Shown: positions 1 through 64,000 of the stretch, piece after piece
How positions within the stretch are numbered: position 1 is the stretch's first letter
Layout of the letters: every line of letters starts with the position of its first letter
Source: an uncultured Spiribacter sp.
GTDB taxonomy: Bacteria > Pseudomonadota > Gammaproteobacteria > Nitrococcales > Nitrococcaceae
NCBI GenBank assembly: GCA_937884605.1
Contig: CALGDM010000013.1
Location: 1-64,000, forward strand
Length of the DNA stretch: 64,000 nucleotides
Direction: 5' to 3'
The notes under the pieces: model-generated
The model's input: the letters and a program-made list of their open reading frames with translations, nothing else
Database searches by the model: none
What the model was told of the DNA's origin: nothing
Made by a program: the position numbers and the translations under genes

Positions 1-52
1 GGGCTCCTGTATTGGTAGATGCGACTGATACAACAGCAGGAGGAGATCGACA

Positions 53-808
53 ATGAGTGCACAGAAACTAGCGGGTAAGCGCGCCCTGATTACCGGCGGC
101 TCGCGGGGAATCGGCAAGGGGATTGCAACGCTTTTTGCCGAGAATGGCGCGGATGTGGCGTTTTGCCATTACAACGACGATGAGCGTGCCCGCGAGACCG
201 CCCAGGCCATCGAAGCGATGGGGCGTCGGGTTTATTTTGCCGAGTGCGATGTGAGTCAGCCCGCCAACGTGCAGGCGTTCTACGCCGATGCCAAGCAGGC
301 GCTGGGCCAGATCGACATCCTGGTCAACAACGCCGGCCACAACATCACCGAGCCGTTCGAGGACATCAGCGAGGCAAGCTTCGATCGCATGTGGTCGGTG
401 CACGTCAAGGGCACCTACTTTATGACCCAGGCGGTGTATCGCGACATGAAGCCCCGCGGCGAGGGCCGAATCATTAATATCACCTCGCAGCTTGCCTACA
501 AGGGGGCGCCGGCGCTGACCCACTACTGCTCGGCGAAGGGCGCGAACATGACGTTCACCCGGGCGCTGGCGCTGGAGTGTGCTGACACGGGCGTGCGGGT
601 CAACGCGGTTGCCCCCGGTGTCACGCACACCGATCTGCTCACGCCGCTCGCCCAGGAGGTTCTCGATGGACTGAAAGCGGCGATTCCGATCGGACGATTC
701 GGCGATGTCGACGAGATCGCGCCGTCAGCGCTGCTGCTCGCCTCCGATGACGGCAGCTTTTTCCATGGCACCTGCATCTCGCCCAACGGTGGCGAAGTCA
801 TGCTCTGA
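53..808 (+). CDS. SDR family NAD(P)-dependent oxidoreductase
   Basis: TGGSRGIGKGIA Rossmann motif, NNAGH, Y-x3-K (YCSAKGA); SD aggaggag upstream of ATG. Confidence 0.93.
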   Translation: MSAQKLAGKRALITGGSRGIGKGIATLFAENGADVAFCHYNDDERARETAQAIEAMGRRVYFAECDVSQPANVQAFYADAKQALGQIDILVNNAGHNITEPFEDISEASFDRMWSVHVKGTYFMTQAVYRDMKPRGEGRIINITSQLAYKGAPALTHYCSAKGANMTFTRALALECADTGVRVNAVAPGVTHTDLLTPLAQEVLDGLKAAIPIGRFGDVDEIAPSALLLASDDGSFFHGTCISPNGGEVML

Positions 809-848
809 TCCCGGAGCCGTTAAAAAAGAAAGAAACGAGGAGAGAATC

Positions 849-2390
849 ATGCGCAGTGAAAATCTGTTGCGTTCAGCAAAGGTCCTGGCCGCTTCGTCGG
901 CGCTGGGGCTTGCGGCCGGCGTGGCGTCGGCCGAGGACTACACCCGGTTTGGCATTGAAAAAGACGTGCCGGGCATGTGCAGCTACGAGTCCATTGATGC
1001 CAAGGACTACAGCGGTCGTGAACTGACCGTGATCACCCATGCCATTCCGGTTATCGGCGAGCCCACCAAGCTGCACGCCGAGCAGTTCTCGGAGCTCACC
1101 GGCGCCGACGTCGAAGTGGTGCATGTGCCGTTTGGCGATCTGTTCCAGCGCATCATGATCCCGTTCCAGACCGGTCAGGACGCCTATGACGTGCTGTTCT
1201 ACGCCTCGCTCTGGCTCGGTGACTACAACCCCTATCTTGCCAATGTGCCCGAGGAGTATCAGTCGACGGCGGGGATGCAGGGGCTCACCGACACGACCCG
1301 CGATGTCGGGATGTGGGGCGGTGAGATGAAGCAGTACATCATGGATGGTGACCGCCATTATCTGAAGTACCGCGAGGATATCTTCAGCGATCCCGACATG
1401 CAGGCGCGCTTCGAGGAAGAAACGGGCCGCGAGTTGACCGTCCCCGAGACCTGGGAGGAGTACAACGAAGTCGCCCGCGTGTTCACCGGCTGGGACTGGG
1501 ATGGCGACGGTGATCCCAACTATGGCTCGGCCGAGGTGGTCAAGCGTGATGACCTGATGTTCTCGGCGTTCATCAGCCGGGCCGCGCCCTATGCCAAGCA
1601 CCCCGATGTGGGCGGCGGGTTTTTCTTTGATCTCGAGACCATGGAGCCGCTGATCAATAACCCGGGATGGGTTCGCGGGCTTGAGCTGTTCGTCGAGGCG
1701 CAGGAGTCATTCCCGCCCGGCGGCACCAACTTTGGCCTGGGCGACGAGATCTTCTCGTTTGGTGGGGGCGAGACGCTGATGAGCTACAGCTGGGATGACG
1801 CGCTCATCCAGGCCCAGCAGGCCGACAGCCCCATCCGCAACGATGTCCGCACGCAGATGCTGCCGGGCGCCCGCGAGGTATGGAACCGCGAGACCGGTGA
1901 ATGGGATACCTTCGAGGAGCCCAACCGCGCGGCCTACATCACCTGGGGCTGGACCAGTGCCGTCGCGCAGTCGAGCCGCAACAAGGACATGGCGTTCGAT
2001 TATCTGTGCTTTTTCTCCAACGAGGCCAATACCCGCCATGACCTGCAGATCGGTCGATTTGGCGTCAATCCCTATCGCACCAGCCACTTCGATGCCGACT
2101 TCTGGGCCGACGACCTGGGCTGGGATCGGGACATGGCCGAGCAGTACGTGGAAACGCTCGAGCGCATCGACGCCTACGACAACCGGGTCTTTGATCTGCG
2201 AGTGCCTGGCGTGGGGCAGTTCATGACCTCGCTCGCGGCCGGCGTGGCCGAGGCGGTTGCCGGTCAGGCGACGCCGCAGGAGGCGCTCGATGGAGTGGCC
2301 GAGGAGTGGTCACGCACGGTCGAGCGGATTGGCAAGGATCGCGTCCGCGAGGCCTACGCCAACGTGGTTGAAATCGAGGACGCGCGCTAG
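849..2390 (+). CDS. ABC transporter extracellular solute-binding protein (carbohydrate/polyol type)
   Basis: ATG at 849 with signal peptide MRSENLLRSAKVLAASSALGLAAGVASA; family 1 SBP-like; followed by two permeases and two ATPases. Confidence 0.88.
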   Translation: MRSENLLRSAKVLAASSALGLAAGVASAEDYTRFGIEKDVPGMCSYESIDAKDYSGRELTVITHAIPVIGEPTKLHAEQFSELTGADVEVVHVPFGDLFQRIMIPFQTGQDAYDVLFYASLWLGDYNPYLANVPEEYQSTAGMQGLTDTTRDVGMWGGEMKQYIMDGDRHYLKYREDIFSDPDMQARFEEETGRELTVPETWEEYNEVARVFTGWDWDGDGDPNYGSAEVVKRDDLMFSAFISRAAPYAKHPDVGGGFFFDLETMEPLINNPGWVRGLELFVEAQESFPPGGTNFGLGDEIFSFGGGETLMSYSWDDALIQAQQADSPIRNDVRTQMLPGAREVWNRETGEWDTFEEPNRAAYITWGWTSAVAQSSRNKDMAFDYLCFFSNEANTRHDLQIGRFGVNPYRTSHFDADFWADDLGWDRDMAEQYVETLERIDAYDNRVFDLRVPGVGQFMTSLAAGVAEAVAGQATPQEALDGVAEEWSRTVERIGKDRVREAYANVVEIEDAR

Positions 2391-2476
2391 CTCGTCATCC
2401 CGGGGGGCGGGTCGGCGTTGTCGGCCCGCCCCTGTTGATGGGATCGACGACGGTCTGACCGTGCGGAGCGGGGCAC

Positions 2477-3343
2477 ATGTACCGACAGAAACATCTCTTT
2501 CTTTTACCCGGTTTGCTGGTGCTGGTGGCGATCATCATTTTCCCGCTGCTGTTCACCATCCGGGTCAGTTTTTCCAGCTGGGACGTCTTCCAGCCCGGGC
2601 TGGACTGGATTGCCGGCGCCAACTATGGCCGCCTGCTCGAGGACGCGCGCTACTGGGGGGCGCTGGGACGCCTGATGATCATGGCGGTCGGGACGGTGCT
2701 GATTCAGTACACCCTCGGCTTTGCCCTGGCCTTGCTGGTCTGGGGTGACTTGAAGGCCCGGCGCTTTTTTCGGGTGTTGTTCCTGGTGCCGATGATGACC
2801 ACGCCAGTGATCATGTCGGTGATCTGGCGCACGGTGTTTCATGAAAGCATCGGACCGCTCAATGGCCTGCTCCAGGCGCTGGGGCTGCAGGGCGTGCCCT
2901 GGCTGTCCGAGCCGGCGCTGGCGTTTGCCAGTGTCATGATGGTCGAGATCTGGCAGTGGACGCCGTTCATGTTCCTGCTGTTGCTGGCAGGCCTGGTGTC
3001 GTTGCCGCGCGAGCCCTATCTGGCGGCCAGGATCGACGGCGCGGGCCCCATTCGGACGTTTTTTGCCGTGACCTTTCCGGCCATGGCGGGCATTTCCATC
3101 GCGGCCATCCTGATCCGGCTGATTGAGGCCTCGAAGATCATGGAGTCGGTCTACGTCATGACGTCGGGCGGGCCGGGTACCGCCACCGAGACCTCCACCT
3201 ACTACATCTACATCCGCGGATTGCGCGACTTCCAGCTGGGATACGCATCGGCGCTGTCGGTGACCTATCTGGTGATCATGATCATCAGCCTGACGATCAT
3301 CGCCAAGGTGCTCGTGAGGCTCTTCGTGAAGGATCGAACATGA
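2477..3343 (+). CDS. ABC transporter permease (MalF-like)
   Basis: Multi-TM protein with EAA-like motif region (EPYLAARIDGAGPIRTFFAVTFP). Confidence 0.9.
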   Translation: MYRQKHLFLLPGLLVLVAIIIFPLLFTIRVSFSSWDVFQPGLDWIAGANYGRLLEDARYWGALGRLMIMAVGTVLIQYTLGFALALLVWGDLKARRFFRVLFLVPMMTTPVIMSVIWRTVFHESIGPLNGLLQALGLQGVPWLSEPALAFASVMMVEIWQWTPFMFLLLLAGLVSLPREPYLAARIDGAGPIRTFFAVTFPAMAGISIAAILIRLIEASKIMESVYVMTSGGPGTATETSTYYIYIRGLRDFQLGYASALSVTYLVIMIISLTIIAKVLVRLFVKDRT

Positions 3344-4182
3344 AAACCGTGTATCTGGCGATCAAGTATCTGGCGATCCTGCTGTGGTCAAGCTTTGTGC
3401 TGTTCCCGTTTCTCTGGGCGGTGACGACCTCGTTCAAGACCGCCAACGGCGTGACGGGCGGAGCCACCTGGATCCCCTGGCTGCAGTACGAGCCGAGTCT
3501 GCAGGGCTGGCAGTCGCTGTTTGGCGGCTCGGGTGGCACTGATATCACCGGCCCTTATTTCAACAGCATCATCGTCACCGGCTCGGCGTCGCTGATCAGC
3601 ATTGTGCTGGGGACATTGGCCGCCTACGGCCTGTCGCGTTTTACGTTCAAGGCGGGCTTTATCCGCAATGCGGACATTACGTTCTTTTTCATCTCGCAGC
3701 GGATCATGCCGCCCATCGTGCTGGCGATCCCGTTTTTTCTGCTGCTGCGGCAGCTGGGGCTGCTGGATACGCTGGCCGGGCTGATCCTGGTGTATATCGC
3801 CCTGTTGCTGCCCATCGCGGTGTGGGTGATGGTGGACTTCTTCAACAACGTACCGCGCCAGCTCGACGAGATGGCGTGGCTCGACGGGTGTACGCCGATG
3901 ACGACGTTCTACCGCGTCATCCTGCCCAACTCCGTGCCGGGTCTGATCGTTGCCGGCATGTTCTGCCTGATCTTTGGCTGGAACGATTTCTTTTTTGCTT
4001 TCACGCTCACGTTCACCGACACCCAGCTATTGCCGGTGGCAATCGTCGCGCTCAACTCGTCGGTAACACCGTGGTGGTCGCTTTCGGCCTCCGCTCTCAT
4101 CTCTGTCGCCCCGCTGATTCTGCTGGCCTTTGTGGTCGAGCGTTTCCTCTCGCGGGGTGGCCTGGCCGGTGCAGTGAGGTAG
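3340..4182 (+). CDS. ABC transporter permease (MalG-like)
   Basis: Multi-TM; EAA-like DEMAWLDGCTPMTTFYRVILPNSVPG; overlaps the previous stop by 4 nt. Confidence 0.9.
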   Translation: MKTVYLAIKYLAILLWSSFVLFPFLWAVTTSFKTANGVTGGATWIPWLQYEPSLQGWQSLFGGSGGTDITGPYFNSIIVTGSASLISIVLGTLAAYGLSRFTFKAGFIRNADITFFFISQRIMPPIVLAIPFFLLLRQLGLLDTLAGLILVYIALLLPIAVWVMVDFFNNVPRQLDEMAWLDGCTPMTTFYRVILPNSVPGLIVAGMFCLIFGWNDFFFAFTLTFTDTQLLPVAIVALNSSVTPWWSLSASALISVAPLILLAFVVERFLSRGGLAGAVR

Positions 4183-4186
4183 GCCC

Positions 4187-5308
4187 ATGTCGGCATTGAC
4201 GTTGCAGAATCTTAATCTGAGCGTGCGGGACGAGACCTGGCTGGATGATATCTCGCTGCATCTCGAGCCGGGCGCGCTCTACACCCTGCTAGGGCGCACC
4301 GGCGCCGGCAAGACCAGCCTGATACGGGCGATTGCCGGTCTCGAGACGCTGGACGCGGGATCCATCGAGCATGGCGGAGTGCGCTGGGATGGTCTGGCTC
4401 CCTGGCGTCGGCCGGTGGCCATGGTCTATCAGCAGTTCATCAACTATCCGCATCTCTCGGTGCTCGATAATGTGGCCTTCCCGCTGCGTCGCGCCGGCGT
4501 TGCCGCGGCACCGGCCCGCGAACAGGCCTGGCAGACCATTCAGCGGGTGGGACTGGCGGCGATGGCGGATCGCCGCCCCGGTGCGCTGTCCGGCGGCCAG
4601 CAGCAGCGTGTGGCCATCGCCCGGGCGCTGACCAAGGATGCCCCGGTGCTGTTACTCGACGAGCCCCTGGTCAACCTCGATTACAAGCTGCGCGAGCAGA
4701 TGCGCGAGGACCTGGTCGAGCTGCTCGAGGGGCGTCAGTCGACCATTGTGATCTATGCGAGCACCGAGCCGTCGGAGGCGTTGCAGATGAGCGCCCGCCT
4801 GCTGGTGATGGAAGAAGGGCGCGTGGTCCAGGAGGGGCCGCCGCGGCAGGTTTTTGACGCGCCGGCCAGCGTGGGCGCGGCGCGAGTGGTCAATGACCCT
4901 CCGGTGAACATTCTGTCCATGACGCTGGATACCGACGCCGCCGAGGTTGAAAGCCTGGGCTGGTTTTCGCTCGAAACGCTGCTGGGTGTCGAGCGCCTCG
5001 GGTTGGTCGGCGATCAGGGGCTGCCGCCCGGGCAGTACTATCTGGGATTGCGGGCCAGTGATCTGGCCCTGGCGCCGGAGGGTCGCCCGGCGGTGGTTAC
5101 GCTCACCGAGGTCAGCGGCTCGGAGACGGTCACGCATCTCGACATGGCGGGATGCCATCTGGTGCTGCACGAGCGTGCGGTGGTCAATCACCCGGTTGGC
5201 AGCCAGATCCACATTCGGCCGCGGCTCTCGACGGTATTTGTATTCGATCGCAATGGCAGGCGTGTGCATGTCGCGCAGCCCGGTCAGCGTGCGGACTCAA
5301 GGCAGTAA
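4187..5308 (+). CDS. ABC transporter ATP-binding protein (NBD1; canonical LSGGQ, H-loop His replaced)
   Basis: Walker A GRTGAGKTS, signature LSGGQQQR, Walker B VLLLDEP, TOBE-like C-terminus. Confidence 0.92.
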   Translation: MSALTLQNLNLSVRDETWLDDISLHLEPGALYTLLGRTGAGKTSLIRAIAGLETLDAGSIEHGGVRWDGLAPWRRPVAMVYQQFINYPHLSVLDNVAFPLRRAGVAAAPAREQAWQTIQRVGLAAMADRRPGALSGGQQQRVAIARALTKDAPVLLLDEPLVNLDYKLREQMREDLVELLEGRQSTIVIYASTEPSEALQMSARLLVMEEGRVVQEGPPRQVFDAPASVGAARVVNDPPVNILSMTLDTDAAEVESLGWFSLETLLGVERLGLVGDQGLPPGQYYLGLRASDLALAPEGRPAVVTLTEVSGSETVTHLDMAGCHLVLHERAVVNHPVGSQIHIRPRLSTVFVFDRNGRRVHVAQPGQRADSRQ

Positions 5309-5313
5309 CACCC

Positions 5314-6387
5314 ATGGCGGATATCCATCTCGAATCACTGGCCCATTCCTACGACCCGGCGGCGACGTCGCCGGAGTATGCGCTCAAGCCCCTCGACATG
5401 ACCTGGCGCAATGGCGAGACCTATGCGCTGCTCGGTCCCTCGGGCTGCGGCAAGAGCACCATGCTCAACATCATCTCGGGCCTTATCCAGCCGAGCCACG
5501 GACGGGTGCTGTTCGACGGCGACGATGTAACCGGGCGGGGCACGGCAGCGCGCAACATCGCCCAGGTCTTTCAGGTTCCGGTCATCTATCGCTCCATGAC
5601 CGTGCGCCAGAACCTGGCGTTTCCGCTGGTCTGCCGGCGTCGTCAACGCGCGGAGATTGATCGGCGGGTCGGTGATGTGGCCGAGCTGCTGGGGCTGCAG
5701 CGCGTGCTCAATCGCCCGGCGGTAGCGCTCACGGCCGACCAGAAGCAGCTTGTCTCACTGGGACGGGCACTGGTGCGTGACGATGTCAGTGCTTTGCTGC
5801 TCGATGAGCCACTCACGGTGATCGACCCGCAACTCAAATTCGAGCTGCGTCGCAAGCTGAAAGAGGTCAATCAGGCGTTCAATATCACCATGGTGCTGGT
5901 GACCCATGACCAGAACGAGGCGCTGACGTTTGCCCGCAGCATCATCGTGATGAACCACGGCGAGATCGTGCAGCAGGGCGATCCGCAGACCCTGTTCGAT
6001 AATCCCCGGACCGAGCATGTGGGCTACTTTATCGGTTCGCCGGCAATGAACTTCCTGCCGGCCGCCCAGAGTGCGGATGCGCTGGGCGTGCTCGACGGCC
6101 AGCTCCAGGTGCCGATGACTTCGGCCATGCGCGGCAGCGATGACCTGAAAATCGCCTTCCGGCCCGAGCACGTCAATCTTGGTGGCGAGGGGCATCGCGT
6201 GGATGCCCGCGTGAAGCGGATCTGGTTCGAGGGGCTCGATCAGGTCCTCGAGCTGGATAGCGGCGGTACCCGGTTCCGCGCCCGGCTCGACGACTGGCGC
6301 GGGACGGTGGGCGATGCCATCGAGCTGCGCGTGATGGACAGTCACCTGCGTGTGTTTCGGGACGGAGAACTGCTCGAGGCGCGGTGA
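5314..6387 (+). CDS. ABC transporter ATP-binding protein (NBD2; degenerate signature LTADQ)
   Basis: ATG at 5314 (MADIHLES); Walker A GPSGCGKST, Walker B ALLLDEP, H-loop VTHDQ, TOBE-like C-terminus. Confidence 0.92.
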   Translation: MADIHLESLAHSYDPAATSPEYALKPLDMTWRNGETYALLGPSGCGKSTMLNIISGLIQPSHGRVLFDGDDVTGRGTAARNIAQVFQVPVIYRSMTVRQNLAFPLVCRRRQRAEIDRRVGDVAELLGLQRVLNRPAVALTADQKQLVSLGRALVRDDVSALLLDEPLTVIDPQLKFELRRKLKEVNQAFNITMVLVTHDQNEALTFARSIIVMNHGEIVQQGDPQTLFDNPRTEHVGYFIGSPAMNFLPAAQSADALGVLDGQLQVPMTSAMRGSDDLKIAFRPEHVNLGGEGHRVDARVKRIWFEGLDQVLELDSGGTRFRARLDDWRGTVGDAIELRVMDSHLRVFRDGELLEAR

Positions 6388-6445
6388 CAGGCTCTCGCTG
6401 AACGAGTAGGTTGTTGCCTCCCTGGTCAGCGTCGGGAGGCGCGCA

Positions 6446-6910
6446 ATGCAAAACCCTGGCGCAGTGCACGCGGTGCACTTGTGGGTGGACGCCGACGCCT
6501 GCCCGGTGCCGATCCGCGAAATCCTGTTTCGGGCCGCGCAGCGTGTCAGCGCCCGGCTGACACTGATTGCCAATCGGCCGGTTCCAACGCCGCCCTCGGC
6601 ACTGATTGAATCGGTGCAGGTGGGGGCGGGCTATGACGTGGCCGACGCCGAGATCGTGCGGCGAGTGGGCGAGGGGGATCTGGTGGTCACCAGCGATATC
6701 CCGCTGGCCGCGGAAGTGATCGACAAGGGGGCCCACGTACTGAGCCCCCGCGGCGAGGTGATGGGACGCGAGACCATCCGTGCTCGGCTTCAGATGCGGG
6801 ATTTTATGGAGACACTGCGCGGTAGCGGGATTCATACCGGGGGGCCGGCGGGGCTCACGCATGCCGATCGCAAGGCCTTTGCCGATGCCCTGGATCGGTA
6901 TCTGGCCTGA
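6446..6910 (+). CDS. YaiI/YqxD (DUF188) family protein
   Basis: [13 protein letters not shown] ... NRP ... [20 protein letters not shown], typical of the family. Confidence 0.92.
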
Positions 6911-6913
6911 CCG

Positions 6914-8005
6914 CTAGCCGAACCCGTACGGCTCGCCCGATGCCTTGGCCTGATACATGGCCTGGTCGGCACGCCGCAGCAATGCGTCCCAACCTTGATA
7001 CTCGTTGTGCGTGACGACAACGCCGGCGCTGGCCCCGACTCGAAACGTCAGCTCGCGGCGGTCATTGCTGACGGTCATGGGCTGGCTGATGCCATCCACG
7101 AGCCGCCGCGCGATGACACCGGCCTCTTCGCGGGCTTTGTCTCCGGTGGAGTCCAGATCCCTGGCGATGACCACGAACTCGTCACCACCGTAGCGATAAC
7201 CGGCGTCGTCAGGACGCTGGAGCCCATTGATGCGCTCGCCGATCCGCGTGAGCACACGATCGCCGACGGCATGGCCGTAGTTGTCATTGATCTCCTTGAA
7301 GTGGTTGAGGTCGACGAAGATGACGGCGGCATGGCGGTCCGCATCGCGATCGCGCTCGCCGTTGTCGCCGGTTTCCGCCGCGCCGCTGCGGGCTAGCGCC
7401 ATGTGCAGGCTGTGGCGGTTGGGCATCTGGGTGACGGAGTCATAGAGTGCCCGACGCGCCTGCCGCTCGAGATCGCGCTTATCGAGAGTAAACGCAACCA
7501 CATTGGCGACTGTACGCAGCAGATCGATCTCGCCGGTCAGAAAGTGGCGGTGAGCGTGTACCGAGTCGTAGCCCATAAAACCGGCGATTTCCCCGTGCAT
7601 CATCATGGGGACCGCCAGGAGCGACTTGATGCCCTGATCCTCGAGGATGCTTTTTTCGGGGCGTCGATCCGACAGCGCCCCCACATCGGGAATGTCGACG
7701 ACGCCCTCATTATCGAACAACGTCCACCAGTCGGCGGCAATATCGACGGGCAGATCCTGGAGCTTGTCGATGGCGGGTTCGGTGTTTTCAGCACACCACT
7801 CGTGGGTGTTATCCAGGGCAACGCCATCGCGAATACGAAACACGTAAGTGCGATCGGACTCGGTGAATACGCCGAGTTTTTCGAGCGCCGCCTGAATCGC
7901 CCGGTCCAGATCGTCAGGGCGCGCCCCGAGCAGATCGTTGACGATCTCCATGCTCAGGCGCAGGCCTTGCGTGAGCCGCTCGTGGTCAGGGTCTTGTTCA
8001 GACAT
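6914..8005 (-). CDS. GAF-domain diguanylate cyclase (GGDEF, RxxD I-site)
   Basis: GGDEF motif YRYGGDEFVVIARD with upstream RPDD; N-terminal GAF-like region; start MSEQDPDHERL. Confidence 0.88.
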   Translation of the reverse strand: MSEQDPDHERLTQGLRLSMEIVNDLLGARPDDLDRAIQAALEKLGVFTESDRTYVFRIRDGVALDNTHEWCAENTEPAIDKLQDLPVDIAADWWTLFDNEGVVDIPDVGALSDRRPEKSILEDQGIKSLLAVPMMMHGEIAGFMGYDSVHAHRHFLTGEIDLLRTVANVVAFTLDKRDLERQARRALYDSVTQMPNRHSLHMALARSGAAETGDNGERDRDADRHAAVIFVDLNHFKEINDNYGHAVGDRVLTRIGERINGLQRPDDAGYRYGGDEFVVIARDLDSTGDKAREEAGVIARRLVDGISQPMTVSNDRRELTFRVGASAGVVVTHNEYQGWDALLRRADQAMYQAKASGEPYGFG

Positions 8006-9908
8006 CGTAATAAGCATTCTGGTGGCCCATGCAGATCCGGTCACGACCCCGATCTTTCGCAGCGTACAGGGCTTTATCGGCATTTTGCAGGAGGGCCTCC
8101 TGATCGCCGGCGTCACTGCTATGGGCGATACCGATGCTCACGCTCAGCCCGATTTCTGCCCCGTCCCACTGGACGGCGATGGCGTGGGTTGCGGTCTGCA
8201 GTCGCTGTCCGATTCGCGCCATCGTGGTCAGGTCAATCCCTGTGGTGATCACGAGGAATTCCTCGCCGCCGGTTCGGCATAGGATTTCGCCCTGACGGGT
8301 CATGCCTGACCACACGCTTGCCACCTCGCTGAGCATACGATCGCCCGCCGCGTGGCCGTGTTTGTCATTGATCCGTTTGAAGTGATCGATATCCAGCGCG
8401 ATGAGGCCGACGGCGGGTCCGCCGCGTGCCCACTTGCCCCAGGCGCGCTCGAGCTCGCTCATTGCAGCGCGTCGATTGGGGAGACCGGTGAGGGCATCGG
8501 TCATCGATAGCGTCTCGAATTTGCGACGGCTGATGACCAGCTGGTTTGCCGTCCGACGCAGATCGCGCCGGTCTGCAACCCACATGGCTCTCAGTGCAGC
8601 GAGTCGGTGCGCGGGGGCGAACCGGCTTGCAAGCGTACGCTCGTCAACGGATCGATCGATGCAGGCGTCGGTACCGGCGTCAAAAAGCCGCGCCTCGGCT
8701 GCCGCATCCAGACCATCGGCGACGAACATGATGTACGTGGTCTGCCCCCATTCCGTCGCGCGGATCAGCCGCAACAGACGTTCCGCGGAGCCCTCGATGT
8801 TTGAGTAATCGAGAACCAGCAGGTCAGGCTGGCGGTCCACCGCTGTTCGCAGCATCTGCTCGGGGTCGTCATGCTGACAGACCGAAAAACCCGCTGCGCG
8901 GGCCCCCGCGACCAACGGGCCCTCGGCCGCATCCTGCAGGATGAGCGCGGTTTTCTCGTCGTCGGCGGAGTCGCTATCGGCCCGCGCGATCGATGTTTCC
9001 GAACCGGTGGCGACCGGCTCATGAGCCGGCGTCTCAGGCAGGTTGAACAGCGGCGCCCACTGGCGCCACTCCGTCACGGCATCGGCGAAGCGGGCACTCA
9101 GGGTTTGCGGATCCATGTTGAGTGCGTCGGCCGCGAGCCCTTCGAGGACCTCGCGGTCCTGCGCGGATACCGGTTGATCACCGCTCATGATCCCGTCATT
9201 AGCGAGTTGAAAGGCGATATGGAACAAGGCGGCGATACGGAACGAACGGGCATCGACGGTGGCGTCGAGCTGCTCGGGCCTCTCGTGATGAGCGGCGGGC
9301 CGGGCGAGTGGCTCCGGCACGCCATAGTCGCGCATCATTTCGTAGGACAGGTCATTGTGATCAAAGCCGAAGCGCTCGCGCTCGCCAACGCTGATCGACC
9401 CCTCTTTTCGGGTGAGGACTTCCGCATATTCGTGGGGGTAGGCGGTCGCAAGGGCCAGACAGCCGATCCGGGCTAGCAACGCGCAGGCAAAGATGTCGTC
9501 CCGCGGTGCGGTACTGGACTCGCCAACCAGGTCGCGCGCAATCATCGCTGCCAGCAGCGAATGGGCTGAAAAGCCGCCATAGTCAAATGCCGTGCAGCGT
9601 TGCTGCCCGGGGCGGTCGACCAGCGAGAACGCGACGGCGACCTGCTTGACCGTATCGACTCCCACCCGCATGACCGCCTCTCGGATGGAGACAACCGGAC
9701 GCGCCGCTTCGCTTGCTGCGTTAGCCAGGCGCAGCAGACGACCACTGAGTGCGGGATCTGTCTCGACGAGCTGCGTCACCTCGTCGACAGAGGGGGCCGC
9801 ATTCTGCCAGAGCTCCATGATGGCCAGGGCCACGCCGTTGGGACTGGGCAGCTCGTCGGTGGCGTCTTTGAGGATGAGTTGGGATCGCTGCATCACTGGT
9901 GAGTCCAT
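7998..9908 (-). CDS. HDOD - receiver-like - GGDEF (GGEEF) signalling protein
   Basis: N-terminal HDOD-like region (LVETDPALSGRLLRLANAA), middle REC-like region (LLVLDYSNIEG), C-terminal CRTGGEEFLVITTG. Confidence 0.85.
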   Translation of the reverse strand: MDSPVMQRSQLILKDATDELPSPNGVALAIMELWQNAAPSVDEVTQLVETDPALSGRLLRLANAASEAARPVVSIREAVMRVGVDTVKQVAVAFSLVDRPGQQRCTAFDYGGFSAHSLLAAMIARDLVGESSTAPRDDIFACALLARIGCLALATAYPHEYAEVLTRKEGSISVGERERFGFDHNDLSYEMMRDYGVPEPLARPAAHHERPEQLDATVDARSFRIAALFHIAFQLANDGIMSGDQPVSAQDREVLEGLAADALNMDPQTLSARFADAVTEWRQWAPLFNLPETPAHEPVATGSETSIARADSDSADDEKTALILQDAAEGPLVAGARAAGFSVCQHDDPEQMLRTAVDRQPDLLVLDYSNIEGSAERLLRLIRATEWGQTTYIMFVADGLDAAAEARLFDAGTDACIDRSVDERTLASRFAPAHRLAALRAMWVADRRDLRRTANQLVISRRKFETLSMTDALTGLPNRRAAMSELERAWGKWARGGPAVGLIALDIDHFKRINDKHGHAAGDRMLSEVASVWSGMTRQGEILCRTGGEEFLVITTGIDLTTMARIGQRLQTATHAIAVQWDGAEIGLSVSIGIAHSSDAGDQEALLQNADKALYAAKDRGRDRICMGHQNAYYDV

Positions 9909-12038
9909 TCAAGACACGGGGAATCGAGGTCCCGGTCCCAGCGGTTGCTGCCGGTCCGGGTCACGCGGGGTATGGGTGAGCGCGCTCAGCAGGGCGCGGA
10001 GCAGTTCATCGCGCTGTTGCATCAATGACTGCCAGCGCTCCGGTGACGGTTGGTGTGTCGCGTTGAGACAACGCAGCGCCTCATTGTGGATCGAACGGTG
10101 GAGGTCGCGGATACGGATGAGCGCGGATCGCCGCTCGCGATCGACGGGCGTCAGGGATGCCTCGGAGACTGGCTTGATGTTGGCATCCAGCCACTGCTGC
10201 AATGCTTGCTCCGCGCCCCATGCCGGCGGCACGGATTGATTCTGATAGAGGGCGTGCTCGACCTGACCGAGCCACTGCGAATAGGCGACAAGGGCGAACA
10301 CTGCGGGCATGTCGGCCGGTGTGACCGGCGCCATGGAGCGCCACTGCGCGGGGGGAGTCCATTGAGTCAGCCAGTCCACGAGGGCGGATGCTGGCATGGG
10401 CGGTGCAATGCCAAAACCCTGGGCGCGCTCGCAGCCAAGCGCGAGCAGCATTGTGCCGTGATCGAGCGTCTCGACGCCCTCGGCAATGGTCTGGCGAGCC
10501 AGTTTGCGGGCCAGGCTCTGGACACCATCGAGAATCGCCAGGTCATCGGGGTCATCGAGCATGTCACCGACAAACGTCCGATCAATCTTTAACTGCGGCG
10601 CGGGCAGATTCTTGAGGTAATTGAGGGTCGCGTAGCCGGTGCCGAAGTCATCCAGTGAGAATCCGATCCCCAGCCGCCGGCACGCGTCGATCACGGATCT
10701 GACTCGGGCGATATCGTCCAGGGCGCTGCTCTCGAGGACTTCCAGCTCGAGGTCGCCGGGTTGCAGGGTGGGATGCCGGGCCAGGCAGCGCTCGAGCTTA
10801 TCGATGAAGTCGGGTTGGGCGATCTGATAGCCATCGACATTAATGCTGACGGGCAGGGCATAGCCCTGCTCGCGCCACGCCACCACTTGCCGGGCGGCCG
10901 TCTCGAGCACCCAGTCACCGACTTCGACGCTTACTGGTGTGGCCTCGAGGGCGGGCAGGAAATCACCGGGCGGGAGCAGACCGTGGTCGGGATGCTGCCA
11001 GCGGATTAACGCCTCGGCGCCGATGACCCGGCCATCCGGTAGATGGACCTTGGGTTGGTAGTGCAGTGTGAATTCACGCCGGCCCAATGCTTGACGAACG
11101 GCGTCAATGGTCTCGTTCTGATCGCGCACCGCCGAGTCGTGGTCGGGGTCAAAGATCGCAATCCGGTTTTTGCCCGCCTGTTTGGCGGCGTACATGGCAT
11201 GGTCGGCCTGACGGATAAGCTGCTCCGCCTCGAGCGCCGCGGCCTGGGGGTAGAGCGCCAGCCCAATGCTGGCGGACGGTACGTTCGTCCGAGGCCGGCG
11301 AGCGGCTGAGCGCAGCGGCGCGCGATGGGCGCTGGCAATACGCCGCCGGGCCTCCTCGACATCGCGGACACCCTCGATGACAACGACAAACTCATCGCCG
11401 CCGACACGTGCCAGCATGTCGTCATCGCGCAGCGCGGTGGCAATGCGCCGGGCAATGCCGGCGAGGATCCGGTCACTCCGAGCAAAGCCATGGGTGTCAT
11501 TGACGGATTTGAAGTCATCGAGATCGATGTACGCGACGGCGAGCTGCTTGTCGGTCCCGTGATGACGATTCATGGCATGGCCGAGTGCTTCATTGAGCCG
11601 TAGCCGGTTTGGCAACCCCGTCAGCGGATCGTAGAGCGCGAGATGCTCGAGGCGCTGTTTGTCACGCGCCTGTTCGGTAATGTCAGTGACCGTCGTCGCT
11701 TTGTAGCGGCGTCCGTTGGGTAGAACGACGCGCGCGGCGGTGACCCAGACCTCACGCAGGGCGCCGTCCTTGCGAACGACCTGCCATTGCCCGGCGCTCT
11801 CGTTGCCACCCCGCAGGAAGGCATCGTGGATGCGCTCGGCGGCCGCCCGTCGATCAGCGGGCAAGACGACGGTGAAGGGCTTGCCGATCAGTTCGTCGGC
11901 GGTGTAGCCGTAGGTCTCGCAGTAGGCCTGATTAACCTTGACAAAGCGACGCTGCTCGTCGGTAACGCAGATACCGACGTCGGCGGAGTGATACACCGCC
12001 TCGAGTAGCGCGGATTCGTCCGATGCGTTCAGCCCCAT
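9909..12038 (-). CDS. PAS-GGDEF-EAL protein with an additional C-terminal helical domain
   Basis: PAS (VGICVTDEQRRFVKVNQAYCETYGYTADELIGKPF), ARVGGDEFVVVIEG, GAEALIRWQHP; start MGLNASDES. Confidence 0.9.
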   Translation of the reverse strand: MGLNASDESALLEAVYHSADVGICVTDEQRRFVKVNQAYCETYGYTADELIGKPFTVVLPADRRAAAERIHDAFLRGGNESAGQWQVVRKDGALREVWVTAARVVLPNGRRYKATTVTDITEQARDKQRLEHLALYDPLTGLPNRLRLNEALGHAMNRHHGTDKQLAVAYIDLDDFKSVNDTHGFARSDRILAGIARRIATALRDDDMLARVGGDEFVVVIEGVRDVEEARRRIASAHRAPLRSAARRPRTNVPSASIGLALYPQAAALEAEQLIRQADHAMYAAKQAGKNRIAIFDPDHDSAVRDQNETIDAVRQALGRREFTLHYQPKVHLPDGRVIGAEALIRWQHPDHGLLPPGDFLPALEATPVSVEVGDWVLETAARQVVAWREQGYALPVSINVDGYQIAQPDFIDKLERCLARHPTLQPGDLELEVLESSALDDIARVRSVIDACRRLGIGFSLDDFGTGYATLNYLKNLPAPQLKIDRTFVGDMLDDPDDLAILDGVQSLARKLARQTIAEGVETLDHGTMLLALGCERAQGFGIAPPMPASALVDWLTQWTPPAQWRSMAPVTPADMPAVFALVAYSQWLGQVEHALYQNQSVPPAWGAEQALQQWLDANIKPVSEASLTPVDRERRSALIRIRDLHRSIHNEALRCLNATHQPSPERWQSLMQQRDELLRALLSALTHTPRDPDRQQPLGPGPRFPVS

Positions 12039-12123
12039 AAGCGTACTTGGCCAGTCTCTCCTCCCGCGTCGACCCGCGCGGCTGTGTCGATGATATCGGA
12101 TTCGAGCAGCATTGAAATCTCTA

Positions 12124-12822
12124 TCAGTGCGAATCCCCCGGGGGTCGATCATCAACATCCGGCAGACCGCCGCGCAGGCTGCGTATCAGGCGCGGCAGAA
12201 AGGCCAGACTCGCGACCAGCGCCACCGCGATCAATAGCGCCTGCACGACATTCCCCCCACCCGTCAGCGCCTGGCGGCCGGCATGCCCGATCCACACATA
12301 GGCCAGCGCGCCCGGTGCCATCGCAACCATCGAGGTCAGCACGTAGACGCGCAAGCCGATGCGCGTCAGTCCGAGCATGTAGTTGAGCAGATTGAAGGGG
12401 ACCAGCGGAACCAGCCGCATCAGCGCGACAAAGCGCCAGCCCTCGCGATCGATACCGGCCTGGAGGCGATTCAGCCGGGCGCCGCTGCGCCGCTCGACGG
12501 CAGGGCCCAGGCCATGCCGGGCGGCGACGAAGGCAAGCGTCGCGCCGGCGGTGGCACCGATCAGGCTGTAGAAAGTGCCCCAGACCGGCCCGAACAACGC
12601 GCCGCCACTAATGGTGAAGACCAGGCCGGGCAAAAACGCCACCGTCCCGAGGGCATAGGCCGCGACAAAGCCCAGTCCTGCCCATGGCCCAAGCCCGCTG
12701 AGCCAGGCCGCGATGGCCTCGCGGCTGATCTGGTCACGGATCGTGATACCGACGATGATGATTGCGATGACCGTACCGACCAGCAGCCAGCGCCGGGTCA
12801 TGGCAACACTCGGTGGAGCCAT
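12124..12822 (-). CDS. TVP38/TMEM64 (DedA-superfamily) membrane protein
   Basis: Multi-TM with GFVAAYALGTVAFLPGLVFTISGGALFGPVWGTFYSLIGATAGATLAF. Confidence 0.88.
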   Translation of the reverse strand: MAPPSVAMTRRWLLVGTVIAIIIVGITIRDQISREAIAAWLSGLGPWAGLGFVAAYALGTVAFLPGLVFTISGGALFGPVWGTFYSLIGATAGATLAFVAARHGLGPAVERRSGARLNRLQAGIDREGWRFVALMRLVPLVPFNLLNYMLGLTRIGLRVYVLTSMVAMAPGALAYVWIGHAGRQALTGGGNVVQALLIAVALVASLAFLPRLIRSLRGGLPDVDDRPPGDSH

Positions 12823-14225
12823 CGAACCGCGCGCCGCGTGCGCGGCGAGAACAGGGATGGGGCATAGTAGGCGCCTGCCGCGCGTTTGATGATCTGCGCC
12901 AGGGTCGGATAGGCGTGCACCATCCCGGCGATGCGCCGAAGCGGCACCTTCTCGGCAATGGCCAGGCCCAGTTCGTGGATGATCTCACCGGCATGGGGCG
13001 CCAGCAGGCTGGCACCGATGATCCGGCCCCGGTGGATCAGCAACTGCAGTTCGCCGGTGGATTCGCCATCGGCGATGGCGCGATCCACATCCGCCAGGTC
13101 AAAGCCGACCCTGTCGTATCGCAAGCCGGCATCATCCGCCGTGGCCTGAGTCATCCCGACGTGGGCGAGCGCCGGGTCGGTGTAGGTCACCCAAGGGGTG
13201 GCGCTGTAGTCGACTTTTCGTGGCAGGCGAAAAATGGCGTTGCTGATGATGATCCCGGCCTGGTACTCGGCCATGTGGGTAAATGGCAGTGGACCGGCGC
13301 AGTCGCCAATGGCGTAGATATGCCGCTGGCGGGTTCGCAGGCGCCGATCCACGGCGAGGGTGCCATCGGCGTTGATGGCGAGCCCCGCCGCCTGGGGATT
13401 GATGGACTGGGTATTGGCCCGCCGACCGGTGGCGACGAGCACGCGATCAAAGCCGATGGTCTCGGGCCCGGCGCCGGCCTCCAGGTCGAGCAGCGCACCG
13501 TCGTGATCCTGCTGCGCCCGGGTCACCGTGGTGTTCAAACGCAGGTCGATCCCCTCGTCGCGCAGGTGCTCGCCCAGCGTGTGCGCAAGGGCGGGCTCGT
13601 CGCGGGGCAATATCCGGGGGCCGGTCTCGATCAACGTCACATGGCTGCCGAGTCGGGCAAACGCCTGGGCCAGTTCCGTGCCGATGGGCCCACCCCCGAT
13701 CACCGCCAGGCGATCGGGCAGGTCGCGTTCGTCAAAAACGCTTTGGTGGGTCAGATAGGGGATTGTTTCCAACCCGGGAATGGCGGGAATGACAGGGCTT
13801 GAGCCGGTGGCAATCACAAACCGCCGGCCGCGGACTGCCTGGCCCTTGACCAAAACGGTCTCGCGATCACGAAAAGCCGCCTCGCCAAACCGCACATCGA
13901 CGCCGTAGCCGCGAAAACGCGCCGGGTCGTCATGCTGCTGAATCTGGGCAATGACGGCGCGAACCCGATCCATGACGGCACCCAGATCAGTGGCCGGCGC
14001 TGCCGCGTCAATCCCAAACGCCGGTGCCTGCCGCACGGCCTGAGCGACGGCGGCGCTACGGATCAGGGCCTTGCTGGGGACACAGCCCGAGTGCAGGCAG
14101 TCACCGCCCAGTGCCGATTCGCGCTCGATAAGCACGACATCCAGGCCGAGTTGCCCGGCGACGCTGGCAGTGATCAACCCGCCGACACCTCCGCCGATGA
14201 TGACCAGATCGTGGGCGTTGCGCAT
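12798..14225 (-). CDS. FAD-dependent pyridine nucleotide-disulfide oxidoreductase (mercuric-reductase-like, no C-terminal Cys pair)
   Basis: GGGVGGLITA FAD motif, redox GGDCLHSGCVPSKAL, NAD-binding GGGPIGTELAQ. Confidence 0.92.
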   Translation of the reverse strand: MRNAHDLVIIGGGVGGLITASVAGQLGLDVVLIERESALGGDCLHSGCVPSKALIRSAAVAQAVRQAPAFGIDAAAPATDLGAVMDRVRAVIAQIQQHDDPARFRGYGVDVRFGEAAFRDRETVLVKGQAVRGRRFVIATGSSPVIPAIPGLETIPYLTHQSVFDERDLPDRLAVIGGGPIGTELAQAFARLGSHVTLIETGPRILPRDEPALAHTLGEHLRDEGIDLRLNTTVTRAQQDHDGALLDLEAGAGPETIGFDRVLVATGRRANTQSINPQAAGLAINADGTLAVDRRLRTRQRHIYAIGDCAGPLPFTHMAEYQAGIIISNAIFRLPRKVDYSATPWVTYTDPALAHVGMTQATADDAGLRYDRVGFDLADVDRAIADGESTGELQLLIHRGRIIGASLLAPHAGEIIHELGLAIAEKVPLRRIAGMVHAYPTLAQIIKRAAGAYYAPSLFSPRTRRAVRWLHRVLP

Positions 14226-14228
14226 GAT

Positions 14229-14879
14229 TCATGACTCCGGGAGTAGTCGTAGGGTGCCGTATAGGGCTTCGGCGCGATCACCGGTGTTGTCACAGTCGGT
14301 CATCAGCGCCAGCCCATCAATACGGTCAATGGCACGGTCATGCAAACGGGCGAAGTCCTCGCGCAGATTGCGGCGGTGGACACGCCAGCCATCGTTGCCG
14401 GTGCTGGCACCGTCCAGAGAGTCGACAACCACCATCCGGGCCTGACTGGCGAAGGCGTTGGGCCATTGCTCGCCCGGCTGGGCGCGGGTACTGGTGACGT
14501 AGTTGATCGCGCGTGTCCGCCAGCGCAGGATCGGATGTTCGTCGACGGCGTAGAGCCTGGCGGCATAGTCGTCACCGGACTGGCGGCGCGGGTCGCCGGT
14601 TGCCACCGGATCCAGCACGCGCCAGCGCCACTCGATGATGGGGGTTTTGTCCAGATCGATCGCCTCCGGATAGACAAGCCCCGAGGCGGTGCCGTCCTCG
14701 CAGACCGCCCGCACTGCGGTGCCCTCGGCCGTTGAAGCGAGTGCATAGTCGGTTTCACCGGCAAAGGCATGGGGCTGCCAGTCGATGATCCGCTCAGGCG
14801 GCAGGCGCACTTCTGCCGTTGGCGCTTGCGCCATCACAGCGCCCATTGCCAGCACAACGATGCCGATCCCGCGGATCAT
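14229..14879 (-). CDS. DUF3047 family exported protein
   Basis: N-terminal signal-like segment and [29 protein letters not shown] pattern. Confidence 0.8.
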
Positions 14880-16762
14880 TGCGCCTCGGCGGGTTTGTCC
14901 AGCCAGTCGGTCTCGAAGGCGGCCGCATTCATCGGCCGGGCGAGTAGAAATCCCTGCGCCACCTCGCAGTGGCGATCCCGCAGCCAGTCGAATTGCGATT
15001 GGGTCTCGACGCCCTCGGCGACCACCGTGAGCTCGAGTTGCCGCGCAAGCTCCAGGGTGGCGCGCAGGATGGCGCGAGCCTTGCCCTCATCGGTGTCGAT
15101 GGAGCGGATGAAACTCTGATCAATCTTGAGCGCATTGAGCGGCAGCTTCTGGACATAGCGCAGCGATGAGTGGCCCGTGCCAAAGTCGTCCAGGGCCAGC
15201 GACACGCCGGCGGCGTGGAAAATCTGTAGATTACTCAGGCCGGTTTCCGAGTCCTCGAGGGCCTCGGATTCGGTGATTTCTACAGTCAGCATGGCCGGAT
15301 CGGCATTATGCGCCGCGAGCCGATCGAGGATCTCCCGGGCGGTCCCCTCCATCATCAGGCTGAGCACCGAGAGGTTGACCGAGAGCTTGAAGTCATGGCC
15401 CCGGCGCTGCCAGGCGGCGAGCTGGGCCGACGCCTGATCAAACACCCACCCGTCAAGCTTGCGCACCAGTCCGGCGGCCTCGGCCACGGGAACAAATTCA
15501 CCCGGGCTGATGCTGCCGAGTTCCGGATGCTCCCAGCGCAACAGCACTTCGGCGCCACAGAGTTGGCCATCGCGGAGGTGGCATTGCGGCTGATAGGCAA
15601 GCCAAAGGCCTTCGGGCGCGTCGAGTTCGCGTTGCAGGGCCTGGGTCAGACCGGCACGGCGATCAAACACCTCGCGCATCTGCGCGTCAAAACTGATCGC
15701 CTGGTTGCGGCCCTGACGCTTGGCGGACTCCATTGCAATTTCGGCGTTTTGTATCAGCTCTCTCGGTGTCATGCCGTCGCCGGGCGCCCACACCACCCCC
15801 GCGCTCATCGTGGTCAGCACCGCATAGGAATCGACGCCGTGGGGCTGCTTGGCCGCCTGGAGCAATTCGTCCGCCCGGGTCATGACATCGGTCTGGCCGC
15901 TTGGCGGCAGTACAATCACGAATTCATCGCCCGCCACACGGGCCATCACTTCCGTCGGCTTTTTGGCCGATGACAGGCGCTGCGCCAGCGAACGCAGCAC
16001 CGCATCGCCGGCGGCATAGCCGAGGGTGCCATTGATGTTCTTCAGGTTATCGATATCCATTGAAATGAGCGCAAACGACTCGCCACTCTTCTCGGCCGCC
16101 GCCAGACGCGACTCGACGGCCTCGGTCAGGCTGAGCCGACTGCCGATGCCAGTCAGCGTATCGGTCCGGGAAAGGCGCGCGAGGCGTTCCTTCTTTTGCA
16201 CGGATTCGTCAATACCCGCTTCCATCCAGCGCGCCAGCGAAGCGCCCACGAGGTTGACCAGCACCAACGCCGGAGCGGCCGCGAGCCCACCAGCGAGCGC
16301 GCCAGCCGGAAAGAAGAATATCGTCACCAGCGCCAGCGACAGGAACAGCCCGAACCCGATATAGGTCCAGGGCGCGCGCAGCGTGAATCGCGCCTCGACT
16401 AAGCGCCAGGTCAGCCCGACCAGCGTGGCGATTGTCAGCGTTGCCACCCCCACCGCAGCGCCGGGGCCGCCGATGATGATCCGCGCCGGCACCGTCACGA
16501 TCAACGCTGCGCCCGCGCCACGCCAGCCGCCCAGCAATCCGGCAAAGCCCATGAGCAGGATACGGGCATCGATCAATACGCCGGGCTGGATTTCCACCGG
16601 CTGGAGCATCAACAGGACGGTTCCCAGGCCCAGCATGGCGCCCAGCACGAGCGTCTGCATGGGCATGCTGGCGAACCGGCTGCGGAGATGGTGGTAGTGG
16701 ATCAGCACCACCGCTGCAAAAGTCACCAGCCCCAGCAGGGCGGCCGGCAGTGCGGCTAGCAC
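14876..16762 (-). CDS. 5TM-sensor (5TMR-LYT-like) GGDEF-EAL membrane protein (variant AGDEF / EVL)
   Basis: Hydrophobic N-terminus with several TM segments, [28 protein letters not shown]. Confidence 0.88.
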
Positions 16763-16883
16763 TATGGCGTGACTCGGGTGGGAATGACCGGATCTGTCCG
16801 CGTCGCGGGCAATGCTTTCATGAATCTGCCTCTGCTGCTCGTCGGTCAGTGTAACGTCCGAGTCGGCCGATCGTTGAGACCGA

Positions 16884-18113
16884 TCATTCGTCGTCTTTGA
16901 TCAGCTCGGTGTTGACCACCACCTCGGATTCGAGTGTCCGATGGACAGGGCATTTATCAGCAATCTCCAGAAGCTGCTGACGTTCTTCGGCGCTCAGTTT
17001 GCCCGCCAGACTGATGCGGCGGTGGAACACATCAATGCGTGCACCCCCCTCGCCGCAGTGCTCGCAGTCCGTGCGGTGTTCCTTGTCGTGCGTCACGTCG
17101 GTGTAGACATGCTCTAGCGGCATGTTCTTGCGTCGGGCAACCATTCGGATGGTCATGCTGGTGCAGGCACCCAGGCCGGCGGCGACGAGTTGGTACGGTG
17201 AGGGCCCGCGATCCGTACCCCCGAGCTTGACCGGTTCATCGGCCGTGAGCATGTGTTTGCCGGAGATGTTGACGTCCTGGCGGAAGCCCTTCGGGCCGGC
17301 CTCCGAGACGCGAGTCACCCCCTCGGGGGCTCCGGTGGGCGGTGTCTCGGCCGCCAGTTCCACGTAACGGGTCGACCACGCCCCAATGACATCGGCGGCG
17401 TATTCGGCATCCTCGGCGCGTGTAATCAGGTGATCGGCGTCATCGAGCGTGATGAAGCTCTTCGGGTGCATCGCCCCCTGGAATATCTCGGCGGCATTGC
17501 GGATGCCCACCGTGGTGTCGTGGGGCGAATGCAGGACAAGCAGCGCGGCATCCATATGCTTCAACGCCTCGTCCAGCTTCGCCTCGGTGATATCCTCCAG
17601 AAACTGGCGGCGGATGCGGAACGGCCGCCCGGCCAGATCCACTTCGGCTTCGCCCGTCTCGCGAATCACATCGAGCTGCGCGGCGAAGTTCTTCGAGACA
17701 TGAGCCGGATCCGCCGGCGCACCGATGGTGACCACGGCGCGCGCTCCCTCGATCTGAGGCGCCGCCTTGATGACGGCCGCACCACCGAGGGAGTGGCCGA
17801 TGAGTAGCTGTGGGTCGGCGACATGGTCGCGCAGGTAGTCGGCGGCGAGCCGCAGATCCTCCACGTTGGAGGTGAAATTCGTGTTGGCGAACTCGCCCTC
17901 GGAGTGCCCGAGCCCGGTGAAATCGAAACGCAGAACGGCAATACCCTGCGCGGCCAACCGCCCGGCGATCCGTCGCGCGGCGGGGATGTCCTTCGAGCAG
18001 GTGAAGCAATGTGCGAACAGTGCCGCCCCCCGTACGGGGCCATCCGGCAGGTCCAGGCGAGCGTTGAGGGTGTCGCCACTGTGTCCGCTGAAAGTGATTT
18101 TTTTCGTGTTCAT
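16884..18113 (-). CDS. Bifunctional alpha/beta hydrolase - OsmC family protein
   Basis: [13 protein letters not shown] nucleophile elbow; C-terminal OsmC-like ([15 protein letters not shown] ... [10 protein letters not shown]). Confidence 0.9.
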
Positions 18114-18163
18114 TCTCTATTGCCTCTCCTGTCGGGGATCTGTTCGGTAGAGGGGCGGCCCGC

Positions 18164-18751
18164 TCAGGCCTGGCGCAAAGCCGTCGCCGTGTTGATGAGT
18201 TGCGCGATAATGCCTTCGAGCGCGTCGCGATGGTGCGTGTCAATGAGTTGGCCGTCGGCATCGAATGTATTCGGAGCGCCGGCGATGGCGAGCTGCTGGG
18301 GCACGACGTGCATGCCGATATTGCCGAGCAGCATGCGCAGGGGCACGAGCCCGCGCAGGCCACCTAATCCACCCGGCGAGCCGGCGGCAATCGCCGCCAC
18401 CTTGCCCTTGTAGGCCACCAGCGGTGGTTCATCGGCCGAGGCCCGTCGTGAGATCCAGTCGATGGTGTTTTTCAGCAGCGGTGAGAGGGAGCTGTTGTAC
18501 TCCGGCGAGGCGATGAACAATCCATCGCTGGCGCGGAAGATGGCCTTCAGCTCGACTGCCGCCTCGGGCAATCCCTCCCGGTCCTCCAGGTCACCGTCGT
18601 ACAGCGGCATGGGGTAGTCCCGCAGGTCGAGGAAGGTTGTCTTCGCGCCGGCCGCCTCCGCCATGGCAGCGGCTGCATGAGCGATCTTCTTGTTGACGGA
18701 GTCCTCACGAGCGCTGCCCGCGAGGAAGGTCAGGGATGGGGGGTTGGACAT
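18164..18751 (-). CDS. NADPH-dependent FMN reductase
   Basis: LAGSAREDSVNKKI, SPEYNSSLSPLLKNTIDWISR, SPGGLGGLRGL. Confidence 0.92.
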   Translation of the reverse strand: MSNPPSLTFLAGSAREDSVNKKIAHAAAAMAEAAGAKTTFLDLRDYPMPLYDGDLEDREGLPEAAVELKAIFRASDGLFIASPEYNSSLSPLLKNTIDWISRRASADEPPLVAYKGKVAAIAAGSPGGLGGLRGLVPLRMLLGNIGMHVVPQQLAIAGAPNTFDADGQLIDTHHRDALEGIIAQLINTATALRQA

Positions 18752-19165
18752 AATGCTATCGCTCCGATTGTCGAGACGCGCTCGGGGTTATGATCCGCTT
18801 TCAGCCTATCAGCAGGAGTCCTGCCCGAATGCATTCAGATCCATCCTGCAGAGGATCATTTCCGACGAGGCCTCCCGATACGCAATCAAGTAGTGATCCT
18901 GCATTTGAAGACAGATCGGATAGCTACCGGAGGAATCGTTGAGCCGCGACGATCGCTACGCTCACTGCAACCGCGGTGGTCAATCTGGGTCATCTGCCAG
19001 CTGTTTTGGTCTGGCTTGGCCCAACGCTTTTGCTGGCCCCTGTCATCACCTGGTGGATTCACAGAGTGAACCGGTCTGACAGTCAGACGGAGCCTGTTCG
19101 GTGAAACTTCCCATTCTCCCTTTGGCAACGGCGAGCAATCCGGCTATACTCTCGCCCCTGACGAC

Positions 19166-19242
19166 AGGCGCGTAGCTCAGTAGGTTAGAGCACCACCTTG
19201 ACATGGTGGGGGTCGGTGGTTCGAATCCACTCGCGCCTACCA
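19166..19242 (+). tRNA. tRNA-Val (anticodon GAC), CCA encoded
   Basis: AGGCGCG/CGCGCCT acceptor stem, CCACC-TTGACAT-GGTGG anticodon arm, GGTGG-TTCGAAT-CCACT T arm, ACCA end. Confidence 0.96.
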
Positions 19243-19303
19243 CATCCTGTCCGCTTATCAATGCAAGTGGCCTTTGGTATGGGTCACCACTGTGGAGTCC
19301 GCA

Positions 19304-21229
19304 ATGCCCCTCATTACGCTCCCCGACGGCAGCCAACGCGAGTATGCCGAGGCACTGTCCGTCCTTGATATTGCCCGGGATATCGGCGCCGGTCTGGCCA
19401 AGGCGACCATTGCCGGCCGTGTCAACGGCAATCTGGTTGACGCCTGCGACCGCATCGAAGCCGATGCCAGTCTGCAGATCATCACGCCGAAGGACCCGGA
19501 AGGTCTTGAGATCATCCGCCATTCCTGCTGCCACCTGCTGGGTCAGGCGGTCAAACAGCTCTATCCCGAAGCGCAGATGGCGATCGGTCCCGTGGTGGAG
19601 GGCGGTTTTTACTACGACATCCGCTACGACGCCGGTTTTCACCCTGATGACCTCGAGCGCATCGAGGAGCGCATGGCCGCGCTCATCGATCAGGATTACG
19701 ACGTCATCAAGCACGTAACGCCGCGCTTCGAGGCCCTGCAGCTCTTTCGCGAGCGCGGCGAGAACTACAAGGTCGAGTTGATCGAAAACCTCACCGAGGT
19801 GGATTCGCTGGCGCTCTACCATCACCAGGAATACGTCGACATGTGTCTGGGCCCGCATGTGCCCAACACCCGGTTCCTGAAGGCGTTCAAGCTCACCAAG
19901 CTGGCGGGCGCCTATTGGCGTGCGGATGCCAACAACGAGATGCTCCAGCGCATTTACGGGACGGCGTTTGCCGACCGCAAGGCCCTCAAGGCGCATCTGA
20001 AGTTTCTCGAAGAGGCGCAAAAGCGCGACCACCGCCGCATTGCCCGCAGCCAGGATCTTTTCCATATTCAGGAAGAGTCGCCGGGCATGGTGTTCTGGCA
20101 CCCCAACGGCTGGCGCATTTACACCACGCTGCAGGATTATCTGCGCCGCCGGCTCTCCGAGCATGGCTATCAGGAGATTCGTACGCCCGAGCTGGTGGAT
20201 CGCAGTCTCTGGGAGCGCTCGGGGCACTGGGAGAAATTCCGCGAGGACATGTTCACGACGCACTCCGAGCATCGTGACTACGCGGTCAAGCCCATGAACT
20301 GCCCCTGCCACGTGCAGGTGTACAACCAGGGTCTGAAGAGCTACCGCGATCTGCCGCTGCGTCTGTCGGAGTTTGGTAACTGCCATCGCAACGAGCCCTC
20401 GGGCACGTTGCATGGGTTGATGCGCGTGCGCAATTTCGTCCAGGACGACGCCCACATCTTCTGCAGCGAGGATCAGCTGCAGGCCGAGGTCTCGGGGTTT
20501 CTTGACCTCGCCTTCAGTGTCTATCGCGACTTCGGTTTTGATGACGTCCAGGTTGCGCTTTCCACCCGTCCCGCCAAACGCGTGGGCGAGGACGGTCTAT
20601 GGGACCGCGCCGAGGCGGCGCTGGAACAGGCCCTGCATGCCAAGGATATGGGCTTTACCGTGAACCCGGGGGAGGGCGCCTTCTACGGGCCCAAGATCGA
20701 ACTCTCGATGCGCGATTGCCTGAATCGGGTCTGGCAGTGCGGGACGATGCAGGTCGATTTCTCGATGCCGGGCCGACTGGACGCCGAGTACGTCACCGAG
20801 GCCGGCGACCGGGCCGTCCCCGTGATGCTGCATCGGGCGATCTTTGGCTCGTTCGAGCGCTTCATCGGCGTGCTCACCGAGCACTACGGTGGCGACTGGC
20901 CGGCGTGGCTCGTTCCCACCCAGGTTCAGGTGGTCAACATCACGGATCGGCAGGCCGATTATGCCGAAACCGTCCGGAAACACCTGACTGACCGGGGTTT
21001 TCGGGCCGAGTCCGACTTGAGGAACGAGAAGATCGGCTTTAAGATCCGTGAACATACGATTCAGCGGGTACCGTACATGGTCGTTGTCGGCGATCAGGAG
21101 CGGGAGACCGGCGAGGTCGCGGTGCGCACCCGCACCGGTGAAGACCTGGGGTCGATGTCGCTTGACGCCTTGATCGATCGGCTGGACCGTGACGTTGCCC
21201 GTTTGGGCAGAACGCTTGTGGAGGATTAA
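19304..21229 (+). CDS. thrS: Threonine--tRNA ligase
   Basis: [14 protein letters not shown] start, TGS domain, class II aaRS core; followed by infC. Confidence 0.98.
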
Positions 21230-21232
21230 AGC

Positions 21233-21793
21233 ATCGCTATACGCAGAAAGCCGGGGGCACGTCGCCAGCAGCCCGGCGCCGGTGAAAACCGGCGGATCAA
21301 CGAAGACATTCAGGTCCCGCGGGTTCGGATGATCGATGAAAACGGCGAGCAGGTCGGCATTGTCGATACGACGGAAGCCGTCGAGCGGGCCGCCGGCGTC
21401 AATCTCGACCTCGTCGAGCTCGATCCCAACGCGGATCCGCCCGTCTGCCGGGTGATGGACTTCGGTAAATGGAAGTTCGAGCAGTCCAAAAAGCAGCAGG
21501 CGGCAAAAAAGAAACAAAAGCAGATTCAGGTCAAGGAAGTAAAATTCCGGCCTGGAACTGACTCGGGTGACTACGAGGTCAAGCTGCGCAACCTCAGGAA
21601 GTTTCTCGAGGATGGCGATAAGGTCAAGGTCACGCTGCGATTCCGCGGCCGCGAGATGGCCCATCAGGAGCTTGGTCTCGAGCTGCTGCAGCGGGTCGAG
21701 AAAGACCTTGAAGACGATGCCACCGTCGATCAGCGGCCCAAGATGGAAGGCCGGTTGATGGTGATGACGATGTCTCCCCGCAAGGGGAAATAG
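21233..21793 (+). CDS. infC: Translation initiation factor IF-3, predicted ATC start codon
   Basis: Frame is open upstream of 21329 ([40 protein letters not shown]); GGAGG at 21220-21224 is spaced 8 nt from ATC. Confidence 0.93.
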
Positions 21794-21794
21794 C

Positions 21795-21848
21795 GGAGGC
21801 CCAGCGCCTCCATTGGGTGAGCACCCGGCCAACCGGGTGTTCTTTTTT
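21795..21848 (+). promoter_or_regulatory. Tandem hairpins ending in a terminator-like stem plus U tract between infC and rpmI (putative attenuator)
   Basis: GGAGGC/GCCTCC hairpin (21795-21811); CACCCGG-CCAA-CCGGGTG (21822-21839) followed by TCTTTTTT. Confidence 0.6.
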
Positions 21849-21869
21849 GTGGCAACGGAGAAACGGTTC

Positions 21870-22067
21870 ATGCCCAAGATCAAGACGAACCGTGGCGCCG
21901 CCAAGCGCTTCCGCAAGACCGCCAGCGGTCGTTATAAGCGGGCGCATGCCTTCCACAACCACATCCTGACCAAAAAGGATGCCAAGCGGAAGGTCAAGTT
22001 GCGTGCCACCACACTGGTTGCAGAGCAGGATACGCCGGCCATTCGGCGGCTCATGCCCTACAGCTGA
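21870..22067 (+). CDS. rpmI: 50S ribosomal protein L35
   Basis: [20 protein letters not shown]. Confidence 0.97.
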
Positions 22068-22096
22068 ACACAATCTGAAACAAGAGGATTCTGAAG

Positions 22097-23549
<1,453 letters not shown>

Positions 23550-23558
23550 GAGCGCCGC

Positions 23559-25937
23559 ATGAGAATCAGCAAACATTGGTTGAGTGAGTGGGTCACGCTG
23601 CCGGATTCGACCCGCGAGCTGGCGCATCGGCTGACCATGGCCGGCCTCGAGGTGGATGCGGTTGAAACCGCGGCTCCCGCATTCAGTGGTGTCGTCATCG
23701 GCGAGATCACTGACTGTGAACAGCACCCGGATGCCGAGCGCCTGCGCGTCTGCCAGGTTGATGATGGCACCGATGAACCGAAAACCGTGGTCTGCGGTGC
23801 GCCCAATGCCGCGACGGGGCTGAAGGCGCCCTTCGCCCAGGTTGGTGCAAGGCTGCCGGAAGGGATGAAGATCAAGGCGACCAAGCTGCGGGGTGTGAAA
23901 TCCTCTGGCATGCTCTGCGCCGCCCGCGAGCTCGGCCTGTCCGAGGAGAGTGCGGGTCTGATGCCCCTGCCGACGGACGCACCGGTGGGGTCGGATCTGC
24001 GCGAATGGCTGGATCTGGATGATCCGATTATTGATGTCGAGTTGACGCCCAATCGCAGTGATTGCCTGAGTATGCAGGGAGTGGCCCGCGAGGTGGGGGT
24101 GCTGACCGGGCATTCGGTGACGCGTCCGGCCATCGAACCGGTCGAGCCGGTGCATGAATCGACCCTGCCGGTTGCGCTTGAGCAACCAGCGGCCTGCCCG
24201 CGCTACTGCGGCCGGGTGATACGGGGTATCAATCCACGCGCGGCGACGCCGCTATGGCTCGCCGAACGGCTGCGCCGTGCGGGCATCCGGCCCTTGAGCC
24301 TGACGGTGGATATCACCAACTATCTGATGCTCGAGCTGGGGCAGCCCATGCATGCCTTTGACCATGCGACCCTTGTCGGGGGCATCCGAGTGCGGGCCGC
24401 GGGCGAAGGCGAGACCCTGGCGCTCCTCAACGGCGACACCGCGACCCTGAAGGCGGGCACGCTGGTCATCGCCGATCACGAAAAGCCGGTGGCCATTGCC
24501 GGCGTCATGGGTGGGCAGGACACCGCAGTCAGCGACGCCACGGTTGATCTCTTTCTGGAATCGGCATTCTTTGCGCCGGGGGCAATGGCCGGATGTGCCC
24601 GCGAGTACGGACTGCACACCGACTCGTCGCATCGCTTCGAGCGTGGTGTTGATCCGCAGCGCTGCATCGAGGCCATCGAGCGGGCCACGGCGCTGCTCTG
24701 CGCGCATGCCGGGGGCGAGCCAGGGCCAGTCACCGAGTCGGTTGAAGTCGAGTATCTGCCTGAAACGCCCGCGGTGAGTGTGCGGCCGGCGCGGGTGAAT
24801 GCCGTGCTGGGCACAAGCATCGAGGCCGGGACCATGCAGCAGATGCTGACCCGCCTGGGCATGCCGTCGCTGGCTGATGATGAGACATTGCATGTCACCG
24901 CTCCCAGCTGGCGGTTTGATATTGCCCGCGAGGTGGATCTGATCGAGGAGATCGCGCGCATCCACGGCTATGATCGGCTGCCATCGCGCCGTTCGGCGTT
25001 ACCGGCGCGCATTCCGGCCGAGCCCGAGTCGCGGGTGGCGCTGGGGCGGTTACGCTCGCTGCTGGTGGACCGCGGCTATCACGAGGCGATTACCTACAGC
25101 TTTGTCCCCGCGGATCTGCACTCGCAGCTCGACCCCGATCACATGGCGCTGGCCCTGGCCAATCCGCTGTCGGCGGACATGGGGGTGATGCGGACATCGC
25201 TGTGGCCCGGACTGATCCGAGCCCTTGCGCACAACCGCAATCGGCAGATGAGCCGTGTCCGACTGTTCGAGACCGGCTTGCGGTTTCGGGGCGTTCTGCC
25301 GGATCTGGAACAGAGCCCGGGAATCGCGGGCGTGGTCACCGGCCCGGCGCGGCCTAAACACTGGGATCACACCGAGCGCCCGGTGGACTTTTTTGACATC
25401 AAGGGCGATGTCGAGGCGCTGCTCGCCATGCTGGGTGCCGAACGGCGCTACCGGTTCGAGTCAATGCCGCACCCGGCGCTGCATCCCGGTCAGTCCGCTC
25501 GCATCCTCTGCGATGACGAGCCCTGTGGCTGGGTGGGGGCGCTGCATCCGGCCACGGCTCGGCAGCTGGATCTGGACAGCGCGGTCTATCTGTTCGAAAT
25601 CGATCAGGCGGTGTTCTCGACCCGGGCCCTGCCGGCGTTTGCGCCACTGTCCCGATACCCCTCGATTCGTCGCGACCTGGCGCTGGTGGTTGATGAGTCA
25701 TTGTCCGCCGATGCCGTGCGCGAGGTGATCGCCGAGGCAGCAGGGGGCGTTCTCGAGTCGGTGGAGCTTTTCGATGTCTATCGCGGCAAGGGTGTCAGTG
25801 ATGGGTGTAAAAGCCTCGCTATGGGATTGATATTGCAGGATAATTCCCGCACTCTGACCGACGAGGATGTGGAGGCGGTCATGACGGCCGTTATTCACGC
25901 ACTGAGTGAGACACTTGACGCGGAATTGAGGGAGTAG
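23559..25937 (+). CDS. pheT: Phenylalanine--tRNA ligase beta subunit
   Basis: MRISKHWLSEWVTLPDS; tRNA-binding and B3/B4 regions; C-terminal FDX-ACB domain. Confidence 0.98.
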   Translation: MRISKHWLSEWVTLPDSTRELAHRLTMAGLEVDAVETAAPAFSGVVIGEITDCEQHPDAERLRVCQVDDGTDEPKTVVCGAPNAATGLKAPFAQVGARLPEGMKIKATKLRGVKSSGMLCAARELGLSEESAGLMPLPTDAPVGSDLREWLDLDDPIIDVELTPNRSDCLSMQGVAREVGVLTGHSVTRPAIEPVEPVHESTLPVALEQPAACPRYCGRVIRGINPRAATPLWLAERLRRAGIRPLSLTVDITNYLMLELGQPMHAFDHATLVGGIRVRAAGEGETLALLNGDTATLKAGTLVIADHEKPVAIAGVMGGQDTAVSDATVDLFLESAFFAPGAMAGCAREYGLHTDSSHRFERGVDPQRCIEAIERATALLCAHAGGEPGPVTESVEVEYLPETPAVSVRPARVNAVLGTSIEAGTMQQMLTRLGMPSLADDETLHVTAPSWRFDIAREVDLIEEIARIHGYDRLPSRRSALPARIPAEPESRVALGRLRSLLVDRGYHEAITYSFVPADLHSQLDPDHMALALANPLSADMGVMRTSLWPGLIRALAHNRNRQMSRVRLFETGLRFRGVLPDLEQSPGIAGVVTGPARPKHWDHTERPVDFFDIKGDVEALLAMLGAERRYRFESMPHPALHPGQSARILCDDEPCGWVGALHPATARQLDLDSAVYLFEIDQAVFSTRALPAFAPLSRYPSIRRDLALVVDESLSADAVREVIAEAAGGVLESVELFDVYRGKGVSDGCKSLAMGLILQDNSRTLTDEDVEAVMTAVIHALSETLDAELRE

Positions 25938-25943
25938 GGCGGC

Positions 25944-26243
25944 ATGGCGCTGACCAAGGCCGATATGGCCGAGCGGCTTTTCGAAGAAGTGGGACTGAAC
26001 AAGCGCGAGGCCAAAGACCTTGTCGAAAGCTTTTTCGAGGAGATCCGCCAGGCGCTCGAGGCGGGCACGCCGGTCAAGCTCTCCGGGTTTGGCAACTTTG
26101 ACCTGCGCGATAAAAGCGAGCGCCCCGGCCGCAATCCCAAGACTGGTGAGGAGATCCCCATCTCGGCGCGACGGGTAGTGACTTTTCGGCCAGGGCAAAA
26201 GCTCAAGGCCCGGGTAGAGGCGTATGCCGGGCACGACCAGTAA
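25944..26243 (+). CDS. ihfA: Integration host factor subunit alpha
   Basis: [65 protein letters not shown]. Confidence 0.97.
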
Positions 26244-26580
26244 CGACGCGCTGCCGCCGATACCGGCCAAGCGCTACTTCACCATCGGTGAGGTCAGTGA
26301 GCTCTGCGCTGTCAAACCCCATGTCCTGCGCTACTGGGAACAGGAGTTCAGTCAGCTCAGCCCGGTCAAGCGCCGCGGCAACCGCCGCTACTATCAGCGC
26401 CAGGACGTCATCCTGATCCGCCAGATCCGCGGACTGCTCTATACCCAGGGGTTCACCATCGGCGGCGCACGCCAGCAGCTTGCCGGTGCCTCCGCCCGCG
26501 ATGACACCACTCAGCGCCAGCAAGTGGTGCGCCAGATCCGTGGCGAGCTCGAGTCACTGCTGAGTGAACTCAAGCGCTAG
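26224..26580 (+). CDS. MerR family transcriptional regulator
   Basis: [25 protein letters not shown]; conserved location downstream of ihfA. Confidence 0.93.
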
Positions 26581-26648
26581 AACGCCGTCACACGATTGGA
26601 GCCGGACGATTGGCGTGATGCCCGAGCTGCTGTAATATTAGGGTTCGT

Positions 26649-26725
26649 CGGGGCGTAGCGCAGCCTGGTAGCGCATCTGCATGGGGTGCAGAGGGTCGCA
26701 GGTTCAAATCCTGCCGTCCCGACCA
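26649..26725 (+). tRNA. tRNA-Pro (anticodon GGG), CCA encoded
   Basis: CGGGGCG/CGTCCCG acceptor, TCTGC-ATGGGGT-GCAGA anticodon arm, GCAGG-TTCAAAT-CCTGC T arm, ACCA. Confidence 0.95.
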
Positions 26726-26787
26726 GACTTTCCAATCGAGCAGCATCCGCCTGTTCAGAAAAATACAGATCCAAAGGAACAACCCGA

Positions 26788-27834
26788 ATGAGCGACGTTG
26801 TTGTCGAGCGCCTGAACGAGGGCCCACTCGTTTGTGCGGAGGGGTTTTTGTTTGAACTCGAGCGCCGGGGCTATCTGTCCGCTGGCGAGTTCGTCCCGGA
26901 GGTCGCATTGCTTCGGCCTGACGCCCTCGAGACGCTGCATCGGGACTTCCAGCATGCCGGATCGGATATCGTGCAGGCGTTCACCTATAACGGCCACCGC
27001 GAGAAGATGCGCGTCATTGGCCGCGAGGATCGACTCGAGCCGCTCAACCGTGCCGCGTTGCAGATTGCCCGACGCGTGGCCGATGACCGGCCCGGCAACC
27101 TGATGGCCGGGAATATCTCCAATACCAATATCTGGGATCCGGACGACCCGCAGGCGCAGGTCGCGGTGCGGGCCATGTTCGACGAAATGGTCGGCTGGTC
27201 CGTCGAGGAGGGCGCTGATCTGATGATCGGCGAAACCTTCTACTATGCCGGTGAGGCCCGGGCGGCCCTCGATGCCATCCGTGCCCGCGGGCTACCGGCG
27301 GTCATTACCCTCGCGCCGATGGCCGAGGATCGGATGATGGACGGGCCGGGCATCGTCGAGACCTGTGTGGCGCTCGAACAGGCCGGCGCCAGTGTCGTCG
27401 GCATGAACTGCTTTCGCGGGCCCGATACCATGCTGCCGTGGATCGAGCGCATTCGCGCGGCGGTCTCCTGCCATGTCGCTGCGCTGCCGGTTACCTATCG
27501 CACCACTGAGGCCGAGCCGACCTTCTTCAGCCTGACCGAGTCGCCGGCTTGCGCCTGCCCGTCGCCCCATGGACGGCCGTTTCCAACGGCGCTCGACCCG
27601 ATGTACTGCAACCGCTACGAGATCGGCGACTTCGCCCACCGTGTCCATGCCATGGGTGTGAACTATCTGGGTGTTTGCTGCGGCGCCGCGCCCATGCACA
27701 TTCGTGAGGTGGCCATGGCCGTGGGACGCGAGCCGGAAGCCGCCCGGTTCGGCGAGCGTATGGAGAATCACTTCATGTATGGCTCCCACGAACGGCTGCC
27801 CGCACACATCCGCGCGCTCGGAGACAGGGCCTAG
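26788..27834 (+). CDS. Homocysteine S-methyltransferase family protein (betaine-homocysteine methyltransferase-like)
   Basis: [18 protein letters not shown] and [13 protein letters not shown] zinc-thiolate motifs. Confidence 0.85.
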
Positions 27835-27872
27835 CCGGTCCGCGCCTTCGGGCGCGGGGCGGGGCCTTTGGC

Positions 27873-28868
27873 ATGGGTTGGGTACTGGCGACGATCGGCC
27901 TTGCGGCTGTGGCAATTTATTGTTGCTACATCCGGCGGGTCCGCCACAATGTTACCGAGGCGTCGGCCACTCAGGATCGACTGGAACAGGCGGCCAAGAT
28001 CTTCGAGGTGATGCGCGAAGGCATTCTTGTTTCGGACGAGTCGCATCGCATTGTCGAGGTCAATCCGGCGCTCGAACGCATGCTTGACTATTCGGACGAT
28101 GAACTCTGTGGCCAGACGCCGGTCACGTTCTTCTCTCCCAGAGACCGTGAGGCGGCGTATCCGGCCATCGTCAAGGCCCTCGACGAGGGGTCGGGTCGCT
28201 GGCAGGGCGATGTCCGGATGCAACGGCGGGATGGCAGTACCGTTGATGTCGACTGCTTCGTGGCGCGAATCCGCAACGATTCGCTGGGCACGGTGCACCA
28301 TGTCGCGGTATTTCACGACATTAGTGAGCGACTCAGTTACCAGCAGCGCCTCGAACAGCTCGCGAGCTTTGATGCCCTCACCGGGCTGCCCAACCGCCGC
28401 CTATTGACCGATCGGCTTGACCAGGCCATTGCGCAGTCAAAGCGAACGCAGGAGGTGTTTGCCGCCTGCATGCTCGATCTGGACGAGTTCAAGTCCGTCA
28501 ATGACCAATTCGGCCATGAGGCCGGCGATCGCGTGCTCAAAGTCGTGGGCGATCGGCTGGGTGGTGTCCTGCGCGGTGGCGATACCGTGGCGCGATTGGG
28601 CGGGGATGAATTTGTCATCGTGGTCCGGAACTATACCGGCGACCCGGCAGTATTCCAGCGCATTCTCGACGCCCTCAACGGTCCCATCGAGCTGGGTGAT
28701 CGGCAGCCGACGGTTGAAATGAGTGGCAGTCTGGGAGTCAGCCTTTTCAAGCCCGCAGCGCCGCTGGACGGCGATCAGCTGGTGCGACAGGCCGATCAGG
28801 CGGCTTACCGCGTCAAGTCCAGGGGCGGTCATGATTACCGGTTCTTTGACCGTCTGACGATCGATTAA
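27873..28868 (+). CDS. Membrane-anchored PAS-GGDEF diguanylate cyclase (RxxD I-site)
   Basis: N-terminal TM, PAS (MREGILVSDESHRIVEVNPALERMLDYSDDEL), RGGDTVARLGGDEFVIVV. Confidence 0.9.
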   Translation: MGWVLATIGLAAVAIYCCYIRRVRHNVTEASATQDRLEQAAKIFEVMREGILVSDESHRIVEVNPALERMLDYSDDELCGQTPVTFFSPRDREAAYPAIVKALDEGSGRWQGDVRMQRRDGSTVDVDCFVARIRNDSLGTVHHVAVFHDISERLSYQQRLEQLASFDALTGLPNRRLLTDRLDQAIAQSKRTQEVFAACMLDLDEFKSVNDQFGHEAGDRVLKVVGDRLGGVLRGGDTVARLGGDEFVIVVRNYTGDPAVFQRILDALNGPIELGDRQPTVEMSGSLGVSLFKPAAPLDGDQLVRQADQAAYRVKSRGGHDYRFFDRLTID

Positions 28869-28891
28869 CCCGTGACCGCCCCGAGGGTCGG

Positions 28892-29440
28892 CTACATCAT
28901 GCCGTTGTTATCCTTTCCCAGGTCAATTTCCACGCCGCCAGCGGTCATGATGTCCCGTAACAGGATGATGATCCCGGCAACACAGAGAAACAGGCTGAAT
29001 ATCAACGCGACGCTCTGAAAGTGTCGCAGGACGTAGAAAAACCCCGGCTGTTCAATGGGAACCCAGATGATGGGTGCCATTACGCCCAGAAGAAAGACAA
29101 ACGCATAGAGCAGAAAGCGGATGAACTCCACCGGCACCCTGCGCACGGTCAGTCCATAGACCAGCACCGCCACAATCAGGACACTCGCGGTCGCCTGAAC
29201 GACAATCATGGCGCGATCCTGGATGAACGAGAATCGCCCCTCCTCGTAGCCAACACTCCCGACCTCGCCGTAGAGCATGACCAATGCCAGATTGATCGCG
29301 AGAAAAGTGATGCAGAGTGCGTTGGGCAGAATCAGCATGCGCTCGCGTCGTTGCATCGAGAAGCCGCCGATCCACCACCAGACGAAAAACCATAAGGGGA
29401 TGGCGACGACATAGGTCGATAGGGCAACAATCACATGCAT
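28892..29440 (-). CDS. Hypothetical integral membrane protein
   Basis: About 5 hydrophobic segments, no family recognised; intact ORF divergent from the HDAC gene. Confidence 0.7.
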   Translation of the reverse strand: MHVIVALSTYVVAIPLWFFVWWWIGGFSMQRRERMLILPNALCITFLAINLALVMLYGEVGSVGYEEGRFSFIQDRAMIVVQATASVLIVAVLVYGLTVRRVPVEFIRFLLYAFVFLLGVMAPIIWVPIEQPGFFYVLRHFQSVALIFSLFLCVAGIIILLRDIMTAGGVEIDLGKDNNGMM

Positions 29441-29509
29441 AAGGCGCTTGTCCGGGTGGTTGTGGTTTTCACGGATGCGAAAGCTGACCGCATCAGCGAG
29501 AATACGGTA

Positions 29510-30418
29510 ATGTCAATCGCTGCCGTCCACCACCCCGGTTACACCATTGACCTGCCGGCGAGCCATCCGTTTCCGATGGCGAAGTTCCGGGTGCTGCGCA
29601 ACCAGCTGGGGCAGCACAAGGGCCCGATCACGTGGCACCAACCGTCCATGGCGACGTCAGAGCAACTCCAGCGCGTCCATACCCGAGCCTACCTCGACGC
29701 CCTGACGGGGGGGCATCTCGATCGCGCGGCCCAGCGGCGCAGTGGCTTTCCCTGGTCAGCGGCGCTGATCGAGCGGGTCCGCCTCGAGACCGGCGGGACA
29801 TTGCTGACCGCCCGGCTGGCGCTTGACCAGGGCCTGGCGCTCAACGCGGCCGGCGGCACTCATCATGCCCATGCGGACTTTGCCAGTGGCTACTGCCTGC
29901 TCAATGATCTGGCCGTGACGGCAAAGACACTGCTTGAGACCGGCGAAGTGGGGCGGCTTTTGATTATCGATCTGGACGTCCATCAGGGCGATGGCACCGC
30001 ACGGTTGCTGGCTGACGAGCCGGCGGCGTTTACCTTCTCGATGCATGTCGCCCGCAATTTCCCGGCGCGCAAAGCCGACAGCGACTGGGATCTGCCGCTG
30101 GCGAGCGGGCTCGACGACGCGGCTTATCTCGGGACGCTGACGGGCGTGCTGCCGCGGTTGATCGATGATTGCGATCCCGATCTGGTGATTTATGACGCCG
30201 GCGTCGATGTCCATCATGCCGATCGACTTGGCCATTGCGAGCTGAGCAATGCCGGCCTCTACGAGCGCGACCGTCGGGTCATCGAGGCGGTTCGCTCGCG
30301 CGGAATCCCCCTTGCGGGCGTGATCGGAGGTGGCTATGACCGCGACCTCGAAGCGCTCTGCCAGCGCCATGCGCAACTCTTTCATGCCGCCCTGCACACC
30401 CAAGAGGAGTCAGCCTGA
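29510..30418 (+). CDS. Histone deacetylase family protein (acetoin utilization/acetylpolyamine type)
   Basis: AAGGTHHAHADFASGYCLLNDLA; IIDLDVHQGDGTA; DAGVDVHHADRLG. Confidence 0.92.
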   Translation: MSIAAVHHPGYTIDLPASHPFPMAKFRVLRNQLGQHKGPITWHQPSMATSEQLQRVHTRAYLDALTGGHLDRAAQRRSGFPWSAALIERVRLETGGTLLTARLALDQGLALNAAGGTHHAHADFASGYCLLNDLAVTAKTLLETGEVGRLLIIDLDVHQGDGTARLLADEPAAFTFSMHVARNFPARKADSDWDLPLASGLDDAAYLGTLTGVLPRLIDDCDPDLVIYDAGVDVHHADRLGHCELSNAGLYERDRRVIEAVRSRGIPLAGVIGGGYDRDLEALCQRHAQLFHAALHTQEESA

Positions 30419-31803
30419 TGCGGTATCGCCTGAACGTGCCCATTGCGGTCATGACCATTGTGGTACTCGCCGCTGGTGCGATCGTGTTCAGTCCGCCGGG
30501 CTGGCTGCCTGCGGGCACGGTACTCACCACCGCCATCGCGCTGGTGACCATCGGACTCTACGCCACGGGCCTGATCGCCGAGGCAATGACCTCGCTGGTG
30601 TTCTTTCTGGCGGCGATGCTCTTCGCGATTGCCCCGCCCGATGTGGTCTTCTCGGGGTTTGCCTCGAGTGCGTTCTGGATCATTTTTGGCGGCCTGATCA
30701 TCGGCATGTCCATCCGCCATACCGGCCTGGGTCAGCAGATTGCGGATCGCCTGATTGCACGACTGCCGGGGCGCTACAGCGCATTGATCGCCGGTACGGT
30801 CACCGTGGGACTGCTCTTTGCGTTTCTCATGCCCGGTGCCATGGGACGAATGGTGCTGCTGGTGCCCATCGCCGTGGCGGTGGCCGACCGGGCGGGATTT
30901 GGCGAGGCGGCCAACGGCCGGATTGCGGTGGTGCTGGCGGCGATTTTCGGCACCCATGTGGGCTCGTTCGCGATTCTGCCCTCAAATACGCCCAATGTGG
31001 TCTGGTCGGGCGCCATGGCCTCAGTGCACGGCGTCGAGGTGGGTTATATGGAGTATCTGGCCTGGCACTTTCCGGTGCTGGGGGTGCTGCGCTCGGTGCT
31101 GCTGGTTGGGGTGCTGGTCTATGCGTTTCCCGATCGCCTCGGTGCGCGCACCGAAACGCCTGCCGCGGCGCCGCCCCTTGGTCGTGATCAGCGGCTGACC
31201 GCTTTTGTGCTGATCGCGGCCCTGGCAATGTGGGCCTCGGATGCGGTGCACGGCATCGGTCCTGCCTGGGTGGCGCTGGCGGCGGCGCTGGTCTATCTGC
31301 TCAATGCCCCGCGTTTGGTACCCGCCCGGCCGTTTGCGGCCCTGGATGTCGGGCCCTTGCTGCTGCTCGCCGGTATCCTGGGGCTGGGCGCTGTGCTCGC
31401 GCATACCGGCATCGGTGAGGCGGCCTTCAAGCAGCTCCTGCCCCTGCTGCCGTTTGAGCCGGGGCAGGGCGCGCGTAACTATGCGTTGGTCAGCCTGGGT
31501 GGGACGGCGCTGGCGGTGTTGACCGCCATGCCCGGCGTGCCGGCCATCGGTGTGCCATTGGGCGATACACTGGCGACGGCGACGGGCTGGCCCGTGGAGT
31601 CGGTGCTGACCATTCTGGCGGCAAGCTATTCGACCTATCTACTGCCCTATCAGGCGCCGCCGATCCTCATTGGCGCGCAACTCGGCCAGATCCCGTACCG
31701 CGCGCTGGTGCGCTTTACGCTGGGTTTTGCCGCGCTCAGCATCGTGCTGATCTTTCCGTTGCATTATCTGTGGCTGCGGATCATTGGCGTGCTGGCAGGT
31801 TGA
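30418..31803 (+). CDS. SLC13/DASS-type anion permease
   Basis: Many TM segments; FGGLIIGMSIRHTGLGQQIADRL, AIFGTHVGSFAILPSNTPN; TGATG overlap with upstream gene. Confidence 0.83.
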   Translation: MRYRLNVPIAVMTIVVLAAGAIVFSPPGWLPAGTVLTTAIALVTIGLYATGLIAEAMTSLVFFLAAMLFAIAPPDVVFSGFASSAFWIIFGGLIIGMSIRHTGLGQQIADRLIARLPGRYSALIAGTVTVGLLFAFLMPGAMGRMVLLVPIAVAVADRAGFGEAANGRIAVVLAAIFGTHVGSFAILPSNTPNVVWSGAMASVHGVEVGYMEYLAWHFPVLGVLRSVLLVGVLVYAFPDRLGARTETPAAAPPLGRDQRLTAFVLIAALAMWASDAVHGIGPAWVALAAALVYLLNAPRLVPARPFAALDVGPLLLLAGILGLGAVLAHTGIGEAAFKQLLPLLPFEPGQGARNYALVSLGGTALAVLTAMPGVPAIGVPLGDTLATATGWPVESVLTILAASYSTYLLPYQAPPILIGAQLGQIPYRALVRFTLGFAALSIVLIFPLHYLWLRIIGVLAG

Positions 31804-31847
31804 TCGTACCCTGTGTGTTGCAACGCAACGTGAGGTATCCTGTGGGC

Positions 31848-32561
31848 ATGGAAACGATGACAAAGACCCGCGTCGGCGTCCTGCTGTGCGATGACCTGCA
31901 CGAAGAGCTGCAGACCGAGTGGTCCTCGTATCGGGCGCTTTTTGAGACGCTGCTGGCCGACGAGCATGACAGCATCGAGGTGAGCGGCTTTCGGGTGCAC
32001 GACGGTGAGTGGCCGGACAGCCTCGCATCGGCGGATGCCTGGCTGATTACCGGCAGCCGCGCGAGTGTGCATGAGTCGCCGGACTGGGTGGTCGAGCTGC
32101 AGGCGTTCGTGCGCAGCGCCGAGGCGCAGGGCCAGCCGATGATCGGCGTGTGTTTTGGTCATCAGCTGATTCAGGCGGCGCTGGGCGGTCGCACGCAGCG
32201 CTCGTCCCTCGGCTGGCATCTCGGCGCCTACCCGGTGTACTGCGAGGCCGCCTTCGCCGGTCGCCAGCCTGGCGAGTCATTATCGTTGCTGGCGGTGCAT
32301 CAGGATCAGGTGGTCGAGCCGGCGCCAGGCTTCGAGCGCATCGCGACCAGTGAGCAGTGCCCGTGGTATGCGATGCGCCGGGGGCGCACGCTGACCATTC
32401 AGGGCCATCCGGAGTTTGATCGCGAGTTCTTTCAGGCGTTGATGGGACGGGTGCGGACCAAGGCCGGTGACGAGGCGGTGGATCAAGCCCTTGCCACCCT
32501 CCCTGGCGACGATCACACCGCGGCGGTGCGGGCAACGATGCGCGACTGGCTGCGCGCCTAG
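31848..32561 (+). CDS. Class I glutamine amidotransferase (GMP synthase-like)
   Basis: GVCFGHQLIQAALGG nucleophile motif; IQGHPEFD. Confidence 0.9.
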   Translation: METMTKTRVGVLLCDDLHEELQTEWSSYRALFETLLADEHDSIEVSGFRVHDGEWPDSLASADAWLITGSRASVHESPDWVVELQAFVRSAEAQGQPMIGVCFGHQLIQAALGGRTQRSSLGWHLGAYPVYCEAAFAGRQPGESLSLLAVHQDQVVEPAPGFERIATSEQCPWYAMRRGRTLTIQGHPEFDREFFQALMGRVRTKAGDEAVDQALATLPGDDHTAAVRATMRDWLRA

Positions 32562-33532
32562 CCGCCCGATCGCAGACACGCGGAGAGGCCAAGCAGTGCC
32601 GCCGACGGGTGGGTGACGGCGATGATCGGTACCGGCTCGAGGTAGGCACTGAAGCGGCCCTTGGCCAGAAAGGCGCGGCGAAGTCGCTGCCAGTCGAAGG
32701 CCTCGCCCAATGCGGGAATGACCCCACCCCCAAAGTACACGCCACCCCGCGCGCCGGTCGCCAGGGCCAGGTCACCAGCGGCATTCCCCAGGGCGTCGGT
32801 CATGTGCGCGAGCACTTCGCGGCCCACCGGGTCACCCTCCATGCCGGCCCGGGCGATCGCCTCGGCGTTGTTCAGGACGGGCTCGCGGCCGTCAATGGCC
32901 TGAATCGCTCGATAGATCGCCTCGATCCCCAGGCCCGAGGCCACACGCTCGGCGCTGCAGTGGCCGAAACGCTGGCCAATCTGTTCGGCAATGGCCCGTT
33001 GGCGGGCCGTTTGCGGGGCAAAGCTGATATGCCCGCCTTCGCTGGCAAACACCCGCCAGTCCTTGCCGCAGGGGGTGATGATGGCGCTGCCCAGACCGGT
33101 CCCGGGGCCCAAGGCCAGACGGGGCGCTTCGGTTTGAGCAACACCGGCATGGATAACCTGCTGATCACGCCCGCCCAGGGCCGTGACGGCCCAGCCCTGA
33201 GCCACCCAGTCGTTGAGCAACGCCACCTGCACAAGTCCCAGATCGCTTGCAACCGCGGAGGGCGAGAACCGCCAGCCCGCGTTGGTGAGCTCAACGGGGT
33301 CGTGATCGAGTGGGCTGGCAACGGCGCAGAGGGCCCGTTCTGGCGCAGGGTCGGGCGCCAGCTCCCTGAGGGCAGCCGCCAGAAATTCGGCGAGGCCATC
33401 GAAAGACCGGGTTGGCCGCCGGAAGACCCGTGTCGGTGGCTCGCCGGGCTCGGTGACCAGACCGGCCCGGGCATGGGTGCCGCCGATGTCGGCGACCAGT
33501 ACCGGGCGGGCGTCAGGCCGAGTAGTAGACAT
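32558..33532 (-). CDS. glk: Glucokinase
   Basis: VLVADIGGTHARAGLV; ALGPGTGLGSAII; EGGHISFAP. Confidence 0.95.
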   Translation of the reverse strand: MSTTRPDARPVLVADIGGTHARAGLVTEPGEPPTRVFRRPTRSFDGLAEFLAAALRELAPDPAPERALCAVASPLDHDPVELTNAGWRFSPSAVASDLGLVQVALLNDWVAQGWAVTALGGRDQQVIHAGVAQTEAPRLALGPGTGLGSAIITPCGKDWRVFASEGGHISFAPQTARQRAIAEQIGQRFGHCSAERVASGLGIEAIYRAIQAIDGREPVLNNAEAIARAGMEGDPVGREVLAHMTDALGNAAGDLALATGARGGVYFGGGVIPALGEAFDWQRLRRAFLAKGRFSAYLEPVPIIAVTHPSAALLGLSACLRSGG

Positions 33533-34238
33533 GCACCGGCACTCGCCGCTGGTGGAGCAATGCGTAGACCGGGTAGCGCTCGGGGTCGGCCGCGGTGACT
33601 GCCTGCTCGAGGGTATCCCACTTCTGCGCGCCGTTGACATGCAGGGCAATCCAGCGGCTCTGCAGCAGCGTCATCAACGTCAGTGACAGGCGATCGTGGG
33701 GCGGGTCGGGCGCCCGCGTGACGACGCAGCGTGCCTCGGTGGTGGTGCTGAGCGCCCGGGGCAGAGCCGGATCCCCCGGAAAGATCGAGGCAATATGCCC
33801 GTCATTGCCCATGCCCAGCACCACGGCATCGAACGGGCGCGGCAGCAGGCCCAGTGCCGCGCCGCAGGCGGCTTCGTCACCCCGGTCGCCGGTGGTCGCC
33901 TGGTAGAGCGGGTGGAAATGGGCCGCCACCGCCCGGTCCTGGATCAGATGGGCGCGAACCATGGCGGCGTTGCTGGCGGGATCATCCGGTGCCACCCGAC
34001 GTTCGTCGGTCAGGCTGACATGTACCCGATCCCATTGCAGATCACGGCTGCAGAGCGCCTCGAAAAGCGCCACGGGCGTGCGGCCGCCGGGCACCAGCAG
34101 GCTGGCGCGATCGCGGCGTCGAGCGCCATGGTCGATCACTTCGGTGAGTCGATCCGCCAGCGCCGACGCCGCGCGCTGCGGCGATGCAAAGCGCTGGGCG
34201 GCCTCCAGCGTGCGGACCGCGTGCTCAGCGTTCTTCAT
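33513..34238 (-). CDS. pgl: 6-phosphogluconolactonase
   Basis: [49 protein letters not shown]. Confidence 0.95.
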
Positions 34239-35688
34239 GCCAGGTCGCATCCTCGCGCGCCAGCAGGGCACTTGAGGCGGCAGGCCCCCAGGTCCCGGCG
34301 GTGTAGGGCTTGGGCGCATCGCCCGCGTCGTTCCAGGCCTCGAGAATCGGCTCGATCCACGACCAGGCGGCATACAGCTCGTCACGCCGCATGAACAGCG
34401 TCAGTCGCCCGCGCAGCACATCCATGAGCAGCCGCTCGTAGGCATCCGGCGGGCGCTGGCGGAAGGCCTCGGCAAAGTCCAGGTTGAGTGCCACCGGCCG
34501 CAGCTGCATGCGATCACCGGGGGATTTGGCCATCATGTGCAGTTTTACGCCCTCATCCGGCTGCAGCTGGATGACCAGGCGGTTGGGCTGCCCCGCCCCA
34601 TAGGCCACCCCAAAGATGGAATGCGGGACATCGTGAAAATTCACGACAATCTCGGCGCCACGCTCCTGCAATCGCTTGCCGGTGCGCAGGTAAAACGGCA
34701 CGCCCGCCCAGCGCCAGTTCTGCAGCTCGGTGCGCATCGCGACGAAGGTCTCGGTGCGGCTGTCCGCCGGCACCCCGTCCTCGTCGAGATAGCCCTGCAC
34801 CGGCTGACCGGCAATGGCGCCGGCGCGGTACTGCCCGCGCACGGTGTTGCGCAGGACGTCCTGTCCCTCGAGGCGCTTCAGCGCCCGCAGTACCTTGAGC
34901 TTTTCATCGCGCACCGCATCCGCGCCAATGTCGGTGGGCGGCTCCATGGCGATGATGCATAGCAGCTGGAGCATATGGTTCTGGACCATGTCGCGCAGGG
35001 CGCCGGTGCGGTCGTAGAAGTCGGCCCGGCCACCGACACCCAGCTGCTCGCTGACGCTGATCTGCACGTCGCGCACCCACTCGCGCCGCCACAGCGGCTC
35101 GAAGAGCATGTTGCCAAAGCGCAGCGCGATCAGGTTCTGGACCGTTTCCTTGCCCAGGTAGTGATCGATGCGATAGATCGCGTCCTCGGCAAAGATCGCG
35201 CCGATCTGCTCACTGATTGCCTGGGCCGAGGCAAGGTCATGGCCGAGGGGTTTTTCGAGCACGACCCGCGCACGGTCGGTGACCAGTCCGTGACGGTGCA
35301 AGGTCTGACAGATATCGACGAAATAGGCGGGCGCCACCGCCAGATAGAACACCCGGTTGTGGTCTTCGCGGCCGCTCAGCACCGCGGCCATGGCGTCGAA
35401 GCCTGCCTCCGTGTCCGCATCGACCGAGACAAAATCGAGCCGGGCGACAAAACGGTCCCAGTCGGCAGCGGTTCGCTCATCGGGTTCAAGGTGCCGGTCG
35501 AACGCCTCATCGATCCGCTCGATGAATGACGCCCGATCGAGCGCCCGTCGCGCAGTGGCGATGATGCGCCCATCGGCGGGCAACTGACCGGCGCGGTCGC
35601 GACGATACAGGGCGGGCAGCAGTTTGCTCATCGCCAGATCGCCGGTGGCGCCAAACAGCACCAGGTCAAAGGGGTTGGTTGTTTTCAC
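34225..35688 (-). CDS. zwf: Glucose-6-phosphate 1-dehydrogenase
   Basis: [45 protein letters not shown]. Confidence 0.98.
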
Positions 35689-35817
35689 CCCACCTCCTGT
35701 ATGTGGACGCTTGCGTGAGGCAACAGGGTACCGTTTTCGCGCACCTGAGCATAAGCAGGCGTCCTGTGCCCCGCGCGAGTGCGATAGACTGATGCCCGGA
35801 TTGATGAGGGAGGTCCT

Positions 35818-37655
<1,838 letters not shown>

Positions 37656-37656
<1 letters not shown>

Positions 37657-38375
37657 TGTCCATGAAGTCATTGATGGCGCGCTCGCCGGTGATTCCGGTC
37701 GTGAAAATCAACACACCATCCCGGGCGCCCGCACTGGCGCGGGCCCTGCTCGCCGGTGGCGTATCCGTCATCGAGGTTACCCTGCGAACCGCCGGCGCGC
37801 TCGAGGCGGTGGCGGCCATTGCCCGCGATGTCCCCGACATGGCGGTCGGCGCAGGCACGGTGACCGCATCAGCTCAGGTGCGGCAGGCCGCCGATGCCGG
37901 CGCGCAGTTTCTGGTGAGCCCCGGCTATGCGGACGCCGTTAACGCCGCGGCCGAGCGCACCGCGCTGCCGCTGCTACCGGGGGTGGCGACGGCCACGGAG
38001 GTGATGCGCGCCCAGGCCGATGGCTTTGAGCAGCTGAAGTTCTTTCCCGCGGTACCCAGTGGGGGAATCGCCGCGCTGCAGGCGTTTGCCGGTCCCTTTC
38101 CGGCATTGCGGTTCTGTCCCACGGGGGGTGTGCACTCCGGCAATTACCTGGATTTTCTGCAGCTCGCCAATGTCCCCTGCGTGGGTGGTAGCTGGCTGAC
38201 GCCGGTCGAGGCGATCGAGTCCGATGACTGGTCGCACATCGAGGCGCTCGCCGCCAGTGCGGTGGCGGCGCGGCGTCGCGAGACCGCCGGCGGCCGGCCG
38301 CTGACGGCGGAGGAGGGGTGGCAGTCCTGGGCCGGTGAGGAAGACCCGGGCAGCGCCGATGAGGAACTGCGGTAA
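37656..38375 (+). CDS. eda: 2-dehydro-3-deoxy-phosphogluconate (KDPG) aldolase
   Basis: SVIEVTLRTAGALEAVAAIA; FEQLKFFPAVPSGGIAALQA; overlaps the edd stop. Confidence 0.97.
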
Positions 38376-38430
38376 TTTTTCCAGTTTAAAATGTACCAAA
38401 GCAGTCCTGTTTCAGTTACAATCCCAACCC

Positions 38431-38904
38431 ATGATCAAGCTGAACCGCGAAACCGACTACGGCGTGGGTATCCTGGCGCTGATGGCGAAGGACCCTCAGG
38501 CGCGCCACAGCGCGGCGTCCCTGGCTGAAGTGCGGGGGCTGCCACAGCCCATTGTCAGCAAGATCCTCAAGCACCTTGCCCGCAGCGACCTGGTGGTCTC
38601 CTATCGAGGCGCCAAGGGTGGCTATGGGCTGGCCCGGCCGGCCGATGAGATCTCCGTTGCCGAGATCATTACCGTGCTGGAAGGGCCGATTGCACTGACC
38701 GACTGCATCGAGGACGGGCGCGGCGCCTGTCAGTACGGCAGTCAGTGCAACATCAGCAATGTCTGGGGTCGCATCAACGATGTGGTCCTGCGGGCGTTGT
38801 CTGAGATCACGTTGGCGGAGACCGCAACCGAACAGAACGGGGGCGGTCAAAACCCCATTCATACGCTTGAATTTACCGGAGTGCGTCATGTCCGCGAGCA
38901 CTGA
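38431..38904 (+). CDS. Rrf2-family SUF system Fe-S assembly regulator
   Basis: Rrf2 wHTH; C-x7-C-x5-C ([15 protein letters not shown]); directly upstream of sufB. Confidence 0.92.
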
Positions 38905-40345
38905 GACGATTGAACGGTTTACCCAGAAGGGCTACGAGGCCGGGTTTGTTACCGATGTCGAGGAAGACCGGGTTCCGCCGGGCCTGAACGAGGATGTCAT
39001 CCGGCAGATCTCGGCCAAAAAGAACGAGCCGGAGTGGATGCTCGAATGGCGGCTCAAGGCCTATCGCAATTGGCTGACCATGCGCGAGCCGGACTGGCAG
39101 TACGTCCACTATGATCCCATCGACTTCCAGGCGATTTCCTACTACGCCGCGCCCAAGCGCGACGAGGACCGCCCGGAAAGCCTTGACGACATCGACCCCG
39201 AGATCAAGGCGACCTACGACAAGCTCGGCATCCCGCTGCACGAGCAGGAGCAGCTCGCCGGTGTCTCGAATGTCGCAGTCGATGCGGTGTTCGATTCGGT
39301 CTCGGTGGCGACCTCGTACAAGGAGAAGCTGGCCGAGCAGGGCATCATCTTCTGCTCGATGTCCGAGGCCGTACAGAATCACCCCGAGCTGGTGCACAAG
39401 TACCTCGGGACGGTGATTCCGTACAACGACAATTACTTTGCCGGCCTGAACTCGGCGGTGTTTACCGATGGATCGTTTGTCTACATTCCGAAGGGCGTGC
39501 GCTGCCCGATGGAACTGTCGACCTATTTCCGCATCAATGCGGCCAACACCGGGCAGTTCGAGCGCACGCTGATCATCGCCGAGGACAGCAGCTACGTGTC
39601 GTATCTCGAAGGCTGCACGGCGCCCATGCGCGACGAAAACCAGCTGCATGCCGCCGTGGTCGAATTGGTGGCGCTGGACGATGCCGAGATCAAGTACTCG
39701 ACGGTCCAGAACTGGTATCCCGGCGACAAGGAAGGCAAGGGCGGCGTCTACAACTTCGTCACCAAGCGCGGTCTCTGCGCCGGCGACAACTCGAAGATCT
39801 CCTGGACCCAGGTCGAGACCGGTTCGGCGATCACCTGGAAGTATCCCAGTGTGGTCATGCGCGGTGACAATTCGGTGGGTGAGTTCTACAGCGTGGCGGT
39901 GACCCGCCTGCGTCAGCAGGCCGATACCGGCACCAAGATGACCCACATCGGCAAGAACACGAAGAGCACCATCGTCTCGAAGGGCATTTCCGCCCAGGAA
40001 GGCGAGCAGGTCTATCGTGGGCTGGTGCGGATCACGCCCACCGCGGAAAACGCCCGCAACTACTCGCAGTGTGACTCGATGCTGATGGGCTCGGAGTGCG
40101 GCGCGCACACGTTCCCTTATCTCGACGTCAACAACTCGACGGCTCAGCTCGAGCACGAGGCGACCACCTCGAAGATCGGCGAGGATCAGATCCTCTACTG
40201 CACGTCGCGGGGCATCTCCCCCGAGGATGCGGTGTCGCTGATCGTTAACGGCTTCTGCAAGGAGGTCTTCCGCGAGCTGCCGATGGAGTTTGCCGTCGAG
40301 GCCCAGAAGCTGCTCGAGGTCACATTGGAGGATTCGGTCGGCTGA
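38888..40345 (+). CDS. sufB: Fe-S cluster assembly protein SufB
   Basis: Full-length SufB family; [43 protein letters not shown]. Confidence 0.98.
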
Positions 40346-40402
40346 TCGCCGGCCAATCCCCTGTCAACGCACACAAGGAATCTGTTTCAGGAGTCGCAAC
40401 CA

Positions 40403-41158
40403 ATGGCATTGCTGGAAATCCGCAATCTGCACGTCAACGTCGAGGGGACCGAAATCCTCAAGGGCGTCGATCTGACCATCGACACCGGCAAGGTGCACGC
40501 GATCATGGGCCCCAATGGCGGGGGCAAGAGCACCCTGGCCAAGGCGCTGGTGGGCGATGAGGCCTACGAGATCACCGAAGGCGAAGTCCTCTATGACGGC
40601 AAGGATCTGCTCGAGATGGATCCCGAGGAGCGGGCTCGTGAGGGGGTGTTCCTCGGCTTTCAGTACCCGGTGGAGATCCCCGGCGTCTCGAATACGTATT
40701 TCCTCAAGGCGGCGGTCAACGCCATGCGCAAGCATCGGGGCGAGGGCGAAATCGATGCGATGGAGTTTCTCGAGCTGGTGCGCGAGCGTGCCAAGCGCGT
40801 GAAGCTTGATGAGTCATTGCTCCAGCGCCCGGTCAACGAAGGCTTCTCCGGTGGCGAGAAAAAGCGCAACGAAATCTTCCATATGTCGGTCCTCGAGCCC
40901 AAGCTGGGGATTCTCGACGAGACCGACTCGGGCCTTGATATCGACGCCCTGCGCATTGTCAGCGAAGGCGTCAACGCGATGCGCGATGGCGAGCGCTCGT
41001 TCATGGTGATCACCCATTACCAGCGCCTGCTCGAGCATATCGTGCCCGATGTGGTGCATGTCCTGGTGAATGGCCGCATCGTCAAGACCGGTGGCAAGGA
41101 GCTTGCCCAGGAGCTTGAGGACAAGGGCTACGAGGGCTTTGACGAGGCTGCGGCCTGA
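40403..41158 (+). CDS. sufC: Fe-S cluster assembly ATPase SufC
   Basis: GPNGGGKSTLAKAL; FSGGEKKRNEI; LDETDSGLDIDAL. Confidence 0.98.
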   Translation: MALLEIRNLHVNVEGTEILKGVDLTIDTGKVHAIMGPNGGGKSTLAKALVGDEAYEITEGEVLYDGKDLLEMDPEERAREGVFLGFQYPVEIPGVSNTYFLKAAVNAMRKHRGEGEIDAMEFLELVRERAKRVKLDESLLQRPVNEGFSGGEKKRNEIFHMSVLEPKLGILDETDSGLDIDALRIVSEGVNAMRDGERSFMVITHYQRLLEHIVPDVVHVLVNGRIVKTGGKELAQELEDKGYEGFDEAAA

Positions 41159-41178
41159 ATTCGCGAGGAGCATCAGTG

Positions 41179-42507
41179 ATGGAAGCAGTAGCGCAGTCCA
41201 AGAGCGTTTATCTCGAAGCCTTCGAGCAGCTCACGCAGACCGGACCCGAGTGGCTCCGCCCGCTGCACGAGCGGGGCATTCACGCGTTCGAGGCCCGCGG
41301 CTTTCCGGGCTCGCGCGAGGAGGCCTGGCGCAAGACCAATCTGCGGCCGGTCACCCAGACGAACTTTCCGGTGGCCGACTCGCAGGGTGCGGCACCCCGG
41401 GAACTGGTGGAGCGGCTCGGCGAACTGGGCGAGAGCTATCGGCTGGTCTTTGTCGACGGTCGGCTTGCCGCCGATCTGTCGGATCTGGCCGATCTGGCGA
41501 AAGGCCTCACGGTGACGCCGTTCAGTGAATATGCCGATCACCCGCCCGAGCGCCTGAGCGCGGCACTCGGCCGGCGGGTGGACATTGACTGGCATCCGTT
41601 CGCGGCCCTCAACACCGCGTTCTTTGCCGACGGGGCCTATGTGCATGTGGCACGTGGCGCGATGATTGAAAAGCCGATCGCGATCACCCACATCATCACC
41701 GCCGAGGCCGATCAGCGGGCCGTGTATCCGCGGTTGGTGGTCGAAGCCGAGGATGGTGCCGAAGTGCGCGTGGTTGAGCGCTTTATCGGCGACGACGCCG
41801 CCAGTACGCTGGTCTGCCCGGTCAGCGAGCTGTCCGCGGGCGAGAATACGATCCTCGACTACAGCCGGCTGCAGGAAGATGGTGCCGGGGTGATGAACAT
41901 TGGCACGGTCAATCTGGCCGCCCAGCGCAATGCCTCGTTGCGGGGCGCATTCGTTGCCGATGGTGGGCGACTGGGTCGTGTCGACCTGATCGCCGACCTG
42001 GAAGGTGAAGGCGGCGAGATCGACTGCAATGGCATCTATCTGACCGAACAGCGCCAGTTCGTGGACTTCCACACCTGGTTCAATCACCGCAGCGAGAACT
42101 GCTTCAGCCGGCAGCGCTTCAAGGGCATCCTCCAGGATCGCTCCGAGACGGTGTTTGACGGCCTGGTGAAGGTGTTCGAGGGGGCGCAGAAGACCGACGC
42201 GGTGCAGGAAAACCGCAACCTGGTGCTGGGCAAGCGGGCCCTGGCCCATTCCAACCCGCGGCTCGAGATCTTTGCCGACGACGTCAAGTGCACCCACGGC
42301 TCGACCGTGGGCGAGCTCGACGAGCAGGCGCTTTTCTACCTGCGGACCCGCGGGATCAGCGCGGAAGGCGCCAAGGGCATGTTGACTCTGGCGTTTGCGG
42401 GCGAGATCGTCGATATGTTCCGTGTCACTGGCGTCCGTGACCATGTCCGGCGGGTGCTGATGCGCCGGCTGAACGTGGAAGACGCGGACATTGGGGAGAT
42501 TCTTTGA
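41179..42507 (+). CDS. sufD: Fe-S cluster assembly protein SufD
   Basis: SufD family; NRNLVLGKRALAHSNPRLEIFADDVKCTHGSTVGELDEQALFYLRTRGIS. Confidence 0.96.
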   Translation: MEAVAQSKSVYLEAFEQLTQTGPEWLRPLHERGIHAFEARGFPGSREEAWRKTNLRPVTQTNFPVADSQGAAPRELVERLGELGESYRLVFVDGRLAADLSDLADLAKGLTVTPFSEYADHPPERLSAALGRRVDIDWHPFAALNTAFFADGAYVHVARGAMIEKPIAITHIITAEADQRAVYPRLVVEAEDGAEVRVVERFIGDDAASTLVCPVSELSAGENTILDYSRLQEDGAGVMNIGTVNLAAQRNASLRGAFVADGGRLGRVDLIADLEGEGGEIDCNGIYLTEQRQFVDFHTWFNHRSENCFSRQRFKGILQDRSETVFDGLVKVFEGAQKTDAVQENRNLVLGKRALAHSNPRLEIFADDVKCTHGSTVGELDEQALFYLRTRGISAEGAKGMLTLAFAGEIVDMFRVTGVRDHVRRVLMRRLNVEDADIGEIL

Positions 42508-43754
42508 GCGCTCATCCCATGCACGAAGCCCGGCCCGGCGCTGATCTGGCGCCGTACCGGGCGGATTTCCCGGTGCTGCAGCGGCCCATGAACGACCGCC
42601 GCCTGGCGTTTCTGGACAGCGCGGCGAGCGCGCAGAAGCCGCAGTGCGTGATCGATGCCGAGCGCGACTGCTATGAGCGTTATTACGCGAACATCCATCG
42701 CGGCGTGTACCAGCTCTCGCAGCAGTCGACCCAGGCGTTCGAGAACGTCCGCGGCATTGTCCAGCGCTTCATCAACGCGCCGGACGAGCGGGAAGTGGTG
42801 TTTGTCCGCGGCGCGACCGAGGCGATCAATCTGGTCGCCCAGTCGTTCGTGCGCCCAATGCTGCAGCCCGGCGACGAGGTGCTGATCACCGGCATGGAGC
42901 ACCATGCCAACATCGTGCCCTGGCAGCTTGTCACCGAGGCCACCGGTGCCCAACTGGTGGTGGCGCCGGTGCTCGATGATGGCTCGCTGGACATGGACGG
43001 ACTGCGCGAGCGCATCAGTGAGCGCACCCGATTCATCAGCATCGTGCATGTCTCGAACACGCTCGGCACGATCAACCCGGTGGAAACCGTCACCGAGCTC
43101 GCCCACGCCCGGGGCATTCCGGTGTTGATCGACGGGGCCCAGTCGGCGCCGCACATGCCCGTGGACGTGCAGGCCCTGGGGGCGGATTTCTACACGTTTT
43201 CGGCCCACAAGACCTACGGGCCCAGTGGCTCGGGCATTCTCTGGGGCCGCCTGGCGCATCTGCAGTCGATGCCTCCCTACCAGGGCGGTGGCGACATGAT
43301 TCGCACGGTGCGCTTTGAGGGCTCGGAGTACGCCGACCCGCCCCAGCGCTTCGAGGCGGGGACGCCGAACATTGCCGGCGTGATCGCCACCGGTGTCGGG
43401 CTCGAGTACATGGAGTCGGTCGGGCGTGATCGCATCCTCGCCCATGAACAGTCCCTGCTTGCCTACGCCAACGAGCGTCTGGCGGCGTGGGATGATCTGC
43501 GCGTGATCGGCACGGCACCGGGCAAGGCGGGTGTGATTTCGTTCGTCATCGACGGGATTCATCCCCACGACATGGGGACCATCCTCGACATGGAGGGCGT
43601 TGCCGTTCGGGTCGGCCATCACTGCACCCAGCCGCTGATGGAGCGCTTTAATGTGCCGGCTACCGTGCGGGCATCGTTTGGCCTCTACAACGATCGCGAG
43701 GATGTCGATGCCCTGGTGGAGGGTCTGACCAAGGTGAAGTCGCTGCTCGGCTGA
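42504..43754 (+). CDS. sufS: Cysteine desulfurase SufS
   Basis: FSAHKTYGPSGSGILWG (PLP Lys), RVGHHCTQPLMERF. Confidence 0.97.
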   Translation: MSAHPMHEARPGADLAPYRADFPVLQRPMNDRRLAFLDSAASAQKPQCVIDAERDCYERYYANIHRGVYQLSQQSTQAFENVRGIVQRFINAPDEREVVFVRGATEAINLVAQSFVRPMLQPGDEVLITGMEHHANIVPWQLVTEATGAQLVVAPVLDDGSLDMDGLRERISERTRFISIVHVSNTLGTINPVETVTELAHARGIPVLIDGAQSAPHMPVDVQALGADFYTFSAHKTYGPSGSGILWGRLAHLQSMPPYQGGGDMIRTVRFEGSEYADPPQRFEAGTPNIAGVIATGVGLEYMESVGRDRILAHEQSLLAYANERLAAWDDLRVIGTAPGKAGVISFVIDGIHPHDMGTILDMEGVAVRVGHHCTQPLMERFNVPATVRASFGLYNDREDVDALVEGLTKVKSLLG

Positions 43755-43756
43755 CC

Positions 43757-44215
43757 ATGACCGACCTATCGGCGCTCTACCAGGCCGTGGTGCTTGACCA
43801 CAACCGCGCCCCACGCAACTGTCATGCGGTCTCACCCCATGACTACGAAGGCGATGGCAACAATCCATTGTGTGGCGACTGGGTGCATGTCGAGCTTCGA
43901 CTGGACTCGGCGGGTCGTATCGAGGATGTCGGTTTCAGCGGAGAGGGTTGTGCCATCTCGACGGCATCGGCGTCGATCATGACCGAAGTGTTGATGGGGC
44001 GCACACTTGATGAGGCGCGTCGGATCGGCGAACGCTTCCAGCACCTGGTGACCGATCGGGACGCGCCGCTGCCGGCGGAAGATGACCCCGAGCTCGAAAA
44101 ACTCCTGGCATTGGCCGGCGTGCGTGACTACCCCATGCGGGTGAAGTGCGCCACCCTTGCCTGGCATACCCTGCAGGCGGCGATCGAGCCGACTGCCTCG
44201 GCGGATTCGGAGTAG
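43757..44215 (+). CDS. sufU: SufU-type Fe-S assembly / sulfur transfer protein
   Basis: NPLCGDWV, GEGCAISTASASIM, VKCATLAWHTL; conserved Cys-Asp-Cys-Cys set. Confidence 0.93.
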   Translation: MTDLSALYQAVVLDHNRAPRNCHAVSPHDYEGDGNNPLCGDWVHVELRLDSAGRIEDVGFSGEGCAISTASASIMTEVLMGRTLDEARRIGERFQHLVTDRDAPLPAEDDPELEKLLALAGVRDYPMRVKCATLAWHTLQAAIEPTASADSE

Positions 44216-44218
44216 CGC

Positions 44219-44542
44219 ATGGTGGAACGCCCCCCGGTCGATACACTGCGCGAAGGCGTGGTCAGCGCCCTTCGCAGTGTCTATGACCCTGAAATCCCTG
44301 TGGATGTCTACGAGCTGGGCCTGATCTACGAGATTGAAGTGGATGCGGACGGCTTCGTCGACGTGCTGATGACGCTGACTTCGCCCGCCTGCCCGGTGGC
44401 CGGTCAGATGCCGATCATGATCAAGGCCGCGGTGGAACAGGTCCAGGGCGTTGAGGCCGCCGAGGTGGAGCTGACCTGGGATCCGCCGTGGACGCAGGAC
44501 CGGATGTCCGAAAGCGCGCGCCTGCAGCTGGGGTTCATGTAG
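44219..44542 (+). CDS. SufT-like MIP18 (DUF59) family protein
   Basis: LRSVYDPEIPVDVYELGLIYEIEV; MTLTSPACPVAGQMP. Confidence 0.92.
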   Translation: MVERPPVDTLREGVVSALRSVYDPEIPVDVYELGLIYEIEVDADGFVDVLMTLTSPACPVAGQMPIMIKAAVEQVQGVEAAEVELTWDPPWTQDRMSESARLQLGFM

Positions 44543-46184
44543 GCCCGTCGGCCGGCTGAAAAAGGCCTGGATCCACTGGCGGCTCGAGGGTCGATCCCTG
44601 TTCGATGAATGCCGGCCGCTGCCCGGTGGCGGTAAAGCCGTTGTCATAGCGGTACAGATCGGTCAGCAGGATCCGCTCGCCTTCCATACCCGCGACTTCG
44701 GTGATCGCCGTGATCCGTCGTGCCCCATCGCCAAAGCGCGTCAGCTGCACAATGATATCGATGGCCGCTGCGATCTGGTCACGAATCGCCCGCGCCGGCA
44801 GGTCCATTCCCGCCATCAATGTCATCACCTCGAGTCGGGCGAGGGCATCGCGGGGTGTATTGGCGTGGGCCGTGGTCAGGGATCCGTCATGCCCGGTATT
44901 CATCGCCTGGAGCATATCCAGCGCTTCGCCGCCGCGGCATTCCCCCACAAGGATGCGATCGGGGCGCATGCGCAGTGCATTGCGAACCAGTTCGCGAATG
45001 CTGATCGCACCACTGCCCTCAACGTTGGCCGGACGCGACTCCAGGGCCACCACGTGATCCTGCTGCAGACGCAGCTCGGCGGAGTCTTCAATGGTAACGA
45101 TCCGCTCGGACTCGTCGATTTCCTCCGACAGGGCATTCAGGACCGTTGTCTTGCCCGTGCCGGTGCCGCCGGCGATGAGGATATTACGACGGCGATGGAT
45201 GCACAGGCGCAGGAACGCCGCCATGGGGGCATCCAGGGCCCCGAATCCGATCAGATCGCCAAGCCCGATGCGTGTGTCACTGAATCGCCGGATGGTGAGC
45301 GTGGCGCCATTGAGCGCCAGCGGCGGGATGATCGCGTTGACCCGTGAGCCGTCGGGCAGCCGTGCGTCCACGAGCGGCGAGCCTTCATCAAGGCGCCGGC
45401 CGAGGGGCGAGACGATCCGGTCAAGCACGCTATCCAGGGACGCCGCCGAGCTGAATGCCAGTGCGGTCTTCTCCAATCGTCCCTGGCGCTCGACATAGAT
45501 GCTTGACGGGCCGTTGACCATGATTTCGCTGACCGCGGCGTCTTCCATGAGCGACTCGATGGGCCCGAGGCCCACGGTTTCAGCGACCACGGCAGCCACC
45601 ACGGTATTGCCGTCAAGGTCCTCGGGGATCGACAGCTCGCCTTCCTCGATCAGCTGCCAGGCCGTGGTGCGGGCTTCTTCGCGCAGTCGCTGGGGCGATA
45701 GGGTCTGGAGGATATCCCGCCGATACAGATCCAGACGCTGGCTGATGCATTCCTGAAACCGACGTACCAGTTCCGGGGCAATGCGCGGCGTGGCCGCCGG
45801 GATCGGTGGCTCCGCCGGCGCGGCCGGTGCGACAGGTGTGACAGGGTCGGGATCGGGCGCCGAGGGGACGGGCGTCTCGGCCGTGTCGACCGGCCGGACC
45901 TGCCAGCAGGTGTCGCCCAGGCGCAGCGCATCGCCGGCGGCGAGGGGGCCGGCCTGGCGGACCGGCTCGCCGTTGAAGTCGATTTCGCGCCGACCGGTCA
46001 GCAGGCGGATGTGCAGCCCATCGGTGTCCACGCGGAACTCGGCATGGCGCCGGGCGATTCCCTCACCGGCAATCCGCAGATCACAGCGACGCCCGCCACC
46101 AATGGTGTATCGACGCCCCGGATCCAGGGCAATGGGGATCGGGCGCTCATGACCACGGTGCTGGAGGAGTTCGAGCTTATTCAT
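44535..46184 (-). CDS. FHA domain - CpaF/TadA-type secretion ATPase fusion
   Basis: N-terminal FHA pattern (YTIGGGRRCDLRI...ARRHAEF...NGEPV...LAAGDALRLG); C-terminal GGTGTGKTTVLNAL and GECRGGEALDMLQAMNTGHDGSLTTAHANTPRDALARLE. Confidence 0.93.
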   Translation of the reverse strand: MNKLELLQHRGHERPIPIALDPGRRYTIGGGRRCDLRIAGEGIARRHAEFRVDTDGLHIRLLTGRREIDFNGEPVRQAGPLAAGDALRLGDTCWQVRPVDTAETPVPSAPDPDPVTPVAPAAPAEPPIPAATPRIAPELVRRFQECISQRLDLYRRDILQTLSPQRLREEARTTAWQLIEEGELSIPEDLDGNTVVAAVVAETVGLGPIESLMEDAAVSEIMVNGPSSIYVERQGRLEKTALAFSSAASLDSVLDRIVSPLGRRLDEGSPLVDARLPDGSRVNAIIPPLALNGATLTIRRFSDTRIGLGDLIGFGALDAPMAAFLRLCIHRRRNILIAGGTGTGKTTVLNALSEEIDESERIVTIEDSAELRLQQDHVVALESRPANVEGSGAISIRELVRNALRMRPDRILVGECRGGEALDMLQAMNTGHDGSLTTAHANTPRDALARLEVMTLMAGMDLPARAIRDQIAAAIDIIVQLTRFGDGARRITAITEVAGMEGERILLTDLYRYDNGFTATGQRPAFIEQGSTLEPPVDPGLFQPADGPT

Positions 46185-47463
46185 AACGGATCTCCCGAAG
46201 CGGCAAGCGCGGGACGGGGGCTGAGCGGGTCGGATCGGCCCGTTCCGGGGTGGTGGCCGCCGGATCGTCCTGCAGTGTGGGGGTGATGAGCACCACGAGC
46301 TCGGTCTGTTCGTTCTGGAACCGCTCGGAGCGAAAAAGCCGACCGATCACCGGCAGCTCGCCGAGGCCGGGCACCCGACTGACCGCACGGGATTGCTGCT
46401 CGTCGATGAGACCGGCAATCAGCAGCGTCTGCCCGCTCGGTCCGCTCATTTCGGTGATGGCGTTGCGGACCGAAAAGCCGGGTACGCCGAGTACCGTGAC
46501 AGACTCGTCGACATCGCTGACTTCCACCTCGATGCGGGTGCGGATATGGGCATCATCGCCCACCACCGGCGCCACCTTGAGCAGTATCCCGTAGTCCTTG
46601 AAGGTCACCGTCGGGTCGCCCTCGCCGTTCTGTATGGGGATCGGGACTTCACCGCCGGCCTGGAACTCGGCGGCAGTCCCGCTCAGGGCCGAGAGCATGG
46701 GCTCAGCGATCACCCGGGCCTCGCCGGACTGGCCAAGCAGGTCGATCATCGCGGTCAGGCTGAGGCCCACGCCCAGATAGCCATTGCCCTTGCCGATATC
46801 CAGGGGCAACGACTGATTGGGCAGAAAATCACCAAGCGCACCGCGAAAGACATCGTTGGTCTCGAGATCGGCAGCGTAGGCAAAGCTGATCGCGGGGGAC
46901 TGCGTCGTCCAGTCAAGACCGATCTCGCGCAGGGTCGAGGTGCGCAGTTCCACGAACCGGGCCTTGACCTGAACGCTTGGCGTGTCGCGGGCGGTTGCCG
47001 GATCGGTGAAGTCGCCCAGCTCCGGATAGGCTTCCACCAGGCGCTCGAAGCGAGCCTGATCACGATCCGTTGTGGGGTGCCCGGTGACGAAGTACTCGGC
47101 GTTGATGCGCTCGAGACGAATCCCGTCAACACGCCTGGCCAATTGCTCGAGCTGGCGGTCGCGCGGCGTGTCCGCGGAGGGCTGGACCGTAACGGCGAGA
47201 TGCCTGGGGCTGGCGCCTTCGGACCAGATGCGCAGATCGGTCTGCCCGGCGGCCCGGCCCATTAAGAGGATGCCATCGTCGTTGTCGAGCACCTCGACTT
47301 CGGCCAGTTCGCCGTCGCCGAGCGCGACGCGGACCACATTGCTTGCATCGATGATCTGCGAGTGTCCGACATCCACCGTGACGGCGGCGGCGGGCAGCCC
47401 GAGCATCAGCCCAAGCGCCGCGCCCATTGGTTGGTACCAGTGCCCGGTGCGGCGCCCAGTCAT
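46177..47463 (-). CDS. CpaC/RcpA-type pilus secretin
   Basis: Pilus-secretin N domain and secretin C-terminus (EVSDVDESVTVLGVPGFSVRNAITEM...LPVIGRLFRSERFQNEQTELVVLITP). Confidence 0.93.
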   Translation of the reverse strand: MTGRRTGHWYQPMGAALGLMLGLPAAAVTVDVGHSQIIDASNVVRVALGDGELAEVEVLDNDDGILLMGRAAGQTDLRIWSEGASPRHLAVTVQPSADTPRDRQLEQLARRVDGIRLERINAEYFVTGHPTTDRDQARFERLVEAYPELGDFTDPATARDTPSVQVKARFVELRTSTLREIGLDWTTQSPAISFAYAADLETNDVFRGALGDFLPNQSLPLDIGKGNGYLGVGLSLTAMIDLLGQSGEARVIAEPMLSALSGTAAEFQAGGEVPIPIQNGEGDPTVTFKDYGILLKVAPVVGDDAHIRTRIEVEVSDVDESVTVLGVPGFSVRNAITEMSGPSGQTLLIAGLIDEQQSRAVSRVPGLGELPVIGRLFRSERFQNEQTELVVLITPTLQDDPAATTPERADPTRSAPVPRLPLREIRYE

Positions 47464-48242
47464 GGCTCACCCCCGATAATCAGCTCGACCGCGGGTGGCG
47501 TGTCACCGGATGGAGCATGGGTGATTGCCGCGGTGTCGATGCGATAGCCATCCACCGGTGCATTATCCCGGTCAGCGCGCAGGACGACGTGGATGCTGCC
47601 AATGGCAACGGCCTGGGTGATCCGCGCGGCCTCCACCGGTGAGACGGCCAGAGTCAGGTCGTCATAGCCGGGTTGTCGGGTATTGTCCCGCGGGACGGCA
47701 AGTCGCGCGCCGGTGGCGAGGATGGGTATATCCGCCAGCAACGGCAGCGTGGTGCGTTCGCCGTCGTCGCGGTGGGTGAGCAGCAGATCCACACGGTCCC
47801 CGGGACTCAGCAGCCCGGCAATCTCGGCGCCGCCGGACACCGGAATGGTGATGGCCCGGTCGCCGGGCGTGATCTGATCGGCAAGCCGCGCGCGGTCCGA
47901 ATCGGTGACATGCACCGGCAGGATTGCGCGGCCCGCGCTCAGATCGTGGGTCAGGGTCCGCCCCGCGATGCGCGCCCAGGCGCTGTCGGCAAAGGCATGC
48001 TCATGGACAAAACGCACGGGCATCTCACGCACGGCGACGCGATCCGGTGTCAGGCGGCTGCCTTTGGGCAGATCGGCGCCGGCGACGATCACTGCACGGG
48101 TGGCGTGCGTCGAGCGCAGTTCCGCTTCGACAGCCCGGGCGCGTTGCTCGAGATGCCGATCGCCAAACCAGACACCGGCGCCACCGGCCAGCAATGCCCC
48201 GGTGACCAGCAATACACCGCGTTTCAGGGGAGTCATCATCAT
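47460..48242 (-). CDS. CpaB/RcpC-type Flp pilus assembly protein
   Basis: SAF-like domain (AVIVAGADLPKGSRLTPDRVAVREMP; RAITIPVSGGAEIAGLLSPGDRVDLLLTH); SD GGAGAAGG upstream of ATG at 48242; ORF extends to 48278. Confidence 0.87.
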   Translation of the reverse strand: MMMTPLKRGVLLVTGALLAGGAGVWFGDRHLEQRARAVEAELRSTHATRAVIVAGADLPKGSRLTPDRVAVREMPVRFVHEHAFADSAWARIAGRTLTHDLSAGRAILPVHVTDSDRARLADQITPGDRAITIPVSGGAEIAGLLSPGDRVDLLLTHRDDGERTTLPLLADIPILATGARLAVPRDNTRQPGYDDLTLAVSPVEAARITQAVAIGSIHVVLRADRDNAPVDGYRIDTAAITHAPSGDTPPAVELIIGGEP

Positions 48243-48261
48243 CGCCTTCTCCGGGGGCAGT

Positions 48262-48390
48262 TCATAACGGGATGGCAAGGCTCCAAAGCGTCTGGTCGGT
48301 GTGGCTGGCGAAGGCCGTGATCAGCCGATCGATGCCGGACCAGACCCCCATCAGCCCCGCAATCACCGCCAGGTACTCGGCGCTGCTCAT
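48262..48390 (-). CDS. Uncalled 42-aa hydrophobic small ORF in the Tad locus
   Basis: Manual translation MSSAEYLAVIAGLMGVWSGIDRLITAFASHTDQTLWSLAIPL*; start shares an A with the upstream stop (TGATG). Confidence 0.55.
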   Translation of the reverse strand: MSSAEYLAVIAGLMGVWSGIDRLITAFASHTDQTLWSLAIPL

Positions 48391-49148
48391 CACCTGCCCC
48401 CTGGTATGACGCGCTGCGCGAGTAGCAGAGTCCTGCCGGAGTGGCGCAGCAGTTCCGCTTCGAGGGCCTCGCCGTCGCGATGCAGCAGCAGGCGTTGACG
48501 GTCGGCGGTGCTCGGGCGGTCGATAGCCGCGGATTGCCAGCCAGCGGCTTCGAGCGTTTGAGTCAGGGCCCTGGCGGCCGCCGCGAGGGCCAGCGGGGTG
48601 TGGGCGTGGACGGAAGCGCCGGCGGCATTGCGACTCTGGAACTCGATCTCAAACCCGGCCGGCAGGGGCAGATAGGGTTCGGGAGGTGGCGAGTCGGCGG
48701 TATCGAGCGGCATCAGGCTGATCATCACGGCATGCCCCGCGCCAGTGGGCTTGACGGCCAGGCGCCGTGAGAAGCGGTCGCTGGCCTGCCAGAGCGTGTC
48801 GTCGCGTCCGTCACCGTCGGAGTCCTCGGCCTGCAGGACGCCGGGATGAGCCTGCCACTGCCGACTGTAGAGGGTGAGCAGGGCCGCGAGGTCGGCGCCG
48901 CTGCGGTAGGCGAGTGTGCACATCGGCAGTCCGCCGATCATGACGCGTGCATCGCGCAGTACCTCGATGGCATCAGCGGGGGTCCCCAGACTGTCCAGCT
49001 CGTCGCCGCAGGCATTGCGGGCGTTCACCGCCGGCGTCAGCAGCAGGCTGGAAAGCACGCTGACCCAGAGCCAACGGGGTCGCCAGCGCCGGTCAGCGAC
49101 GCCGGGGCAAACGTGCCGAGGGGGGAACGAAATCGGTGGCTTTGGCAT
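48390..49148 (-). CDS. Hypothetical exported protein, Tad locus
   Basis: Signal-like WLWVSVLSSLLLTPAVNA followed by a soluble region; start uncertain (overlaps the upstream gene). Confidence 0.65.
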   Translation of the reverse strand: MPKPPISFPPRHVCPGVADRRWRPRWLWVSVLSSLLLTPAVNARNACGDELDSLGTPADAIEVLRDARVMIGGLPMCTLAYRSGADLAALLTLYSRQWQAHPGVLQAEDSDGDGRDDTLWQASDRFSRRLAVKPTGAGHAVMISLMPLDTADSPPPEPYLPLPAGFEIEFQSRNAAGASVHAHTPLALAAAARALTQTLEAAGWQSAAIDRPSTADRQRLLLHRDGEALEAELLRHSGRTLLLAQRVIPGGR

Positions 49149-49845
49149 CGCGTCCTTCCTTGAAGACAAAAAATCGGCCGAGGATCTGAGCCGGTGTCGA
49201 GAGCGCATCAACGGGTTCACTGGCAACGATCTGCTGCATACGCCGCTCATACTCGGCGTCTGTGGTGGCCTGCCAGGTGCGCGTCGAGAGGCCGCCCGCG
49301 GCAGTCAGTGTCAGCGGCGGACGGTTCTCGCCCGCCTCCAGACGCGGTTGTGCCCGAACGCGGATGCGATCACCGCGCAGACCGCTGCGCTTGAGGTCGA
49401 GCATGGCTTTGGAGAGTCCGACAAAAGACGCAATCGATGGCATTGAGTCGCCATGGGCAAGGCCTCGCACGGCGCGACCGGCTGCCGGCAGGCGGGCGAG
49501 ATCTCCGTCGGGGGGTGTCGACCGCTGCCGGTTGTCGGCGACGCGTAGTGCACCCGTCGGATCCTGCCACAGCGGATTGCGGCTCGGCCCCGCGCGCCTG
49601 AGCTGGTCCACAGCCACCAGAGGCGCGTGGTCATTGCCGAACACGCGATCCTCGATCGCCAGCTGGCGTCTGGCGTCGCTGGTGTTGCCGGCAAGGCTCT
49701 GCCAGGCGGCATAGCGGGCGGCGGCCGTGGTGCTGCGGTCCATGTCGGCAAGCCGCCCCAGATAGTCCATTGCCACAAACGCCGGGATCAGCGCCAGCAG
49801 GCCGACCAGCGACTCGGTGATCGCGCTTCCCGCCTGCCGGTTCAT
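49093..49845 (-). CDS. TadE-like pseudopilin family protein
   Basis: MNRQAGSAITESLVGLLALIPAFVAMDYLGRLADM pilin-like N-terminus; position in locus. Confidence 0.7.
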   Translation of the reverse strand: MNRQAGSAITESLVGLLALIPAFVAMDYLGRLADMDRSTTAAARYAAWQSLAGNTSDARRQLAIEDRVFGNDHAPLVAVDQLRRAGPSRNPLWQDPTGALRVADNRQRSTPPDGDLARLPAAGRAVRGLAHGDSMPSIASFVGLSKAMLDLKRSGLRGDRIRVRAQPRLEAGENRPPLTLTAAGGLSTRTWQATTDAEYERRMQQIVASEPVDALSTPAQILGRFFVFKEGRDAKATDFVPPSARLPRRR

Positions 49846-51068
49846 GGCAGTCCCGGTGCCTCGAGACCGCTCAACGAGGCCTCCCAGTAGGGGTTGAAAA
49901 GCGTGGCGGGGTCCTGCCGGCTGGGGCAGTGCCGACCGCAGTCGTCGGGGACGCGGTAGCGCACCTCGCCGATGCTTATGTGTGCATTGATCGCTTCGCG
50001 GTCGTTTCGTCCGGGCAGCGCGGCGGTCACCAGCGCGGGAATGCGGATCAGGCTTTTGTCCCGCGGCGGCTGACGAAGCCGTGTGTAGCGGGCGACGCCG
50101 ACGTAGTTGCCGGCCAGCCGATCGGCATCGGCATCGCCACGGGCCAGGGTCGACCATGACTCCCAGCTCATTTTGCGCCAGTCGAAAAAGCTGACCTGCA
50201 GACGATCCCCCGAGCGCCAGCCACCGGCATCGGTGCGGGGTGGCTGCTGGGTCACGCCCTGCTTGCGAAAGCGCACGATCCTGAAAAGTGAACGGTCCCA
50301 GTCCCGGGCCCCCCGACCGAAGCGCGGTCCCCCGGACTGGGCGGGCCCCCGAAGCCAGCGGCTCAAGCGTCGGTCGTGATTGATGGTGGATCGCAGTACC
50401 CGCTGAAAGTAGCCACCGTCCCGTCCCGGCGTGACGCCCTCGAGTTTGAAGAATGCCGAGACCTGTCGGCTGAGCAGGCGCGCTTCCATCGCGGTGGCAT
50501 AGGGGTCGGGCATGGCCTCGATGGCGCGGCGCTCGTTGACCTTGAAATCGTCTCCGTAGCGCAGCGCGACACGTTGCATGACTGCGTCAACCCGCGCCGG
50601 CCGCAGCGCATTGCGCGCGCCGTACTGAGCCAGTGAAAGTAGATCCATGTAGCGGTCGGCGCTGACGATGTAACCGCGGGCGGCCGTTGATGCGGTCTTG
50701 ATCGCGGCATCGACGAGTCGTTGGGCCTCGCGGGTGGCCACACCGACGTAGGGCAGAAACTGAGCGTAACGGGCGATCTGGCGGGCCGCCTCGCCGGTGT
50801 AGCGCAACCAGCTGATGGTGGCCACCAGATGACCGACGGCGATATGGCTCGCGATCAGGCTGCGATTGGTATAAGCGATCAGATTGAGTCGTCGAGCGGT
50901 CCAGCTGGCACCGCTGTAGGCAGCGGCATCGGCGGCATTGACCACCGCCGATTCCTGCCCGATGCCGCGGATCGACCGGTGCGTGAGCACGATCGCCGCG
51001 GCGGCCAGCGCCAGAGTGGCCAGAACCACCGGCAGGATCTGGCCGCATTGCCGATCAGTTCTGCTCAT
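49842..51068 (-). CDS. TadG-like pilus assembly protein
   Basis: GQILPVVLATLALAAAAIVLTHRS...VVNAADAAAYSGASWTARRLN. Confidence 0.75.
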   Translation of the reverse strand: MSRTDRQCGQILPVVLATLALAAAAIVLTHRSIRGIGQESAVVNAADAAAYSGASWTARRLNLIAYTNRSLIASHIAVGHLVATISWLRYTGEAARQIARYAQFLPYVGVATREAQRLVDAAIKTASTAARGYIVSADRYMDLLSLAQYGARNALRPARVDAVMQRVALRYGDDFKVNERRAIEAMPDPYATAMEARLLSRQVSAFFKLEGVTPGRDGGYFQRVLRSTINHDRRLSRWLRGPAQSGGPRFGRGARDWDRSLFRIVRFRKQGVTQQPPRTDAGGWRSGDRLQVSFFDWRKMSWESWSTLARGDADADRLAGNYVGVARYTRLRQPPRDKSLIRIPALVTAALPGRNDREAINAHISIGEVRYRVPDDCGRHCPSRQDPATLFNPYWEASLSGLEAPGLP

Positions 51069-51348
51069 TGAAATTCTGCAGCGTGTCTTCCTGGCCGGCC
51101 CGATCTGCGGCGCGTTGCGAATTGTTGTCGGCCTGATCGACCTGGTCACTGCCGTCCTGACCGGCCATTTCCCGGGCCATGGCGGCGGCCTGGCTGGAAA
51201 TGGTGTCGCCGAATGCCGAGAAAATGCCGATACCGGCCACGGCGATGAGCGCGGTGATGATGATGTACTCCGACATCCCCTGACCGCGTTGGCGGTGAGT
51301 GGGGCGGGTGAGATGCGGGGCTTTCGGATGCGGGCGTTGGATGAGCAT
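51055..51348 (-). CDS. Flp-like type IVb pilin with extended hydrophilic tail
   Basis: RG|QGMSEYIIITALIAVAGIGIFSAF fits G-x4-E-Y prepilin motif; SD AAGGAGG before ATG. Confidence 0.8.
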   Translation of the reverse strand: MLIQRPHPKAPHLTRPTHRQRGQGMSEYIIITALIAVAGIGIFSAFGDTISSQAAAMAREMAGQDGSDQVDQADNNSQRAADRAGQEDTLQNFNEQN

Positions 51349-51403
51349 GGCGCCTCCTTGACTGGGCGTTGAACAGGCCGTGTGGAGATCAGCCTAGGAA
51401 CAA

Positions 51404-53239
51404 TCAGTCATGCCGCGAAGTACCGCCGGTCGGGGGGAGTCGCTGGGCGGCCGAGCGGCAGCGTTGCGGGCGTCGAACGGTGGCAAGCCAGTGGATCCCG
51501 GGTGCATCCACAGCGACGCGGGCGTCGCCCGCGTCGCTGCCAGGGAAGGCGAGGGGTGGCTCACCCGGCAACCACCGGATCGCGCGAAGGCCCTGGGCGG
51601 TGCGCTGCAAACCATAGGCCGGCGGCTGCATGGCGCTTACCGGCCCGTCCATTGCCATTAGCCCGGTCTGCTCGCAGAGCCAGACCAGCGCCTCGTCGCG
51701 GCCTGCCGGGACGGCATTGGCACCGTAGGCCAGACCGTAGGCCTCGCTGAGCCGGGCAATGGCCACACGGTGTGGGGCATCCCGCTCGAGTGCTCTGTCG
51801 AAGGCAGGATCGGGCGGCGTTGACTCAGGCCTCGGCGACGGGGCGTTGAGTCCGACGATGAGGGCGCCGGTGGCCAGCGCGATCACAATTGCGCTGGCAG
51901 CGGAGTGACCGGTGGCCGGTTGCACCCGCCGGCGCCCGAGTGTGATCAGTGCCAGCCAACCGCCACCAAGACCCGCGGTGATCAGCCCCGGGGCTGCCTC
52001 GCTGGCTGCTGGCCGGACCGGCAGAGGCAGCGTGACCACCGCTTGAACGCCCGCCGGCGCAAGGCGGCGTTGGCGGCCGTCCGGATGCAACAAAACGCTG
52101 GGTCCGCCGTGGGCAACGACCAGGACGGGGATGCCGGCGCGCGCGGCCTGTAGATGCACGCTGCGCCGATGCAGCCCTGGGAGCCTTCCGGATCGCCACG
52201 CCGGCAGACGGGCGGGATTGACGATCAGTCGCGGGTCATGGACCGCAGCCCGGTCGACGGCCCGGGGGTGCGCAGCGTCCGAGCAGATCAGCACCTCGAG
52301 GGCTGCCAGCCCGTTTTCGCCGGGCTTGGCGCCGGCGCTGAGGGCGGATTCGGCGTACGGCAGGGGAAAGACCTTGGTCCAGCCCCCGCGCGCGTCGCTG
52401 CTCGCCTCCTTGCCGGGTCTGATCGGGACCTCACTGCGAAGCCGCCCGGGTGCGTGATAGCGGTAGCCATGCCGTAGGTGGATCATGCCGCCGGGCGGTC
52501 TTTGCCAGGGCGGAGGCAGCAGGACGGGGGAGGCCGCTTCGGGCCAGACCACCCAGCGTGCCTCCACATCGGCAAGCGCGGCATGGGCGAGCAGGGTCGA
52601 TGTGGCGGCGCGTCGGTCAAGGGTCTGGACAACGGCAAGGCGCGGCGAGTCGGGCAGCGCTTTCGGCAGCGGGTTGGAAGCGATGAGCGAAAGCGGCACC
52701 ACACTCAGCGCAATTCCCAGCGGCGCGATCCAGTCGCGATGCCGGAACGGGCGTGTTGCCGCCATCAATGCAACAGCGAGCCCCGTCTGCCACAAGCCAA
52801 TGGCGCCATCCGCGGCGATGACGCCGGCGCCGTCGATCAGGCCGAACGGCACAACGGATGGCGGGACGAAAAGACTCAGCGAGGCGGGAATTCCCATGCT
52901 TCGCAGCCCCGCAAGCAGGCCGACCAACCCGATCATCGTGCCCGCGAGCCGTCTCGAACCGGTGCCGCCATGGCGATCCGCGGCGAGCCAGGCCGCCAGA
53001 CCGAACACGCCGAGAACGGCCAGGATCACCAGCATCGCGAGGGCGGGTTCGCGGCCTGCAACGGGGCCCAAAGCCACCCCCAATGGCAGTCCCAGGGCAA
53101 TCAGCGTATTGATCAATCGCGCGCGCTGCGGCTGGCGCATGCCCATCAGCCAGGGGACAAGCCAGAGTCCGCCGGCGGCTGCGAATCCCGCCGGTGGCAG
53201 TGCGGCCACTGCGAGCAGCCCGGCGAGCAGTCCGGTCAT
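51404..53239 (-). CDS. Apolipoprotein N-acyltransferase (Lnt)-like membrane nitrilase with extra C-terminal domain
   Basis: Multi-TM N-terminus; WPEAA (Glu), TKVFPLPYAE (Lys, Glu), LEVLICSD (Cys); LQAARAGIPVLVVAHGGPSVLLHPDGR; ~140 aa C-terminal extension. Confidence 0.82.
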   Translation of the reverse strand: MTGLLAGLLAVAALPPAGFAAAGGLWLVPWLMGMRQPQRARLINTLIALGLPLGVALGPVAGREPALAMLVILAVLGVFGLAAWLAADRHGGTGSRRLAGTMIGLVGLLAGLRSMGIPASLSLFVPPSVVPFGLIDGAGVIAADGAIGLWQTGLAVALMAATRPFRHRDWIAPLGIALSVVPLSLIASNPLPKALPDSPRLAVVQTLDRRAATSTLLAHAALADVEARWVVWPEAASPVLLPPPWQRPPGGMIHLRHGYRYHAPGRLRSEVPIRPGKEASSDARGGWTKVFPLPYAESALSAGAKPGENGLAALEVLICSDAAHPRAVDRAAVHDPRLIVNPARLPAWRSGRLPGLHRRSVHLQAARAGIPVLVVAHGGPSVLLHPDGRQRRLAPAGVQAVVTLPLPVRPAASEAAPGLITAGLGGGWLALITLGRRRVQPATGHSAASAIVIALATGALIVGLNAPSPRPESTPPDPAFDRALERDAPHRVAIARLSEAYGLAYGANAVPAGRDEALVWLCEQTGLMAMDGPVSAMQPPAYGLQRTAQGLRAIRWLPGEPPLAFPGSDAGDARVAVDAPGIHWLATVRRPQRCRSAAQRLPPTGGTSRHD

Positions 53240-53246
53240 TATCGAC

Positions 53247-53702
53247 TCATTCCCGGGGTGGCGATGCCTTGCCAAGCGCGTCAATTGCCCGGCGCAGATC
53301 AACCAGTCCCGGCTGGCCGGCGCTGACGGGGGCCAGTCGCTCGTGCTGATCGAGCAGAAGGCGGGCTTGCTGGAGGTGGACGATGGCCAGGTTGTAGGTG
53401 GCAAGGACATGACCCGGGTCACGGGCGAGGGCGGCCTCAAAGTGCTCGATGGCCGCGTTGGGATCGGCCGCGCCGTAGGCGATCAATCCAAGCTGGAAAT
53501 AGGGTGATACGAGCTCCGGGGACTGCTCGATGACCGACTCGTAGCCACGCCGTGCCCGCTCGAGATCGCCGCGCTCAAGGGCGGTATCGGCCCGGGCGAG
53601 GCGCTCGATGACCGATGGCGCATTATGGGTCGGCATGGCCACACAGCCTTGAAGCATGGCGGCGAGTGCCACCAGTCGGACCGAAGCCGTAAAGCGACTC
53701 AT
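53247..53702 (-). CDS. TPR lipoprotein (TadD-like)
   Basis: Signal peptide with lipobox LQGC; TPR-like repeats (GDLERARRGYESVIEQSPELVSPYFQLGLIAYGAADPNAAIEHFEAALARDPGHVLATYNLAIVH). Confidence 0.83.
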   Translation of the reverse strand: MSRFTASVRLVALAAMLQGCVAMPTHNAPSVIERLARADTALERGDLERARRGYESVIEQSPELVSPYFQLGLIAYGAADPNAAIEHFEAALARDPGHVLATYNLAIVHLQQARLLLDQHERLAPVSAGQPGLVDLRRAIDALGKASPPRE

Positions 53703-54073
53703 GGGTAATCCTTGTTGCAGTAGAAACGCTGGCCGATCAGGTTGGGCGGCAGCGATTGCGCGGCCATCTCGAGGGTGGCACGGGTGCCTCTGGGGGCCGG
53801 TACCCAGCGCCCCGGTGGCACCCGCGAAGACACCTTCAATACGGTAAGCTCGCGATCGAGCTGGACAACATCGATGGCAAAGCGCATGCCAAGGGTGTGC
53901 ACGCCGCCCCGTGCGATCAGCAGCAGGCCGCCGTCGGTGACGGGCGGATGCGATCGCCCCAGCAGGCCGATCAGGCGCGACATGAACCGGTCGGCGACAT
54001 CGACACGAATGCGCAGCGGACCGCCCGGTTCAGGCATGAAAAGGCAGGTGGGCACGGTGCCGCCGCGGCTCAT
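53699..54073 (-). CDS. DUF192 family protein
   Basis: VADRFMSRLIGLLGRS...GGLLLIARGGVHTLGMRFAIDVVQLD. Confidence 0.87.
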   Translation of the reverse strand: MSRGGTVPTCLFMPEPGGPLRIRVDVADRFMSRLIGLLGRSHPPVTDGGLLLIARGGVHTLGMRFAIDVVQLDRELTVLKVSSRVPPGRWVPAPRGTRATLEMAAQSLPPNLIGQRFYCNKDYP

Positions 54074-54963
54074 AACAGACCGCCGTCCATGAACTGCAGC
54101 ACGATCGGGAAACCGATGATCAGAAACGTCACCGGGAAGAGCAGCCCCACCAGAGGGGCGAGCATTTTGACCGGCGCTTCGTTGGCCTTTTTCTCGGCGG
54201 CGGCAAATCGCTCGCGCCGGCGCTGCGCGGCCTGATCACTGAGCGTCTGGCTGATCGCAGCGCCGGTTTCCTCAGCCTGGGCGATGGCTGCCACAAACCC
54301 ATGCACCGCGCTCAGGTCCACCCGTCGGGCCATGCGCTCGAGCGCCTCGAGGCGTGGGACACCGGTGCGTGTGTCGCGGTCGATGCGCTGCATTTCCGCT
54401 CGCAGCGGCCCCGGTTCAAGGTGTTGGGTGCATTGTGGCAGTGCCGCACTGAAACTCAGTCCGGCCCGCACCGAAAGCCCCAACAGCTCGAGCAGGGCAG
54501 GGAACTGCCGGGCGATCAGGCGCTGCCGACGCTGCCCATGATCGCGAAGCCAGATCGCCGGATACGCGTAGCCCAGCAGCAAACCGGCGAGCACCGCCCT
54601 TGCTCCGCCCGCGTCGACCGAACTGAGCACAGGCTGCAGAACGACCGCGGCGAATGCGGCGAGCAGGGCCGTGAGACCCCGCAGCACCATCCACTCGCCC
54701 GGCAGCACCGCATAACCCATGCCGGCGCGATCGAGCCGGGCCGCCAGGTCCCGGGGCGAGAACCACTGCGCCGGATCCACTTCGGCGTGAATCAGTCGGG
54801 CCAGCGGCAGCAGCAGCCGAAACAGCCGGGGTGAGGGATCACGCCAGCGATCAACCCGCGGCCCGCGGCGCACCCGGGCGAGCTCGGCGATGCCGACCGC
54901 GCCGCTTGCCGCGGTGAGTCCCAGCAGGCTGACCGACCAGAGCGCGCCTGCTTCAGACATCAA
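54070..54963 (-). CDS. TadC-like type II secretion F family protein
   Basis: T2SSF-like core (LLELLGLSVRAGLSFSAAL...RRRERFAAAEKKANEAPVKMLAPLVGLLFPVTFLIIGFPIV). Confidence 0.9.
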   Translation of the reverse strand: MMSEAGALWSVSLLGLTAASGAVGIAELARVRRGPRVDRWRDPSPRLFRLLLPLARLIHAEVDPAQWFSPRDLAARLDRAGMGYAVLPGEWMVLRGLTALLAAFAAVVLQPVLSSVDAGGARAVLAGLLLGYAYPAIWLRDHGQRRQRLIARQFPALLELLGLSVRAGLSFSAALPQCTQHLEPGPLRAEMQRIDRDTRTGVPRLEALERMARRVDLSAVHGFVAAIAQAEETGAAISQTLSDQAAQRRRERFAAAEKKANEAPVKMLAPLVGLLFPVTFLIIGFPIVLQFMDGGLL

Positions 54964-55804
54964 TGGCGACCACCCGGCGGATCCAGACCACCGCCAGCGA
55001 CATGGCCACCGCCACGATGGCGATCACCGCCCAGCCAAGGGGCTCGGTGAACAGTCGCGCCATCATTGCGGGCTGCTGGAGGTAGAGCATGCCACCAATG
55101 CCGAAGGGCAGTACCATCATCACTCGCCCCTGCATCCGCCCCATGGCGGTCAGTGCCGTGATGCGCTCTTCAACCTGAGCGCGCTCGCGCAGCGTTTCAG
55201 CCAGCGTATCGAGGGTATGCGCCAGATCGCCGCCCACCCGGTGCGAGATCATGATCGCGTTGCGGAAAAGCGCTGTTTCCTCGGACGGCACGCGCCCGGC
55301 AAATCCGCCGAGCACGGTCTCGAGTTCTTCGCCCAGGCGCTGGCGGCTTAGCATCAGGCCGAACTCCTGGCTGAGTGGCGCCGGTTGTCGGCGCGAGACA
55401 AGCTCCATGGCGCGACCGATGTTGGTGCCGGCACGAAGCGAGCTGGCCAGGGTCTGCAGGGCATCGGGCAGTTGGCGGATAATGGCCTTGCGGCGGCGCT
55501 CGCGGATGGTGCGAACGCCAATCCGCGGCAGCGCCAGCCCGGTCAACCCGGCGGCCGCAGCCAATGGCCAGGGCAGCAGTAATCCGGTGATAGCGGCCAG
55601 TACCAGTCCCAGCCCCAGGGCGATCTGCAGGAGCCGTCGCGCGGGCAGATCGATGAACTGCGCGCGCAGGTCATCCTGCGCGGTGGTCCGGATATGCGAT
55701 CGATAGCGCTGGATGGCGGGGCCAAGGCCGCCCACCACTGCCACAAAGGCAAGGCTCGCGGCCAGACAGAGTCCGATGAGAGCAGGCAGCGCGGAAGACA
55801 TCAT
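54953..55804 (-). CDS. TadB-like type II secretion F family protein
   Basis: T2SSF-like core (LPDALQTLASSLRAGTNIGRAMELV...LRERAQVEERITALTAMGRMQGRVMMVLPFGIG). Confidence 0.9.
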   Translation of the reverse strand: MMSSALPALIGLCLAASLAFVAVVGGLGPAIQRYRSHIRTTAQDDLRAQFIDLPARRLLQIALGLGLVLAAITGLLLPWPLAAAAGLTGLALPRIGVRTIRERRRKAIIRQLPDALQTLASSLRAGTNIGRAMELVSRRQPAPLSQEFGLMLSRQRLGEELETVLGGFAGRVPSEETALFRNAIMISHRVGGDLAHTLDTLAETLRERAQVEERITALTAMGRMQGRVMMVLPFGIGGMLYLQQPAMMARLFTEPLGWAVIAIVAVAMSLAVVWIRRVVAIDV

Positions 55805-55836
55805 GGCCCCGACACTGCCGGGGCCTCAGGGCGGGT

Positions 55837-57423
55837 TCAACGACCGTTGGTCGATTCCTGGGCGAAATACTGGTCGACAAACGCCTCGAACGAGGGCTCG
55901 TCCATTGCCTCCATGCTCGCCTGCTCGGCCCGCGACCGGGTTGCCTCCGCGGCCAGGCGCGCGCGCACGGACTCATCCAGCGGCCAATCGCGGATGGTCT
56001 CAACATGTTCGGCCGAGGTGCGCAGGGCAAAGTCGACGAATTCCTCGTTGCGGGCGCGCATCGCGGCAAGCACCTGCGCCGACGGGGTGCGATCGGCGTC
56101 CTCAACCGATGCCCGGTAGTCGGCAAGGATGCGGCTGTAGCGGCCGTCCTGGTGCACCTCATCGAGCAGTTCGGCCGGGCCTGTCATTGCGCCCAGCAAC
56201 TCGTCCGCCCAGTCCCGCAGGCCGACGCGCTCGCCGTCGCCGCGATGCAGGGTCAGGTCGGGGTCGCGCCCGTGCCGGGCGACGAGGCCCTGATTGGCGT
56301 TGATGTGATGCTGCTCGAGGGCGTTAATCGGCGGGCTGTCCTCGAGCAGGCAGAACACCAGCAGGGTCTCGAGAAACCCGATCTGGTCGGCATTGATGCC
56401 GATGGGATCGAATGGGTTGAGGTCGAGGGCGCGGATTTCGACATACTCGACGCCGGCGCGGTTGAGCGCGCAGGTCGGGGGTTCTCCGGACTGGGCCACG
56501 GCCTTGGGCCGGACGAAGCTGTAGTACTCGTTTTCAATCTGCAGCACGTTGGTGTTGAGCTGGCGCCAGACCCCGTCGACGCGAGTGCCGATGCGTGCAT
56601 ATTCCGGATCGGGGGTGCTGATCGCCGCGCGCAGACTCGCCACATAGGCGTCGAGGTTGTTGTAGTCGATCTCGAGGGCGGCCTGGGCGTTGTTCTTGTA
56701 GCCGATGTCGCTCATGCGCAGGGACGTCGCATGGGGGGTGTAGAAGGTATTCGCCGAGAACGACTCGAAATCGAGGTTGCGCCCGCCGGTAAACGACTTG
56801 CAGATCGCCGGCGAAGCGCCCATCAGATAGGGCACCAGCCAGCCATAGCGCTGAAAATTGCGGATCAGCCGAAAGTAGAAATCCGAGCGAAAGGTGGCAA
56901 ATTCGCGGCGGTCGCCTTCGCGTGCCTGGACCGAGCGCAGAAACGCCTCGCTGAACGAGAAATTGAAATGGATGCCGGCGATTGCCTGCATGGTGCGTCC
57001 ATAGCGCCAGTCAAGGCCGTGGCGGTAGACATGCTTCATTCGGCCGATGTTTGAGTGGCCGTAATCGGCGATGGGGATGCTCCGGTCGCCACCGACGATG
57101 CAGGGCATCGAGGTTGCCCACAGCAATTCGTCACCGATCTGATCGATGGTATAGCGGTGCAGATCGGCAAGATGCTGCAGCGCCGCCTCGCCATTGGTGT
57201 AGGCCGGCGTGACCAGCTCGAGCAGTGCCTCGGAGTAGTCGGTGGTGATTTCCGGGTGACAAAGCGGCGAGCCGAGTCCCGCGGGATGCGGCGTCTGTGC
57301 GATATGGCCGGCGGGCGTGACCCGCAGGCTTTCCTTTTCGAGGCCATGGCGGCTGCCGGCAAGCAGACCGCGCTCGCCATGGGCCTGCAATCGTTTCACC
57401 CGACGCTCGGCGCTACGGTTCAT
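55837..57423 (-). CDS. gshA: Glutamate--cysteine ligase
   Basis: GLEKESLRVTPAGHIAQTPHPAGLGSPLCHPEITTDYSEALLELVTP. Confidence 0.96.
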   Translation of the reverse strand: MNRSAERRVKRLQAHGERGLLAGSRHGLEKESLRVTPAGHIAQTPHPAGLGSPLCHPEITTDYSEALLELVTPAYTNGEAALQHLADLHRYTIDQIGDELLWATSMPCIVGGDRSIPIADYGHSNIGRMKHVYRHGLDWRYGRTMQAIAGIHFNFSFSEAFLRSVQAREGDRREFATFRSDFYFRLIRNFQRYGWLVPYLMGASPAICKSFTGGRNLDFESFSANTFYTPHATSLRMSDIGYKNNAQAALEIDYNNLDAYVASLRAAISTPDPEYARIGTRVDGVWRQLNTNVLQIENEYYSFVRPKAVAQSGEPPTCALNRAGVEYVEIRALDLNPFDPIGINADQIGFLETLLVFCLLEDSPPINALEQHHINANQGLVARHGRDPDLTLHRGDGERVGLRDWADELLGAMTGPAELLDEVHQDGRYSRILADYRASVEDADRTPSAQVLAAMRARNEEFVDFALRTSAEHVETIRDWPLDESVRARLAAEATRSRAEQASMEAMDEPSFEAFVDQYFAQESTNGR

Positions 57424-57569
57424 GGTATTGGCATATCCGATTCCGAAAGCCGCGATTGTGCCGATGTCGAACGCCATTTGGAATGGCATGTTGCGGTGCG
57501 TATGGCCACTGCGCGCAGGCGGCGGTTACCGTGCTGGTAATCACTGTGCGATCTCAGGAGGATCACGGC

Positions 57570-58292
57570 ATGACGAGAACGGCACTGGTAACCGGAGGGA
57601 CCCGGGGCATTGGCGCAGCCATTGCGCGGGCGTTGCGAGACTCGGGCCATCAGGTCATTGCGACCTATCAGGGCAATGATGAGGCCGCGGCGGCGTTCAC
57701 GCGGGACACGGACATCCCGACGCGCAAGTGGGACGTCTCCGATTTTGACGCCTGTCAGCGCGGTGTTGCTGGCGTGGCCGAGGACTATGGATCGGTCGAT
57801 GTGCTGGTCAATAACGCCGGGATTACACGGGATTCGACGCTGCACAAAATGGATGAAGCCGACTGGAGCGCCGTCATCACCACCAACCTGACCTCGGCAT
57901 TCAACATGACTCGGGCGGTCATCAACGGGATGCGCGATGCCGGCTTCGGGCGGGTGATCTCGATTGCCTCGATCAACGGTCAGAAAGGTCAGATGGGGCA
58001 GGCCAACTACGCCGCCGCCAAGGCCGGGCTGATCGGGTTTACCAAGTCGGTGGCTCAGGAGAATGCCCGTCGTGGCGTAACGGCCAATGTCGTCTCGCCC
58101 GGTTATATCAGCACCGAGATGGTGGCCGCGGTGCCGGAGAACGTCCTTGAGAAGATTGTCGGCCAGATCCCGGTCAACCGCCTCGGCGAGGCCGAGGAGG
58201 TCGGCCAGGCGGTGGCCTATCTGGCGAGTGACGGGGCGGGGTTTGTCACCGGCTCGACGCTGAGCATCAATGGCGGGCAGTGGATGGCCTGA
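57570..58292 (+). CDS. phaB: Acetoacetyl-CoA reductase-like SDR
   Basis: TGGTRGIGAAIARAL; NNAGITRDSTLHKM; NYAAAKAGLIGFTKS; YISTEMV. Confidence 0.88.
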   Translation: MTRTALVTGGTRGIGAAIARALRDSGHQVIATYQGNDEAAAAFTRDTDIPTRKWDVSDFDACQRGVAGVAEDYGSVDVLVNNAGITRDSTLHKMDEADWSAVITTNLTSAFNMTRAVINGMRDAGFGRVISIASINGQKGQMGQANYAAAKAGLIGFTKSVAQENARRGVTANVVSPGYISTEMVAAVPENVLEKIVGQIPVNRLGEAEEVGQAVAYLASDGAGFVTGSTLSINGGQWMA

Positions 58293-58297
58293 TCGCC

Positions 58298-58594
58298 TCA
58301 GTGCGAGGCATTGAAAAGGCTCGGCCCCTGTTCGTCGATCAGGCGTCGGGCCTTTTCCAGAGTGACTTCCGCGGCCATCTCCTGGCTGCCATGGACGTCC
58401 GCGCGGACAAAGCTTGTCGTCCGCGTGGTGCCGTCGCGATCCATTGAAATCTGTCCGCTGACGCGCCACCCGCCGGGATCCTCGCGCGGCGTCGCGGTGA
58501 TCGTGTAGCCCTGGTAGGTGGTCTCGGCGACCACCCGGGGGGGATTGTCGCTGCCGTTGCGACCCATCATGCTGCGCAGGAATCGTATGATCAT
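58298..58594 (-). CDS. HlyU family protein
   Basis: TTYQGYTITATPREDPGGWRVSGQI...HGSQEMAAEVTLEKARRLIDEQG. Confidence 0.85.
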   Translation of the reverse strand: MIIRFLRSMMGRNGSDNPPRVVAETTYQGYTITATPREDPGGWRVSGQISMDRDGTTRTTSFVRADVHGSQEMAAEVTLEKARRLIDEQGPSLFNASH

Positions 58595-58644
58595 GGCCTG
58601 ACAATGCCCATGACGGCGCCGGCAATCAAGGGAGCGACGCGCGG

Positions 58645-59256
58645 ATGACGACCATGGCGGACCGACTGACCTTTCTGAAGGGCTTTCTCCAGCGACCGCG
58701 CGAGGTGGGATCGGTAGTGCCCAGTTCGCGGTTTCTCGAGCAGCGCCTGCGCCGGGTGATTGATGCGGGACATGCAAGGACGCTGGTGGAGCTGGGGCCC
58801 GGCACCGGAGGCACGACCCGGGCCGTGCTCAAGGCCCTGCCCGCCGATGCCCAGCTGCTCGCCATCGATACCAACCCCGCCTTCGTTCGTGAACTGGCAG
58901 CGATTCGGGACCCGCGTCTGCATGTGGCCGAAGGCAGTGCCACCGACCTGGCCGCGCTGATCCGCCAGCACGGTCTGCCGGCCCCCGATATTGTGTTTTC
59001 GGGTATCCCGTTCTCGACCCTGCCCGAGGCGGTGGCGGACGGCATTCTCGAGGCGGTCTGGGCAGCCCTCGCCCCCGGGGGTCGGTTTACCGCGTATCAG
59101 TTCCGCGATGCCGTCTGTCGTCAAGGCAGCCGGGTGATGGGCGAGCCGCTGGTGGAGTGCGAATGGGTCAACCTCCCGCCCATGCACTTTTACTCATGGG
59201 ACAAGCCCGAGCGCGCTGGCAGCCGCCGGGCGAGGGGCAGTGCCACCGCGCCGTAG
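58645..59256 (+). CDS. Class I SAM-dependent methyltransferase (phospholipid N-methyltransferase-like)
   Basis: FLQRPREVGSVVPSSRFL; VELGPGTGGTTRAVL; SGIPFSTLP. Confidence 0.85.
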   Translation: MTTMADRLTFLKGFLQRPREVGSVVPSSRFLEQRLRRVIDAGHARTLVELGPGTGGTTRAVLKALPADAQLLAIDTNPAFVRELAAIRDPRLHVAEGSATDLAALIRQHGLPAPDIVFSGIPFSTLPEAVADGILEAVWAALAPGGRFTAYQFRDAVCRQGSRVMGEPLVECEWVNLPPMHFYSWDKPERAGSRRARGSATAP

Positions 59257-60368
59257 ATGAGGATGGGCACCACCGCGTAGCGGGCGGCCCCCAGCCAGTC
59301 ACCGACCAGCCCGCCCAGCAGCGGCACAAAGAAATTGGTGATCGCGCCGACGGCAAACATGCCGGCGGCGAGCGCGGCGGTCGCATTGCCGCGGGTGTAC
59401 AGCGGCGGCAGCGCGACCAGCAGGATCAATAGCAATCCCACCGACAATCCCGTGGGGATGAGCGCAAGCAGCGCCGGCCAGCCCGACAGAAACAGGAAGC
59501 CGCTCAGGCCGAGCAGACTGACCAGCATGAGCACCTGCAGCGGCCGTGGGCGGCCGATCCAGCGTCGGCCCACGGTGAACATGATCAACGAGGCCGCAAT
59601 CTGCGTGGTGTTGAAAAGGGTCAGGGCCAGGGGCAGTAGCTCGGCCTCGTTACGCCCCTCGAGCACCGTGCCCATGTAGGCATTGACGCCAAAGAACACC
59701 GATCCACTCGCGCCCAGCAGCACGCCCAGCTTCCAGACCAGCGGCCGGCGCCAGTCCGGTAACCAGTGGCCGGTATCATTCTCAAAAGCCCGGGAGGGCC
59801 GGCTCAGCAGCCGGATGCTGAGCGCCGGGATCAGCGCCGGCAGTGACCAGAACAACAGCGTCAGGCGCCAGTCGCCGCCGGCGAGAGGCAGCATGACCGG
59901 CAGGGTCAGCGTCGACCCGATGACCTCACCGATCAACATGCCGTTCATGTAAATGGCGGTGCCCATGGCAATGCGTGATGGCCACCATTCGGTCAGCAGT
60001 GTCGGCAACGCGGGCTGGATACCGGCAATGGCGATGCCCATCACGGCGGTCGCGATGAAAAGGGTCGGCACGCCACCAAGCCCGCGGGCTGATGAGCTCA
60101 ATACCACCAGCACCAGTGCGGTGATCAGGGTGCGCCGCGCGCCGATGCGGCTGATCAGCCAGGAAGCGCCCAGGCCCGCCACCGCGAGCATCAGAATCGG
60201 CAGGGTGGTGAGTGCGCCGGTGGCCGCCTGTCCCAGATTCAGGTCGTCCGCGATACGGGGCGCGAGGGGCGGGGCGACCAGCACGGTCAGGCGCAGATAC
60301 AGGCCGGTCAGCCAGAGCAACAGCATCACAATCGGCGTTGATGGCGTTTTCGACGCGTCAGTATCCAT
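59190..60368 (-). CDS. MFS transporter (CynX/NimT-like)
   Basis: About 12 TM segments; GATWLISRIGARR-like loop (ASWLISRIGARRTLI). Confidence 0.87.
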   Translation of the reverse strand: MDTDASKTPSTPIVMLLLWLTGLYLRLTVLVAPPLAPRIADDLNLGQAATGALTTLPILMLAVAGLGASWLISRIGARRTLITALVLVVLSSSARGLGGVPTLFIATAVMGIAIAGIQPALPTLLTEWWPSRIAMGTAIYMNGMLIGEVIGSTLTLPVMLPLAGGDWRLTLLFWSLPALIPALSIRLLSRPSRAFENDTGHWLPDWRRPLVWKLGVLLGASGSVFFGVNAYMGTVLEGRNEAELLPLALTLFNTTQIAASLIMFTVGRRWIGRPRPLQVLMLVSLLGLSGFLFLSGWPALLALIPTGLSVGLLLILLVALPPLYTRGNATAALAAGMFAVGAITNFFVPLLGGLVGDWLGAARYAVVPILIYGAVALPLARRLPARSGLSHE

Positions 60369-60419
60369 GCATTCCCCAGGCGTTAAACGATAGACTCTAG
60401 CACCGAAGGAGGTCGTTTC

Positions 60420-60668
60420 ATGCGGTGGTTGAGTGATTCCAACGGTATCCAGTGGAGTGTTGATGTGCTGTTCGGTTCCTACGGCACCTATTACCTCATG
60501 TTCAGCCCGGGACCGGGTGAGGCGACCGGCCAGGCCCGCAAGCTGGCCATTGCCGCCGACTCCCAGCGCGAGGCAGCGGCCGCGCTGGAGGCCATGGATG
60601 AGGCTGCGCTGGTTGCCGCGCTCGCCGACTCGACCGACTTCAACGAAACCTCACCGCTTGGATTCTAG
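60420..60668 (+). CDS. Hypothetical small protein
   Basis: Intact 82-aa ORF, in tandem with the next genes; no family recognised. Confidence 0.6.
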   Translation: MRWLSDSNGIQWSVDVLFGSYGTYYLMFSPGPGEATGQARKLAIAADSQREAAAALEAMDEAALVAALADSTDFNETSPLGF

Positions 60669-60672
60669 CGCG

Positions 60673-60924
60673 ATGCATGACGGCTACCCGGGGGGCGTTA
60701 TCGACCTGCGGCTCCACCGACCGCAAACGCGGCTGATGCTGGTTGAACAGACACTGGCCGCATTGCAGCCCGGCGAAGATATCCTGCTGGTGTTCCGCGA
60801 GCGCCCCGCGCATCTGCCCGATTACATCCGCGCTCAGTACCCTGGCCGCTTTGAGGTGTCCAGCGTTGATACCGGCCCGGAAGTCTGGAGTCTGCGTGTC
60901 CACCCTCTGGATACCGACAACTGA
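60673..60924 (+). CDS. DUF2249-like small protein
   Basis: IDLRLHRPQTRLMLVEQTLAALQPGEDILLVFRERPAHLPDYIRAQYPGRFEV. Confidence 0.55.
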   Translation: MHDGYPGGVIDLRLHRPQTRLMLVEQTLAALQPGEDILLVFRERPAHLPDYIRAQYPGRFEVSSVDTGPEVWSLRVHPLDTDN

Positions 60925-60925
60925 C

Positions 60926-61684
60926 ATGCGAGAGCTCGAACACAGTCACCGCCCCGAGGATATTCGCCATCGCCTGGAGACGGGTCGAAGTGCCAGCTAC
61001 CTACGGGACGCCATTCTGGGTGGCATCGACGGCTGTGTGACCACCTTTGCCGTGGTGGCCAGTGTTGCCGGTGCCGGTCTACCCGGCCTGATTGCGTTCA
61101 GCCTGGGTCTGTCCAGCCTGATTGCGGATGGCTTCAGCATGGGCGTGAGTAACTACCAGGGCGTTAAAAGTGATCGCGATGCCGTCGAGCAGGCGCGCGC
61201 CACCGAAAACAGTCACATCCGCGAGGTCCCTGACGGCGAGCGTGAAGAAATCCGCCAGATCTTTGCCCGCAAGGGCTTTCAGGGCGAAGTGCTCGAGGAA
61301 ATCGTCGAGACCATTTCCGCGGACGAGTCGCTGTGGGTGGAAACCATGCTGCGCGAGGAACATGGCCTCGATCTTGAGGGGGCCGACCCGGTGCGGGCGG
61401 CGCTGTGGACGTTCGGCGCCTTCGTGATCGTGGGCGCCATTCCCCTGCTGCCTTTCATGCTGCCGCTGGTGGGCGTTGATGTGGCGTTTCTAGTAAGCAG
61501 TGCCCTGACGGCCATCACGTTTTTCGGCATCGGTTTCGTCAAAGGGGTTATTCTGGGCGACGGCCATTGGCGCGCCGGGATTGAAACGCTCCTCATGGGC
61601 GGCGGTGCGGCGGTGATTGCCTATCTGGTCGGCGGCGTTTTCGAGCCAATGATGACCGAGATGGGATTGGCCATATCGGGTTAA
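60926..61684 (+). CDS. VIT1/CCC1 family membrane transporter
   Basis: LRDAILGGIDGCVTTFAVVASVAGAGL...LSSLIADGFSMGVSNYQGVKS. Confidence 0.92.
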   Translation: MRELEHSHRPEDIRHRLETGRSASYLRDAILGGIDGCVTTFAVVASVAGAGLPGLIAFSLGLSSLIADGFSMGVSNYQGVKSDRDAVEQARATENSHIREVPDGEREEIRQIFARKGFQGEVLEEIVETISADESLWVETMLREEHGLDLEGADPVRAALWTFGAFVIVGAIPLLPFMLPLVGVDVAFLVSSALTAITFFGIGFVKGVILGDGHWRAGIETLLMGGGAAVIAYLVGGVFEPMMTEMGLAISG

Positions 61685-61704
61685 AGCAACAAGGAGAGCG
61701 CATT

Positions 61705-62172
61705 ATGTCCCGTCAACCCAGCATCCTGATTGTGCCGGTGGATGGATCCAGGGGCGCCAGCGCGGCCGCCGAGTACGCGCTCGGCCTCGCGGAGGCACTC
61801 AATGTACCGGTCCGCCTGCTCTATGCCTTCCCCCGCGACCCCGTCGACATGTTCGGCATCCCCACTGAAGCCCCCGGGCCGGAGGAGCTCGAGTACTTCT
61901 CGCCACAGGCCTTCGAGCGCCTGCGCGATCAAAGTGCCGAGAAGGCGTTTGCCGCCACCCGAGAGGCAATCGGCGAGACCGCGGTGGAGATTCAGGAGCA
62001 GATCGTCTCGGGCCATCCCGCCGAGGCCATTGTCAGTCATGCGGCCGCAGAGGATGAGCCCCAGATAGTCATCGGCAGCCGTGGTCTGAGTGGCTTCAAG
62101 GAGTTTCTGCTGGGCAGCGTGAGTCAGCGTGTTCTGCATCACGCCGATTGTCCGGTCACCGTGGTGCGCTGA
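61705..62172 (+). CDS. Universal stress protein
   Basis: UspA fold; IVIGSRGLSGFKEFLLGSVSQRVLHHADCPVTVVR. Confidence 0.94.
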   Translation: MSRQPSILIVPVDGSRGASAAAEYALGLAEALNVPVRLLYAFPRDPVDMFGIPTEAPGPEELEYFSPQAFERLRDQSAEKAFAATREAIGETAVEIQEQIVSGHPAEAIVSHAAAEDEPQIVIGSRGLSGFKEFLLGSVSQRVLHHADCPVTVVR

Positions 62173-62178
62173 ACCGGC

Positions 62179-62682
62179 GTGGCCGCAGCATCCGGTCACT
62201 CCCTGGCGGATCGAGTCACGGGTCTCGCCGCCCGTCTTGGTGATGCGGGTCAGCGTCTGGTGACCGCGGAGTCATGCACGGGCGGCTGGATTGCCAAGGT
62301 GTGTACCGATCAGCCCGGCAGCTCAGCCTGGTTCGAGGAAGGGGTTGTCACCTACAGCAATGCCGCCAAGCAGGCGCGTCTGGCGGTGCCGGCCGATACC
62401 CTTGCCCGCCACGGCGCGGTCAGTGCGGCGACGGCCGAGGCAATGGCGCGGGGTGCGCAGGCCGGTATCGGCGGGCGTGTTGCCATCGCCACTACCGGCG
62501 TCGCGGGTCCGGGTGGGGGCTCCGCTGACAAACCGGTTGGTCTTGTGTGGTTTGCCTGGGCGCTGCCCGCTGGCCAGGTGGCGAGCGAATCGGTGCGCTT
62601 CGAAGGCGATCGCGATGCCATTCGCCGCCAGAGTGTGGCGCATGCGCTCGATGGCCTGCTGATGCGTCTATCCACCGCCTGA
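62179..62682 (+). CDS. pncC: CinA C-terminal domain protein / nicotinamide-nucleotide amidohydrolase
   Basis: [57 protein letters not shown] start; upstream of recA. Confidence 0.94.
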
Positions 62683-62776
62683 CGCGGCGGTTTGCCCGAC
62701 CGCCGGGGTGGGCGGTTGGCCGGGACTATGGGACAATCCTCCCATTATCGATAGCTTGCAAACCCAGGGGTTGAGC

Positions 62777-63820
<1,044 letters not shown>

Positions 63821-63825
63821 GCACC

Positions 63826-64000
63826 ATGAGCGACGGCGCCGGCGACCCCGCCGAATCGATCCGCGAGTGCTGCATCCGGCTTCTGGCCCGTCGCGAGCAC
63901 TCGCGGGCCGAGCTGCAACGAAAACTCGAGGCGCGTGACTTCGCACGCGCCGATATCTCCCCCGTTCTGGATGCCTTGATCGAGGATAATCTCCTGAGCG
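63826..64000 (+). CDS. recX: Regulatory protein RecX, truncated by window end
   Basis: CCIRLLARREHSRAELQRKLEARDFARADISPVLDALIEDNLLS immediately after recA. Confidence 0.88.
   Translation, partial: MSDGAGDPAESIRECCIRLLARREHSRAELQRKLEARDFARADISPVLDALIEDNLLS

Follow-up and report, generated by a model that had tools for sequence, protein, structure and literature searches.

The window, a stretch of 64,000 nucleotides from an uncultured Spiribacter sp., contains a Tad/Flp pilus machine encoded by thirteen genes, none of them interrupted, which all lie on the minus strand from 55804 to 44535. They are read from TadB first to CpaF last, and because their intergenic spacing ranges from -56 to +55 nt, with overlaps of 4-14 nt being the commonest, they form one operon. 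The "twelve or thirteen" consecutive genes counted in an earlier note on this DNA are therefore thirteen. Throughout the genus, the locus keeps a fixed place between gshA and sufU. A minus-strand ORF of 271 aa (43832-44647) that overlaps both sufU and the final part of cpaF has no family match and was judged spurious.

Families were assigned by Pfam and NCBIfam profile searches of the thirteen proteins. The operon begins with the inner-membrane platform proteins TadB (54953..55804; T2SSF at 1.3e-16), kept in the loci of the genus, and TadC (54070..54960; T2SSF at 7e-18), followed by a DUF192 (COG1430) protein (53699..54073; PF02643 at 4.2e-8) and a TPR lipoprotein (53247..53702; lipobox LQGC, TPR families to 4e-9). 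The latter was listed by the earlier note as a TPR lipoprotein only; it is TadD-like, an ordinary Tad part, and a probable pilotin by comparison with TadD of P. aeruginosa (PMC10499894). At the other end of the operon lie CpaB/RcpC (47460..48242; TIGR03177 at 3.7e-45), the CpaC/RcpA secretin with its pilus N-terminal domain (46177..47463; PF00263 at 1.8e-40, PF13629 at 2e-12) and the CpaF/TadA motor ATPase (44535..46184; PF00437 (T2SSE) at 8e-64), in which an N-terminal FHA domain (PF00498 at 5e-8) and a linker precede CpaF, as in class III motors. A motor of the CpaF/TadA family, two platform proteins with a single T2SSF domain each, CpaB/RcpC and the CpaC/RcpA secretin mark the system as Tad (type IVc).

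Flp-, TadG- and TadE-like proteins gave no significant Pfam or NCBIfam match (the Flp models miss, and Pfam is marginal for TadG), and these calls rest on prepilin motif, position and synteny. The major Flp-like prepilin (P0002; 51055..51348) is a small pilin whose leader ends in RQRG/QGMSEY (the slash marks cleavage), and the G/QGMSEY form of the G/xxxxEY site was found in all 13 loci read. The TadG-like minor pilin (49842..51068) begins with MSRTDRQCG/QILPVV and the TadE-like one (49093..49845) with MNRQAG/SAITES. In the genus, class-III leaders persist in the Flp and TadG prepilins and, with few exceptions, in TadE. For an exported protein (48390..49148), Pfam, NCBIfam and PDB-fold searches gave nothing above chance, its model (pLDDT 83.5) giving no PDB match under E 0.01; it is conserved in the FHA-Tad subtype, with homologues in 38 other loci.

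The operon also encodes an Lnt-like membrane enzyme of nitrilase fold (51404..53239). Alone, this protein has no significant Pfam match, and TIGR00546 matches it weakly (1e-4, 21 bits), below the 132.9-bit cut-off, so that it was filed as Lnt-like and not as Lnt. CN_hydrolase is matched by 8 of 10 homologues (best 3e-9), the triad E234-K289-C319 is invariant in 10, and the structural model matches Lnt structures at 8e-11 (Foldseek). With Lnt (PDB 5n6m, 6nwr, 8aq2) it shares the membrane nitrilase fold, the E-K-C triad and the WPE motif, the nitrilase domain being set on a predicted multi-span membrane domain, but identity is only 14-17% in structural alignment and the enzyme carries an extra C-terminal domain (about residues 490-600) for which searches gave no identification. 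The housekeeping Lnt is a separate gene elsewhere in every genus genome. Judging by its sequence, the enzyme of the locus is a paralogue with an intact triad and a genus addition to the locus, although two loci of the genus (G004, G012) lack it.

The smallest gene encodes 42 aa (ORF42, 48262..48390; MSSAEYLAVIAGLMGVWSGIDRLITAFASHTDQTLWSLAIPL). The earlier note had listed it and missed its nature, that of a small-pilin orthologue, although it is the most unusual part of the locus. ORF42 is a real gene: one copy is present in each of 14 genus genomes, its length is identical in the 13 read, and dN was below dS (or dS was saturated) in 78 of 78 pairs, which indicates purifying selection. When an HMM of ORF42 was run on 16,851 six-frame ORFs from non-genus FHA loci, the top ranks were taken by eight pilins located upstream of CpaB (2.5e-7 to 0.08), noise starting at 1.1 and the best value of the reversed control being 2. 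Alignment with the leader-bearing orthologues is nearly ungapped and reaches the C-terminal end; E5, Y6, W17 and P41 are invariant in 19. By alignment and position, ORF42 is orthologous to the small leader-bearing pilin immediately upstream of CpaB, and its leader was lost in the genus: the pilin in this slot bears a leader in 35 of 35 other FHA loci with a matched slot, versus 0 of the 13 genus loci read. The start of ORF42 coincides with mature residue 1, and E5-Y6 is kept in all 13. Of the features of a prepilin it retains the hydrophobic N-terminal helix and, if numbering starts at the initiator Met, the Glu of mature position 5, and it lacks a leader ending in Gly in each of these 13 loci. 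Residue 2 is Ser/Thr, and removal of the Met by methionine aminopeptidase may put the Glu at position 4. In another genome of the genus (G006), TadE is also leaderless.

By analogy with Myxococcus, we infer that ORF42 is a KilK-like tip-adapter pilin that bypasses the prepilin peptidase. A competing explanation, which we consider rather unlikely, is that ORF42 is no longer a pilin and, with nothing but the ancestral pattern retained, has become a single-span inner-membrane protein, for example as part of the CpaB collar or the TadB/TadC platform. The missing leader and Gly at -1 would fit such a protein, as would the nearness of cpaB (gap 19 nt) and a hydrophobic stretch weaker than that of a leader-bearing orthologue (Kyte-Doolittle 7-18, 1.96 vs 2.40). 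Nevertheless, a plain anchor needs no Glu at position 5, which is invariant, and the resemblance to leader-bearing orthologues extends through the C-terminal end.

The adapter reading takes its model from the Kil system of Myxococcus, in which KilF carries an N-terminal FHA domain, the Flp pilins KilK and KilO serve as adapters and a peptidase not dedicated to the system has been proposed for the major pilin (PMC8460266, PMC12075869). The locus resembles Kil in its FHA-fused motor, in the small extra Flp protein besides the major pilin and in the proposed processing of the major pilin by such a peptidase, and these likenesses could point to a contact-dependent killing machine, coupled through FHA to a phosphorylation cascade, instead of an adhesion pilus. 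This is improbable on several grounds. Kil is encoded in split clusters, reportedly without TadG and TadD, with a short secretin without N0 and many FHA proteins, and it kills prey, whereas the genes here are joined in one operon that includes TadG-like and TadD-like members and encodes just one FHA protein and a secretin with the pilus N-terminal domain, and no effector gene was seen in it. Kil adapters, unlike ORF42, bear leaders and cleavage sites. Moreover, the phosphothreonine-binding signature of the FHA domain is mostly degenerate in the genus, Arg being lost in 10 of 13 and Ser in 12 of 13, so that phosphothreonine signalling through this domain, although considered, is weakened. Nothing was found that favours secretion over a pilus, which leaves the lineage-specific secretion variant proposed earlier without support.

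It is very unlikely that ORF42 acquires a leader through a frameshift from the exported-protein gene or through a non-canonical start: in the window, that gene and ORF42 share a single nucleotide at the ORF42 start, but in seven genomes an in-frame stop lies at most 12 codons upstream, none of the 13 loci offers a readable leader ending in Gly, and the in-frame sequence ahead of ORF42 is not conserved.

The canonical Tad locus (Aggregatibacter/Pseudomonas/Caulobacter type) is arranged as flp-tadV-rcpCA-tadZABCDEFG. The locus shares with it CpaB, CpaC, CpaF, TadB, TadC, TadD, TadE/G-like proteins and Flp with a class-III leader, and differs by having neither TadZ/CpaE nor TadV, by the FHA domain on the motor and by pilins outside the Pfam Flp model. 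As the earlier note reported, CpaE/TadZ and TadV are missing from the window. In the whole genome (91% complete, 30 contigs), the profile search found no CpaE/TadZ either, and the sole A24 peptidase is of the PilD type, on another contig. The CpaE profile was built from canonical tad loci and used because PF16968 (TadZ_N) failed to match its control genomes; it gave values between 1e-56 and 1e-161 in four genomes of the same order that have canonical Tad loci, and in all 14 genus genomes it matched nothing but generic MinD/ParA. Exactly one A24 peptidase is present in most near-complete genus genomes and two in G005 and G009; none lies inside the tad locus, these second copies being also elsewhere. 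A prepilin peptidase is thus available outside the locus and presumably acts on these pilins; detection models for Tad permit tadV to be encoded apart (PMC6668835). That a dedicated TadV and CpaE hide in unassembled parts of this incomplete, 30-contig assembly is scarcely credible, as near-complete and single-contig genus genomes give the same result; in two of these, G005 and G009, there is a second A24 peptidase, which likewise lies off the tad locus.

Many Gamma- and Betaproteobacteria have this gene set, likewise devoid of CpaE and TadV; it constitutes the FHA-CpaF (class III) lineage, which is widespread and has received little study. The lack of both is the rule for FHA-CpaF Tad loci and not a peculiarity of this one. 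CpaE is absent from 28 of 30 FHA-type genomes; among these 28, the A24 peptidase is a single one in 23, and none was found in 3. In G096 and G136, which have both motor types, CpaE and a second peptidase adjoin the second, non-FHA CpaF. The DUF192 gene, taken earlier for an odd insertion, occurs in 49 of 65 FHA-CpaF loci, and like TadD it belongs to the gene set of the lineage. The pilus is therefore divergent, as had been proposed, in the sense of a divergent Tad lineage and not of a one-locus oddity, and was classed as a sublineage of Tad that lacks TadZ, not as canonical Tad. Class III CpaFs are FHA-bearing, occur mostly in Betaproteobacteria (e.g. Achromobacter CpaF E3HIW0) and were defined by the motor only, CpaE being unmentioned in the defining paper (PMC12019362). 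FHA, linker and ATPase are common to these motors and that of the locus, and the neighbouring genes are the same in the Beta- and Gammaproteobacterial loci read; here, however, the platform block (tadB-tadC-DUF192-tadD) comes first and there last, and here an Lnt-like gene is added and the pilin upstream of CpaB is leaderless. What sets the genus apart is confined to the gene order, the Lnt-like gene and the absence of a leader from the minor pilin. In the literature covered, largely outside subscription journals, no earlier report was found of leaderless pilins, of CpaE loss in FHA-type Tad systems or of a link between DUF192 and pili.

CpaE is present in 0 of 65 FHA-CpaF loci and 58 of 67 non-FHA loci, a naive table that is extreme, yet comprises 1-4 independent contrasts, cannot reach significance and is not claimed to. 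Because of this small number of contrasts, the replacement of CpaE by FHA is a lineage correlation. The CpaFs of a sister group have a CpaE domain at the N-terminus (96-127 bits vs 28-55 for MinD/ParA/Mrp), suggesting, again on few independent contrasts, a module exchange at the motor N-terminus with FHA here and a CpaE domain there.

Taken jointly, the best explanation, which we regard as probable, is a complete type IVc (Tad/Flp) pilus operon of the FHA-CpaF lineage with ORF42 as an adapter. The single motor and the TadB/TadC platform would assemble the acidic Flp-like pilin into a thin pilus that passes through the CpaC secretin, the CpaB collar and the TadD pilotin. Cleavage of the leader-bearing prepilins (Flp, TadG and almost every TadE) probably falls to PilD, the only prepilin peptidase of the cell, which also serves the T4aP/MSHA systems. 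CpaE appears dispensable in the FHA lineage, the N-terminal module of the motor probably doing its positioning or recruiting job, and in the genus FHA probably does so without classical phosphothreonine binding. ORF42 descends from the leader-bearing pilin upstream of CpaB; it would be born mature and, like KilK, connect the Flp filament with its TadG/TadE tip and prime assembly. More tentatively, and with slightly less than an even chance in our view, ORF42 is translated mature and joins the Tad assembly with no involvement of the prepilin peptidase, its part there probably being that of a tip adapter, while in parallel the FHA-CpaF lineage swapped CpaE for a motor-fused N-terminal module.

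On the accepted view, pilins and minor pilins must have their leader removed by a prepilin peptidase before they can become part of a type IV filament; PMC12075869 says so for minor pilins. A leaderless pilin orthologue under purifying selection makes this requirement directly testable, i.e. whether it concerns extraction as such or the right N-terminus only. In addition, the CpaE-CpaF fusions of the sister group and the FHA/CpaE pattern provide a concrete hypothesis of how a Tad motor may be positioned without TadZ.

The Tad locus (55804 to 44535) consists of thirteen genes on the minus strand, arranged as tadB, tadC, a DUF192 gene, a tadD-like TPR lipoprotein gene, an Lnt-like gene, flp, tadG-like, tadE-like, an exported protein gene, a 42-aa ORF, cpaB, cpaC and FHA-cpaF. 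No internal stop is found and every gene is stop-terminated; since neighbours are spaced from a 56 nt overlap to a 55 nt gap, they form one operon. Gene set and order are kept genus-wide between gshA and sufU, with the Lnt-like gene absent from the tad loci of two genomes (G004 and G012); L053, L054 and L071 are fragmentary contigs in which the whole locus with both flanks is not visible. The gene list of the earlier note is thus correct, far beyond chance, and what it observed was confirmed, while its interpretation held only in part.

That interpretation was of a divergent pilus system or a secretion variant specific to the lineage. A CpaF bearing an FHA domain is known as class III (PMC12019362). 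Of 132 CpaF-containing loci that were read, 65 with FHA and 67 without, CpaE was detectable in none of the former and in 58 of the latter. The divergence stands but a lone oddity it is not. In the same way, TadV/PilD was detectable within none of the 65 FHA loci, a method that found TadV in only 13/67 non-FHA loci and is thus weak, so that whole-genome counts weigh more. Among 30 FHA-type genomes searched entirely, 28 had no CpaE; in the exceptions, G096 and G136, it adjoins a second, non-FHA CpaF, and only these two among 28 FHA-type genomes carry a second A24 peptidase, on the same contigs as their CpaE. Judged from sequence, absence of CpaE and TadV marks a Tad subtype, the FHA-CpaF lineage. 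Comparing neighbourhoods, as the note had proposed, showed a gene set common to relatives, including DUF192 (49/65 FHA loci), usually ordered outside the genus as flp, tadG, tadE, exported protein, small pilin, cpaB, cpaC, FHA-cpaF, tadB, tadC, DUF192, tadD. Genus-specific are the Lnt-like gene and the platform-first order, in which tadB to tadD have shifted to the start of the operon and the Lnt-like gene sits at the joint.

The missing genes were also looked for genome-wide. In the source genome, which is 91% complete at 1.80 Mb in 30 contigs, the only A24 prepilin peptidase is PilD-type and lies on a contig other than that of the tad locus. Most near-complete genus genomes searched have exactly one (two in G005 and G009), and none has one inside the tad locus. 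A CpaE profile built from canonical tad loci was positive in four same-order genomes (1e-56 to 1e-161) and found only generic MinD/ParA in 14/14 genus genomes (best 4e-16, from about profile position 112 on). PilD has further clients, since PilB/PilC, PilT and an MSHA-like pilus system are also encoded in this small genome (contigs C5, C10 and C15); the MSHA-like locus includes several minor pilins.

In a motor-domain tree, 55 of 59 FHA proteins formed one group, whose SH-aLRT of 90 is not decisive. The best tree gives them as sister five CpaFs from Bdellovibrionota/Deltaproteobacteria (L097, L098, L144, L147, L153; 716-753 aa) with an N-terminal CpaE-type ParA-like domain fused to the motor. 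Because this domain scores as CpaE (96-127 bits versus 28-55 for MinD/ParA/Mrp proteins), the same motor position is filled by FHA in one branch and by CpaE in the other. We infer that FHA assumed a recruiting or positioning job, from one to four evolutionary contrasts that carry no significance on their own. The FHA site for phosphothreonine has lost its Arg in 10/13 and its Ser in 12/13 genus members, most of which are thus unlikely to bind this residue in the classical manner.

The Lnt-like enzyme keeps the E-K-C triad in 10/10 homologues, and its low-confidence model (mean pLDDT 62) matches Lnt structures (8e-11). Every genus genome also encodes another Lnt, which scores about 320 bits. 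The Lnt-like enzyme may be a dedicated acyltransferase, perhaps for the adjacent TadD. The protein has an extra C-terminal domain (51404-51760) with conserved WLC, PA-GL and CR motifs, for which an identity search found none.

The mature Flp-like pilin (51055-51348) has an acidic tail at its end and is conserved in the genus well above most of the operon's other proteins. The exported protein (48390-49148), whose family is conserved in the FHA-Tad subtype, is predicted to consist of two alpha/beta halves that resemble each other; among solved structures it had no convincing match.

The feature likely to surprise a specialist is a leaderless pilin orthologue, the 42-aa ORF (48262-48390, minus strand). 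It is present once per genome in 14/14 genus genomes, and is exactly 42 aa long in 13/13 loci. In 78/78 pairs dN is lower than dS, or dS is saturated, which marks purifying selection. When an HMM from the genus sequences was run against every six-frame ORF (16,851 in total) from FHA loci outside the genus, the best eight matches, at 2.5e-7 to 0.08, were small pilins encoded directly upstream of cpaB; after these came a match at 1.1, and reversed sequences reached 2 at best. Across 19 aligned sequences, E5, Y6, W17 and P41 are invariant. The orthologue in L206, for example, carries the leader MRRRKQRG before GTTAEYLLVAAAIFVAWSVVAKVKTGLTNHQAEYTWSISQPNI, and the ORF reads MSSAEYLAVIAGLMGVWSGIDRLITAFASHTDQTLWSLAIPL. 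A leader is present in 35/35 non-genus loci with the matched slot, residue -1 being Gly in 34 and Ala in one (L087). In the genus loci Gly never precedes the Met, and seven genomes have an in-frame stop 12 codons or fewer upstream. Hence the leader is lost, the start codon now standing at mature position 1. In L205, L207 and L209, residue 5 of the mature CpaB-upstream pilin is His, not Glu (RG/AALAHYLVA). The TadE-like protein of G006, a complete genome, is leaderless too (L057, reverse-complement position 11612): its ATG and the tadG stop codon share nucleotides, and the protein begins with MSATSETVIGMLVLVPAF (MSATSETVIG...).

In the proposed working of the pilus, the shared PilD should cut leader-bearing Flp, TadG and, G006 excepted, TadE; motor and platform would extend the pilus via CpaB and CpaC, and TadD may act as pilotin, by analogy with TadD of P. 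aeruginosa (PMC10499894). Removal of Met, if it occurs, would shift the register of the 42-aa protein, and its hydrophobic stretch is weaker; both speak against entry into the filament, but entry is favoured by the retention of E5, needless in a plain membrane anchor. In Myxococcus, KilK and KilO are small Flp adapters that join the filament to its minor-pilin tip and are required for priming (PMC12075869). By likeness to them, the 42-aa protein is the best candidate for such an adapter role in the genus pilus.

Follow-up and report, generated by a model that had tools for sequence, protein, structure and literature searches.

The Tad operon and its additional gene

The window, i.e., the whole stretch of 64,000 nucleotides that was analysed, contains a Tad/Flp pilus operon in which tadB, tadC, tadD, flp, tadG, tadE, cpaB, cpaC, and tadA are all present, each of the genes listed here being encoded on the minus strand. 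In the order of reading, the operon includes genes for TadB-like (T2SSF; 54953..55804) and TadC-like (T2SSF; 54070..54963) proteins, a DUF192 protein (PF02643; 53699..54073), and a TPR lipoprotein with the lipobox LQGC, which is a candidate TadD-like pilotin assigned on the basis of Pfam/NCBIfam matches and synteny (53247..53702; MSRFTASVRLVALAAMLQGC). Beyond the gene that is the subject of this analysis, there follow a Flp-type prepilin recognized from its sequence, G/QGMSEYIII (51055..51348; RGQGMSEYIIITALIAVAGIG), a TadG-like membrane-anchored protein (49842..51149; GQILPVVLA... and synteny), and a TadE-like pseudopilin, the real start of which is probably internal to the frame (49093..50157; GSAITESLVGL... 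and synteny). The remaining genes encode a fast-evolving predicted secreted protein (48390..49250), CpaB/RcpC (47460..48278; TIGR03177, E 4e-45), the secretin CpaC/RcpA (46177..47463), and a TadA/CpaF ATPase with an N-terminal FHA domain (44535..46184; TIGR03819, PF00498). The TadD of Pseudomonas aeruginosa is a TPR lipoprotein that serves the secretin RcpA as its pilotin (PMC10499894).

The additional gene (51404..53239, minus strand) is read from 53239 to 51404 as 611 codons and a stop, and the plus strand of the same interval has no open frame. Its product, a 611-aa Lnt-like membrane protein of the nitrilase superfamily with a C-terminal C39-like domain, is named LNT39 here. The gene lies just upstream of flp and 7 bp downstream of the TadD-like gene, which ends at 53247, so that the spacing of 8 bp given in the earlier note has to be corrected; the lipobox that it had recognized in the neighbour is present. 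The same order, gshA-tadB-tadC-DUF192-tadD-LNT39-flp-tadG-tadE-secreted protein-cpaB-cpaC-FHA-tadA, is common to 10 complete operons, except that gshA falls off the contig in one of them and the secreted protein was undetected by tblastn in another. Compared with a typical Tad operon, the locus carries the DUF192 gene, the LNT39 gene, and the FHA-tadA, and neither tadZ nor a dedicated tadV was seen within the cluster.

The protein begins with a multi-TM region (residues 1-195; 52655..53239), supported by hydropathy and by the helices of a low-confidence model, which is followed by a nitrilase (C-N hydrolase) domain delimited by alignment and profiles (residues 196-411; 52007..52654), in which the motifs WPEAA (E234), WTKVFPLPYAE (K289 and E297), and VLICSD (C319) are found as had been proposed. 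Two predicted TM helices and a linker then extend to about residue 468 (51836..52006; model and hydropathy), although the proposal of two TM segments at this point stands only in part, given that the low-confidence model has helices at 416-435 and 444-464 and only the second is above the hydropathy cut-off. The chain ends in a predicted C39/papain-like domain devoid of the catalytic Cys and His (residues 478-611; 51404..51808), delimited with AlphaFold, Foldseek, and profile comparison. Hydropathy and the low-confidence model suggest approximately seven TM helices before the nitrilase domain and approximately two after it, the arrangement in Lnt being seven before and one after.

Relationship to apolipoprotein N-acyltransferase

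Membership in the Lnt family, which had been proposed on the motifs, is extended by profile matches. The NCBIfam lnt profile (TIGR00546) matches LNT39 of the window over residues 312-389 (E 1.3e-4, 21.3 bits) and all of the 10 aligned orthologues, the best of them at 5.4e-21. Pfam gave nothing above the cut-off for the window protein, CN_hydrolase included, and matched CN_hydrolase in eight of the 10 orthologues. A PDB sequence search with the window protein alone gave no match; with a profile built from the nitrilase part, Lnt structures headed the matches (5n6m, E 4.7e-7), and amidases and NAD synthetase were matched as well. Lnt also ranks top in Foldseek with the full-length model, which is of low confidence (pLDDT 43, from a three-sequence alignment). 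It is confirmed, then, that LNT39 is an Lnt-family protein inside a Tad operon.

The existence of this relationship would also be consistent with LNT39 being simply the housekeeping lnt of the organism. This explanation is scarcely credible, given that the genome has, on a different contig, a full lnt (489 aa) adjoining a corC-like gene, and that in every one of the 14 genomes of the genus a single lnt match scores 312-335 bits, above the equivalog cut-off of NCBIfam (132.9 bits), whereas the copies of LNT39 reach at most 46 bits and remain below it. As a separate full-scoring lnt is present in 14 of 14 genomes, LNT39 is not the housekeeping gene, and the second lnt for which the earlier note had advised a search does exist.

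The catalytic side of the enzyme is well conserved, as E234, K289, E297, and C319 are unchanged in all 10 aligned sequences, at identities of 28-69%, and E297 is, in the alignment, the counterpart of the essential E343 of Lnt. The multi-TM N-terminus, the nitrilase domain, the E-K-C triad, and the E343 equivalent are, therefore, common to LNT39 and to Lnt (TIGR00546; E. coli and P. aeruginosa structures 5n6h and 5n6m). The acceptor side, on the other hand, departs from Lnt in several respects when LNT39 is aligned with the Lnt of its own genome and with the Lnt of the PDB. Approximately 23 residues directly after E297 are absent from the family (alignment with the genome's own Lnt), a deletion that falls in the place of the mobile 345-365 arm of the E. 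coli enzyme; W237 has no conserved counterpart, Tyr mostly takes the place of W415, and the active-site sequence C-Y-E is replaced by C-S-D. The E. coli enzyme requires W237 in its second step alone, in which the lipoprotein is acylated, and a role in framing the acceptor window has been proposed for W237, E343, P346, and W415 (PMC6971011). By alignment, the acyl-enzyme half of LNT39 looks kept and its acceptor half altered, and the remodelling of this side relative to Lnt implies that the acceptor is probably other than the usual diacylglyceryl-cysteine. Further differences from Lnt are a second TM helix predicted to follow the nitrilase domain, the added C39-like domain, and the location in a Tad operon of a genome that also has a normal lnt.

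Another divergent branch of Lnt was encountered in two genera of the order besides this one (L031, 7540-9459, plus strand; L032, 12089-13768, minus strand), with proteins of about 550 aa that are 47% identical to each other and 28% identical to Lnt. These proteins, from genomes G039 and G027, were rejected as relatives of LNT39, being a separate Lnt branch with neither the C39-like domain nor Tad neighbours.

The C-terminal domain

The extra C-terminal domain that the earlier note had seen as unexpected in an Lnt is conserved in the genus, is under selection, and is predicted to fold. It comprises approximately 120 residues, in which W520, L521, C522, P540, G543, W584, L585, and C594 are unchanged in the alignment of the genus, and it is the best-predicted part of the full-length model (pLDDT of about 60-75). 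When the domain of the orthologue L033 was folded alone (AlphaFold, three-sequence alignment), a pLDDT of 87 and a pTM of 0.81 were obtained. In a Foldseek search of the PDB with this domain, papain-like enzymes made up the majority of the best matches, with a few unrelated proteins among them, and the E-values, at 0.05-0.6, were individually weak. The matches include the C39 domain of PCAT1 (8vpb, probability 0.93, TM 0.53; 6mpz, 0.77), ComA, the foot-and-mouth virus leader protease, and NlpC/P60 domains.

Profile comparison with a reference set of 24 C39 domains from the class gave one co-linear alignment of 85 columns with a score of 21.7, a score that none of 400 column shuffles equalled, none of them reaching 80 aligned columns either, and no single C39 subfamily stood out. 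At the level of ordinary sequence searches, Pfam PF03412 gave no match to LNT39 in its own genome (E 0.001) or in any of the 10 members, and a PDB search with the C-terminal profile returned chance matches only. In the profile alignment, the column of the catalytic Cys of C39 is occupied by G, P, S, or N in the 10 members of the family, and that of the His by T, Q, G, D, or other residues. The structure prediction and fold search thus point to a C39/papain-like fold, rather than to a disordered or unrelated region, and the tentative C39-like assignment of the earlier note holds for the fold; the motifs on which it rested, WLCEQTG (with C522) and GIHWLATV, are present and are not the active site. 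Since neither catalytic residue, Cys or His, survives at its position in any of the copies, no peptidase activity is to be expected of the domain, and an active C39 peptidase is ruled out by these absent residues.

The domain is comparable, in its predicted fold and in the order of its elements, to the C39 domains of PCAT1 and ComA and to the inactive C39-like domains (CLDs) of the RTX exporters, which are also devoid of the catalytic Cys. It differs from these exporter domains in that it is not N-terminal to an ABC transporter and is probably periplasmic rather than cytoplasmic, and from C39 in that it is below detection by Pfam and has its two invariant Cys elsewhere (C522 and C594). The periplasmic location is deduced from the topology. 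The nitrilase domain of Lnt is periplasmic, as established for E. coli, and the two predicted TM helices after this domain would return the chain of LNT39 to the periplasm. In the closest orthologue (L020, 8504-10117, minus strand, 538 aa), both predicted inter-domain TM helices, together with approximately 15 residues of the C39-like domain, have been lost and both domains are kept, which is most simply explained by a periplasmic C-terminal domain; as an even number of helices is missing, this domain would stay on the periplasmic side, with the nitrilase domain. In a domain located in the periplasm, C522 and C594 could form a pair.

The neighbouring TPR lipoprotein has its top NCBIfam match (E 1.3e-8) in the C39 peptidase lipoprotein of the PA2778 type, of which it resembles the TPR half. 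This is a curious match beside a gene with a C39-like domain, although the similarity may be one that is generic to TPR proteins.

Distribution, loss, and selection

Of the 14 genomes of the genus, which are small (1.2-2.2 Mb), 11 gave matches to the C-terminal profile, as against none among the 40 others of the order that were searched. A search of 369 genomes of the class gave four marginal matches, all to unrelated proteins, and a search of plasmids gave none, while a scan of contigs returned two loci, both labelled as uncultured Ectothiorhodospiraceae. In the genomes searched, then, the domain was not found outside the genus.

In three genomes of the genus (G012, G004, and G008), the same operon has tadD followed directly by flp, with no copy of LNT39 elsewhere in the genome, so that the gene is dispensable. 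These genomes fall on at least two branches among the carriers, in trees that are weakly supported in places, which makes loss likelier than recent gain. In all three, TadD retains its lipobox and Flp its GQGMSEY start; no shift in the TadD or Flp sequences was seen with the absence of LNT39, nor were any genes of the operon seen to co-vary with its presence or absence.

Where it is present, LNT39 is under purifying selection, with a dN/dS of 0.27-0.34 in three close pairs. In the comparison of the window with L020, four Tad neighbours have values of 0.08-0.14 and the secreted protein 0.29. Constraint on the C-terminal domain (0.23) is no weaker than on the remainder of the protein.

Possible function and alternative explanations

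The preferred explanation, to which roughly an even chance is given, is that LNT39 is an Lnt paralogue dedicated to the Tad operon, which would acylate a Tad substrate in the manner of AatD and employ its dead C39-like domain as a binding module. In the parts of the published account considered here, AatD is described as an Lnt homologue with the same catalytic residues that attaches palmitate to CexE at its N-terminal glycine, the secretion of this protein being dependent on AatD (PMC7943197). As described there, AatD is, like LNT39, tied to one secretion system beside a housekeeping Lnt, and it keeps the catalytic residues and the E343 equivalent, a likeness drawn from description (PMC7943197). 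The two differ in that the Aat genes are absent here, the operon being a Tad operon, and in that those same parts of the account mention no C39-like domain for AatD (PMC7943197).

Under this mechanism, LNT39, a membrane-embedded enzyme of nitrilase fold with an intact Glu-Lys-Cys site, would load its Cys319 with an acyl group drawn from a membrane lipid and, in the periplasm, would transfer this group to an amine on a protein of the Tad pathway; there, the dead C39-like domain would bind the substrate or a pilus component. Inactive C39-like domains of HlyB-type exporters bind substrates, and, by analogy, the domain of LNT39 might bind the N-terminal segment of its own. A narrower version, in which the remodelled Lnt acylates a non-lipoprotein component of the Tad system and the fused periplasmic domain reads the N-terminus of this substrate, is possible, if doubtful. 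The candidate substrates that are left are TadG, TadE, and the fast-evolving secreted protein, which has no family match and is itself a candidate tip or substrate protein in the gap between tadE and cpaB. The Flp pilin is a less likely acceptor. A single A24 prepilin peptidase was found in the genome, which is 91% complete; it is encoded far from the Tad operon (L148, contig C12 of G000) and carries a PilD-type N-terminal region (CPxC...DNIPVISW...CRDC), from which it follows that the amine of Flp is presumably methylated.

The earlier note had favoured the acylation of the adjacent TadD, i.e., a second N-acyltransferase that would perform the Lnt reaction on a single substrate. This accords with the invariable order of the two genes, 7 bp apart, with the fact that TadD is a lipoprotein in every genome, and with the retention of the catalytic residues, but every genome also has a housekeeping Lnt, and the lipobox of TadD persists in the three genomes that have no LNT39, so that the maintenance of TadD as a lipoprotein is independent of the enzyme. 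Furthermore, the features of Lnt proposed to admit the apolipoprotein (PMC6971011) are either not conserved in LNT39, as for W237 and W415, or deleted, as for the 345-365 arm, and CYE has become CSD. A dedicated acylation of TadD has thus lost much of its appeal and is considered unlikely.

Two further explanations dispense with acyl transfer from a lipid. LNT39 may be an amidase or hydrolase of the nitrilase superfamily acting on a periplasmic component of the pilus, given that the superfamily performs many C-N reactions, that the nitrilase profile also matches amidases and NAD synthetase, and that the acceptor side is unlike that of Lnt; this is rather improbable, however, as the nearest family by profile is Lnt, with which the protein shares the multi-TM N-terminus and the equivalent of E343. 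Alternatively, the nitrilase fold may be only structural, in a catalytically idle and fast-evolving accessory membrane scaffold that is heading for loss. The gene has probably been lost at least twice in the genus, its dN/dS is three times that of most Tad neighbours, and L020 is devoid of both linker helices and of some of the C-terminal domain, all of which such a scaffold would explain, but the four catalytic positions are invariant even though the identity to the window protein drops to 28%, and the dN/dS is still about 0.3, which makes an idle scaffold decidedly improbable.

If the preferred explanation, that of a Tad-dedicated acyltransferase, is correct, acylation by Lnt-type enzymes would serve surface machines more generally than is apparent from lipoprotein maturation and from Aat as the single example, and Tad pili would have a lipid modification for which no one has yet searched. 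The three natural operons without LNT39 within the genus make the question accessible to testing by comparison. Literature text searches combining the Tad pilus with apolipoprotein N-acyltransferase, or Spiribacter with Tad, returned nothing relevant, which is not proof of novelty.

Finally, two other genes of the operon deserve a comment. The DUF192 gene overlaps its neighbours and is kept in all the examined loci of the genus that reach that far, and the FHA domain (PF00498) on TadA/CpaF suggests a phosphothreonine control of the pilus motor.
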